Positions 1 to 41,971 of a DNA stretch of 41,971 bases are shown here, piece by piece. The translations under genes and the position numbers were made by a program. This DNA comes from Reyranella massiliensis 521 (GTDB lineage Bacteria; Pseudomonadota; Alphaproteobacteria; Reyranellales; Reyranellaceae): positions 1 to 41,971 of the forward strand of contig CAMAYC010000036.1 of NCBI GenBank assembly GCA_945862125.1. The letters are read 5' to 3'. Positions within the stretch are counted from its first letter, which is position 1; every line of letters begins with the position of its first letter. Below the pieces are notes generated by a model, which was not told where the DNA came from, did no database searches, and saw nothing but the letters and a program-made list of their open reading frames with translations.

Positions 1-234
1 CTGCGGGCCCACCTCGGCGACGCGGCCGGCAAGGTCCCCACGCGCAAGGTTCCCGACCTGGTCCTGAGGCTTGTCGCGCTGTTCGACCGGAGCGTGGCGG
101 CCGTGGCCCCGCGCCTCGGCGAGAAGCGCACATTCGCCTCGACGAAGGCCGAGAGAGTGCTCGGCTGGCAGCCGCGTCCGCTGAAGGAGACGGTGCTGGA
201 TTGCGCCAGAAGTCTTATTTCGGCGGGGGCCTAG
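1..234 (+). CDS. C-terminal end of an NAD(P)-dependent epimerase/dehydratase (partial)
   Basis: The frame is open from the first base and stops with TAG at 232-234, giving the last 77 residues of a protein that begins outside the window. The segment with KVPDLVLRL, then FDRSVAAVAPRLGEKRTF, then TKAERVLGWQPRPLKETV is typical of the C-terminal substrate-side region of extended short-chain dehydrogenases, the dihydroflavonol-4-reductase/NAD-dependent epimerase type, where a K-A/E-x-x-LGW-x-P-R element precedes the last helix. The Rossmann fold and YxxxK catalytic site are not in view, so the substrate cannot be named. The stop codon lies inside a perfect hairpin (228-246). Confidence 0.75.
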   Translation: MRAHLGDAAGKVPTRKVPDLVLRLVALFDRSVAAVAPRLGEKRTFASTKAERVLGWQPRPLKETVLDCARSLISAGA

Positions 235-246
235 CGAAGCTAGGCC
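228..246. repeat. GCGAAGC mini-hairpin overlapping a stop codon
   Basis: GGCCTAGC - GAA - GCTAGGCC is a perfect 8-bp stem with a GAA triloop. It contains the TAG stop of the upstream epimerase. The central heptamer GCGAAGC is known to form an unusually stable DNA mini-hairpin. There is no T-run after it, so a classical intrinsic terminator is not supported. Related copies are at 259-275 and 11606-11624. Confidence 0.8.
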
Positions 247-258
247 CGTTAGCGACAG

Positions 259-275
259 GTGAAGCGAAGCTTCAC
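259..275. repeat. Second GCGAAGC mini-hairpin
   Basis: GTGAAGC - GAA - GCTTCAC is a perfect 7-bp stem with the same GAA loop and the same 9-base core AGCGAAGCT as the hairpin 13 bases upstream. It lies between the epimerase stop and the next gene, whose probable start is 328. A GTG at 259 is in frame with that gene but sits inside the stem, which argues against its use as a start. Confidence 0.75.
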
Positions 276-327
276 CGAGAGCGTCGAAGGCTATCGCCCC
301 ACACCTCGGAACTTCGGAGTCCCACCC

Positions 328-654
328 ATGACCTGGCACGACACCCTCGCCGCAAGATCCGCCGAGCAGGGCAGGACCTCCGCCGACTTCCGCGCCGGCG
401 CCCGGCGCAAGGCCAAGGCGACGATCCTCTTTCTCCTCCTCGCCGGCATTGTCGTCTATCTCGTGGCCTGGCCCTGGGCGTTGCTGCCGGCGGCCCTGGC
501 CGCCTGGTCGGCGTTCCAATGCAGGAGCGCGCTCCTGATTGCCACCCGGCTGGAGGCCATGGAGGCCCAGTCACAGGAGGCACAGTCACAGGCGGCGCAG
601 TCACAATCCGATGGCGCCGCACCACCCGTCAGCGACGCGACGAAATCACCGTGA
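328..654 (+). CDS. Small membrane protein with a Q/S-rich tail, function unknown
   Basis: The product is 108 residues from ATG 328. An in-frame GTG at 259 would add 23 residues but lies inside a hairpin. After a basic N-terminal stretch (AGARRKAKA) there is one long hydrophobic region, about residues 32-62, that could form one or two membrane segments (FLLLAGIVVYLVAWPWALLP). The tail carries a threefold AQSQ repeat and is hydrophilic. I do not recognise a family. The 3' end overlaps the end of the convergent FecR-like gene by 26 bases. Coding potential is supported by the hydrophobic pattern and spacing, but the function is open. Confidence 0.55.
   Translation: MTWHDTLAARSAEQGRTSADFRAGARRKAKATILFLLLAGIVVYLVAWPWALLPAALAAWSAFQCRSALLIATRLEAMEAQSQEAQSQAAQSQSDGAAPPVSDATKSP
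568..605. repeat. 15-bp-period minisatellite, three copies
   Basis: CAGTCACA occurs at 568-575, 583-590 and 598-605, exactly 15 bases apart, inside the small membrane-protein gene. It encodes AQSQ-E, AQSQ-A and AQSQ-S. The period is a multiple of three, so copy-number change would keep the frame. Confidence 0.8.
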
Positions 655-1642
655 GGTAGGGCGTCACCTCCGTCACCCGCCCATCGCCCAGCCCCACCAC
701 CGTCCGCAACGCCTCCGCCGGACGTCGCAGGTCGACCGTCGCCGTCACCGGCATGTCGCCGATGCGCTCGTCGGCAAACACGATCACCGTCTCCAGATAG
801 CGCCCGATCTGCCCGACCGCCTCGCGCAGCGGCGTCCCGCTGAAGGCCAGCCGGCGATCCCGCCACCGCGCGACCTCGTCCGGCCGCATCGGCGCCAGCA
901 GCGGCCCGCGGTTGCGCGGCAATTTGAGCTGGAGCCCCGGCGTGAGCTCGTCGACCGCGCCCAGCGCCTGCTCGCTCACCGTCACCGCGCCGGAGCGGAC
1001 GGCAACCGCCACGCCTTCCTCGGATGTCAGCACGTCGAATTCGCTGCCCATCCCCTCGCTCGTCGCGCTCACCGTCACGCCACGCGTGGTCACGACGAAC
1101 GGAAGCTCGCGCGAGGGAGTGACTTCGAAGAAGGCCTGCCCCGACAGCAGCGTGACCGTCCGCCGGGTGGCGGTGAACGACACGGCGATGGCGGTGCTGG
1201 CGTCGAGGGTGACGCGGCTGCCGTCGGCCAGCGCGATCTCCCGGACCTCGGCCATCCCCGTGCGATGGTCGGCGGCGATCCGCAGCTGCACGCCGGGCAG
1301 CGCCAGCACGGCGAGGCTGGCGGCCACCGCCGCCACGGCCACAGCCAGGATCCACCATCGCGGCCGCGCCTTCGACCCGTCCCAGAGAACCGGGCCGTCC
1401 GGAAGTCCGGGCCCGACATCGGGCACAACTGAGGGCACGGCGTCGGGCGCGGTTTCGGGCTCCGGCGCCTGATGCCACAACGAAGCCGCCTCGTCGTAAG
1501 CCCGCCGATGCCGTGCATTCAGGGACAGCCAGCCGTCGACCTCGGCGCGCAGGGCCGCATCGTGCGGCGTTGCCTCGAGCCGCCTCAGCCAGTCGACCGC
1601 CTGGGCCCGGATGGCCGGCTCTTCGTTCGGATCGATGCTCAT
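629..1642 (-). CDS. FecR-family anti-sigma regulator (orphan)
   Basis: The product is 337 residues from ATG 1642 (MSIDPNEEP). The N-terminal cytoplasmic part (about 1-60) has the FecR/DUF4880 pattern AVDWLRRLEA...EVDGWLSLNARHRRAYDEA. One membrane segment follows at about 96-116 (WWILAVAVAAVAASLAVLAL). The periplasmic FecR domain (about 120-230) includes ALADGSRVTLDASTAI and LLSGQAFFEV, and the C-terminus (about 255-337) resembles the DUF4974/STN-like segment. FecR proteins pass a signal from a TonB-dependent outer-membrane receptor to an ECF sigma factor of the FecI type, normally encoded next door. Neither partner is adjacent here: upstream on the same strand is an endonuclease gene ending 51 bases away, downstream is a convergent small gene. 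The partner must be elsewhere or lost. Confidence 0.85.
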   Translation of the reverse strand: MSIDPNEEPAIRAQAVDWLRRLEATPHDAALRAEVDGWLSLNARHRRAYDEAASLWHQAPEPETAPDAVPSVVPDVGPGLPDGPVLWDGSKARPRWWILAVAVAAVAASLAVLALPGVQLRIAADHRTGMAEVREIALADGSRVTLDASTAIAVSFTATRRTVTLLSGQAFFEVTPSRELPFVVTTRGVTVSATSEGMGSEFDVLTSEEGVAVAVRSGAVTVSEQALGAVDELTPGLQLKLPRNRGPLLAPMRPDEVARWRDRRLAFSGTPLREAVGQIGRYLETVIVFADERIGDMPVTATVDLRRPAEALRTVVGLGDGRVTEVTPYLTVISSRR

Positions 1643-1692
1643 CGCTCTCTTGCCGGTCTCGCGTCTCGATCCGTTGCAATCTTCGCCGGGAC

Positions 1693-2685
1693 CTAGGTGA
1701 TGTAAACCGCTTTGCGATGGTAGGAGAGATAGCCTCGCTGCCCGTCCGAAAAGCCCTGCGCCAGCCACGGCATTGGCGCTTCGGAGAATCCAAGCTGCTT
1801 CCAGGCATGCTCGCCAAGCCCCAGGCGGCGAAGATCGTCCGGGGCAAAGCGAGGCGAGCCACGAACGTCGCCGCTGTCCTCAAACGAAATGAAACCTCGA
1901 TCGAAGAGCAGATCGGCGTCGGGCGTCAACAGGAGCCCATTGGCCCCATCGAGTCTCTGGGCTGCTGTCTCGCACGACCGCCACGGCATGATGTGGCTGG
2001 CAATCAGAAGGGCGGAATTGGTGATGCCGGTGAGGCGGCACGATTTCTCGATCTTCTCGACATTGGACCGGAATGTCCCCTGTCCCCGGCGCGCCTGGAT
2101 GGTGGCGGTGCGGGTGGTGTCGTCCAAGGTCAGGTCGGCTCGAAGGGTGGCTTCGACCCGGTCGTCGAGCTCGTCCTTGACGGTACCGAAGCTTAGCCGG
2201 TTGGCGCCGCCGGTCTCGAGCCGGACGTCGTCGACGTGCGTGTGTGCCCTGACGACGTCGTAGATCTCTCTTGGAATGGCGGCGAGGTAGACGCCCTGGT
2301 TGCCGTTACCGGTCTCAGGCTGCAGCGGCGAATATTTCTCGGGCAGCAGAGGCCCGATCAGCGGCAGCAGATCTCTGGGACGGATCGGCGGATCGAGCCG
2401 GGTCCAGAAGACCGGCAGCAGCCAGCCCTCATTGTTCCAGTACGAGCCCGTCGACCCGAACTCGGAGGGCTTGGGTGCCGTAAAGGCAAAATCCGCGACG
2501 CGCCCGAGATAGCGGATGAGCTGGTGCGCATAGGAGAGGACCAGATCTCCGGGATTGGCCGCGCGCATGTTGTCGTAGAAGCGGTTACGCGCGCCATTCG
2601 CCGAGGTCTTGGGCGACCACAGGTACTGATGCTCAATCTCCTGATTGAACGTCTGCTTGTGATTGACCCACCAGAACTGGCGCAT
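1693..2685 (-). CDS. EVE-HNH modification-dependent restriction endonuclease
   Basis: The product is 330 residues from ATG 2685. The N-terminal half opens with FWWVNHKQTF...YLWSPK and contains NPGDLVLSYA, the pattern of an EVE (PUA-like) domain, which flips and reads modified bases. The C-terminal part (about 205-275) is an HNH_2-type nuclease: C216 in SCRLTG, H231 in ASHIMPW, N249 in NGLLLTPDADLLFDRGFISF. EVE-HNH proteins such as VcaM4I are type IV-like enzymes that cut DNA carrying modified cytosines, a defence against phages with modified genomes. No methyltransferase is nearby, as expected for a modification-dependent enzyme. The gene stands alone, divergent from an MFS gene across 229 bases in which I see no clear regulatory site. 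Confidence 0.85.
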   Translation of the reverse strand: MRQFWWVNHKQTFNQEIEHQYLWSPKTSANGARNRFYDNMRAANPGDLVLSYAHQLIRYLGRVADFAFTAPKPSEFGSTGSYWNNEGWLLPVFWTRLDPPIRPRDLLPLIGPLLPEKYSPLQPETGNGNQGVYLAAIPREIYDVVRAHTHVDDVRLETGGANRLSFGTVKDELDDRVEATLRADLTLDDTTRTATIQARRGQGTFRSNVEKIEKSCRLTGITNSALLIASHIMPWRSCETAAQRLDGANGLLLTPDADLLFDRGFISFEDSGDVRGSPRFAPDDLRRLGLGEHAWKQLGFSEAPMPWLAQGFSDGQRGYLSYHRKAVYIT

Positions 2686-2914
2686 GCGCGGGGCAGTCTA
2701 GCGGTTGGATGGGGCGGCTTCCATCGAGGGACGGTGGTTCCGCAACAGAAAAGCATGAGGTGGAGAGGAAGGCGCGTGCGAAGCGTGAGAGCGAAAAAGC
2801 GGAGTGTCGCTGACTTGGAGACTGCCCGGCCGGTCGCCGCCGCCTTTCGCATGATGGGTCTTGAGCCGGGCCCCAGCCTTCCGCCGACCGCACGACGTCT
2901 CTACGGTCGTGGCG

Positions 2915-4144
2915 ATGACAACGGCAACCGCAGAGACGGCGCGCCTTGGCGCCGAAAGCCGGCGCAACCTGGTGCTGCTGACCGCCTGCCAGGCCATCGG
3001 CCAGGCGGGCAACGTGATCATGCTGAGCGTCACGGCCCTGTCGGTGATCACCTTCTTCCCGCAACGCGAGCTCGCGACGCTGCCGGCGACGCTGCAGCAT
3101 CTCGGCGTCATGCTGTTCGTCTTTCCCGCGGCCGCCCTCATGATGCGACGCGGGCGCGGCTTCGGCTTTCGCGTCGGTTCGGTCTTCGGCATGGCCGGCG
3201 CCGCGTTGTGCGCGCTCGGGCTCTACACCTCGACCTTCCTGCTCATGTGCGCCGGCGGGCTGTTGCTGGGCTACGCGGTGGCGGCCCTGCAGATGTACCG
3301 CTTCGCCGCCGTCGAACTGGCCCCGCCCGCCTACCGGGCGCGGGCGATCTCCTGGGTGACGGCGGGCGGCGTCCTCGCCGGCACCATCGGTCCGGTGCTG
3401 ACGCGCACCACCTTCGACCTGCTGATGCCCCTCTATCTCGGCACCTACCTGTCGATGATCGTGATCCATGTCGTCGTGTTCGCGATACTGGGCGTGATCC
3501 GGTTCCCGCCGATCCACGACCCGGCGGCCGCCGACTCAGACGCCCCGCAGCGCCCGCTGTGGCAGATCGCCCGCCAGCCGCGCTACGCCACCGCGGTGAT
3601 CATCGGCATGGCGTCGTGGGCAACCATGATGTTCCTGATGAGCTCCTCGCCATTGGCGATCGTCGGCTGCGGCCTGCCGGCCACCGAACCGCCGTGGGTA
3701 ATCTTCCTGCACGTCATGGGGATGTACGTGCCGTCCTTCTTCACCGGCAGCCTGATCGCCCGCTTCGGCCTGGTGCGGGTCATGACGATGGGCACGCTGA
3801 TCCTGATGGCGGGCGTGGCGGTGGCCCTGATGGGGCTGGAGGCCTGGAACTTCCGCGTCTCGCTGACCCTGAACGGCGTCGGCTGGAACTTCCTGTTCGT
3901 CGGCGCCACCACGCTGGTGACGACCTGCTATCGTCCGTCCGAACGCGGCAAGGCGCAGGCGCTGAACGACTTCCTGATCTTCGGCACGACGGCGTCGGCC
4001 AGCTTCCTGGCCGGCTTCCTGCAGGAGCGGATCGGCTGGATCGCGCTCAACTGGGCGGCCTTCGGCCTGGTGGCGGTGGCCCTGGTCGCCGTCCTCTCGC
4101 TCGTGCTGCAGAAGACACCCGCGCCGCGCTCCCGCCGCGCGTGA
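2915..4144 (+). CDS. Major facilitator superfamily (MFS) transporter
   Basis: The product is 409 residues from ATG 2915. A TTG at 2861 is in frame, but the extra 18 residues are not hydrophobic and look like leader sequence. About twelve hydrophobic segments are visible. Between the second and third is the MFS loop with basic residues MMRRGRGFGFR. A longer hydrophilic linker (about 205-225, PPIHDPAAADSDAPQRP) separates the two halves. The second half repeats the fold and carries ARFGLVRVMTMG. The substrate cannot be predicted; the family is broadly one of drug or metabolite exporters. The gene ends at a strong inverted repeat (4152-4178) and runs head-on into the remnant of a paralogous exported-protein gene. 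Confidence 0.85.
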   Translation: MTTATAETARLGAESRRNLVLLTACQAIGQAGNVIMLSVTALSVITFFPQRELATLPATLQHLGVMLFVFPAAALMMRRGRGFGFRVGSVFGMAGAALCALGLYTSTFLLMCAGGLLLGYAVAALQMYRFAAVELAPPAYRARAISWVTAGGVLAGTIGPVLTRTTFDLLMPLYLGTYLSMIVIHVVVFAILGVIRFPPIHDPAAADSDAPQRPLWQIARQPRYATAVIIGMASWATMMFLMSSSPLAIVGCGLPATEPPWVIFLHVMGMYVPSFFTGSLIARFGLVRVMTMGTLILMAGVAVALMGLEAWNFRVSLTLNGVGWNFLFVGATTLVTTCYRPSERGKAQALNDFLIFGTTASASFLAGFLQERIGWIALNWAAFGLVAVALVAVLSLVLQKTPAPRSRRA

Positions 4145-4244
4145 GGGCGGGGTGTGCCGGCGCCGTGGCGCCGAACACCAGAGCGCCCAGCAGCAGCGAG
4201 GGGAGGGAAGCAAGCGCCAGCGTTCGCACGATCGTCTTGGTCAT
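4145..4244 (-). pseudogene. Signal-peptide stub of a fourth paralog of the exported family
   Basis: From ATG 4244 on the minus strand the frame reads MTKTIVRTLALASLPSLLLG and continues GALVFGATAPA. The intact paralog starting at 7883 begins MTKTIVRTLARGSLPGLLLG and continues GALVLGPTARA. The 40-base spacer in front of the stub (4245-4284) is base-for-base the spacer at 7884-7923 between two intact paralogs. The similarity ends near the MFS stop codon (4142-4144), where the frame runs on into antisense MFS sequence. This is the 5' end of a deleted or truncated family member, not a gene in its own right. Confidence 0.75.
4152..4178 (+). terminator. Strong inverted repeat just after the MFS gene
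   Basis: CGGCGCC - GT - GGCGCCG (4158-4173) is a perfect stem, extended by GTGT (4152-4155) pairing with ACAC (4175-4178). It begins 7 bases after the MFS stop. There is no T-run, so it could be a factor-dependent end or a processing or stability hairpin rather than an intrinsic terminator. It also falls inside the paralog stub. Confidence 0.4.
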
Positions 4245-4284
4245 TTCGGACTGGCCTCCTGCACGCACGTCGCCGCCATGCCTC

Positions 4285-5080
4285 TTACCGATCGAAATTG
4301 AGCGACATCCCGCCGGGCTCAGGGGAGGGGCCGGGGAGCGTGAGCAGGCTGGAGGCGTACGACGGCGCCTTCATCACGAGGGCCGCGGTCTTCTCCGAGA
4401 CCTGGAGCTTCTCCGTCGCCTTGTCGGTGGCGATGCCGACCGCCACCGAGCCAGCCGTGACAGCCGCCTTGGCAATGATCTGCTCCGCCACCTTCTCGAA
4501 CCCCGCGCCGATCAGGCTGCCGGGCACCGTCGCCACGGCATCGCCGGCGCCCTTGGCCGCCGCCTCCTTGAACCGCTGGGTGGCGGTCTGGTCGGTAAAG
4601 ACGTTGCTCATGAGTTTCTGGACGAAGCCCGAGGTCCCGGCGACCATCGCCGTGCCCACCACGCCGCGCAGGACCGCGGCGCCGCCGGTCGCCACCGCGG
4701 GATTGGCGAACGCCGACAGCGGAAACGCCAGGCTGACCGCCGTCGACAGGACCATCAGGCTGGCATCGGCCGGATTGTCCTTGACCCAGTTCGCCGCACT
4801 CTCGCCGGCATCGAGGACCGCCTGGGCCGCCTCGCCCGCCACGTCGCTCGGCATCGGCATGCCGCTCACGAAGGTCGACCGCAGCTCCGGCGGCAGATGC
4901 CCGTAGCTCGCTTCGAACATGTGCGTCATCACGTACTTCTCGAAGGCCTTGGCTTCTCCGCCCACGGTCGGCGGATTGAACGTCGGCGGCGCCCCCTTCG
5001 TCGGCGGCACCAGCGTCACCGCGCGCTCGATGCCAGACCCGTCGGTCACGAAGATCGTGTTGCCGTCGACCCGGACCGAT
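4285..5080 (-). repeat. 796-bp conserved paralog block, copy A
   Basis: This is the 3' portion of the exported-protein gene. It is alignable without net length change to 6465-7260 and 7924-8719, and all three blocks are exactly 796 bases from stop codon to the GNTI(F/Y)VTD region. Confidence 0.85.
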
Positions 5081-5574
5081 GCTGTCGGCTGTTCGCCGCC
5101 AAGCCTCTGAAAGATGGTCTTGAGCATGGCGACTTCGTCGACCTTGGTCTTGTCATCCTGCTTGGCGATCGAAACGTCGTAGTCGCCATACAGACACTGC
5201 CAGAGGGCGTAAGTGGGATTGTTCCTGTAGCCAAACCGCCAGCACGATGCGCCATCGATCGTTCGCTCAGACTTGGTTTCGAACTGCTGCGAGCGAATGG
5301 CCACGGCCTGCTCGTGCATCTCGCGTGGGTTGGCCGGCTTGCCGTAGATCACGACCTGCGCACCCGCAGCTTCACCTCTTACGGCAGTGTAGTAGTTGAC
5401 GACCAGGCCCGGCGGCCACGTGCCTTCTTTTGCGTGATTTACAAACTTTCCGCCGAGATGGATCTCCAGATCGGATCTGTATTCAGCGAGAACTGCGCGG
5501 GGCCCGGCTCCGACAAGCAACGCCGCCGTAACGAACGCAGCCGGAAGCCTTGCGAGACGAGCGAGCCGCATCAT
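4285..5574 (-). CDS. Exported protein A of a variable-N / constant-C paralog family, function unknown
   Basis: The product is 429 residues with a signal peptide (about 1-30, ending near VLAEY). The N-terminal domain (about 31-165) is unlike those of the two paralogs and has two cysteines (SCWRFGY and WQCLYGD), compatible with one periplasmic disulfide. From about residue 166 (VRVDGNTIFVTDGSG) to the end (SLNFDR) it is nearly identical to the paralogs ending at 6465 and 7924. That part has a predicted beta-hairpin, a helical segment (KAFEKYVMTHMFEASY), and an Ala/Gly-rich hydrophobic stretch (about 255-300, LSAFANPAVATGG) that could insert in a membrane. Its start overlaps the stop of the upstream gene in ATGA (5571-5574), which implies translational coupling. 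I know no named family for it. Confidence 0.75.
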   Translation of the reverse strand: MMRLARLARLPAAFVTAALLVGAGPRAVLAEYRSDLEIHLGGKFVNHAKEGTWPPGLVVNYYTAVRGEAAGAQVVIYGKPANPREMHEQAVAIRSQQFETKSERTIDGASCWRFGYRNNPTYALWQCLYGDYDVSIAKQDDKTKVDEVAMLKTIFQRLGGEQPTASVRVDGNTIFVTDGSGIERAVTLVPPTKGAPPTFNPPTVGGEAKAFEKYVMTHMFEASYGHLPPELRSTFVSGMPMPSDVAGEAAQAVLDAGESAANWVKDNPADASLMVLSTAVSLAFPLSAFANPAVATGGAAVLRGVVGTAMVAGTSGFVQKLMSNVFTDQTATQRFKEAAAKGAGDAVATVPGSLIGAGFEKVAEQIIAKAAVTAGSVAVGIATDKATEKLQVSEKTAALVMKAPSYASSLLTLPGPSPEPGGMSLNFDR

Positions 5575-6455
5575 TGCTTCTTGCCGCCACTCAGCGGCAT
5601 GGTGCCCAGCAACCGTCTCCCGTCGCTCTTCTTCGGATGCAGGTCGGTGTGCAGGTACACGCTGGCGATGGCCGGTTTGCCGCTGGCCTTCCAGGGCACC
5701 GCCGCAACCGCGAAGCCCGCGTCGTCGAAGCTCGTGGCGGCCGGCGCCTTCGGATCGGTCTTGCCGGCCTCCGCGCCCACATGGATTTCCAGCCGGTCGC
5801 CGGGCAGCACGCGGTCCGGCGAGATCGCGATCAGCATCCAGTCGCCGGCGGGCAGGGGCATCGCCTGCGCGAGGCTCGCCGTGCGTTCGAGCCAGACGTC
5901 GACCGCCTTGGGACGCTGCTCGAGCAGGGCCTGGCCGGCCTTGAGCGGCAGCGCGCGCAGCACCACGCGCGCGTCGACGGGCGTCATGGGCATCGCCTGG
6001 AGATCGTGGACCGCGATGCCCTTGGCCGAAGAGCCGTAGTCGATCATGAATACCGTCTGCGCCCGCAGGCCGTCGATGTTCACGAACTGCAGGAAGCCCG
6101 TCAGGCGGCGGCCGGGTTCGCCGTGGCGAGACGGCTCGACGACGTTCAGGGTCACGCCGCCCAGCCGGTAACCCTCGTAGCGGAACCCGCCGCCCCTGGG
6201 GCTGGCGTCGTAGGAGACCACCTTGGCATCCGGCGCCAGCACTGCCTTGCCCAGCCCCCTGGACAGGTCGGCGTCGCCGCGCAGCATCTGGCTGACGGCC
6301 AGGACGGCCAGCATGATGTCGGGCGCAACGTCCTGGGCCGCGACATCGGTCTTGCCCGGAAGCGCGATGATCTCGAGCTTGTCGGCGGCGCCCGCGGATC
6401 CCGAGGCCAGCAGGCCGAACACCAGCGCGCAGAGCGCCACCTTGAGCGTTTTCAT
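5571..6455 (-). CDS. Exported protein of unknown function inside the paralog array
   Basis: The product is 294 residues with a clear signal peptide (MKTLKVALCALVFGLLASGS, cleavage near GAAD, about residue 24). The mature part is mixed alpha/beta by pattern and has no cysteine or obvious catalytic motif. Recognisable stretches are YDASPRGGGFRYEGYRLGG and a late segment with VAAVPWKASGKPAIASVYLH. It does not share the constant C-terminal block of its neighbours, so it is not a fourth family member. It starts 9 bases after the stop of paralog B (6465) in transcription order and overlaps the start of paralog A by four bases, so B, this gene and A are very likely one operon. A role in the same periplasmic process is inferred from position only. 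Confidence 0.75.
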   Translation of the reverse strand: MKTLKVALCALVFGLLASGSAGAADKLEIIALPGKTDVAAQDVAPDIMLAVLAVSQMLRGDADLSRGLGKAVLAPDAKVVSYDASPRGGGFRYEGYRLGGVTLNVVEPSRHGEPGRRLTGFLQFVNIDGLRAQTVFMIDYGSSAKGIAVHDLQAMPMTPVDARVVLRALPLKAGQALLEQRPKAVDVWLERTASLAQAMPLPAGDWMLIAISPDRVLPGDRLEIHVGAEAGKTDPKAPAATSFDDAGFAVAAVPWKASGKPAIASVYLHTDLHPKKSDGRRLLGTMPLSGGKKQ

Positions 6456-6464
6456 CTGTGCCTC

Positions 6465-7260
6465 TTATCGATCGAAGTTGAGCGACATGCCGCCGGGCTC
6501 AGGGGACGGGCCGGGGAGCGTGAGCAGGCTGGACGCATAAGACGGCGCCTTCATCACGAGGGCCGCGGTCTTCTCCGAGACCTGGAGCTTCTCCGTCACC
6601 TTGTCGGTGCCGATGCCGACCATCACGGAGCCCGCCGTGACCGCGGCCTTCCCAATGATCTGCTCCGCCGCCTTCTCGACCCCCGCGCCGGTCAGGCTGC
6701 TGGGCACCGTCGCCACGGCATCGCCCGCGCCTTTGGCCGCCGCCTCCTTGAACCGCTGGAGGGCGGTCTGGTCGGTAAAGACGTTGCTCATGAGTTTCTG
6801 GACGAAGCCGGTGGTGCCGGCGACCATGGCGGTCCCCACCACGCCCCGCAGGACCGCGGCACCGCCGGTCGCCACCGCGGGGTTGGCGAAGGCCGACAGC
6901 GGAAACGCCAGGCTGACCGCCGTCGACAGGACCAGCAGGCTGGCATCGGCCGGGTTGTCCCGGACCCAGTTCGCCGCGCTCTCGCCGGCATCGAGGACCG
7001 CCTGGGCCGCCTCGCCCGCCACGTCGCTCGGCATCGGCATGCCGCTTATGAAATTCAGACGCTGGTCCGGCGGCAGATGCGCGTAGCTCGCCTCGAACAT
7101 GTGCGTCACCACGTACTTTTCGAAGGCCTTCGCCTCTCCGCTCACGGTCGGCGGGCTGAAGACCGGCGGCGAACCCTTCGTCGGGGACACCAGCGTCACC
7201 ACGCGCTCGGTTCCGGATCCGTCGGTCACGTAGATCGTGTTGCCCTCGATCCGCACCGAT
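6465..7260 (-). repeat. 796-bp conserved paralog block, copy B
   Basis: Same block as 4285-5080 and 7924-8719. It is very close to copy A across the region encoding GFVQKLMSNVFTDQT, where copy C differs, and closer to copy C in the segment encoding SSLTGAGVEKAAEQIIGKAA, where copy A differs. Confidence 0.85.
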
Positions 7261-7883
7261 GACTTGCTGCCGGCATCGGGTGCCGCACCGGACGCTACCT
7301 CGGCAGGTGTCGAAGAGGCCTCGCCCCTCAGCGCAGCAACAAGGCCCGGCGCGATGGATGACGTTACAGCAGCGCCGTTGAAATAGTCCTCCATTAGAAA
7401 GACCTTCCATTTTCCGATCCGGAAAACAGTCTCCCGCTGGAACGTGCCGCACTTTTCCTTGCTGAGGTAGTTGCCCTCAAAGACCGCGGTCTCGTCGGTG
7501 CCAGCCAGCGAACTCGCGACCTTTGTAACCTGAGCGATGTTTTCCCGCTGCAGGCGAGTGACTTCAAACTGATGATGTGCAATTGCCGGCGAATCGTGGT
7601 CCTCGATCGATACTATCACCCGGTTGCCATACCAGTGGTTGCAGAATTTCTTGTCTTCGTGCTGCTCCTCACGCTGGAACTGCAACTGACGGATCCCCGG
7701 TCCTTCCAGGTATGACAACTTCTTGGGGTCCGGCGCGAAGATCATCAGCCGGCGCAGGTCGGCCGGAACCTGGTCGAGGGAGGTCTGCGCGTTTGCCCTC
7801 GCCGTGGGGCCGAGCACCAGCGCGCCCAGCAGCAACCCGGGGAGGGACCCACGCGCCAACGTTCGCACGATCGTCTTGGTCAT
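6465..7883 (-). CDS. Exported protein B of the variable-N / constant-C paralog family
   Basis: The product is 472 residues from ATG 7883 (MTKTIVRTLARGSLPG). I chose this start because it opens a good signal peptide ending near ANAQ (about 33). Upstream in-frame codons encode the antisense of the spacer. The N-terminal domain (about 34-190) is specific to this copy: LRRLMIFAPDPKKLSYLEG, then CNHWYGNRVIVSIEDHD, then EKCGTFQRETVFRIGKWKVF, with two cysteines. A short Ala/Ser-rich linker (about 195-215) leads into the constant part starting SVRIEGNTIYVTDGSG. The constant part differs from A mainly in scattered substitutions. It is 40 bases downstream of paralog C on the same strand. Confidence 0.75.
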   Translation of the reverse strand: MTKTIVRTLARGSLPGLLLGALVLGPTARANAQTSLDQVPADLRRLMIFAPDPKKLSYLEGPGIRQLQFQREEQHEDKKFCNHWYGNRVIVSIEDHDSPAIAHHQFEVTRLQRENIAQVTKVASSLAGTDETAVFEGNYLSKEKCGTFQRETVFRIGKWKVFLMEDYFNGAAVTSSIAPGLVAALRGEASSTPAEVASGAAPDAGSKSSVRIEGNTIYVTDGSGTERVVTLVSPTKGSPPVFSPPTVSGEAKAFEKYVVTHMFEASYAHLPPDQRLNFISGMPMPSDVAGEAAQAVLDAGESAANWVRDNPADASLLVLSTAVSLAFPLSAFANPAVATGGAAVLRGVVGTAMVAGTTGFVQKLMSNVFTDQTALQRFKEAAAKGAGDAVATVPSSLTGAGVEKAAEQIIGKAAVTAGSVMVGIGTDKVTEKLQVSEKTAALVMKAPSYASSLLTLPGPSPEPGGMSLNFDR

Positions 7884-7923
7884 TTCGGACTGGCCTCCTG
7901 CACGCACGTCGCCGCCATGCCTC

Positions 7924-8719
7924 TTACCGGTCGAAGTTGAGCGACATGCCGCCGGGCTCAGGGGACGGGCCGGGGAGCGTGAGCAGGCTGGACGCATACG
8001 ACGGCGCCTTCATCACGAGGGCCGCGGTCTTCTCCGAGACCTGGAGCTTCTCCATCGCCTTGTCGGTGGTGATGCCGACCATCAAGGAGCCCGCCGTGAC
8101 CGCGGCCTTCCCAATGATCTGCTCCGCCGCCTTCTCGACCCCCGCGCCGGTCAGGCTGCTGGGCACCGTCGCCACGGCATCGCCGGCGCCTTTGGCGATC
8201 GCCCCCACGACCCTCTCCCCCGTGCTCTGGGTGGTGAGGAATGTCTTGGACAGGCTTTGGACGAAGCCGGCGGTGCCGGCGACCATGGCCGTGCCCACCA
8301 CGCTGCGCAGGACCGCGGCGCCGCCGGTCGCCACCGCGGGATTGGCGAAGGCCGACAGCGGAAACGCCACGCTGACCGCCGTCGACAGGACGACCAGGGC
8401 CACTTCGGCCCGGTTCTCCCGGACCCAGTTCGCCGCGCTCTCGCCGGCATCGAGGACCGCTTGGGCCGCCTCGCCCGCCACGTCGCTCGGCATCGGCATG
8501 CCGCTCACGAAGCTCGACCGCAGCTCCGGCGGCAGGTGTCCGTAACTGGCCTCGAATGCGTGCGTCATCACGTACTTTTCGAAGGCCTTCGCCTCTCCGC
8601 TCACGGTCGGTGGGCTGAAGGCCGGCGGCGACCCTTTCGTCGGCGTCACCAGCGTCACCACGCGCACGGTTCCAGACGCGTCGGTCACGTAGATCGTGTT
8701 GCCCTCGATCCGCACCGAT
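7924..8719 (-). repeat. 796-bp conserved paralog block, copy C (mosaic)
   Basis: This copy keeps the length and both ends of the block but has a divergent patch at about 8197-8258 and a second at about 8386-8424. Sequence on either side matches copies A and B closely. Confidence 0.8.
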
Positions 8720-9327
8720 GACTTGCCGCCGGCATCGGGTGCTGCACCGGGCGCAACGGTGACCGCCGGATCAGCGCCGACCGTCAGCTGCCGCCAGGTG
8801 CCGATCCAGTCGGAAGGCGGACCGGGCGGCGTCGTTCGCGGCAGGGTGGCGGCACAGGGCCCTGTGACCGATGTGTACGATGTCGGTCCATTGGTCCATC
8901 GGTTGGTGAATGTTCCGTCCGGAGACAGGTTGATCGTTCCCGTCAGCACGGTCTCGCTGGTGTAAGTACATTCAGGAACGGATTGGCTGACCTGGAGGAG
9001 CGCCTGACTGACGATCTGGTTGCCGTGCAGCTTTCCCCTGATCGACGCCTTCAACACCCCGTACGGTATCTGCGTCTGCATGTGACACGCGACGACACCC
9101 GCCGTCGCACTGCAAAGATCCCGGAATTTCTCGTCCGGCTTGTCTGCCGTCCACCCGATCATCTCGAACGAGCCGTCGACGATGAGCGGCGCGGCGGCGC
9201 CGACAGCCTGTGCCTGGGCCACGACCGGCGCGCCGCCGAGAAGCATTGCCGCCAGGCACACCGAGGCCAACTCGACCGCGACCTCGCGCGCACCGTTCTT
9301 CGAAACTGGGCAAGCCACGTCATTCAC
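7924..9327 (-). CDS. Exported protein C of the variable-N / constant-C paralog family
   Basis: The product is 467 residues from GTG 9327. A signal peptide ends near AQAQA (about 41). The N-terminal domain (about 42-190) is unrelated to those of A and B and has four cysteines (DLCSA, VACHM, PECTY, GPCAA), which suggests two disulfides. The pattern VLTGTINLSPDGTFTNRWTN followed by DWIGTWRQL resembles a small beta-rich lipocalin-like or META-like fold, though I cannot assign it. The constant part starts SVRIEGNTIYVTDASG. Within it, about residues 290-305 and 350-376 differ strongly from A and B while the flanks are nearly identical, a mosaic pattern. It is the first gene of the probable operon C - B - 5571..6455 - A. 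The start codon is weakly supported, with no good ribosome site. Confidence 0.7.
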   Translation of the reverse strand: MNDVACPVSKNGAREVAVELASVCLAAMLLGGAPVVAQAQAVGAAAPLIVDGSFEMIGWTADKPDEKFRDLCSATAGVVACHMQTQIPYGVLKASIRGKLHGNQIVSQALLQVSQSVPECTYTSETVLTGTINLSPDGTFTNRWTNGPTSYTSVTGPCAATLPRTTPPGPPSDWIGTWRQLTVGADPAVTVAPGAAPDAGGKSSVRIEGNTIYVTDASGTVRVVTLVTPTKGSPPAFSPPTVSGEAKAFEKYVMTHAFEASYGHLPPELRSSFVSGMPMPSDVAGEAAQAVLDAGESAANWVRENRAEVALVVLSTAVSVAFPLSAFANPAVATGGAAVLRSVVGTAMVAGTAGFVQSLSKTFLTTQSTGERVVGAIAKGAGDAVATVPSSLTGAGVEKAAEQIIGKAAVTAGSLMVGITTDKAMEKLQVSEKTAALVMKAPSYASSLLTLPGPSPEPGGMSLNFDR

Positions 9328-9400
9328 CGTGATTCAGAGGCGTGGTCCGCGATTTCCATCCATTTTCTAAGTTTGGAACTCGGCCGGCTCTTTGCCATGA

Positions 9401-9426
9401 CATGGATCAATCACCATGGATCAATC
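9401..9426. repeat. 12-bp direct repeat upstream of paralog C
   Basis: CATGGATCAATC occurs at 9401-9412 and again at 9415-9426 (period 14) in the 115-bp gap between the arsA-like gene and paralog C. The repeat could be an operator for the paralog operon or simple duplication; nothing else in the gap is recognisable. Confidence 0.6.
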
Positions 9427-9442
9427 GCTGTCCGTTGACCCT

Positions 9443-11227
9443 TCAGCCGACAGTGCTGCCCGCCAGGCGTTCAAGCGCCGCGATGCCGACCGGGGGTTCC
9501 GCCAGCCGCGGCAACAGGTACGTCGCTTTCGCCAGCCCGTCGTGCACGCGGGCGATCTGGGCCCGCTCACCGGACAGGCGACGCAGCAACAGCGGGTCGC
9601 GCGTGCCGCTGGCAACGAGGCACTTGTTGATCACCCAGGCGTAGGGCTCGATGCCGGCGCGCCTCAGATCCTCCTGCAATGCCGCCGCCTGGGACACGGG
9701 CGTGGTCTCGGCCAGGGTCACCAGGATGACATGCGTATAGGCGGAATCCTGCAGCCGCATCAGGGGCGTGATCAATCGACCGCTGCCGGGCTGGGCGGGC
9801 AGGTTCTGAACCATCTGGCGGTGATAGGCGCCGGTCGCATCCATCAGCAGCAACGAATGGCCGGTCGGCGCCGTATCGAGGACCACGAAGGCACTGCGCG
9901 CTTCGCCGACGATTCGCGAGAAGGCATGAAAGACCGCCACTTCCTCGGTGCAGGGTGACTCCAGATCCTCGCGCAGCAGGGCGCGGCCGGCCTCGTCCAG
10001 GTCGCGGCCCCGCGTCTCCATCGCCTTGGCGACATAGCGGGCCGTCTCGGCCTTGGGGTCGATGCGATCGACCAGCAGGCCCGGCAATTCGCCGTCGAGC
10101 GTCATGGCGAGATGCGCCGCGGGATCGGTCGTGCTGAGGTGCACCGAGTGGCCGCGCCCGACCAGGCCGATGGCGATGGCGGAGGCGATGGTGGTTTTTC
10201 CGACCCCGCCCTTGCCCATCACCATGATCAGGCCGCGTCCATCGCCGGCGAGACGATCGATCAGCGCGCGAAGGTCCGGATAACGCCCGGCGGCCATCGC
10301 CGCGGGATCGGGCTCGCGCTCCGCCATTGGCTTCGGCGACCCGGCGGGCGCGAGCAGCGACCGCAACGCGTCGAGACCCACCATGTCGTAGGCCCGCAAC
10401 GCAATCTCCTCGCGCGGCAGGCGGCGCAATCCCTCGGGCATGTCGGCGAGCGCCGACCGGCCCTCCTTTTCCAGCGAAGCCGCCACCGCATCCCTTGCGC
10501 CCGACGCCCTGAACACCCCGTTCACCACGAGGTGCTGGTTCGACAGGCCCATGGCCTTCAGCTCGACCGACGTACGATCGGCTTCCCGGATCGCGCCCCG
10601 CTCGGGCCGCGTCACCAGCACGATCGTGGTCAGCCTCTCATTCGCCAGCGCCTCCATGGCATGGCGAAAGCGCTCTTCCTGCATCTTCAGCCCGGAATGC
10701 GGGCCCAGGCAGGAGGCGCCGCGATCGTTGCCGGCGAGAAACCCGGTCCAGGCCTTCGGCAGGCTGAGCAGACGCAGCGTGTGGCCTGTCGGCGCCGTGT
10801 CGAAAACGACATGGTCGAAGCCGCTCGCCTCGTCGGCCAGCAGGCCCGTGAACTCGTCGAACGCGGCAATCTCCGTGGTACAGGCGCCGGAAAGTTCCTC
10901 GCGCACCGTCTGCCGGGTCTTCTCGTCGGTCCCTGTTTCGAGCTGCGCCAGGACGCGGACGCGATAGGCCTCGGCCGCCGCCGTCGGATCGATGTTGAGC
11001 ACGGACAGTCGCGGCGCACCGGGCACGGCAGCCGGCCGGTTGCTGAGCGTCACGCCCAGCATCTCGTCGAGGTTCGAGGCGGGATCGGTGCTGACCAGCA
11101 GAACGGTCTTGCCGGCATCCGCCAGATGCAACGACGCGGCAGAGGCGATCGAGGTTTTACCGACGCCGCCCTTTCCGGTGAAAAACAGGAAGCGGGTCGG
11201 TGAGCTGCCGAGGAAGTTCAGCGTCAT
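9443..11227 (-). CDS. arsA: ArsA-type arsenite/anion-transporting ATPase (tandem two-domain)
   Basis: The product is 594 residues, close to the 583 of plasmid R773 ArsA. Two homologous halves each carry a deviant Walker A (FFTGKGGVGKTS, about 15-26; VMGKGGVGKTT, about 336-346) and the signature DTAPTGH (about 143-149 and again in the second half). The metalloid-binding cysteines have equivalents: C116 in GACTTEIAAF, C173 in ASCLGPHSGL and C426 in SPCTEEVAVF. In the classic system ArsA energises the ArsB antiporter and receives arsenite from ArsD. No arsB, arsD, arsR or acr3 gene is visible here, so the partner is unlinked or the protein has another role, for example in tail-anchored protein handling as in Get3 relatives. 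The retained cysteines favour metalloid work. Confidence 0.88.
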   Translation of the reverse strand: MTLNFLGSSPTRFLFFTGKGGVGKTSIASAASLHLADAGKTVLLVSTDPASNLDEMLGVTLSNRPAAVPGAPRLSVLNIDPTAAAEAYRVRVLAQLETGTDEKTRQTVREELSGACTTEIAAFDEFTGLLADEASGFDHVVFDTAPTGHTLRLLSLPKAWTGFLAGNDRGASCLGPHSGLKMQEERFRHAMEALANERLTTIVLVTRPERGAIREADRTSVELKAMGLSNQHLVVNGVFRASGARDAVAASLEKEGRSALADMPEGLRRLPREEIALRAYDMVGLDALRSLLAPAGSPKPMAEREPDPAAMAAGRYPDLRALIDRLAGDGRGLIMVMGKGGVGKTTIASAIAIGLVGRGHSVHLSTTDPAAHLAMTLDGELPGLLVDRIDPKAETARYVAKAMETRGRDLDEAGRALLREDLESPCTEEVAVFHAFSRIVGEARSAFVVLDTAPTGHSLLLMDATGAYHRQMVQNLPAQPGSGRLITPLMRLQDSAYTHVILVTLAETTPVSQAAALQEDLRRAGIEPYAWVINKCLVASGTRDPLLLRRLSGERAQIARVHDGLAKATYLLPRLAEPPVGIAALERLAGSTVG

Positions 11228-11288
11228 CCATTCACCTGTGCCAACGGGGGAGTTGACGCGAAGCTAGTCGATAAGCGGAAGAGAAGGC

Positions 11289-11606
11289 TTGATATGGATC
11301 ACGGCCGCGCCCCGTTGGCCCGGGCCGCCGCCAGAGAAGGAGCGCAACTACGACAACCAGGCCGAGGTCTTCCGCCAGTATGGCGCCGCCCAGGCGCACG
11401 ACGCCAAGGCGCGCCATCCCGGCTTCCACAAGACCCAGAGCATCGACTACGCCATCGTCGTCGAGGGCGAGATCTGGGCGCTGATGGACGTCGGCGAGAC
11501 CCTGATGACGGCGGGCGACGTGCTGATCCAGCGCGGCACCAACCATGCGTGGAGCAACCGCTCGGACAGACCGGCGCGGGTGTGTTTTGTGTTGAATGGG
11601 GCGTAG
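11289..11606 (+). CDS. Cupin-domain protein, probably N-terminally truncated
   Basis: A reading frame from TTG 11289 gives 105 residues. The recognisable part runs from KERNYDNQAEVF through HPGFHKTQSIDYAIVVEGEI to GDVLIQRGTNHAWSNR and ends FVLNGA, a single beta-barrel cupin with candidate metal-binding histidines. Relatives I know that share this core are usually longer, with roughly 70 more residues in front. Here the residues before KERNYD are an unconvincing MIWITAAPRWPGPPP, and only 61 bases separate the gene from the divergent arsA start. An ATG at 11294 is in another frame and does not give a cupin. It is likely a 5'-deleted gene that may or may not be translated. A mini-hairpin overlaps its stop codon. 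Confidence 0.6.
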   Translation: MIWITAAPRWPGPPPEKERNYDNQAEVFRQYGAAQAHDAKARHPGFHKTQSIDYAIVVEGEIWALMDVGETLMTAGDVLIQRGTNHAWSNRSDRPARVCFVLNGA

Positions 11607-11624
11607 GCCGAGCGAAGCTCAGCC
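11606..11624. repeat. Third GCGAAGC mini-hairpin at a gene end
   Basis: GGCCGAGC - GAA - GCTCAGCC forms an 8-bp stem with a single C/A mismatch and the same AGCGAAGCT core as the hairpins at 228-246 and 259-275. It begins on the last base of the cupin stop codon and is followed by TTT. Confidence 0.7.
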
Positions 11625-11777
11625 TTTGAGCATCATGACATTGCGAGGCAAGGCCTGACGAACGTTTGTCTCTAGCACTCCCGTGCAGTCGAGCGGCGGC
11701 TGCGAGACGCTGCGACGGAGCTAAGTGGCGAATCACAAAAATGCGACTTTTGGTTGATACTCTTGTTAGTATGCCCC

Positions 11778-13037
11778 ATGGCACGTGAGAATTTGAGCTT
11801 CTTCGATGCTCCTGCTACTCAAGCATGGCTTGCACAATTTGATCCTCGTGATCAGCCGACTGCAGCCGAAATGCTCAAAGCGATGGCGTTAGTCTCGCAT
11901 GAAGCGTTTGCTAACGGATTGAGCGCCCTGCTGCTTCGTCGGCTCGCGAAAGGTCGCCAGCCCATGGGGTTGTATGTGGAGCGAGAACTACCCCGCTACA
12001 AAGGGCGGCCAAACAGACTGTTTAAGGAAACAAAAACGAAAGTCCGTAAGGCGTATGGGATTGGGCCGCAGCCCGTCAAACCGACTAGAGCCTATGATCC
12101 GGACGTAGGTAGCGAGGGTCTGGTTGCTCAACTAGTAAGCGAGTTGTGCCGCCAGAATAAGGGAATTCTCTTCAATCATCCTGGTCCGGATTCCATTCGG
12201 AAGTACAAGATACGACGATTTGTAGTCGTTACAGACTTTGTCGGGAGTGGAAAGCGTGCGCGCGATTATCTTGAAGCGGCGTGGAGAGTAGCGTCTGTCA
12301 AGAGCTGGCGTTCTGCAGGTGCTGACAAAGGGTTACGCTTCGAAGTAATCGCTTACGCTGGAACCCCGGAAGGTCAGCGAAATGTTGAAGAACACCCCTG
12401 TAAACCCAAGGTTCGCTTTGTCGCTGGGTGTCCGACAGTTGGGCAATTGTCATCTGAGGATGCACGCTATCGAATACGAGGAATCTGCGTCAGGTACGAT
12501 CCGGTCGACCATGATCCGACGGACTCGCTTGGATTTCGCAGTGGTGGGGCCCTAATCGCGTTCGCGCACGGTGTCCCAAATAACGCACCGAGGATACTTC
12601 ATAAGCGCGCGGCAAAATGGGCGCCGCTGTTTCCTGCTCGCGTTACGGCAAATTCGCGAACGCATTTCACGCAACGAGATGACGCTCAAAGCATCGCCGA
12701 CCGGCTAGTACAAATGCGTCAGCGTGGGCTGGCGACAGCGGCATGGTTGAAGACCGCTAGCCCCAAACTGCAGGCTCTAGTGCTGGTTCTGGCGGCACTT
12801 GGTCGAGGTCCGCGCAATGTCGAAGCAGTCTCTCGTCAGACAGGATTGACGCAGTTTGAAGTTGAACGATGGCTAGAACACGCAATCGGGCAGGGCTGGG
12901 TGAATGATAAGCGGCGCCTAACGGATCTTGGTCAATCTGAACTTCACATGCTTCGCAAGACAGTTGTGAGGCAAAAACCACTTCAACCGCCGCGAAAAAA
13001 GATGTACTTTCCAACCATGTTGAGGGCGCCGAGTTAG
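11778..13037 (+). CDS. Phosphoribosyltransferase-like (PRTase-CE-like) protein with C-terminal winged helix; probable conflict/defence gene
   Basis: The product is 419 residues from ATG 11778; a TTG at 11754 is in frame but less likely. The central stretch 148-160 (FVVVTDFVGSGKR) matches the PRPP-loop pattern of phosphoribosyltransferases: four hydrophobics, an acidic residue, then a G-S/T-G turn. It also has IAYAGTPEG and, near 265-275, FAHGVPNNAPRILH, which resembles the H-x-x-PNN-x-x-P motif of PRTase-CE-type proteins predicted in prokaryotic conflict systems. Residues about 330-395 (NVEAVSRQTGLTQFEVERWL...LTDLGQSEL) look like a winged helix. Base composition is clearly lower in G+C than the neighbours (28 of 60 bases at 12001-12060, against 38 of 60 at 14041-14100), a sign of transfer. 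The gene is alone and ends in a good terminator. Enzymatic activity is not shown by sequence. Confidence 0.65.
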   Translation: MARENLSFFDAPATQAWLAQFDPRDQPTAAEMLKAMALVSHEAFANGLSALLLRRLAKGRQPMGLYVERELPRYKGRPNRLFKETKTKVRKAYGIGPQPVKPTRAYDPDVGSEGLVAQLVSELCRQNKGILFNHPGPDSIRKYKIRRFVVVTDFVGSGKRARDYLEAAWRVASVKSWRSAGADKGLRFEVIAYAGTPEGQRNVEEHPCKPKVRFVAGCPTVGQLSSEDARYRIRGICVRYDPVDHDPTDSLGFRSGGALIAFAHGVPNNAPRILHKRAAKWAPLFPARVTANSRTHFTQRDDAQSIADRLVQMRQRGLATAAWLKTASPKLQALVLVLAALGRGPRNVEAVSRQTGLTQFEVERWLEHAIGQGWVNDKRRLTDLGQSELHMLRKTVVRQKPLQPPRKKMYFPTMLRAPS

Positions 13038-13352
13038 TCGTCTAGTTGCGCTGGCTTCGGCTGGCGTCAGGCAAGTGACCTCGGTCGCTTGTTTTCGGGG
13101 CACAGAATCTGTTGCTCTTTGGTCTAGCGGCCGCTTGATGCTAAGGCTTATCGCACCGTGAGCCCGGAGGGCCGCTGCGAGGTCTTGCTTCTCTGCTTAG
13201 GCGTGTTGCGCCAGCCTTCGACGCTCTCGGACATTGCTTTGCAAACGCGGCTTGTAACCAAGCCGCAGCCTGTCGCTCCCAGGGCCGCGCGCGCACGACC
13301 TCGTGATGCATCGACGCTAATCCGCGCGGCCCTCTGCTACAGTAAGACCGTC
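13038..13352. other. 315-bp gap between the PRTase-like gene and the cyclase gene
   Basis: Apart from the terminator at 13071-13096 I see no gene, tRNA or clear promoter. A frame open from 13158 leads into the cyclase but encodes an unconvincing, basic leader. The mixed composition suggests this is the right-hand edge of the inserted low-G+C segment. Confidence 0.5.
13071..13096 (+). terminator. Intrinsic terminator of the PRTase-like gene
   Basis: CAAGTGAC (13072-13079), loop CTCG, GTCGCTTG (13084-13091) forms an 8-bp stem with one T-G wobble, followed by TTTTC. It lies 34 bases after the stop codon. This is the best intrinsic terminator in the left half of the window and supports the gene being an independent unit. 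Confidence 0.7.
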
Positions 13353-15122
13353 ATGCGCCGCACCTGGTCCTGGACCTTCGACCTGCCGCCGGAAGAGCTC
13401 TGGCCGGTGCTGGCCGACACCAACCGCTTCAACGAGGCGATGGGCCTGCCGCCCTATGCGCTGGAGGAGACGCCGCAGCCCAACGGCACGGTGCTGCGCC
13501 GCGGCAAGGGCAAGGCCGCGGGCTTCACCCTCGAATGGGAGGAGAAGCCCTACGAGTGGATCCACGGCCGCCATTTCCGCCAGGCCCGCCAGTTCACCAA
13601 GGGCCCGTTCCGCCGCTTCGGGCCGGTGTTCGATCTCGAGCCTGATGGCGCGGGCGGGAGTCGCGTCAGCTACGCGCTCGAATGGGAGCCGCTCACCCTG
13701 ATGGGCCGGCTGTTCGGCAAGCGTTTGGCCGAGCAGGCGGGCGCCGTCGTCGGCAAGCGCATCCTGGAGGCGGTGGCCTTTGCCAAGGGCGAGCGGCCGA
13801 CGTTCTTCGAGCTGCCGGCGCCCGAGCTTCCCGAAGGCGCGCGCGAGCGGGCAGCGGCGATGGCGGCGGAGGTCGATCGCAGCCCCTATGGCAATGGCCT
13901 CGGCGCGCGCCTGGCCGAGCGCGTGCTGACGGGTATGGCGACGGATCTGGCGCCGCTCAAGCCCAAGAAGCTGGCGCGCGCGCTGGGCGTCCCGCCGCGC
14001 ACCGCCATCGAAGCCTGCCTCGCCGCGGTCCGGGCCGGGCTGCTGACCATGAAATGGGACCTGCTCTGCACCAACTGCCGCGGCGCCAAGCTCAGTGCCG
14101 CGTCGCTGGGCGAGCTGCCGCGCGGCGCGCATTGTCCCTCGTGCAACATCGACTACGACCGCGATTTCGAGAAGAACGTCGAACTGTCGTTTGCGCCGGC
14201 GCCGCAGGTGCGGCCGATCGGGACCGGCGGGTTTTGTCTGTCGGGCCCGATGGCGACGCCGCATGTGGCGGTGCAGCTCCTGCTGGCGCCGGGGGAGCGG
14301 CGGAGCTTGGCAGGTCAGGGGGCGGTCGATCTGCCGGCCGGCAGCTATCGCGTCCGCACGCTCCATCCCGGTGCGTTCGTCGACGTGGAGCATAAAGGCG
14401 GCGCCTTTCCGGGCGCGCGCATCGGCGCTTCGGGAGTCGAGGCCGTTGAGGGGCCAATGGAGGGCGGCGCGTTCGTGAACGACGCGGGCTTCGAGTTGGC
14501 GGTTCTCGTGGAAGACCGCACCTGGACGCGCGAGGCGCTGACCGCGCCCGAGGTGATCTCGCTGCAAGCCTTCCGCGATCTCTTTGCCGCCGCGACCTTG
14601 CGGCCGGGCGACGAGGCGGGGGTGAGCCAGGTGGCGCTGCTCTTCTCCGACCTGCAGGGCTCGACCGCGCTCTACGAGCGGGTGGGCGATGCCCAGGCCT
14701 ACAACATGGTGCGCGACCACTTCGCCCTGCTGGCCGGCATCGTGCGCGACCACGACGGCGCGGTGGTGAAGACCATCGGCGACGCCGTCATGGCCTCGTT
14801 CGGCGATCCCGCCAACGCGGTGAAGGCGGCGCTCGCCATGCAGGCCGCCATCGCCGACCACGATCTCGTGCTGAAGCTCGGCGTCCACATGGGCCCCAGC
14901 GTCGTGGTGACCTTGAACGACCGCCTCGACTATTTCGGCTCCACCGTGAACATGGCCGCCCGCCTGCAGGGCCAGAGCGCCGGCGGCGACATCGTGCTCT
15001 CCCGCGCCGTCGCCGACGATCCGGCGGTTCAGCCCGTGCTGGCCGACCTGCCCCGGCACGAGGAAAGCGTGGCCCTCAAGGGCTTTTCAGAGCCCGTGGG
15101 CTTCGTCCGCCTGATTTTATAG
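13353..15122 (+). CDS. Class III adenylate/guanylate cyclase with SRPBCC-like and DUF5939/zinc-ribbon domains
   Basis: The product is 589 residues from ATG 13353 (MRRTWSWTFDLPPEELW). Residues about 1-150 resemble an SRPBCC (START-like) ligand-binding fold. The middle part has a four-cysteine zinc-ribbon pattern, C239-x-x-C242 and C261-x-x-C264, and matches the DUF5939 region seen in bacterial cyclases. The C-terminal catalytic domain (about 425-589) has metal-binding D433 (LLFSDLQGST) and D477 (KTIGDAVMASF) and the transition-state Asn/Arg in STVNMAARL. It should make cyclic AMP or GMP in response to something bound by the N-terminal domains. No transmembrane segment is seen, so it is cytoplasmic. 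The nucleotide specificity is not certain; the class is usually adenylate cyclase. Confidence 0.85.
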   Translation: MRRTWSWTFDLPPEELWPVLADTNRFNEAMGLPPYALEETPQPNGTVLRRGKGKAAGFTLEWEEKPYEWIHGRHFRQARQFTKGPFRRFGPVFDLEPDGAGGSRVSYALEWEPLTLMGRLFGKRLAEQAGAVVGKRILEAVAFAKGERPTFFELPAPELPEGARERAAAMAAEVDRSPYGNGLGARLAERVLTGMATDLAPLKPKKLARALGVPPRTAIEACLAAVRAGLLTMKWDLLCTNCRGAKLSAASLGELPRGAHCPSCNIDYDRDFEKNVELSFAPAPQVRPIGTGGFCLSGPMATPHVAVQLLLAPGERRSLAGQGAVDLPAGSYRVRTLHPGAFVDVEHKGGAFPGARIGASGVEAVEGPMEGGAFVNDAGFELAVLVEDRTWTREALTAPEVISLQAFRDLFAAATLRPGDEAGVSQVALLFSDLQGSTALYERVGDAQAYNMVRDHFALLAGIVRDHDGAVVKTIGDAVMASFGDPANAVKAALAMQAAIADHDLVLKLGVHMGPSVVVTLNDRLDYFGSTVNMAARLQGQSAGGDIVLSRAVADDPAVQPVLADLPRHEESVALKGFSEPVGFVRLIL

Positions 15123-15152
15123 ACAGGTTTTATCGACACTATTTATCGACGT

Positions 15153-16103
15153 TCAGGTGTCCATAAAAGCGCCCAGGACGGCCGCTGCCTCGTCGTTTGC
15201 CTTGAGCCCCTGCTTGAGGAACCGCGTCATCGAGAAGAACCCGTGGATCGTGCCCGGGTAGTTCACATAGGTCGTCTTCACCCCGGCATCGATGAGTTTG
15301 TCGGCATAGGCACGACCCTCGTCGCGCAACGGGTCGTAGCCGGCGGTGAGGACGAAGGCCGGCGGCAGGCCGGTGAAGTCCTTCGCCAACAGCGGCGAGA
15401 GGCGGAGGTCGGCGAGGTCGGTGTCCTCGTCCGGCACATAGGCCTCCCAGAACCACGTCATCAGCGCCCCGGAGAGGAAGTAGCCCTCGGCGAAAGCCTT
15501 GCGCGAGGCGCTCTCCTTGCTCGAGTCGGTGGCGGGATAGATCAGCATCTGGAACGCCGGTCCCGTCTCCTTGGCGTCGCGGCAGAGCTGGCAGACCACG
15601 GCGGCCATCGCGCCGCCCGCCGAATCGCCGCCGACCGCGATGCGCGCCCCGTCTGCGCCAAACGACTCCGCATTGTCCCTGATGTGCCTGAAGGCCGCGA
15701 GGCCGTCGTCGATCGGGGCGGGGAAGGGATGCTCGGGCGCGAGGCGATAGTCGATCGAGATCACCTGGCAGCGGCTCTTGTTGGCCAGCCGCCGGCAGGT
15801 CGAATCGTGCGTTTCGATGTTGCCGATCACGAACCCGCCGCCGTGATAGTAGATCAGTGTCGGCAGCAGCCCGGCCTTGGCGCCGATCGGCCTGTAGCGG
15901 CGGAAGCGGATCTCGCTTGCGGGGCCTGCGAAGCCGCCATCGGCCACTTCGGCCACTTCCGGCGGTTCGGCCTCGCCATCCTCCGACATCTTGTCGACCG
16001 CCTTGCGGCCCACCGCGTGCGGCAGGGTTTCCAGCCGGGGCCGGCCGCCTTTGACGGCGGCGTCCATCAGGTCGAGCAGGGCGCGGGTTTCGGCGTCGAG
16101 CAT
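15153..16103 (-). CDS. Alpha/beta hydrolase, hormone-sensitive-lipase (HSL) family esterase
   Basis: The product is 316 residues. The HSL oxyanion motif HGGG is at 87-90, the nucleophile S161 is in GGDSAGG, and the acid D257 (YDPLRDEG) and base H287 (IHGFF) complete the triad. The segment ISIDYRLAPEHPFPAP is diagnostic of this family of carboxylesterases that act on short-chain esters. There is no signal peptide, so it is cytoplasmic. It lies 20 bases downstream of the Bug receptor gene on the same strand and is probably co-transcribed, so the receptor may bind an ester or an acid related to the hydrolase product (inference). Confidence 0.88.
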   Translation of the reverse strand: MLDAETRALLDLMDAAVKGGRPRLETLPHAVGRKAVDKMSEDGEAEPPEVAEVADGGFAGPASEIRFRRYRPIGAKAGLLPTLIYYHGGGFVIGNIETHDSTCRRLANKSRCQVISIDYRLAPEHPFPAPIDDGLAAFRHIRDNAESFGADGARIAVGGDSAGGAMAAVVCQLCRDAKETGPAFQMLIYPATDSSKESASRKAFAEGYFLSGALMTWFWEAYVPDEDTDLADLRLSPLLAKDFTGLPPAFVLTAGYDPLRDEGRAYADKLIDAGVKTTYVNYPGTIHGFFSMTRFLKQGLKANDEAAAVLGAFMDT

Positions 16104-16123
16104 TCTTCGCTACTCCAGTTTGG

Positions 16124-17116
16124 CTATTCCAATTTGACGTTGGCGCCCTTGATCACGGCCGCCCATTTCTCGACTTCCTCGCGCAGGAAGGCCGCGAGCT
16201 CGGCCGAGGTGCCGCCGCCCACGACGCCGCCCACGGCGGCATAGGCGTCGATCACTTCCTTTGATTTCAGCGCCGCACTGGCGGCCGTAAAGATCTTCTG
16301 GCGGTGTTCCAGGCTCGCATTGCCCGGCGCCATCAGCGCGTACCAGTTGTCGGAATTGACCTTCGGGAAGCCCATCTCGCGCAGGGTCGGCACGTCGGGC
16401 AGCAGCGGCGCCCGCGTGTCCGAGGTCACGGCCAGCGGCTTCACCGTGCCGGCGCGGATGTGCGGCAGCAGCACCGAAATGTCGAGCAGCACCGTGTCGA
16501 CGGTGCCCGCGAGCAAGTCGTTGGTGGCGGGCGCCGCGCCGCGGTAGGGCACGTGCAGGAGGTCGGTGCCGGTCTCGCGCTTAAAAAGTTCGATGGCGAG
16601 GTGGGTGATGCCGCCGGTGCCGGCCGAGCCGCAGGTCACCTTGCCCGGGTTGGCCTTGGCATGGGCGATAAAGGTTTTCAGGTCGTTGATGCCGAGCTTG
16701 CTGTTGATCGCCAGGATCTCCTGCACGCGCACCACGAGGATGACCGGGGCGATGTCCTTGGCGGGATCGTAGGGCATCTTGGGCATCAGGCTCTGCATGA
16801 TGGCGCCGGCGCTGGCGCTCATCAGGCCCATGACATGGGCGTCGCTGCCGGCTTTGGCCACGAAGTCGACGCCGGTGACGCCGGCAGCGCCACTCTTGTT
16901 CTCGACGAGGACCGGCTGGCCGAGATGCGGGCTCATCGCCTGCGCGAGGTTGCGGCCGAAGATGTCGGCAGGGCCGCCCGCCGGGAACGGCACGACCAGG
17001 GTGAGCGGCTTGCTGGGGAAGGGTGCCTGCGCCAGCTGCTGTGAATGGGCCGCGACGGCGGGCAGGGCGGCGAGGCCGGCGAAGCCAGCGAGCGCGCCGC
17101 GGCGGGTGATGGACAT
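16124..17116 (-). CDS. Bug/TctC-family periplasmic solute-binding receptor
   Basis: The product is 330 residues from ATG 17116. The N-terminus MSITRRGALAGFAGLAALPA has a twin-arginine and then a hydrophobic stretch, so Tat export is likely. The Bug-family pattern is clear: PLTLVVPFPAGGPADIFGRNLA, VENKSGAAGVTGVDFV, VPYRGAAPATNDLLAG and DVPTLREMGFP. Such receptors capture carboxylic acids in the periplasm for a TctAB membrane pair. No tctA or tctB gene is adjacent, which is common because these receptors are often orphans. The gene is divergent from the DUF3833 lipoprotein gene with 91 bases between starts. Confidence 0.9.
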   Translation of the reverse strand: MSITRRGALAGFAGLAALPAVAAHSQQLAQAPFPSKPLTLVVPFPAGGPADIFGRNLAQAMSPHLGQPVLVENKSGAAGVTGVDFVAKAGSDAHVMGLMSASAGAIMQSLMPKMPYDPAKDIAPVILVVRVQEILAINSKLGINDLKTFIAHAKANPGKVTCGSAGTGGITHLAIELFKRETGTDLLHVPYRGAAPATNDLLAGTVDTVLLDISVLLPHIRAGTVKPLAVTSDTRAPLLPDVPTLREMGFPKVNSDNWYALMAPGNASLEHRQKIFTAASAALKSKEVIDAYAAVGGVVGGGTSAELAAFLREEVEKWAAVIKGANVKLE

Positions 17117-17207
17117 TTGGTTTCCTCCGGTTCTTTTGCCGAAGTCTGCGCGGCGGCTGCATCGCCGACAAGGGTGATCCGGGCGCGATGCCTTGCGTAC
17201 AAGGGGT

Positions 17208-17738
17208 ATGTCAACATCACGCATCGCCGCCGTCGGTCTTGTCGCCTCTCTCCTCAGTGCCTGTGCATCGCCGCCGGAGTCCCCGGCCGCCGCCGTGGCG
17301 CCACCGCTGGTGCTGGAAACCTTTTTTCCCGGCCGCACCGTCGGCGAGGGTGTGTTCACCAACAGCTGGACCGGTTCGGAGCGGCGGTTCAGCGTCGTGA
17401 TCGAAGGCTCCTGGGATGGCCGCACGCTCACCCTGGTGGAGGATTTCGCCTACGCCGACGGCGAGAAGGACCGCAAGACCTGGCAGCTGGAGCGCACGGG
17501 CCCGGGCGTCTACGCCGGCACGCGCGAGGATGTCGTCGGCAAGGCGCGCGCCTGGACCGAGGGCAAGGTCGTGCGGCTCGAGTATTCGGTCATGCTGGGC
17601 GGCTGGACCGTCGATTTCTCCGACGTGCTCGCATTGCGTGACGACGGCTCGCTGATCAACCGCGCCACCGTCGGCAAATGGGGCCTCCGTGTCGGCCGCG
17701 TCGAGCTCGTCCTGCGCCGCGTTGCGGGCGCGAGCTAG
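17208..17738 (+). CDS. DUF3833-family lipoprotein
   Basis: The product is 176 residues from ATG 17208, with AAGGGG just upstream. The signal peptide ends in a lipobox, LLSAC, with Cys at about residue 19 and Ala at +2. The mature part, with LVLETFFPGRTVGEGVF, then FSVVIEGSWDGRTLTLVEDF, then LEYSVMLGGWTVDFSDVL, is the beta-rich pattern of DUF3833 envelope proteins, whose role is not known. Its TAG stop shares the CTAG at 17735-17738 with the stop of the convergent GST-like gene. Confidence 0.82.
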   Translation: MSTSRIAAVGLVASLLSACASPPESPAAAVAPPLVLETFFPGRTVGEGVFTNSWTGSERRFSVVIEGSWDGRTLTLVEDFAYADGEKDRKTWQLERTGPGVYAGTREDVVGKARAWTEGKVVRLEYSVMLGGWTVDFSDVLALRDDGSLINRATVGKWGLRVGRVELVLRRVAGAS

Positions 17739-18391
17739 AATTCGACGTCGAGTTCCTCGACTTCCTCCGGCTCGGATTTCGCCGCCGCCGTCCACTCCAG
17801 CATGGCCGGAAACCTGAGCATCAGGTCGCGGTAGGCGGCCGACACCGGATCGAGCTTCACGTCGTAGGTCGCGAACCGTGCGCAGACTGGCGCGTACATG
17901 GCGTCGGCGGTCGTGGGCGTCTTGCCAAAGAGATAGGGGCCGCCATAGCGGTCCAGGCATTCACGCCAGATCGCGGTCACCCGCTCGATGTCGGCCTGGG
18001 CGCCGGCCCAGACCTTGAAACCGTCATGCCTGGCCTTGAGGTTCATCGGCAGCGCCGAGCGCAGGTTGGCGAAGCCCGAGTGCATTTCTCCGCAAATTGC
18101 CCGGCAATGGGCCCGTGCCACCGGATCCGCCGGCAGCAGCCTGGCCTCGGGCTTGATCTCATTGAGATACTCGCCGATCGCCAGCGTGTCCCAGACCTTG
18201 ACCTGCCCATGTTCTAGGCAGGGCACCAGGAACGAGGGCGACAGCAGCAAAAGCTCGGCCCGGGTCGCCGGATCGTCGATCGGCGCCAGCCGCTCTGCGA
18301 AGTCCAGGCCGGCCATCCGGCAAAGAAGAAAGCCGCGCAGCGACCAAGAGGAATAGTTCTTGCTACTGACGGTGAGCGAAGCCTCGGCCAT
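17735..18391 (-). CDS. Glutathione S-transferase-like protein
   Basis: The product is 218 residues from ATG 18391 (MAEASLTVSSKNYSSWSLRG). The N-terminal thioredoxin-like domain has SSWSLRGFLLCRMAGLDF and the cis-proline region SFLVPCLEHGQVKVWDTLAIGEYL, with the S-x-A-I-x-x-Y-L ending of the glutathione site. The C-terminal helical domain contains YLFGKTPTTADAMYAPVCAR, the N-capping box of GSTs. It is cytoplasmic; the substrate is not predictable. The gene is divergent from phaZ (78 bases between starts) and convergent with the DUF3833 gene by a four-base overlap. Confidence 0.87.
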   Translation of the reverse strand: MAEASLTVSSKNYSSWSLRGFLLCRMAGLDFAERLAPIDDPATRAELLLLSPSFLVPCLEHGQVKVWDTLAIGEYLNEIKPEARLLPADPVARAHCRAICGEMHSGFANLRSALPMNLKARHDGFKVWAGAQADIERVTAIWRECLDRYGGPYLFGKTPTTADAMYAPVCARFATYDVKLDPVSAAYRDLMLRFPAMLEWTAAAKSEPEEVEELDVEF

Positions 18392-18469
18392 GGGCGCCAA
18401 CCCTCTCGATTCGGCGGGTTCTGTCTGTGTCACAGGCGTTGCATGTGCAATTTCCGAGCCGGTCGCCCC

Positions 18470-19681
18470 ATGTTGTATGCGCTCTACCAGTCCGCCGCCG
18501 ACATGATGCTGCCGATGCGGGCATGGGCGACCGCGACCGGGCAGACCCTGGCGGGAAGCGGTGCGGAAACCCGGGAAAGCTGGCGGGCCGCCGGTGCGCT
18601 CTGCGAGATGATGAGCCGGGCCACCCTCAGCCACCGCCGCCCCTCCTTCGGCATCGACGAGGTCACGGTGGGCAACCGGGTCGTGCCGGTGCACGAGGAA
18701 GAGGTGCTCGCCACCCCCTTCGGCACCCTGCTGCGCTTCGCCAAGCCGGGCGTCCCGCCGCAGCCCAGGGTGCTGCTGGTGGCACCCCTTTCCGGGCATT
18801 TTGCGACTCTTCTGCGCGATACGGTGCGGGTGTTGCTGCCCGAGCACGACGTCCACATCACCGACTGGGCCAATGCCCGCGACGTCGGCCTGTGGAATGG
18901 CCGCTTCGGGTTCGACGAATATGTCGAGCATCTGATCAAGTTCCTTGAGGCGATGGGGCCGGGCGCCCATGTCATCGCCGTGTGCCAGCCCTGCGTGCAG
19001 ACATTGGCGGCGGCAGCGATCATGGCCGAGGACGACAATCCCGCCCAGCCGCGCAGCATGACCCTGATGGCCGGGCCCATCGATACCCGCGTCAGCCCGA
19101 CCAAGGTGAACGAGCTGGCGATGGGCAAGCCGATCAGCTGGTTCGAGCAGAACCTGATCCACCTCGTGCCGCTGCGCTATCCCGGCGCGATGCGCCGCGT
19201 CTATCCCGGCTTCGTCCAGCTCACCGCCTTCATGAGCATGAACGCCGAGCGGCACATCAAGGCGCAGGTCGACCTTTACAAGCACCTGGCCAAGGGCGAG
19301 CTCGAACAGGCCGCCACCATAAAAGCCTTCTACGACGAATATTTCGCCGTGCTCGACATGGCGTCGGAGTTCTACCTCGAGACCGTGCAGTGGGTGTTTC
19401 AGGAACACCGCCTGGCCAAGGGCGAACTCGACTGGAAGTGGAGGCGGGTCAATCCCAAGGCGATCCGGCGCACCGCCCTGTTCACCATCGAGGGCGAGCG
19501 CGACGATATCTGCGCCATCGGCCAGACCGTGGCCGCCCACGATCTCTGTTCCAGCCTGCGGCCCTACCGCAAGAAGCACTATATGCAGGCCGGCGTCGGC
19601 CATTATGGCGTATTCAGCGGCCGCCGCTGGGCCAGCCAGATCTATCCCTTGGTGCGAAACACGATCCTGGCCAACGAATAG
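18470..19681 (+). CDS. phaZ: Intracellular polyhydroxyalkanoate depolymerase
   Basis: The product is 403 residues from ATG 18470 ([13 protein letters not shown]), the start usual for the family; an ATG at 18443 would add nine residues. The catalytic box is V-C172-Q-P-C with a cysteine nucleophile, as in intracellular PhaZ enzymes. The Asp is in EGERDDIC and the His in [31 protein letters not shown] and the DWANARDVG segment are family hallmarks. It degrades stored PHB/PHA granules to hydroxyacyl monomers. The next gene, methylmalonyl-CoA mutase, starts 38 bases downstream on the same strand, so the two may be co-transcribed, linking storage polymer use with C3/C5 acyl-CoA catabolism. Confidence 0.92.
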
Positions 19682-19719
19682 CGCCTTTTCTGGACGAAAA
19701 TCCGCAGTACATTGCGGGT

Positions 19720-21876
19720 ATGGCTGACTTTCCGAAGAAGACCCTCGCCGACTGGGAAATAGTCGCCGCCAAGGAGCTGCGTGACCGGCCCCTGAGCGAT
19801 CTCACCTGGATGACGCCCGAAGGCATCGCGGTGAAGCCGCTCTATACGGCCGCTGACCTGGAGCAGCTCGAGACGCTGGGCTCGCTGCCGGGCTTCCCGC
19901 CATTCACCCGCGGCCCCAAGGCAACGATGTATGCAGGCCGTCCATGGACGGTCCGCCAGTACGCCGGCTTCTCGACCGCCGAGGAGAGCAACAAGTTCTA
20001 TCGCGCCAATCTCGCGGCCGGCCAGATGGGCCTGTCGGTGGCGTTCGATCTCGCCACCCACCGTGGCTATGACTCGGATCATCCGCGTGTGGTCGGCGAT
20101 GTCGGCAAGGCCGGCGTCGCGATCGACTCTGTCGAGGACATGAAGATCCTGTTCGATGGAATCCCGCTCGACAAGATGAGCGTGTCGATGACCATGAACG
20201 GCGCCGTGTTGCCGGTGCTGGCCGGCTACATCGTGGCGGCCGAGGAACAGGGCGTGCCGCAGGACAAGCTCTCCGGCACGATCCAGAACGACATCCTCAA
20301 GGAGTTCATGGTCCGGAACACCTACATCTATCCACCCGGACCTTCGATGCGGATCGTGGCCGACATCATCGAGCACACGGCCAAGTATATGCCGAAGTTC
20401 AACTCGATCTCGATCTCCGGCTACCATATGCAGGAGGCGGGCTCGACGCTGGTCCAGGAGCTGGCGTTCACGCTGGCCGACGGGCTCGAATATGTCCGTG
20501 CCGCCAAGGCCAAAGGTCTCGATATCGACGCCTTCGCGCCGCGCCTCTCGTTCTTCTTCTGCATCGGCATGAACTTCTTCATGGAAGTGGCCAAGCTCCG
20601 CGCCGCGCGCTTCCTGTGGGCTGAGCTGATCAAGCCGTTCGAGCCCAAGAAGGCCGATTCGCTGTCGCTGCGCACCCATTGTCAAACGTCGGGCGTGTCG
20701 CTCACCGAGCAGGATCCCTACAACAACGTGATCCGCACCGCCTATGAGGCGATGGCGGCGGTACTGGGCGGCACGCAGTCGCTGCACACCAATTCCTTCG
20801 ACGAGGCGATCGCGCTGCCGACGCCGACGTCCTCGCGCATCGCGCGCAACACCCAGCTCATCCTGCAGCACGAGACCGGCGTCACGAATGTCATCGACCC
20901 GCTGGCCGGCAGCTACTACGTCGAATCGCTCACCGCCAGCCTGATCGCCGAGGCGCGCAAGCTGATCGCCGAGGTCGAGGCCCTGGGTGGCATGACCAAG
21001 GCGGTCGAAGCCGGCATGCCCAAGATGCGCATCGAGGAGGCCTCGGCACGGCGCCAGGCGCGCATCGACCGTGGCGAGGAAGTGATCGTGGGCGTGAACA
21101 AGTTCCAGCCCAAGGACGCCACCACAGTCGAGGTCATGGACATCGACAACGACGTGGTTCGCGAGTCGCAGGTCACGCGGCTGGATAATATCCGCAAGAG
21201 CCGGGACGAGGCCAAGTGCGTGGCTGCCCTGAAGGCGCTGGGCGATGCCGCACGCAACGGTACCGGCAATCTGTTGAGCCTGGCCGTCGAAGCGACGCGC
21301 GCGCGCGCCACGGTCGGTGAGATCTCATCGGCACTCGAAGGCGTCTATGGCCGCTATCAGGCCACCGTGCGCTCGATCTCCGGCGTCTATGTCGGCGAAT
21401 GGGAAGGCGACCAGGGCCTGGACCGCATCCGTACCGACATCGCCGCCTTTGCCGAGGAAGAGGGACGCCGGCCGCGTCTGATGGTCGTGAAGATGGGCCA
21501 GGATGGCCACGATCGCGGCGCCAAGGTGATCGCGACGGCCTTTGCCGACCTGGGATTCGACGTCGACATCGGCCCGCTGTTCCAGACACCACAGGAAGCG
21601 GCGCGCGCGGCGATCGAGAACGACGTGCATGTCATCGGCGTGTCGAGCCAGGCGGCGGGCCACAAGACGCTGGTGCCGCAGCTGATCGACGAACTGGCCA
21701 AGCAGGGCGGCGCCGAGGTGATGGTGATCGTGGGCGGCGTCATCCCGGCCCAGGACTACGAATTCCTGAAGAAGATCGGCGTTGCCGCCATCTACGGCCC
21801 GGGGACGAACATTCCTGCGGCGGCGGCCGAAATCCTCGGCATCCTGCGCCAGCGCAGCCAGAAGCGCGCGGCCTGA
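19720..21876 (+). CDS. scpA: Methylmalonyl-CoA mutase (B12-dependent)
   Basis: The product is 718 residues from ATG 19720, the usual length of the catalytic subunit. The N-terminal TIM barrel includes [47 protein letters not shown] and [19 protein letters not shown]. The C-terminal B12 domain has the base-off motif D595-G-H597-D-R-G600, followed by the SSQAAGHKT and [12 protein letters not shown] stretches. It interconverts (R)-methylmalonyl-CoA and succinyl-CoA in propionyl-CoA catabolism or assimilation. Both domains are intact, so it can act as a homodimer without a small subunit. Its chaperone MeaB is encoded 4 kb downstream, with an unrelated divergent gene and two transporters in between. 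Confidence 0.96.
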
Positions 21877-21892
21877 GTCGCGCCTCGACGAC

Positions 21893-22732
21893 CTAGCGCC
21901 TCATCGCCTGGCTTTCCTGCGGCGTCATCGCACGCTCGCGGAACCACAGGACCTTGCCACGGATCGTGCCGAAGCCGGTGCTGGCCTCGAGCTTGGCCGG
22001 ATAGCGTACCTGCGAATTGTCGAACCTGGCGAACCACACCTTCATCGGCTGTTCGCGCTTGGCTTCGGCTTCCTTCGGCGAGTCTTCGAACTCGCCGGCC
22101 ACTCGCTTGGTGTAGAGCTGGCACACCAGCAGGTCGCCTCTTGCGGTCGGCACGCCCGCCGTGGCCGGCGACTCCATGCCGATCTTGTGGATCAAGATGT
22201 CGATCCGTCGCTTGCCGTCGTTGGTCGGCACGGTGCGGTCGCAGGCGGCGTCGCCGGCAAGGCCCACGGTGAGCGCCGCTGACAGCGGATCGAGCGAGCC
22301 GGTGCGCTGATCCTCGGGAATCACATGCTGCGGTGGCGGCTTCCATTCCGGATTGTGCTTCTCGCTCATGGTGCCGCCGGCGCCGTATTGGGCAACCCAG
22401 GTGCGCGGCTTGTCGCCCACGACGATCGACAGCGAACCGGCGGTCGGCTGCGCGCCCTGGGGCGAGAAGCCACCCCATGCCCGGTTGCGACCGTCGTAGT
22501 GCATGGTGACCGCGCGCAGCATTCCTTCCTTGAAGGTGCGGCTCTCGACATCGTAGCTCGCCCCGTCGAAGCGCGCCGTGACGTCGATGCGAAAGCCGGC
22601 GAAGCCGGCGAAAGTGATCTCGTAGCCGATATCGACCTGGCGCGCGTCCTGGGCGAGTGCCGCGGGGACGCTTGCGGTCAACGGGACGCTCACGCTCACG
22701 GCAAACGTGATCAAGGCCCTACGAAAACTCAT
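21893..22732 (-). CDS. DUF3108-family exported protein
   Basis: The product is 279 residues with a signal peptide (about 1-28, ending AALAQ). The mature part begins VDIGYEITFAGFAGFRIDVT and contains YDVESRTFKEGMLRAV and VWFARFDNSQVRYPAKLEA, the pattern of DUF3108 periplasmic beta-rich proteins with no known activity. Three cysteines are present or nearly so (AACDR, LVCQL), so at least one disulfide is possible. It converges on scpA with 16 bases between stops and is divergent from the Atm1 gene with 106 bases between starts. Confidence 0.82.
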   Translation of the reverse strand: MSFRRALITFAVSVSVPLTASVPAALAQDARQVDIGYEITFAGFAGFRIDVTARFDGASYDVESRTFKEGMLRAVTMHYDGRNRAWGGFSPQGAQPTAGSLSIVVGDKPRTWVAQYGAGGTMSEKHNPEWKPPPQHVIPEDQRTGSLDPLSAALTVGLAGDAACDRTVPTNDGKRRIDILIHKIGMESPATAGVPTARGDLLVCQLYTKRVAGEFEDSPKEAEAKREQPMKVWFARFDNSQVRYPAKLEASTGFGTIRGKVLWFRERAMTPQESQAMRR

Positions 22733-22838
22733 GAAATCCCTCTCTACAGGGGGCTTACTTCAAGGTCAGCGACACGATAGAAGGCCCACGCCCCCTCCGC
22801 CAGACACCTTGCGCGCCAGAAAAGGCATTTTTCCGACC

Positions 22839-24707
22839 ATGTCGCCTCCCGCCAACGATCGCGTTCCCGAGATGGGCGCCTCGCGTACCTGGGCGGTGAT
22901 CGCCATCATGGGCCGCCATTTGTGGCCAAAGGGTGAAATCGGCCTGCGCATCCGCGTCGCAGTCGCGATGGTGCTGCTGATTCTGGCCAAGGTCACCAAC
23001 GTCTACGTCCCGATCCTCTACAAACATGCAGTCGACGCGCTGGGGGAACCCGCAGCGCAGGCCGTCGCGGTGCCGATCGCCCTGATCCTGGCCTACGGCG
23101 TCGCGCGTGTCCTCGCCCAGGCCTTTGGCGAAGTCCGAGACGCCATTTTTGCGCCGGTTTCGCAGCGGGCGATTCGCAACCTCGCCCTGGAGGTCTTCCA
23201 GCATCTCCATGCACTGTCTCTGCGATACCACCTCGAGCGACAGACCGGCGGGCTCAGCCGGGTCATCGAGCGCGGCACGCAGGGCATGGAATTCCTGATT
23301 CGCTTCACGACGTTCAATATCCTGCCGACCCTGTTCGAGATCGTCCTGGTCAGCGGCATCTTGTGGACCCTCTACGACTGGCGCTTCATGGCCGTCACCC
23401 TGGGTGCCGTCACCAGCTACATCCTGTTCTCGGTCATCCTGTCGGAGTGGCGCATCAAGTTCGTGCGCCGAATGAACGATGCCGACACCGACGCCAACGC
23501 CAAGGCCATCGACAGCCTGCTGAACTACGAGACGGTCAAATACTTCGGCAATGAGTCCCACGAGGCGAAGCGCTACGACATCGGTCGCCGGCGCTACGAG
23601 ACGGCGGCAATCCGCTCGAGCCGGACCTTGTCGCTGCTGAACATCGGCCAGGGCTCGATTATCGCCGTCGGTCTGGTGGCGGTCATGTCCATGGCCGGGT
23701 ACGGCGTCATCCACGGCACGATGACGCTCGGCGATTTCGTGGCGGTGAACGCCTTCCTGATCCAGCTGTACGTGCCGCTCAATATGCTGGGCTTCGCCTA
23801 TCGCGAGATCAGGAGTGCGCTGGTGAACATGGAGAAGATGTTCGGCCTGCTCGACGTCGATGCCGAGATCGCCGACCGGCCTGGCGCACCGTCGCTCGTC
23901 GTCAGCGGCGGCGAGATCGTGTTCGACCATGTCGACTTCCACTACGAGAAGGCGCGGCCGATCCTGCATGACGTGAGCTTCCGCGTGCCGGCTGGAAACA
24001 CCGTGGCGATCGTGGGCTCGAGCGGCGCGGGAAAATCGACCGTCTCGCGCATCCTGTTCCGTTTCTATGACGTGGCGTCGGGCACCGTGAAGATCGACGG
24101 CCAGAACATCCGCGAAGTGCAACAGGCCAGCCTGCGGGCGGCGATCGGTGTGGTGCCGCAGGACACCGTGCTGTTCAACGATACCATCTACTACAACATC
24201 GCTTACGGCCGCCCTGAAGCCAGCCGCGAGGAGGTCGAGCAGGCCGCCCGCCTGGCGCGGATTCACGATTTCATCGTGGCGTTGCCGGAAGGCTACAACG
24301 CCACGGTGGGCGAGCGTGGCCTAAAACTCTCGGGTGGCGAGAAGCAGCGCGTGGCAATCGCCCGCACCATCCTCAAGAACCCCCGGATCCTGCTGTTCGA
24401 CGAGGCGACCAGCGCGCTGGACACGCGTACCGAGCAGGAGATCCAGCGCTCGCTGGAGGAGGTCAGCCGCGGGCGGACCACAGTTGTCATCGCGCATCGG
24501 CTGTCGACCGTCATCAACGCGGACGAGATCGTGGTGCTCGATCGCGGCCGCGTCGTCGAGCGTGGCCGCCATGGCGATCTGTTGGGCCGCAACGGTCTCT
24601 ATGCCGACATGTGGCGCCGCCAGCAGGAAGCCGCCGCCGAGGCCGAGCACGAGGTCGAAGAGCCGCCGTCATTCCGTGGCGAAGGCCATCTGCATGTCGC
24701 CGACTAG
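22839..24707 (+). CDS. Atm1-type ABC exporter (fused membrane and ATPase domains)
   Basis: The product is 622 residues from ATG 22839. The membrane domain (about 35-330) has six hydrophobic segments and the Atm1 hallmarks RAIRNLALEVFQHLHALSLR, RYHLERQTGGLSRVIERGT and SLLNYETVKYFGNE. The nucleotide-binding domain has Walker A GSSGAGKST, signature LSGGEKQR, Walker B ILLFDEATSALD and the H-loop IAHRLST. Bacterial Atm1 proteins export glutathione-linked sulfur or metal species and support iron-sulfur and heavy-metal homeostasis. The end overlaps the start of the following MFS gene by 14 bases, so they are co-transcribed. Confidence 0.92.
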   Translation: MSPPANDRVPEMGASRTWAVIAIMGRHLWPKGEIGLRIRVAVAMVLLILAKVTNVYVPILYKHAVDALGEPAAQAVAVPIALILAYGVARVLAQAFGEVRDAIFAPVSQRAIRNLALEVFQHLHALSLRYHLERQTGGLSRVIERGTQGMEFLIRFTTFNILPTLFEIVLVSGILWTLYDWRFMAVTLGAVTSYILFSVILSEWRIKFVRRMNDADTDANAKAIDSLLNYETVKYFGNESHEAKRYDIGRRRYETAAIRSSRTLSLLNIGQGSIIAVGLVAVMSMAGYGVIHGTMTLGDFVAVNAFLIQLYVPLNMLGFAYREIRSALVNMEKMFGLLDVDAEIADRPGAPSLVVSGGEIVFDHVDFHYEKARPILHDVSFRVPAGNTVAIVGSSGAGKSTVSRILFRFYDVASGTVKIDGQNIREVQQASLRAAIGVVPQDTVLFNDTIYYNIAYGRPEASREEVEQAARLARIHDFIVALPEGYNATVGERGLKLSGGEKQRVAIARTILKNPRILLFDEATSALDTRTEQEIQRSLEEVSRGRTTVVIAHRLSTVINADEIVVLDRGRVVERGRHGDLLGRNGLYADMWRRQQEAAAEAEHEVEEPPSFRGEGHLHVAD

Positions 24708-25848
24708 CGCTGTCGAAAATCCCTGGCGCGCCCTTCTGCCGGTCTTCCTCGCCTGTGCCGCCATCGGCCTGCAGGCGGGTGTTGCCTTGCCGTTGGTGCC
24801 GCTGGCGCTGGAGCGGCAGGGCGCGGACAAGCTTACCATCGGCGTCATCGCCGCCGCCTGGGGCATCGGCATGCTGGCCTTCGGCACGCGCATTCCGCAG
24901 ATGGCGGCGCGGTTTGGCGCCGTGCCCCTCATTGTCGTTTCCGTCGTGACGGGCTCGGTCGTCACGGTGGCCTACACGCTCACCAGCAGTCCCGTGGCGT
25001 GGTTCTTCCTCAGTCTCGTCCACGGCATCACCGGCGGCGTGCCGTGGGTGGTGAGCGAGATCTGGATGAACGTCGTCGTCGAGGAGAAGCGTCGTGGCCG
25101 CGTCATGGGCCTCTACGCGATGCTGGTCGCGCTCGGCCTGGCATTGGGTCCGCTGGTGCTGCAGCTGACGGGAGTCTATGGACCGGCGCCGTTCCTGACC
25201 TGCGCGGCATTGGCTTTGTTGGTTGCGGTGCCGCTGCTGCCGTACTGGAAGAGCGCGCCGGCCATCGAGCACACGGCCGACAGCGGCTTCACCATCGTCG
25301 TGCTGGCGGTCCCGCTTGCGATGTTTGCGGGCTTCGTCTGCGGCCTGGGCGAACAGGTCGCGTTCAGCTTCCTGCCGGTCTACGCAGTCGGCGCCGGCGT
25401 CTCGGCCGAGACCGGGGCGCTCTGGCTCTCGGCCTTCGTGCTGGGCAACGTGATCCTGCAATGGCCGATCGGCTGGATGGCCGATCACTACGACCGACGC
25501 GCCGTGCTCGCCGGCTGCACCCTGGCCAGCGCCATTCTCGTTGCGTTGCTGCCGATGGTGCCGGCGCAGTCGCCGGCGATCATCGGCGTCGTGCTCCTGT
25601 GGGGCGGCATTTCCTTTGCGATCTACCCGGTGGGACTGGCGCTGCTCGGCCAGCATTTCAACGGCGGCGACATCGCCCGCGCCAATACAGCCTTCAGCAT
25701 GCTCTATATTCTGGGCGGCCTGGTCGGCCGGCCGCTCGCGGGCGCGGCGATGGATGCCATCGGCGACCCCGGCCTCGGCTGGACGCTCGCCGTCTTCTAT
25801 TTCGCCGCGACCGTGGGTGCCTTGCTGGCGCTCCGCCGTCGCGGCTGA
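24694..25848 (+). CDS. MFS transporter downstream of the Atm1-type exporter
   Basis: The product is 384 residues from ATG 24694, inside the last codons of the Atm1 gene. Twelve hydrophobic segments are visible, including PWRALLPVFLACAAIGLQAG at the start and WPIGWMADHYDRRAVLAGCT, the D-x-x-D-R-R loop conserved in MFS carriers, in the second half. LVHGITGGVPWVVSEIWM resembles the YcaD/YfkF-like drug-efflux subgroup. The substrate is unknown. MeaB starts 16 bases downstream, so Atm1 - MFS - meaB - UPF0260 form one likely operon. Confidence 0.85.
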   Translation: MSPTSAVENPWRALLPVFLACAAIGLQAGVALPLVPLALERQGADKLTIGVIAAAWGIGMLAFGTRIPQMAARFGAVPLIVVSVVTGSVVTVAYTLTSSPVAWFFLSLVHGITGGVPWVVSEIWMNVVVEEKRRGRVMGLYAMLVALGLALGPLVLQLTGVYGPAPFLTCAALALLVAVPLLPYWKSAPAIEHTADSGFTIVVLAVPLAMFAGFVCGLGEQVAFSFLPVYAVGAGVSAETGALWLSAFVLGNVILQWPIGWMADHYDRRAVLAGCTLASAILVALLPMVPAQSPAIIGVVLLWGGISFAIYPVGLALLGQHFNGGDIARANTAFSMLYILGGLVGRPLAGAAMDAIGDPGLGWTLAVFYFAATVGALLALRRRG

Positions 25849-25863
25849 TAATTCTTCAGGCAA

Positions 25864-26862
25864 ATGAGCGCCACGGCCGCCAAGACCGAAGACACCATCG
25901 ATCCGCTTCTGGGCCCCCTGCTGGCCGGCGATCGGCGGGCGCTCGCCCAGGCGATCACCCTCATCGAATCGACCCGCAGCGACCATCGCACGCGCGCCGA
26001 TGCGCTTCTCGCGGCAGTGTTGCCACATAGCGGCAAGTCGGTGCGGCTCGGCATCACCGGCGTGCCCGGCGTCGGCAAGTCGACCTTGATCGAGCGCTTT
26101 GGACTCTCCCTGCTGGAGCGCGGCCGGTCGCTGGCGGTGCTGGCGATCGATCCGTCCTCCAAGCGCGGCGGCGGCTCGATCCTGGGCGACAAGACGCGCA
26201 TGGAAGAATTGTCGCGCCGGCATGCCGCCTTCATCCGGCCATCGCCTGCCGGTGCCACCCTGGGCGGCGTCGCGCGACGCACGCGCGAGGCGATGCTGCT
26301 GGTCGAAGCGGCGGGCTTCGACACCGTGATCGTCGAGACGGTGGGTGTGGGCCAGTCCGAGACAGCGGTGTCCGACATGGTCGACATGTTCATCGTGTTG
26401 CTGCTGCCGGGCGGCGGCGACGACCTGCAAGGCATCAAGCGCGGTGTCATCGAACTGGCAGACCTGATCGTGGTCAACAAGGCCGACGGCGATCTCAAGA
26501 CGACGGCGAAGCGGTCGGCCGCCGACTACCAGCATGCGCTGCGCATGCTGCGCTCGCCGACCATCGGCTGGACTCCCGAAGTTCAGATCTGCTCGGCGCA
26601 GACCGGTGAGGGCGTGATTGAGATCTGGCAGACCGTCGAGCGTTTTGTCGCTGCGGTTGGCGAGAAGGGCCTCCTCCGGCGCCGGGCCGAGCAGGCGCGC
26701 GCCTGGATGTGGAGCGAGGTCGGCGAAACCCTGCTGGCCGAGCTGCGCCGCCATCCAGAGGTGAAGCGCCTGGTCGGCGGCCTGGAGCGCGAGGTCGAGG
26801 CCGGCCGGGCGACCCCTGCCGTGGCGGCGCGGCGGATGCTAGAAGCTTTCCATGGGCGCTAA
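25864..26862 (+). CDS. meaB: MeaB/ArgK-type G3E GTPase, methylmalonyl-CoA mutase chaperone
   Basis: The product is 332 residues. GTPase motifs are GVPGVGKST (P-loop), [27 protein letters not shown] (Walker B/switch) and NKAD in VVNKADGD. MeaB loads and protects the B12 cofactor of methylmalonyl-CoA mutase by gating adenosylcobalamin delivery and preventing inactivation. Its partner scpA lies upstream in the window, although not in the same operon. The last 11 bases overlap the next gene. Confidence 0.95.
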
Positions 26863-27334
26863 ATCGTTCCTCAAACGGGCTCGTCTGGCCGCCGCCGCCA
26901 GCGAATTGCCATTCTGGAAGCGCAAGTCGCTCGCCCAAATGTCCAAGCAGGAGTGGGAATCGCTCTGCGACGGCTGCGGCATGTGCTGCGTCAACAAGCT
27001 CGAATACGAGGGCACCGGCGAGCTCGCCCAGACCGACACCTGTTGCAAGCTCCTCGACCCCAAAACGGCGCGCTGCAAGGACTACAAGAACCGCAAGAAG
27101 ATCGTCCCGGACTGCATCCAGCTCACACCAAAGGTGGTGGCCAAGATGGATTGGCTCCCCCAGACCTGTGGATACCGCCTGGTGCACCAGGGCAAGGACC
27201 TGTTTTGGTGGCACCCCCTGATCTCCGGCGACCCGGAAACCGTGCATCAGGCTGGCATTTCGGCCCGGGGACGGGTGATTTCCGAGGATGCGGTCGAGGA
27301 TATCAGCGACCGGGTGGTCGACTGGTTCGCTTGA
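26852..27334 (+). CDS. UPF0260 (YcgN-type) cysteine-cluster protein
   Basis: The product is 160 residues. The cysteine pattern CDGCGMCC, then TCCKLL, ARCKDY, PDCIQL and TCGYRL is that of the UPF0260/YkgJ-like zinc- or iron-binding family. [18 protein letters not shown] is highly conserved among its members. The role is unknown; a metal or Fe-S centre is likely. It overlaps meaB by 11 bases and is followed by a hairpin plus T-run, so it closes the Atm1-MFS-meaB operon. Confidence 0.9.
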
Positions 27335-27369
27335 CGGGAGGCCCTCCGGGCCCGTAAAAAGCCGGCCTT

Positions 27370-27396
27370 CCCGCCTACCCGGCGGGATCGTTTTTT
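27370..27396 (+). terminator. Hairpin plus T-run between the UPF0260 gene and rpmB
   Basis: CCCGCC (27370-27375), loop TACCC, GGCGGG (27381-27386), then ATCG and six T. It probably ends the upstream operon. The T-run finishes only 13 bases before the rpmB ATG, so any transcript entering rpmB from upstream would meet it, and an attenuation role is possible. The four-base gap between stem and T-run weakens it as an intrinsic terminator. Confidence 0.6.
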
Positions 27397-27409
27397 AGTG
27401 GAAGTCGCC

Positions 27410-27715
27410 ATGCCCCGTCGTTGCGCCCTTTCGGGCAAGTCCGTGCAGTACGGCAACAATGTGAGCCACGCCAACAACAAGACCCGGCGCCGGTTCATGT
27501 CCAACCTGCAGGTCGCCTCGGTCCTGTCCGATGTGCTGGGCCATACGGTGCGGCTGCGGCTGACCCCGCGCGGCGTCAAGACCATCGAGCACAACGGCGG
27601 CATCGACGCCTACCTGCTCGGCACCAACACCAGCAAGCTCAGCCCCGAGATGACGGTGCTGAAGCGCCGGGTCGTGACGGCCAAGGCCAAGAAGGACGCC
27701 AAGAAGGCGGCCTAG
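27410..27715 (+). CDS. rpmB: 50S ribosomal protein L28
   Basis: The product is 101 residues from ATG 27410 (MPRRCALSGKSVQYGNNVSH). The family pattern is clear: ANNKTRRRFMSNLQ, then RLRLTPRGVKTIEHNGGIDAYL. The length matches alphaproteobacterial L28 (about 100 residues, longer than the 78 of E. coli) and it lacks the zinc-ribbon cysteine pairs. The C-terminus is lysine-rich. It is a structural protein of the large ribosomal subunit. Confidence 0.97.
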   Translation: MPRRCALSGKSVQYGNNVSHANNKTRRRFMSNLQVASVLSDVLGHTVRLRLTPRGVKTIEHNGGIDAYLLGTNTSKLSPEMTVLKRRVVTAKAKKDAKKAA

Positions 27716-27739
27716 CCGCCCCGGGGTCCAAGTCTGGCG

Positions 27740-28741
27740 CTACGGCGCCAGTTCGAACAGCAGCAGAATATTGCGCTGAAGCGGATTGAAGTTGTCGTCC
27801 GAGATCAGCCACAGCAGCGTCTCGCCGCGCGCGCCCTTGGTGGCGGCTATCCCCTCCAGATTGTCGACCGCATAGGGCGAGGCGAGCCGGGCCAGCTCTT
27901 CGGCCTGCACGGTGGCGCCGGGCTTCAGCTGGGTGGCGTCGAACCGCATGACGCGGCAGCGCACGCCGCGCGCCATGTCGAAGGCCCGCTCGATCGTGGC
28001 GAATGATCCATCCGGCAGCAGTGTGATCGCGGTCGGCTTGAAATCGGGCTGAGTCGCATAATCGAACGCACGCCAGAGATAGCCACCGGCCGCCGGTTCG
28101 CCGATCCAGCCCATCACCGTTCCCGGGCGCAGGCTGTATTCCTCGCTGATGGCGATGACGCGGCCATCGGGCAGCGCGGTCAGGGACTCGATGCCGCCGT
28201 TGGAGGGCTGCCGGCCGATGTCGGCAGGACCCTCTACCGGCATCGGCGTGTCGAGAAGCGTCGGGTAACGCCACAGCCGGTGGCGGCGCTCGAACGACAC
28301 CAGCCACGAGCCGTCGGGCAGGCGGGTCATGCCCTCGGCATCGGCTTCCGCCTTGGTGGCGATCAGCTTGCCGTCGAGGCCGCGGAGCTGGCCTATCCGG
28401 CTGGCGCTGAGGCCGACCAGGTTGCCCTTGGAATCGTAGTCGATGGTCGCGGTGAGCCAGGCGCCCTCGTCTGAGATCGATGTAAGGCTACGGCCGTCGG
28501 CCGCCACATGGAGATCCGACCAGCCGCCGAAATGGACGGAATTGGCGGTCATGACGATGCCGCCGCGCCAGACAAGCCGGCCGATTCGCGTGGCCGCCGG
28601 CTCATCGATCTTGAAGGGCTGCGCCGCGTTCCTGATCTCGAGGGGTTGTTCTTGCGCACTGGCCGGCGGTGGCGAACCGCCGCCGCAGGATGTGACGAGC
28701 AGGCAGGCGATGAAGAGAAGAAGTCGGACGGCCACCGGCAT
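27740..28741 (-). CDS. Esterase-like/phytase-like lipoprotein (beta-propeller type)
   Basis: The product is 333 residues from ATG 28741. The lipobox LLVTSC gives an N-terminal Cys at about residue 19. The mature part contains GGWSDLHVAADGRSLTSISDEGAWLTA, EGMTRLPDGSWLVSFERRHRLWRYP, GGIESLTALPDGRVIAISEEY and VDNLEGIAATKG (each is the start of a propeller blade). This is the esterase-like activity of phytase family (PF13449-type). Enzyme activity in this family is poorly known. It starts 11 bases after cobT and is probably its operon mate, although no link to B12 synthesis is known to me. Confidence 0.82.
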   Translation of the reverse strand: MPVAVRLLLFIACLLVTSCGGGSPPPASAQEQPLEIRNAAQPFKIDEPAATRIGRLVWRGGIVMTANSVHFGGWSDLHVAADGRSLTSISDEGAWLTATIDYDSKGNLVGLSASRIGQLRGLDGKLIATKAEADAEGMTRLPDGSWLVSFERRHRLWRYPTLLDTPMPVEGPADIGRQPSNGGIESLTALPDGRVIAISEEYSLRPGTVMGWIGEPAAGGYLWRAFDYATQPDFKPTAITLLPDGSFATIERAFDMARGVRCRVMRFDATQLKPGATVQAEELARLASPYAVDNLEGIAATKGARGETLLWLISDDNFNPLQRNILLLFELAP

Positions 28742-28752
28742 CAGACAGGGGC

Positions 28753-30687
28753 TCAGGCGGCGCGCCGGCCCGTCTTGCCGCCGCTCTTGCCGCCACCGGA
28801 CTTGCCGGCCGGGGCGCCACCGCGGCTCCGCGTCGCCCTGATTTCCTTCTTGTCGTCCTCGTCGAACAGCGAGGCAAGCTGCTCCATCATCGTGCCACCG
28901 AGCTGGTCGGCGTCGACGATGGTGACGGCCTTGCGGTAGTAGCGCGTGACGTCGTGGCCGATGCCGATGGCGACGAGTTCGACCGGCGAGCGCGTCTCGA
29001 TCCAGTCGATGACGTCGCGCAGGTGCCGCTCGAGATAGTTGCCGGGGTTGACCGACAGCGTCGAATCGTCGACCGGCGCGCCGTCGGAGATCACCATCAT
29101 GATCTTGCGTTCTTCGGGACGCGGCAGCAGGCGGTTGTGCGCCCACAAGAGCGCCTCGCCGTCGATGTTCTCTTTCAGGATGCCCTCGCGCAGCATCAGG
29201 CCGAGGTTTTTCCGCGCGCGACGCCACGGAGCATCTGCCGGCTTGTAGACGATATGGCGCAGGTCGTTGAGACGGCCCGGGTTGGCGGGCTTGCCGGCGG
29301 CGAGCCACTGTTCGCGGCTCTGGCCGCCCTTCCAGGCGCGCGTCGTGAAGCCCAGGATCTCGACCTTGACGCCGCAGCGCTCGAGCGTGCGGGCGAGGAT
29401 GTCGGCGCTCATGGCGGCGACGGTGATCGGCCGGCCGCGCATGGAACCCGAATTGTCGATCAACAGCGACACCACGGTGTCGCGGAAATTGGTGTCCTTT
29501 TCCTTCTTGAAGGACAGCGAATGCATCGGGTCGATGATGATGCGTGCGAGCCGCGCGGCATCGAGCGTGCCTTCGTCGAGGTCGAAATCCCACGACCGGT
29601 TCTGCTGCGCCATCAGGCGGCGCTGCAGGCGGTTGGCGAGCTTGCCGATCACGCCCTGGAGATGCGCGAGCTGCTGGTCGAGATGGTTGCGCAGGCGGCC
29701 CAGCTCCTCGGCATCGCAGAGCTGGTCGGCCTCGACGATCTCGTCGAACTTGACCGTATAGGCATGATACTGCTGGCCCAGCGGCTCGTTGGAGAGCGCA
29801 CCCGGGGGCAGCCACGGACGCTCGGCACGGCCAGGCTCCTCCTCGTCGCCCGAGCCCATCTGCATCTCGGTCTGGGCCTGATCGGCGGCGGTCTCGGAGG
29901 CGTCTTCCTGCTCGGAAGCGTCCTCGGTCTCTTCACCCTGGGCGCCGTAGCCCTGGGTCTCGCTGGAATCGCTGTTGTCGTCACCGGTCTCGTTCGACTG
30001 GCCGTCGGCGTTCTCCTGGTCCTGCGAGTCCTCGTTGTCGTCGTCCTGCAGGTCCGCCGATTCGTCGCCGAGCTTGAGGTCGCGGATGAGCTGCCGAGCG
30101 GCCCGGGCGAAGGCTTCCTGGTTGGCCAGCGATTCCTTCAGCTTCTGGAAATCGCGGCCGGCGGCGGCTTCGATATCGGCGCGCCACAGGTCGACCATCG
30201 CCTTGGCGGATTCGGGCGGTGGCGTGCCGAGCAACTGCTCGCGGGCGATCAGGCTGATCACGTCGGCGATCGGCGCATCGTCCTTCGATTTGACGCGGGC
30301 ATGGCCGCGCTGGTCGGAGCGCTGGCGCCACAGTGCCGAGAGATTGTCGGCGACGCCGGTCATGCGGCGGGCGCCCAGGGCTTCGACACGGACCTGCTCG
30401 ACCGCCTCGAAGATCGAGCGGGCGGTCTCGCCGCGCGGCACTCGGCGCAGGTGTGTCTTGCGATCGTGATGGCGGAGTTTCAGCGCCATCGAGTCGGCTT
30501 CGCCGCGGACGCGGCTCACATCTTCGACCGGCAGGTCGCGTGCCGGCACCGTGATGCGCGCCTCGGTGCCCAGCAGCGAGCCGCCGTCGGGCACGAACGA
30601 GACGTTCACTTCCTTGCGCGCCACCGCCCGCATGGTGGTGGCGGTAACGCGCCGGAATTCCTCGAGTGGCGTCGAATCCTTGGCCAT
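28753..30687 (-). CDS. cobT: Cobaltochelatase CobT subunit
   Basis: The product is 644 residues. The N-terminal half is followed by a long acidic linker (about 207-290, rich in D, E, S, Q, with repeats like [13 protein letters not shown]). The C-terminal von Willebrand A-type domain has the MIDAS motif [10 protein letters not shown] at about residue 405 and [11 protein letters not shown]. CobT with CobS forms the AAA+ ring that drives CobN to insert cobalt into hydrogenobyrinic acid a,c-diamide in aerobic B12 synthesis. CobN is not in the window. The gene starts 18 bases after the end of cobS. Confidence 0.95.
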
Positions 30688-30705
30688 TCGGCCCTCTTCC
30701 CGGTC

Positions 30706-31713
30706 CTAGTGCAGCTTGCCGCCCTTGCCACTGCTTGCCGGCAGTTCCTTGCCGAAGCAGCGCTGGTAGTACTCAGCCAGCGTGGTGCGCTCGACCTCGT
30801 CGCACTTGTTGAGGAAGGTCAGACGGAAGGCGAAGCCCACGTCGCCGCCGAAGATGCGCGCGTTCTCCGCCCAGGTGATCACGGTACGCGGCGACATCAC
30901 GGTCGAAATGTCGCCGGCGATGAAGCCCGCGCGGGTGAGGTCGGCCAGCGCCACCATGGCGGAGACGATCTTGCGGCCCTCGTCGTTGTCGTAGGTCGGC
31001 GTCTTGGCGACGACGATGTTCACTTCCTGGTCGTGCGGCAGGTAGTTCAGGGTGGTCACGATCGACCAGCGGTCCATCTGGCCCTGGTTGATCTGCTGCG
31101 TGCCATGATAGAGGCCGGTCGTGTCGCCGAGGCCGACCGTATTGGCGGTCGAGAACAAGCGGAACGACGGATGCGGACGGATCACCTTGTTCTGGTCGAG
31201 CAGGGTGAGCTTGCCCTCGACCTCGAGCACGCGCTGGATCACGAACATGACGTCGGCGCGGCCGGCGTCGTATTCGTCGAACACAAGGGCTGCCGGGTTC
31301 TGCAGCGCCCAGGGCAGGATGCCTTCGCGGAATTCGGTGATCTGCTTGCCGTCGCGCAGCACGATCGCGTCCTTGCCGATCAGGTCGATACGGGAAATGT
31401 GGCTGTCGAGGTTGACGCGGATACACGGCCAGTTAAGGCGCGCCGCGACCTGCTCGATATGGGTCGACTTGCCGGTGCCGTGATAGCCTTGGACCATGAC
31501 GCGTCGGTTGTGGGCGAAGCCGGCCAGGATCGCCATCGTCGTGTCGTGGTCGAACAGGTAGGCATCGTCCATCTGTGGGACGTGTTCGGTCTGTACGCTG
31601 AACGCCGGCACTTCCATGTCGGTGTCGATGCCGAAGAGCTGGCGGGCGGAAACCTTGATATCCGGCACGCCCGACACATTCTGCTGGGCCGCGGTCGTCG
31701 TAGAGGCCATCAA
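30706..31713 (-). CDS. cobS: Cobaltochelatase CobS subunit (AAA+)
   Basis: The product is 335 residues. Walker A is [18 protein letters not shown] (about 82-99), Walker [16 protein letters not shown], and the sensor region is [20 protein letters not shown]. It belongs to the MoxR-like AAA+ clade and works with CobT. A hairpin plus T-run sits immediately upstream (31726-31750), leaving only 12 bases before the start codon. Order on the minus strand is J protein, cobS, cobT, phytase-like gene. Confidence 0.95.
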
Positions 31714-31725
31714 ACGAATTCCTAC

Positions 31726-31750
31726 AAAACAAAACCCGCCAAAGTGCGGG
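31726..31750 (-). terminator. Intrinsic terminator or attenuator before cobS
   Basis: Read on the minus strand: CCCGC - ACTTTG - GCGGG, then TTTTGTTTT. The T-run ends at 31726, 12 bases before the cobS start at 31713, so the cobS ribosome site (AGGA in the tail) follows directly. It is either the terminator of the upstream J-protein gene, with a cobS promoter hidden in it, or part of a leader that controls cobS. I found no B12-box sequence that would identify a cobalamin riboswitch. Confidence 0.65.
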
Positions 31751-31822
31751 CAAAGTCAGTCTCGCAGGCCATTTTGTGCACCGCAAGCAGCCAATTGCCA
31801 GGATGGACGCTGGCGGCCGGAA

Positions 31823-32407
31823 TCACGCTACTGGCAGGTTTTCCGAGGCCCGCAGAGTGGAATAGGCGGCGTTGATTTCCTTCAGCTTTTCCTCAGCCGC
31901 CCGGGCACCGCCATTGGCATCGGGATGGTGAATTTTCACCAGTTCCTTGTAACGAGATTTCACGGCTGCCTGGGTCAGTGGCCATGAAAGTTCAAGAACG
32001 TCGAGGGCGTTGCGCTCGGCCGAGGTCAATTGTTCGCTGCCGTCGTTGAGCGGCGGCGGCTTTTCCCCCAGCCCGGCATCGTCGGCCAGGCCGAACGGGT
32101 CGTTGACGTGGGTATAGGTCCCGTTGCCGCTACGACGAGCGCCCAGGGGCCAAACCGGGCGGCGCCAGGTCGTATCGGCCCGGATGTGGGCCTCGATCTG
32201 TTCGGCGCCGAGGCCGGCGAAATAGTCCCATTTCTTGTTGTATTCACGGACATGCTCGAGGCAGAACCAGCGGTACTCGTTCAGCCGGTCCCGGGCCCAT
32301 GGCGCACGGTATTCGCCTTGCAGTCGACAGCCGGGCGCCTCGCAGACGCGCTGATGCGTCTGTGCACCATCGGTCTCCATCAATGGTTTCGCTCGCCGTC
32401 GTGACAT
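31823..32407 (-). CDS. J-domain (DnaJ-type) protein
   Basis: The product is 194 residues. The J domain is at the C-terminus (about 130-190) and keeps the HPD tripeptide in KIHHPDANGG, so it can stimulate DnaK ATPase. The N-terminal part has CEAPGCRLQGEYRAPWARDRL and RWFCLEHVREYNKKWDYFAGL, the pattern of small alphaproteobacterial J proteins encoded next to bolA and cobST. Its clients are unknown. It is divergent from bolA (62 bases between starts). Confidence 0.88.
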   Translation of the reverse strand: MSRRRAKPLMETDGAQTHQRVCEAPGCRLQGEYRAPWARDRLNEYRWFCLEHVREYNKKWDYFAGLGAEQIEAHIRADTTWRRPVWPLGARRSGNGTYTHVNDPFGLADDAGLGEKPPPLNDGSEQLTSAERNALDVLELSWPLTQAAVKSRYKELVKIHHPDANGGARAAEEKLKEINAAYSTLRASENLPVA

Positions 32408-32469
32408 TGCGCTAATATGTGTTCTCCGGTTTTGCCGGGCAAGTGAGGCCGGGCAGGGTGAGGGATGTG

Positions 32470-32760
32470 ATGGGCAAGGTGGCGACGGCGATTGACAGCA
32501 AGCTCCGGCAGCGGTTCGCGCCGGTGCGCCTGGCTGTGGAGGACGACTCCCAGCGCCATCTCGGCCACGCCGGCTACCGCGAGGGCGGCGAGACCCATTT
32601 CAACGTCGAGATCGTCTCGGCGGTCTTTGAAGGTCAGGGCCGGGTGGCGCGCCAGCGGCTGGTCTATGCTGCCCTGAAGGACGAGCTCGACGCCGGCCTG
32701 CATGCGCTGGCGCTCGTCACGCTCACCCCGGCGGAAGACGCGGCGCGGGGCGCCGGCTAG
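32470..32760 (+). CDS. BolA-family protein
   Basis: The product is 96 residues from ATG 32470; a GTG at 32467 is also in frame. The family core is HLGHAGYREGGETHFNVEIV, then RVARQRLVYAALKDELDAGLHAL. BolA proteins partner with monothiol glutaredoxins in Fe-S and iron signalling. The TAG stop overlaps the stop of the convergent DUF2889 gene on the shared CTAG at 32757-32760. Confidence 0.92.
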   Translation: MGKVATAIDSKLRQRFAPVRLAVEDDSQRHLGHAGYREGGETHFNVEIVSAVFEGQGRVARQRLVYAALKDELDAGLHALALVTLTPAEDAARGAG

Positions 32761-33413
32761 CCTTCTATCTCGACGTCTTTGCCAGCCGCTGCAGCGCGCA
32801 CCGCCTCGGCATCGGGGCCGGTGTAGAAATCGGGCGCCCAGCGCTTCACCACCGCGCCATCGGCGGCCCAGGCGTGGCAGGTATCTATGACGTAGGGTTT
32901 CCGGCGCAGCTTGGGCGGGGCGTTGGGATCGGCCAGCTTCGGCATGTCGCTGCTTTTGGCGCGATGGGCACGATTGAGTTCACGCGCCTTGCCCGATGAC
33001 ACGGTCTGAAATGCCGTGGTGGCGACCGGCCCCAGCAACTCGACGATATGCGTGCAGCCATGGACGCCACCCAGCCGCTCGCGGACGGCGCGATGGAAAC
33101 CGCCACCGATCCGAAGGCCGATCAGCTTTTTGAAGTCGGGCGCGATATCGCCGCACATCCGGTAGGGCGACTTGTCCGTAACCGCCTCGACGTCGACCAC
33201 GGTGAAATGGTGATCGATCGTCAGCCGGATCGACATGTCGTGCACAAAGTCGCCAGGCTTCAGCGGGCCGCGCCATTCGTTGGCGTGCTCGTAGGTCTTC
33301 TCGTCGGTAATGCGACCTTCGATGTCCCACAGCCCGTCGTCGCGGAAGAAGCCCTGGCAGACGACGCGGCGCGTGTGCAGGTGCTGTCGCCCGACCGGTG
33401 GCGAAAGCGGCAT
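32757..33413 (-). CDS. DUF2889-family protein
   Basis: The product is 218 residues. The conserved pattern is RRVVCQGFFRDDGLWDIEGR, then HDMSIRLTIDHHFTVVDVEA, then GGVHGCTHIVELLGPVATTA, with several histidines and cysteines that could bind a metal. DUF2889 proteins occur next to acyl-CoA or aromatic catabolism genes but no function is established. It lies 34 bases downstream of the CorC-type gene on the same strand and so may be the last gene of the aroK operon. Confidence 0.82.
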   Translation of the reverse strand: MPLSPPVGRQHLHTRRVVCQGFFRDDGLWDIEGRITDEKTYEHANEWRGPLKPGDFVHDMSIRLTIDHHFTVVDVEAVTDKSPYRMCGDIAPDFKKLIGLRIGGGFHRAVRERLGGVHGCTHIVELLGPVATTAFQTVSSGKARELNRAHRAKSSDMPKLADPNAPPKLRRKPYVIDTCHAWAADGAVVKRWAPDFYTGPDAEAVRAAAAGKDVEIEG

Positions 33414-33447
33414 GGATGAACCTCTCGTGGAATGACCTGAAGGAACG

Positions 33448-34749
33448 CTACCCGGCCTGTATGGGGGCGGGCGGAACGATGCGCAACTCGGCGATGCGCG
33501 TGCCCTCGCGCTTCAAAATTTCGAAGCGGAATCCGTAAAATGCATACATCTGGCCGACTTCCGGGATGCGGCGGGCTTCGTGCAGGACCAGCCCGGCGAT
33601 GGTGATGGCGACGTCCTGGGGCAGGCTCCAGCCGAACTCGCGGTTGAGGTCGCGGATCGGCACGTCGCCTTGGCAGATCATGCTGCCGTCGTCGCGGCGG
33701 ACCACGCCGCGCTTGATGGTGTCGTGCTCGTCCTCGATGTCGCCGACGATCTCTTCGATGATGTCCTCGAGCGTGACGATGCCGCGCAGCGCGCCGTACT
33801 CGTCGACGACGATGGCGAAGTGCTCGTGGCGGGCACGGAAGGCCTGGAGCTGATCGGACAGGATCGTCGATTCCGGAATGAACCAGGGCGGCGTCATGAC
33901 TGAGTCGGTGTCGACACCCGCCGGACCGCCGGCCGCCTCGACGGCGCGGAACAGGTCCTTGGCATGCAGCACGCCCACGATGTTGTCGGTCTGGCCACGG
34001 TAAAGCGGAATGCGCGTGTGCGGCTTCGCCAGCATCTGGGTCACGATCGCATCGGTGGGCTGGTCGGCATCGATCAGGGTGACGTTGCCGCGATGGGTCA
34101 TGACGTCGCCCACCGTCTGGTCGCCGAGGTCGAGCACCGAGCGCAGCATCGCCTTTTCAGCTGGCGCGGCATCGCCGTCCTGGCCCTCGCCATGCATTTC
34201 GATGGCGCCGCGCAGCAGCTCGTTCTGCTCGCCGGCATCGTGCATGCTGTCGGTGCGCACACGCATCAGGCCGAGGAAGAAGCGGGAGATAAAGGCGACG
34301 CCGCGCGCCATCGGTCCCAGGATTGCCACGGTGATCATGATGGACGGCGCCAGGATGAGCGCGACACGGTCGGCCCGCAGAAGCGCCCAGGTCTTGGGCA
34401 TGACCTCGGCAAAGATCACGACCAGCACGCCGATCGCGAGCGTAGCGTAGACGACGCCCGCCGCTCCGAACAGCGCCGTAAGCACCGCGGTGGTGAGCGA
34501 GGCCGAGAAAATGTTGACCACGTTGTTGCCCAGCAGCACGGCGCTCACTGTCTCGTCCTTGCGGTCGAGCAGCTCGTTCACCATCGTCGCGCGTGTGTTG
34601 CCCTGCTGGGCAAGCCGGTGCATGCGCTGGCGCGAGGCGCCGGTGATCGCCGTCTCTGCCGCCGACAAATAGGCCGCGAGCAGCAGACAAAAAAGGACCA
34701 GCGGGCCGGCGATGTACAGCGGGACATCGAGTTGAAGGTCGGCTTCCAT
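33448..34749 (-). CDS. CorC/HlyC-type CNNM transporter-like protein with CBS pair
   Basis: The product is 433 residues. The N-terminal DUF21/CNNM membrane domain (about 1-190) has four hydrophobic segments and AYLSAAETAITGASRQRMHRL. A CBS pair (about 215-345) contains VMTHRGNVTLIDADQPTDAI and FAIVVDEYGALRGIVTLEDIIEEIVGDI, the latter diagnostic. The C-terminal CorC_HlyC domain (about 355-433) includes DGSMICQGDVPIRDLNREF. Members are linked to magnesium/cobalt efflux or homeostasis. It is three bases after aroB on the same strand, a placement common in alphaproteobacteria. Confidence 0.92.
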   Translation of the reverse strand: MEADLQLDVPLYIAGPLVLFCLLLAAYLSAAETAITGASRQRMHRLAQQGNTRATMVNELLDRKDETVSAVLLGNNVVNIFSASLTTAVLTALFGAAGVVYATLAIGVLVVIFAEVMPKTWALLRADRVALILAPSIMITVAILGPMARGVAFISRFFLGLMRVRTDSMHDAGEQNELLRGAIEMHGEGQDGDAAPAEKAMLRSVLDLGDQTVGDVMTHRGNVTLIDADQPTDAIVTQMLAKPHTRIPLYRGQTDNIVGVLHAKDLFRAVEAAGGPAGVDTDSVMTPPWFIPESTILSDQLQAFRARHEHFAIVVDEYGALRGIVTLEDIIEEIVGDIEDEHDTIKRGVVRRDDGSMICQGDVPIRDLNREFGWSLPQDVAITIAGLVLHEARRIPEVGQMYAFYGFRFEILKREGTRIAELRIVPPAPIQAG

Positions 34750-34752
34750 CGG

Positions 34753-35892
34753 CTAGGCCGCGATGGCGTCGGTGAGAAGACCGTGCAGGACGGTCTCGTC
34801 GACCTCGCGGCTCACGAATGCCCCGCCGATCCCCCGCGCCAGGACGAAGGCGAGCTTGCCGCCCTCGGCCTTCTTGTCGCCGCGCATATGGCCGATCAGG
34901 CGGTCCGCATCCCAGATCCGCCGGTTGTCGCCACCGATCGACCGCAGCCGCATCGGCAGCCCGACCGCCGCCAAATGGGCGCGGACGCGCGCGGCATCCG
35001 CCGCCGGGCAAATTCCCAGACGGGCCGACAGGTCGAAGGCCATCGACATGCCGGTGCCGACCGCCTCGCCGTGCAGCAGGTCGGAACCGAATCCGGTCTC
35101 GGCCTCCAGCGCATGACCGAAGGTATGGCCGAGGTTGAGGAGCGCGCGCAGATCGGTGGTCTCGCGTTCGTCGGCCGCCACGATGCGTGCCTTGGAGAGA
35201 CAGCTTTGCTCGATGGCGTAGGTGCGGGCGGCGGCGTCGCCGGCCAGGACCGCGGCACCGTTCTTCTCGCACCAGGCGAAGAATGCGGGATCGTCGATCA
35301 GCCCGTACTTCGCCACCTCGGCGTAGCCGGCCAGCAGCTCGCGCCGGGGCAGGGTGTCGAGCACGCCGGTATCGGCCAGCACCAGCCGGGGCTGATAGAA
35401 GGTGCCCACGAGGTTCTTGCCGTGGCGCGTGTTGATGCCGGTCTTGCCGCCGACCGAGGAATCGACCTGGGCGAGCAGCGTCGTGGGCACTTGTATGAAA
35501 TCGACGCCGCGCAGCAGCACTGACGCCGCGAACCCGGTGAGGTCGCCGACCACGCCACCGCCCAGTGCCACCAGGGTCGACTTGCGGTCCGGACGGCGGT
35601 CGAGCAACTCGTTCATCAGGCGGCCGAAGGAGGCGAACTCCTTGCTGGTCTCGCCCGCCGGGACGGTTACCTGTGTGGTGGCAATGCCGGCATTTTTGAA
35701 CGAGGCGGCGACGCGCTCGCCGTACAACGGTGCCACGGTCTCGTCGCTCACGATCGTGACGCGGGGGGCGGCCAGCAGGCCGGCGCTGAGCGGGCCGGCG
35801 CGGTCGATCAGGCCGGGCCCGATGGCGATGTCGTAGGCGCGGCCGGCGAGATCGACATGGACCGTGTGCGGCGCATTCGGGGACGTGCTCAT
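34753..35892 (-). CDS. aroB: 3-dehydroquinate synthase
   Basis: The product is 379 residues. The NAD-binding region GGGVVGDLTGFAASVLLRG, the segment VPTTLLAQVDSSVGGKTGIN, and the metal-ligand motif NLGHTFGHALE are all present. It converts DAHP to 3-dehydroquinate, step two of the shikimate pathway. Its start overlaps the aroK stop by four bases (ATGA, 35889-35892), so the two are translationally coupled. Confidence 0.97.
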   Translation of the reverse strand: MSTSPNAPHTVHVDLAGRAYDIAIGPGLIDRAGPLSAGLLAAPRVTIVSDETVAPLYGERVAASFKNAGIATTQVTVPAGETSKEFASFGRLMNELLDRRPDRKSTLVALGGGVVGDLTGFAASVLLRGVDFIQVPTTLLAQVDSSVGGKTGINTRHGKNLVGTFYQPRLVLADTGVLDTLPRRELLAGYAEVAKYGLIDDPAFFAWCEKNGAAVLAGDAAARTYAIEQSCLSKARIVAADERETTDLRALLNLGHTFGHALEAETGFGSDLLHGEAVGTGMSMAFDLSARLGICPAADAARVRAHLAAVGLPMRLRSIGGDNRRIWDADRLIGHMRGDKKAEGGKLAFVLARGIGGAFVSREVDETVLHGLLTDAIAA

Positions 35893-36467
35893 GCCGCATT
35901 TCCGGTCGACTGGGTGCCGGCCGCAGGGGCCTGAAGGTAGGTGCGCAAGGCCTCGATCGCCTGTTCGGTCGTGCGGTCGGCGGGCTGGGCGGTCGACTCG
36001 ACAACGATGTCGGCCTCGGCGTAGACGGGGTAACGCTGGTTCATGAGGTTGCCGAGAATCTCCCTGGGGTCGCCCTGGCGCAAGAGCGGTCGGTGAGTCC
36101 GCCGCCTGACGCGTTCAAACAGGACATCGAGATCGGCGCGCAGCCACACGGTCACCGCCTTGGCGCGCATCAGGCCCCGTGTTTCGGGATCCATATAGGC
36201 GCCGCCACCGGTCGATAGCACATGCGGCGGCTCGTCGAGCAGGCGGGCGATCACGCGGCGCTCGCCGGCACGGAATTCGGCCTCGCCGTACTTCTCGAAG
36301 AATTCACCGATTGTGCAGCCGGCGGCGTGCTCGATTTCATCGTCGGCGTCGACGAACGGCAAGCCGAGGCGGAGCGCCAGCCGCTTGCCGATTGCGCTCT
36401 TGCCCGCGCCCATCAGGCCCACAAGGGCGATGGTGCGCGGCACGGAGAAGGGGGGAGAGGCGTCCAT
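35889..36467 (-). CDS. aroK: Shikimate kinase
   Basis: The product is 192 residues from ATG 36467; the upstream TTG at 36479 is less likely. The P-loop is GLMGAGKSAIG (about 17-27), followed by the shikimate-binding DADDEIE, the STGGGAYMDPETR loop and the lid arginines in RRRTHRPLLRQGDP. It phosphorylates shikimate in the aromatic amino acid pathway and is first in the aroK - aroB - CorC unit. Upstream is the GCAATTGC array (36528-36587) and a divergent gene. Confidence 0.96.
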   Translation of the reverse strand: MDASPPFSVPRTIALVGLMGAGKSAIGKRLALRLGLPFVDADDEIEHAAGCTIGEFFEKYGEAEFRAGERRVIARLLDEPPHVLSTGGGAYMDPETRGLMRAKAVTVWLRADLDVLFERVRRRTHRPLLRQGDPREILGNLMNQRYPVYAEADIVVESTAQPADRTTEQAIEALRTYLQAPAAGTQSTGNAA

Positions 36468-36527
36468 GACGAACTGCAAGCATGCATGTCGCCCATTCTG
36501 CCCTCGGTTTCAAGCGACTGGGTTTCC

Positions 36528-36587
36528 GGGCAATTGCCCCTAGGGCAATTGCCGCTCCCGGGCAATTGCGCTCCGGCGCAATTGCCG
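36528..36587. repeat. Four-copy GCAATTGC palindrome array
   Basis: GCAATTGC occurs at 36530-36537, 36545-36552, 36562-36569 and 36578-36585, at spacings of 15, 17 and 16 bases. Most copies are flanked by GG and CC, so each is a palindrome of 10-12 bases. The array sits in the 152-bp gap between the divergent aroK and 36620 starts. It could be an operator with regularly spaced sites or a local duplication; it is not a CRISPR. Confidence 0.85.
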
Positions 36588-36619
36588 CTTGGGCGGCAGC
36601 CGGGTAGTTTGCCCGCGCC

Positions 36620-36799
36620 GTGGCCCTGTTCCGCTCTCGAAACCATTTTCGCGTCCCCACCCTGAGGCTTGGCCCCGTGGTGGCGGTCGTCGTCGTCGGC
36701 CTCCTGATCGCAGGACTTGTGGCGCTGGCTGTTATCGAGCCCCGCCCGCCGCTGAGGCACTTCGAGGTGCCTGTCTCCAATGAACGTTTTGCGCGCTAG
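36620..36799 (+). CDS. Small single-pass membrane protein (59 residues)
   Basis: From GTG 36620 the product has a basic N-terminus (FRSRNHFRVPTLRLG), one membrane helix (about 20-42, VVAVVVVGLLIAGLVALAVI) and a short polar tail (EPRPPLRHFEVPVSNERF). The helix followed by an x-P-x-P tail resembles small inner-membrane proteins. The last 20 bases overlap the start of the next gene (36780) in another frame, suggesting coupled translation. Function is unknown. Confidence 0.7.
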   Translation: MALFRSRNHFRVPTLRLGPVVAVVVVGLLIAGLVALAVIEPRPPLRHFEVPVSNERFAR

Positions 36800-38402
36800 C
36801 CTCCTCGCCGCCGCGGCGATCGGCGTGGCTTCGGTCGCCCTTGTCTCGATCGCCGGGGCAGCCTGGGCCCAGACCACCAACTTCGACTCCCGCCCGACCG
36901 GCTTTCTCTCGGTCAGCACGGGCGGGATGCCACCCGATGCCTGGTCCGGCACCACGCTCGCCACGGCCAAGCGGCTGGTCTCGGCGCTGCCGGCCGCCCC
37001 GCGCAGCCGCGCGCTGCGCGACGTGCAATTCAAGGTCCTGGTAAGCCAGCTCACGCCTCCCGCGGCCGACGGCAGCCCGCCGCCCACCCTGTTCGCCCGC
37101 AAGGTCGATCGCCTGGCTGCGATGGGGGAGGCCGAGAGCCTGAACGAGATGGTGCGGTCGGCCGGCGGCTACGCCGATCCGGCGATCGCCGCCGTCGTGG
37201 TCGATTCCCTGATGATGGCGGGAGAGAAGGAGGGCGCCTGCGCGATCGCACGCAGCCACCCGCTCGTCGAGCCCTTCAAGCGCCGGGCCGACGTCGCCTG
37301 CATGGTGGCGGCCGGCGACAATGCAGGCGCGATGGCCGCGGCCGCGGCATTGCGCGGCACCGACCCGTTGCTGGCCAAGCTGATCGAGGTCGCGGCCGGT
37401 GGCCTGCCGCCTTCGGCGGCGCCGCCGACGCAGCTCGATGGCCCGGCAATGGTCATGCTCGATCTCGCCTATGTGCAGCCGCCGGCCTCGTCGCTCCGCA
37501 CGACCCAGCCGCCGCTCATGCGCTCGCTGGTCGCCCATCGCACCCTGCCGATGCCGATGCGGCTCGACATCGCCGAGCGCGGCGAGGCGCTGGCCATCAT
37601 CGAGGCGACCAAGCTGGGCGATCTCTATATCGAGGCCCTGCGCGGCCGCGTCGTGCTGCCGCCGGCGATGGCGCGTCGCGCCAAGCTGGTCTACGACGCC
37701 CGCCGGACCGCCAATTCGCAGGAGGTCGTGAACTCGATCATCGCCGTCTATGGCGAGGCGCGCGGCAGTTCGCTGTTTCCCACCATCGCGCGGGCCAGCG
37801 CCATCGGGCTGCTCAATATTCCGGCGCAGCCGCAGTTTGCCAACATTGCCCAGGAGGCCATGCGCGGCTTCCTGCTGCTGGGCGACAAGCAGCAGACCCA
37901 GGCGTGGACGAAGCTCGCGCTCGGCGCCGCCCGCGACAATGCCCGTGCTACCAATGCGCTCGACCGGCTGATGCCGCTGGTCGCCATCGCCGGCGTCGAC
38001 GATGCCAAGCGGCTGCCGCCCGAAGAGGTCAATCGCTGGTACGAGGTGATGCGCCAGGACGATGCCGCGCGCGCGCCATTGCGCGGCAATCTCCTGCTCG
38101 AGTTGTTCCGCGCCACCGGCGTCGACGTGCCCCGCGGCTCCACCCAATTGCCCGAGACGCCGCCGGCCAACGCCCGCTTGATCTCGCCGTCTGCCGCGAC
38201 GATGCAAGCCCTGCAGGCCGCGGCTTCGGGGCGCCGCCGCGCCGAGACGGCCTTGCTGGCCTCGATCGCGATCGGCGAGACGCCGCTCGTCGAGCTGCAT
38301 CCCGCCGCGGTCGGCGCCATCGTCCGGGCGCTGCGCCAGGTGGGCGAAGATCACGCCGGGCGGCTGTTCGCGGTCGAGACGGCGATCGCCCACGGGCTGT
38401 GA
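36780..38402 (+). CDS. Large secreted helical protein upstream of xerD, function unknown
   Basis: The product is 540 residues with a signal peptide (about 1-31, ending AWAQ). The rest is alanine-rich and alpha-helical, with regularly spaced helix pairs like those of TPR or HEAT repeats (for example LARKVDRLAAMGEAESLNEM and EKEGACAIARSHPLVEPFKR). I cannot name a domain. Its place between the small membrane protein and xerD, with only 10 bases before xerD, suggests co-transcription. A periplasmic scaffold or envelope role is a guess from the helical repeat look. Confidence 0.78.
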   Translation: MNVLRASLLAAAAIGVASVALVSIAGAAWAQTTNFDSRPTGFLSVSTGGMPPDAWSGTTLATAKRLVSALPAAPRSRALRDVQFKVLVSQLTPPAADGSPPPTLFARKVDRLAAMGEAESLNEMVRSAGGYADPAIAAVVVDSLMMAGEKEGACAIARSHPLVEPFKRRADVACMVAAGDNAGAMAAAAALRGTDPLLAKLIEVAAGGLPPSAAPPTQLDGPAMVMLDLAYVQPPASSLRTTQPPLMRSLVAHRTLPMPMRLDIAERGEALAIIEATKLGDLYIEALRGRVVLPPAMARRAKLVYDARRTANSQEVVNSIIAVYGEARGSSLFPTIARASAIGLLNIPAQPQFANIAQEAMRGFLLLGDKQQTQAWTKLALGAARDNARATNALDRLMPLVAIAGVDDAKRLPPEEVNRWYEVMRQDDAARAPLRGNLLLELFRATGVDVPRGSTQLPETPPANARLISPSAATMQALQAAASGRRRAETALLASIAIGETPLVELHPAAVGAIVRALRQVGEDHAGRLFAVETAIAHGL

Positions 38403-38412
38403 AGCACGGGCG

Positions 38413-39354
38413 ATGAAGCGGAAGCTCGCCCCGCCACTGGCCCGCGAGGCCGAGGCATTCATGGAAATGCTTATGGCGGAGCGCGGTGCCTCGAAGAATA
38501 CCGAGGCGGCCTACCGCAGCGATCTGCGCGACCTGCTGACGTTTCTCGGCCGCCGCAAGCAGGGGCCGGTAAACGCGGACGCTGCGGCGTTGCGTGCCTA
38601 CCTGAAGGCGCTCGACTATCTCGGCATGACGCCGGGCACCGTGGCCCGTCGTCTGTCCGTGATGCGCCAGTTCTTCCGCTTCCTCCTGGCCGAACGACTG
38701 CGCGAGGACGATCCCGCCAGCACCCTCGACTCGCCGCGGCTGGGGCGGCCGTTGCCCAAGGTAATGTCACGCGTCGAGGTCGACCGGCTGATCGAGGCTG
38801 CGCAGGCCAGAGGTGGCGAGGATGGCGGCCGCATGGAGACCCTGCTCGAGATTCTCTACGGTTCCGGCCTGCGCGTCTCGGAGCTGGTGGCTTTGCCGCT
38901 AGCTGCGGCCGAGCGCGATCCCACCATGCTGGTGGTGCGCGGCAAGGGCGACAAGGACCGGCAGGTGCCGCTGTCAGACCCGGCGCGTGCAGCGATCGCC
39001 AAGTGGCTGCATATGCGCGCCGGCGCCCTCGCAGAGGGCGAGGCCTCTCGCTACCTCTTTCCGTCGCGCGGCCGTACCGGGCACCTGACGCGGCAGCGCT
39101 TCGCCCAGCTCCTGAAGGAGGCAGCGCTTGCAGCCGGCATCGATCCGGCACGCGTATCGCCGCATGTGTTGCGCCATGCCTTCGCCAGCCACCTGCTGGA
39201 AGCCGGCGCTGACCTGCGCAGCGTGCAGCTCATGCTGGGCCACGCCGACATCGCCACGACACAGATCTATACGCACGTCGTGCCGGAGAAGTTGCGGGCG
39301 CTGGTGGAAGACCATCATCCGCTGGCCCGCCGCAAACGCCGGCCCGTTGGCTAG
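38413..39354 (+). CDS. xerD: Tyrosine recombinase XerD
   Basis: The product is 313 residues. The N-terminal SAM-like core-binding domain (about 10-100) is followed by the catalytic domain with R154 (SGLRVSEL), K178 (GKGDKD), H251 and R254 (SPHVLRHAFASH), H277 (LGHADI) and nucleophile Y286 (TTQIYTHV). Xer recombinases resolve chromosome dimers at dif. Its position between a conserved secreted-protein gene and accA is the housekeeping context, not that of a mobile element. Confidence 0.94.
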   Translation: MKRKLAPPLAREAEAFMEMLMAERGASKNTEAAYRSDLRDLLTFLGRRKQGPVNADAAALRAYLKALDYLGMTPGTVARRLSVMRQFFRFLLAERLREDDPASTLDSPRLGRPLPKVMSRVEVDRLIEAAQARGGEDGGRMETLLEILYGSGLRVSELVALPLAAAERDPTMLVVRGKGDKDRQVPLSDPARAAIAKWLHMRAGALAEGEASRYLFPSRGRTGHLTRQRFAQLLKEAALAAGIDPARVSPHVLRHAFASHLLEAGADLRSVQLMLGHADIATTQIYTHVVPEKLRALVEDHHPLARRKRRPVG

Positions 39355-39414
39355 AATTGGGCGCCGAAGCAGCCGGTTGACAGGATTCGGATGCCGGGCG
39401 ACACCTGAAATTCA

Positions 39415-40368
39415 ATGACCACTTATCTCGAATTCGAGAAGCCGATCGCGGAGCTCGAAAGCAAGATCTCCGAACTCAGGCACCTTCCCAACAGCGGCGA
39501 TGTCGACATCGCCGAGGAAGTCATGCGCCTGCAGTCCAAGGTCGACAAGCTGCTGCGCGCGACCTACGCCAAGCTGACGCCGTGGCAGCGAGTGCAGGTG
39601 GCGCGTCATGCCGAACGGCCCCACGCCCAGCGCTATATCGACCGGCTGCTCACCAGCTACATGCCGCTCGCGGGCGACCGCGCCTTCGGCGAGGACGCCG
39701 CCATCGTAGGCGGTATCGGCCGGCTGGGTGGCCGCAGCATCGTCGTGCTCGGCCAGGAAAAGGGCGACGACACCGAGGCACGCATCAAACATAATTTCGG
39801 CATGGCGCGGCCCGAAGGCTATCGCAAGGCGCAGCGCCTGATGAAGCTCGCCGACCGCTTCGGCATGCCGGTGGTGACCCTGGTCGATACCCCGGGCGCC
39901 TATCCCGGTATCGACGCCGAGGCGCGCGGCCAGGCCGAGGCCGTGGCCAGCAGCATCGATACATGTCTCTCGCTCGGCGTGCCGCTGGTCAGCGTGATCA
40001 TCGGCGAGGGCGGCTCGGGTGGCGCGCTCGCCATCGCTTCCGCCGACCGCGTCTACATGCTGGAGAATTCGATCTACTCGGTGATCACGCCGGAGGGCTG
40101 CGCCTCGATCCTGTGGCGCGACGGTGCCAAGGCCCAGGATGCGGCCGAAGCAATGAAGGTGACGGCGGGCGATCTCAAGAAACTCGAGGTCATCGACGAG
40201 GTCATCCCCGAGCCGATGGGCGGCGCCCATCGCGGCGCCGACGAGACCATCGACCTGGTGGGCAAGGTGATCTCCGAGGCGATCACCGACCTGTCGCAAT
40301 ACGACCCCGACACCTTGCGCCGGCGCCGGCAGGACAAGTTCCTCGCCATGGGCAAGAAGGGCCTCTGA
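39415..40368 (+). CDS. accA: Acetyl-CoA carboxylase carboxyltransferase subunit alpha
   Basis: The product is 317 residues, near the 319 of E. coli AccA. The pattern YLEFEKPIAELESKISEL, then HAERPHAQRYIDRLL, RMMARPEGYRKAQR-like GMARPEGYRKAQRLM, then PGAYPGIDAEARGQAEAVA and GEGGSGGALAIASADRVYML is complete. With AccD (not in the window) it transfers carboxyl to acetyl-CoA, the first step of fatty acid synthesis. The next gene begins five bases after its stop. Confidence 0.97.
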   Translation: MTTYLEFEKPIAELESKISELRHLPNSGDVDIAEEVMRLQSKVDKLLRATYAKLTPWQRVQVARHAERPHAQRYIDRLLTSYMPLAGDRAFGEDAAIVGGIGRLGGRSIVVLGQEKGDDTEARIKHNFGMARPEGYRKAQRLMKLADRFGMPVVTLVDTPGAYPGIDAEARGQAEAVASSIDTCLSLGVPLVSVIIGEGGSGGALAIASADRVYMLENSIYSVITPEGCASILWRDGAKAQDAAEAMKVTAGDLKKLEVIDEVIPEPMGGAHRGADETIDLVGKVISEAITDLSQYDPDTLRRRRQDKFLAMGKKGL

Positions 40369-40373
40369 TCCCC

Positions 40374-41393
40374 TTGTCGCTGCGTCTCAGCGTTCTCGAT
40401 CAGTCGCCGATCCGCAAAGGCGGCACGCCGGCCGAGGCCGTGCGCGAAACGCTCGAACTGGCACAGCTCTGCGACTGCCTGGGATTCGAGCGCTATTGGC
40501 TGGCCGAGCATCACAGCAGCGAGGCGCTGGCCGGCTCCACGCCGGAGGTGCTGATCGCGCGCGTGGCTGGACTCACCCAGCGCATCCGGGTCGGGTCGGG
40601 TGGCGTGATGCTGCCGCACTACAGCGCCTACAAGGTGGCGGAGAATTTCCGCATGCTGGAGACGCTGTTTCCTGGCCGCATCGATCTCGGCGTCGGCCGC
40701 GCGCCGGGCAGCGACCAGCGCACCATGCGCATCCTGGCCGACGGCAAACCCAACTGGAGCAGCGCCGACAACTATCCACTGCAGGTACGCGACCTCGTGG
40801 CCTGGCTGCGGGATGCGCTGCCCGACGATCACGCCGGCAGTGGCGTCACGGCGCAGCCGGTGGGCGAAAGCGCGCCCGATGTCTGGCTGCTGGGGTCGAG
40901 CGACGACAGCGCGGCGCTGGCCGCCCACTTCGGCCTGCCATTTTGTTTTGCCCACTTCATCAATCCCGACGGCGGCGATGGCGTGACGCGCGCTTACCGG
41001 GCGCATTTCAGGCCATCGGCGCTTCATGCCGAGCCGATGCCGCTGATGGCGATGGGTGTCCTGTGCGCCGAGACCGACGAGGAGGCTGATCTCCTGGCCA
41101 AGAGCCGCGACGTCTGGGCGATGCGACTCCGAACCACGGGCAATCCCGGCCCGATACCCTCCGTCGAAGAAGCTCTGGAGGCTGCAAAGGATCCGCGCGT
41201 GGAAACCTTCCTTGCCTCCATGCGCCGCCGTTCCCTGGTCGGCTCTCCCAAGTCGGTGCGGGCCGGCCTGGAAGAGCACGCCGCCCGCTACCAGGTCGAC
41301 GAGATCATGATCGTGACGATCTGCTTCGACTTTGCCAAGCGCAAGCGCTCCTACGAGCTGATCGCCGAGGAATTCGGAATCAAAGCGCCCTAG
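40374..41393 (+). CDS. Luciferase-like (LLM class) flavin-dependent oxidoreductase
   Basis: The product is 339 residues from TTG 40374, chosen because the mature family N-terminus (SLRLSVLDQSPIRKGGTPAEA) follows directly. Typical family stretches are GFERYWLAEHHSSEALAGST, IRVGSGGVMLPHYSAYKVAE, LFPGRIDLGVGRAPGSD and the late SVRAGLEEHAARYQVDEIMI. It belongs to the MsnO8-like group of flavin monooxygenases with unknown substrates. It may be co-transcribed with accA. The stop shares a CTAG with the convergent oxygenase gene. Confidence 0.9.
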   Translation: MSLRLSVLDQSPIRKGGTPAEAVRETLELAQLCDCLGFERYWLAEHHSSEALAGSTPEVLIARVAGLTQRIRVGSGGVMLPHYSAYKVAENFRMLETLFPGRIDLGVGRAPGSDQRTMRILADGKPNWSSADNYPLQVRDLVAWLRDALPDDHAGSGVTAQPVGESAPDVWLLGSSDDSAALAAHFGLPFCFAHFINPDGGDGVTRAYRAHFRPSALHAEPMPLMAMGVLCAETDEEADLLAKSRDVWAMRLRTTGNPGPIPSVEEALEAAKDPRVETFLASMRRRSLVGSPKSVRAGLEEHAARYQVDEIMIVTICFDFAKRKRSYELIAEEFGIKAP

Positions 41394-41971
41394 GCGTTGC
41401 CGGCCGTCGGCTTCCAGCTCGGCGCTGCCAGCGTCTCGGCGAAGTTCGTGAACATGAGATTGAACGCGATGCTGATGCGCTCGGTCGTGCCTTCGTTGGA
41501 AGGCACGTGGTGCCGGAGCCACGACGGGAATATCACCATGCGGCCCGGCTGGGTTTGCGAGATGGCGGCGTTGGCGGTGACGCGGCCGAGCTTGGCGGTC
41601 GGGGGAAGTATCAGGCCCGGCCGCGGGTCTTGAAAGAGAATGTGCGACCCGGTCTCTGGCACAGCGACATAGTAGACGCCGCTCAGGTAATTGTTCGGAT
41701 GATTGTGGGTAGGGTGGTAACTGCCGGGCGGATTGATGTTGGCCCAGCAGCCGGTGATCATCAGAGGATATTGCTCGACCTGCAGATTCTGCGCGACGCT
41801 CCGTGCGACCTTCTCGACCAGCATGGTGAAGTCGGCGAAGGCCGGACGTGTGTGCAGATCCTGCGGCGTCTGCCAGTTGCTGCCGCTCGGCACCTTGGGA
41901 CGCGGCGCGATGATCTTTTCGATTTCGGCCTTGAGATGGGCGTTGAAGGCAACGGCCTCCGCCGCAGGGAT
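41390..41971 (-). CDS. Putative 2OG-Fe(II) oxygenase (partial, N-terminus beyond the window)
   Basis: The frame is open to the window edge, so at least 193 residues are seen and the start lies outside. The double-stranded beta-helix pattern has PGSYHPTHNHPNNYLSGVYY, with metal-binding histidines in H-x-x-H-x-H, then HILFQDPRPG, GRMVIFPSWLRHHV (third ligand) and TERISIAFN, whose Arg would hold 2-oxoglutarate. This is the TIGR02466-type putative 2OG-Fe(II) oxygenase family. The substrate is unknown. Confidence 0.85.
   Translation of the reverse strand: MPAAEAVAFNAHLKAEIEKIIAPRPKVPSGSNWQTPQDLHTRPAFADFTMLVEKVARSVAQNLQVEQYPLMITGCWANINPPGSYHPTHNHPNNYLSGVYYVAVPETGSHILFQDPRPGLILPPTAKLGRVTANAAISQTQPGRMVIFPSWLRHHVPSNEGTTERISIAFNLMFTNFAETLAAPSWKPTAGNA

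Follow-up and report, generated by a model that had tools for sequence, protein, structure and literature searches.

A Reyranella gene array that joins different exported N-terminal domains to a common C-terminal block beside an exported partner

Three genes (A, B and C) of a Reyranella, an environmental bacterium, encode exported proteins in which different N-terminal domains precede a common C-terminal block (C-block, or C-block 1 where it is set against other C-termini), and a fourth gene, P, encodes a conserved exported partner. With a probability of about 0.5, we judge that the exported domains of these proteins can be swapped on a chassis, which would dock to P, to the membrane, or to both. 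This reading draws on what is seen directly: the anatomy of the genes, two predicted N-domain folds, the parallel divergence of P and the C-block, the mosaic structure of the C-blocks, and the different C-termini found with relatives of N-domains A and B (N-A and N-B). It goes further where it proposes a polarity of grafting, contact between P and the C-block, membrane docking and ligand binding. Such a layout in general has known counterparts; the family and the grafting appear to be new.

Results

The array occupies part of a 41,971-nt stretch of DNA, which as a whole we call the window. Its genes lie in the compact order C-B-P-A, 40 and 9 nt apart at the first two junctions and overlapping by 4 nt at the third, all four are open, and a major facilitator superfamily (MFS) permease gene and an ArsA-type ATPase gene are their neighbours (Table 1). 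A preliminary description had proposed three adjacent genes, each with a signal peptide, its own N-terminal domain and the same 796-bp 3' block. Open reading frames and alignment bear out this three-part anatomy and the equal length of the block, whereas P sits between B and A and the blocks are not identical. DNA identity over 797 bp is 91% (A-B), 87% (A-C) and 90.8% (B-C), and protein identity to copy A is 89% (B) and 82% (C). The block has 265 residues in each gene; the 3' ends align without gaps, nothing aligns upstream of the block, and shared 3' flanks also follow the C-blocks of the window. Signal peptides were assigned by eye, and for gene B the ATG at 7883 was taken as the start where the list of reading frames gave a longer form. 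The even cysteine counts described earlier as 2, 2 and 4 stand, but by gene (9327, 7883, 5574) their order is 4, 2 and 2; these are counts for the mature N-domains, to which the signal region of C adds a further two. Gene P, the probable gene conversion and the remnant of a fourth copy were absent from that description.

Table 1. Features of the array (positions in the window; C-block copies are named after their genes).
Feature	Positions	Strand	Content	Basis or remark
Gene C	7924..9327	-	Signal peptide, N-domain C (predicted beta-barrel, 4 Cys), C-block	ORF
N-domain cassette C	8722..9327	-	Includes signal peptide	GC3 0.77 (0.92 in own C-block)
C-block copy C	7924..8721	-		Block alignment
Gene B	6465..7883	-	Signal peptide, N-domain B (predicted PsbP/Mog1/DcrB/Eag-like alpha/beta, 2 Cys), C-block	ORF
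N-domain cassette B	7263..7883	-		GC3 0.75
C-block copy B	6465..7262	-		Block alignment
Gene P	5571..6455	-	Conserved exported partner, 294 aa	ORF; stop overlaps start of A by 4 nt
Gene A	4285..5574	-	Signal peptide, N-domain A (2 Cys), C-block	ORF; N-domain relative in G013
N-domain cassette A	5083..5574	-		GC3 0.71; no alignment to the G032 domain at the same place after P
C-block copy A	4285..5082	-		Block alignment
Fourth-copy remnant	4149..4284	-	Spacer of 40 bp and first ~32 codons of B (about 4244-4149)	Ends beside MFS gene

The three N-domains show no relation in profile comparisons; the sole signal, between N-C and N-A (E 0.007, probability 5), spans the signal peptides. The model of N-C (residues ~52-183) is an eight-stranded beta-barrel with a pLDDT of about 80. 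N-B was modelled at a pLDDT of 63 and returns a consistent list of PsbP/Mog1/DcrB/Eag-like folds, with Z up to 9.0 and no Foldseek match at E <=1e-3; the comparison with EagT6 gives Z 9.0 and an rmsd of 5.0 over 130 residues, and the immunity protein Tsi3 has this fold as well. Pfam DUF1795 (DcrB/Eag), which we take to be in that library, matched neither window B nor the B-type protein of G061. By these models N-B and N-C are different predicted folds, which for these two domains speaks against a single structural family.

Relatives of N-C occur in G032, G072 and G079 and those of N-B in G061 and G019; weak matches to N-A (G065, G088 and G079; E 0.02-0.05) and five to N-C were dropped. Elsewhere, relatives of N-A and N-B either carry a different C-terminus or lack one. 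In G061 the B-type gene, like the A-type gene of G013, ends in a region other than the C-block, perhaps one common to both, judging from 25% identity and a BLASTP E of 3e-4 over 43 residues in a two-sequence search. This region is not hydrophobic, and its profile comparison with C-block 1 gave nothing. Because N-A and N-B exist elsewhere with other or no C-termini, it is probable that A and B acquired C-block 1 by grafting in this genome. The earlier idea of swapped N-domains on a common C-block is supported by the lack of a profile relation, the differing N-B and N-C folds and the other C-termini.

Plain tandem duplication of one gene, with N-domains diverging fast in place, would account for the tandem order, the common 3' flanks and the remnant, in which 123 of the 145 bp past the stop of A equal the C/B junction and resemblance to the first 32 residues of B is 75%. 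We nonetheless consider it very unlikely, given the distinct folds predicted for N-B and N-C, the N-domain relatives with other C-termini, the sharp boundary between N-domain and C-block, and a step in GC3 in the window from 0.71-0.77 in the N-domains to 0.91-0.92 in the C-blocks and P. The step is missing in G072 (0.84 in both N-C and C-block), and the N-A relative in G013, at 0.89, is without it too.

Informative sites among the three C-block copies are clustered: the pattern switches 43 times, whereas shuffles average 78.9 switches and none of 10,000 fell as low. Gene conversion has probably mixed the three copies after grafting, as this mosaic pattern suggests. Near-constancy of the C-block is confined to the window and one relative, identity dropping to ~30% in the copy of G072. 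Weaker matches (G066, G032:C159 and G061:C594; E about 0.03), of which the one in G066 was inspected, were dropped, and a 40-bp match at C22 of the same genome, inside an RND-pump-like gene named by reading, was set down to chance. A scan of the genome contigs found nothing at first and one locus when rerun with alignment. As for a mobile element, gene C had no match in plasmids or phages, peptide patterns of C-block copy A had none in viral contigs, and P and its neighbour Q in G185 had none in plasmids.

The array might instead be decaying or near-neutral and lack a current function, its chimaeras being by-products of recombination. G061 has a broken C-block directly upstream of its B-type gene, much as C lies upstream of B in the window, a fragment in G018 adjoins an IS21-type ORF, and presence is patchy and at differing genomic places. 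The four open window genes, a C-block dN/dS of 0.23-0.55 and the fact that P is coupled with an exported partner in further families as well all argue otherwise, and we hold decay to be improbable.

The C-block contains a charge-poor stretch (1-2 charges per 50 residues) whose best 19-mer hydropathy, 1.73-2.13, is intermediate between soluble proteins (0.92-1.30) and membrane-helix proteins (2.36-2.62) among 10 controls. The hydrophobic stretch noted earlier is therefore present, although its supposed Ala/Gly richness amounts to a modest enrichment (25-27% vs 16-24% in controls). The structure model of the block is helical at low confidence (pLDDT about 22-42). No fitting Pfam, NCBIfam, PADLOC or PHROG family was found for these proteins; library matches at E 0.006-0.46 were discarded as below the cut-off or, in PHROGs, as marginal and without function. 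No title or abstract among the literature matches listed concerned these proteins.

A charge-poor hydrophobic stretch, together with a predicted N-B fold common to Eag chaperones and Tsi3, could also belong to a pore-forming toxin or bacteriocin whose N-domain binds a receptor, whose helical C-block inserts and whose immunity protein is P. We give this little credence: Sec-type signal peptides were assigned by eye to all the proteins, the exported and conserved P stays single where the C-block genes have multiplied, and PADLOC, Pfam and NCBIfam yielded no toxin match.

P has no Pfam or NCBIfam match. Strong matches were present in 4 of 65 genomes, most of the genomes involved being in many contigs, with identities to window P of 85% (G032), 49% (G072) and 51% (G079). 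The next gene is of the N-C type in those three genomes and is A in the window; three of these four genes carry the C-block, and the fourth (G079) is cut by the contig end. After P, the window and G032 share P and C-block on either side of unrelated N-domains: identity per 30 columns is 0.73-0.90 at the end of P, <=0.60 from the start of A to ~5074 and 0.60-0.93 in the C-block. Between window and G032, dS is 0.48 for P, 0.49-0.58 for the C-blocks and 1.5, near saturation, for N-C, so the N-domain has had a history different from that of its flanks. As judged from these sequences, P and the C-block diverge in parallel and the N-domain does not. A topology test did not support N-domain swapping: in a tree of four N-C sequences the topology of P was not rejected and equalled the best tree (AU 0.68), and only distances disagree. 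Seven further Reyranella genomes gave weak matches to P (E 1e-4 to 0.01), which were treated as noise; two of the seven were inspected (G016 and G024) and lie antisense to an Hsp20-like ORF, named by reading.

Distant homologues of P occur outside Reyranella (hhalign probability 96.7 for G185); a second P match in G016 (E 3e-4) was excluded from their count. In G185 and G207, P overlaps an exported gene, Q, by 4 nt at all three loci; the exported partners of P in these other families are long. The Q-type tails at the three loci are moderately hydrophobic (19-mer hydropathy 1.64-1.81), with no detectable homology between the tails of the distant partners and the C-block (hhalign probability 0.4). 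At two loci, in G185 and one of those in G207, the P-Q pair adjoins an autotransporter beta-domain protein (PF03797), and a two-component system lies alongside.

Discussion

We propose that an ancestral pair comprised P and one C-block protein, translationally coupled. Recombination would have copied the C-block and its 3' flank onto neighbouring genes bearing N-A and N-B, and gene conversion would then have mixed the three blocks. Sec would export P and the C-block proteins; the N-domain would fold on the surface or within the periplasm and there contact a ligand or partner, and the C-block, probably helical and with its charge-poor, moderately hydrophobic stretch, would dock to P, the membrane or both. 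One P would serve several C-block proteins, and therefore new N-domains could be tried without altered docking machinery.

Autotransporters, type IX secretion (T9SS) cargo and PEP-CTERM proteins combine a signal peptide and variable N-terminal part with a constant C-terminal module. They share the plan of the window proteins, and the earlier statement that no described family has this layout is not supported. The window proteins differ from them in a C-block that matches no scanned model and is helical at low model confidence, and in the translationally coupled exported partner P. The C-block could be a secretion or sorting signal of this kind, serving export or outer-membrane targeting by a route that would recognise the block, with P as escort; the common plan and the PF03797 protein beside P-Q would fit. 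We think this unlikely, since the window neighbours are no known secretion machine, C-block relatives go as low as 30% identity, and no sorting module matched: the autotransporter model, present in the library, had no match in A, B or C at E up to 10, and T9SS and PEP-CTERM models, some very short and presumably in NCBIfam, had none at E up to 1.

Polymorphic toxins keep a constant N-terminus, vary the C-terminal toxin and exchange domains by recombination. The array resembles them in its proposed recombinational exchange and, in the window, in the lower GC3 of the exchanged part; as the preliminary description had it, the layout is reversed, with the variable part N-terminal and no toxin domain or family found.

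Effectors of the Xanthomonadales type IV secretion system are reported to carry a variable N-terminal part and a constant C-terminal recognition domain, XVIPCD (PMC11253643, PMC6759196). To that extent the plan is alike; the window proteins differ in their Sec-type signal peptides, and XVIPCD, a model we take to be in Pfam, had no match at E up to 10. Eag chaperones (DcrB/DUF1795 fold) bind transmembrane helices of type VI effectors (PMC7773334). The model of N-B shows a fold of this kind, and the domain is joined to a block that contains a hydrophobic stretch; N-B differs in being exported and fused, in lacking a PAAR or DUF1795 match, and in occurring also alone or with a non-hydrophobic C-terminus. 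We set aside N-B as a built-in chaperone of the C-block because it exists without a hydrophobic tail.

More tentatively than for the Reyranella chassis itself, we suggest a two-gene envelope module of Alphaproteobacteria in which P would be the escort or dock of a hydrophobic-tailed exported partner. The Reyranella chassis would take its N-domains by cassette swap and grafting; elsewhere, the long partners, with the barrel protein and the two-component system beside P at two loci, may point to an apparatus for surface sensing or display.

The array provides a bacterial case of exported proteins that exchange the N-terminus, with a constant C-block that can be traced onto unrelated neighbours, and gene P may be the reason why. 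P is in addition an exported family, translationally coupled in distant Alphaproteobacteria to exported proteins with hydrophobic tails, and is open to direct tests.

Results

Genes C, B and A each encode a signal peptide, their own N-domain (N-C, N-B or N-A) and a common C-terminal end, and lie in one array with P, an exported partner. The equal-length 3' block that the preliminary description reported on these three genes is real, spanning 265 ungapped residues with 87-91% DNA identity (A-B 91% and A-C 87% over 797 bp; B-C 90.8%). N-terminal to this C-block, no protein alignment was found among A, B and C. When A is compared with B or C, sliding DNA identity is about 0.85 up to the block edge and there drops to 0.2-0.3; between B and C the likeness runs on for about 40 bp. 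The 3' flank beyond the stop is also common to C and A; the C/B junction matches the 145 bp compared 3' of A at 123 sites, and sequence 3' of A resembles the first 32 codons of B. These features mark a truncated fourth unit 3' of A, ending beside an MFS gene. No further copies of the block turned up in a search of the draft genome, which totals 5.2 Mb in 271 contigs.

Features of the window and of compared loci (L-numbers)
Feature	Position	Strand	Size	Remarks
Array C, B, P, A	9327-4285	minus		ORFs
Gene C		minus	467 aa	ORF
Gene B		minus	472 aa	ORF; counted from ATG 7883
Gene P		minus	294 aa	ORF
Gene A		minus	429 aa	ORF
HNH_2 endonuclease (PF13391)	1693-2685	minus		Restriction-enzyme-like by PADLOC models
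Double ArsA-type ATPase (PF02374, two stretches)	9443-11227	minus		Directly upstream of array
PRTase-CE protein and associated wHTH (PF24390, PF24409)	11754-13037	plus		PADLOC PRTase_III-A model, E 7e-123; lowest-GC stretch of window
Adenylate/guanylate cyclase domain and DUF5939	13158-15122	plus		Front weakly polyketide-cyclase-like, below cut-off
Possible second common C-terminal region, on A-type and B-type N-domains	L084 3973-5289; L060 3310-4683	minus	about 265 residues	Cys-containing, not hydrophobic
C-block fragment in genome G018	L011 4613-5439			Adjoins IS21 istB-like ORF (named by reading)
Surroundings of P-Q pairs (Q, exported gene paired with P) in two families	L104 8012-11930; L103 1582-8375			Same neighbour kinds, different gene order

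The PRTase_III-A model has a link to retrons. The double ArsA-type ATPase occurs in 15 of 65 Reyranella genomes (E up to 1e-60), in G061 with no array adjoining.

The Ala/Gly-rich hydrophobic stretch described earlier holds in part. A charge-poor stretch exists (50 residues with one or two charges), but the Ala+Gly content of the C-block in the window is 25-27%, against 16-24% in 10 control proteins (7 from the window, 3 from the G185 locus), and hydropathy is intermediate. The best 19-mer scores 1.73-2.13 in the window, 1.74 in G032 and 1.58 in G072, between seven controls taken as soluble (0.92-1.30) and three membrane-helix proteins (MFS, FecR, histidine kinase; 2.36-2.62). Such values fit, and do not prove, a helical hairpin that is membrane-associated or shielded by a partner. 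A dN/dS of 0.23-0.55 indicates that the C-block is kept.

A C-block profile run against 65 genomes of the genus (E up to 0.1) matched six: the window, G032, G061, G018, G072 and G066. The G061 copy is broken, the G018 match is a fragment, and the weak G072 match is confirmed by gene order; the G066 match was rejected after inspection. The G018 fragment apparently occupies the same chromosomal place as the G032 array (MarR, GST, HlyIII side). The nearest record with a name in the profile search, NZ_SCVH01000037.1, comes from a metagenome-assembled genome of Reyranella, and by genome search the closest relative is G032:C73. Strong P was found in 4 of the 65 genomes (window, G032, G072, G079), and both P and N-C in the identical four among 76 of the order. 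Searched whole against 385 genomes of the class, few of them Reyranella, gene B found the window itself only (best four candidates or fewer scored per genome).

P and the C-block appear to belong together. In G032, G072 and G079, a single gene with an N-C-type domain directly follows P, although the G079 contig stops short of most of the C-block. The stop of P and the start of the next gene overlap by 1 nt in G032 and by 4 nt both in G079 and at P-A in the window; in G072 an 11-nt gap separates the genes, given the start we chose. Between the window and G032, P is 85% identical (dS 0.48) and C-block dS is 0.49-0.58, whereas N-C is only 34% identical (dS 1.5); against G072, identities are 50% for P, 30% for the C-block and 51% for N-C. 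By these values P and the C-block have diverged in parallel with each other and not with the N-domain. A threefold higher dS is not expected from protein-level selection alone, and N-domain exchange is therefore the simpler reading. Against exchange, the four-sequence N-C tree is unresolved and the best tree has the topology of P (AU 0.68). The position after P holds N-A in the window and an N-C-like domain in G032. Across it, identity per 30 columns is 0.73-0.90 where P ends, stays at or below 0.60 between the start codon and about 5074, and is 0.60-0.93 over the C-block.

Relatives of the other N-domains occur with different C-termini or alone. For N-B these are a G061 protein (41% identity) and a stand-alone 200-aa protein in G019; for N-A, a G013 protein (30% identity, E 5e-7). 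C-block 1, the block of the window, is absent from the G061 B-type and G013 A-type proteins, which may share another C-terminal region, 262-269 residues long and weakly related between them (25% identical when aligned; two-sequence BLASTP E 3e-4 over 43 residues). Immediately upstream of its B-type gene, G061 carries a broken C-block 1, truncated and, in our reading, with its frame lost then regained; the window has an intact C upstream of B. The simplest history, with the polarity we infer, is that A and B formerly had a different C-terminus and received C-block 1 from the P-linked gene.

The three window C-blocks are also mosaics. Their 124 informative sites show 43 pattern switches, whereas 10,000 shuffles averaged 78.9 and never fell below 59 (43 against 66.8 with each codon's sites counted once). 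GC3 is 0.71-0.77 in the window N-domains and 0.91-0.92 in the C-blocks and P. This step is present in G032 (0.66 versus 0.80-0.85) and G061, weak in G079 and absent in G072 (0.84 and 0.84); N-A of G013 has a GC3 of 0.89.

That the three N-domains are unrelated, as first proposed, is supported for the two that were modelled, N-B and N-C. Modelled from six alignment rows, N-C (about residues 52-183) is an eight-strand meander (pLDDT about 80); the remainder of gene C comes out mostly as helix at pLDDT about 22-42 and is uninterpretable. Foldseek returned nothing for N-C at E 1e-3 (best 0.029). VIA-align matched it to many 8-strand barrels, including NspA (Z 11.0, rmsd 3.0, 117 residues), OmpA, avidins and HphA, which indicates a predicted barrel and nothing beyond that. 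The N-B model, from three rows, is alpha/beta (pLDDT 63; best Foldseek E 3e-3), and its matches are mainly PsbP, Mog1, LpqN, DcrB, EagT6/SciW and Tsi3, the best being EagT6 (Z 9.0, rmsd 5.0, 130 residues). Because one list is of barrels and the other of PsbP/Mog1/DcrB/Eag type, the predicted folds differ. By eye, we would guess that N-A has a strand-helix order like that of N-B; profile comparison of N-A found no relation.

Outside Reyranella, the P profile has matches in four genomes that belong to other families of the class: G142, G185, G207 (twice) and G427 (E 1e-12 to 7e-8; best six candidates or fewer scored per genome). For G185 P against the Reyranella profile, hhalign gives probability 96.7 and E 3e-10. 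A 4-nt overlap links P to a following exported gene (564 or 541 aa, with a proline-rich front) in G185 and at one G207 locus; a second G207 locus has the two genes in reverse order, again overlapping by 4 nt. Over their last 200 residues the three partners are 27-29% Ala+Gly, with 19-mers of 1.64-1.81 and at least 4-5 charges per 50 residues; the G185/G207-C2 partner pair has no detectable homology to the C-block. The pair of P and partner adjoins an autotransporter beta-domain protein (PF03797) in G185 and at the second G207 locus, together with genes that read as a hybrid histidine kinase and a LuxR-type regulator. G142 has two overlapping P-like genes, the larger matching G185 P at E 2e-9, beside a gene read as secA-like; no tailed partner was noted. 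Scans of P and partner proteins, G427 left out, found no Pfam or NCBIfam family.

Discussion

We propose that these proteins form a chassis with an exchangeable domain. Sec would export them, the N-domain would be the working part, the C-block would dock to P and/or the membrane, and P would be a shared, co-translated partner. The single P alongside three C-block genes suggests contact between P and the constant part. Alternatively, the array could encode toxins and an immunity protein; this is less likely because there is only one conserved partner and it is exported.

The layout was first thought to lack precedent. In the abstract it is not unprecedented; this protein family and its grafting were not found in the databases and literature searched. 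The original finding is sound, and more informative than first stated: in this genome, grafting and conversion seem to have made the C-block constant locally, and this is tied to a more widespread partner gene.
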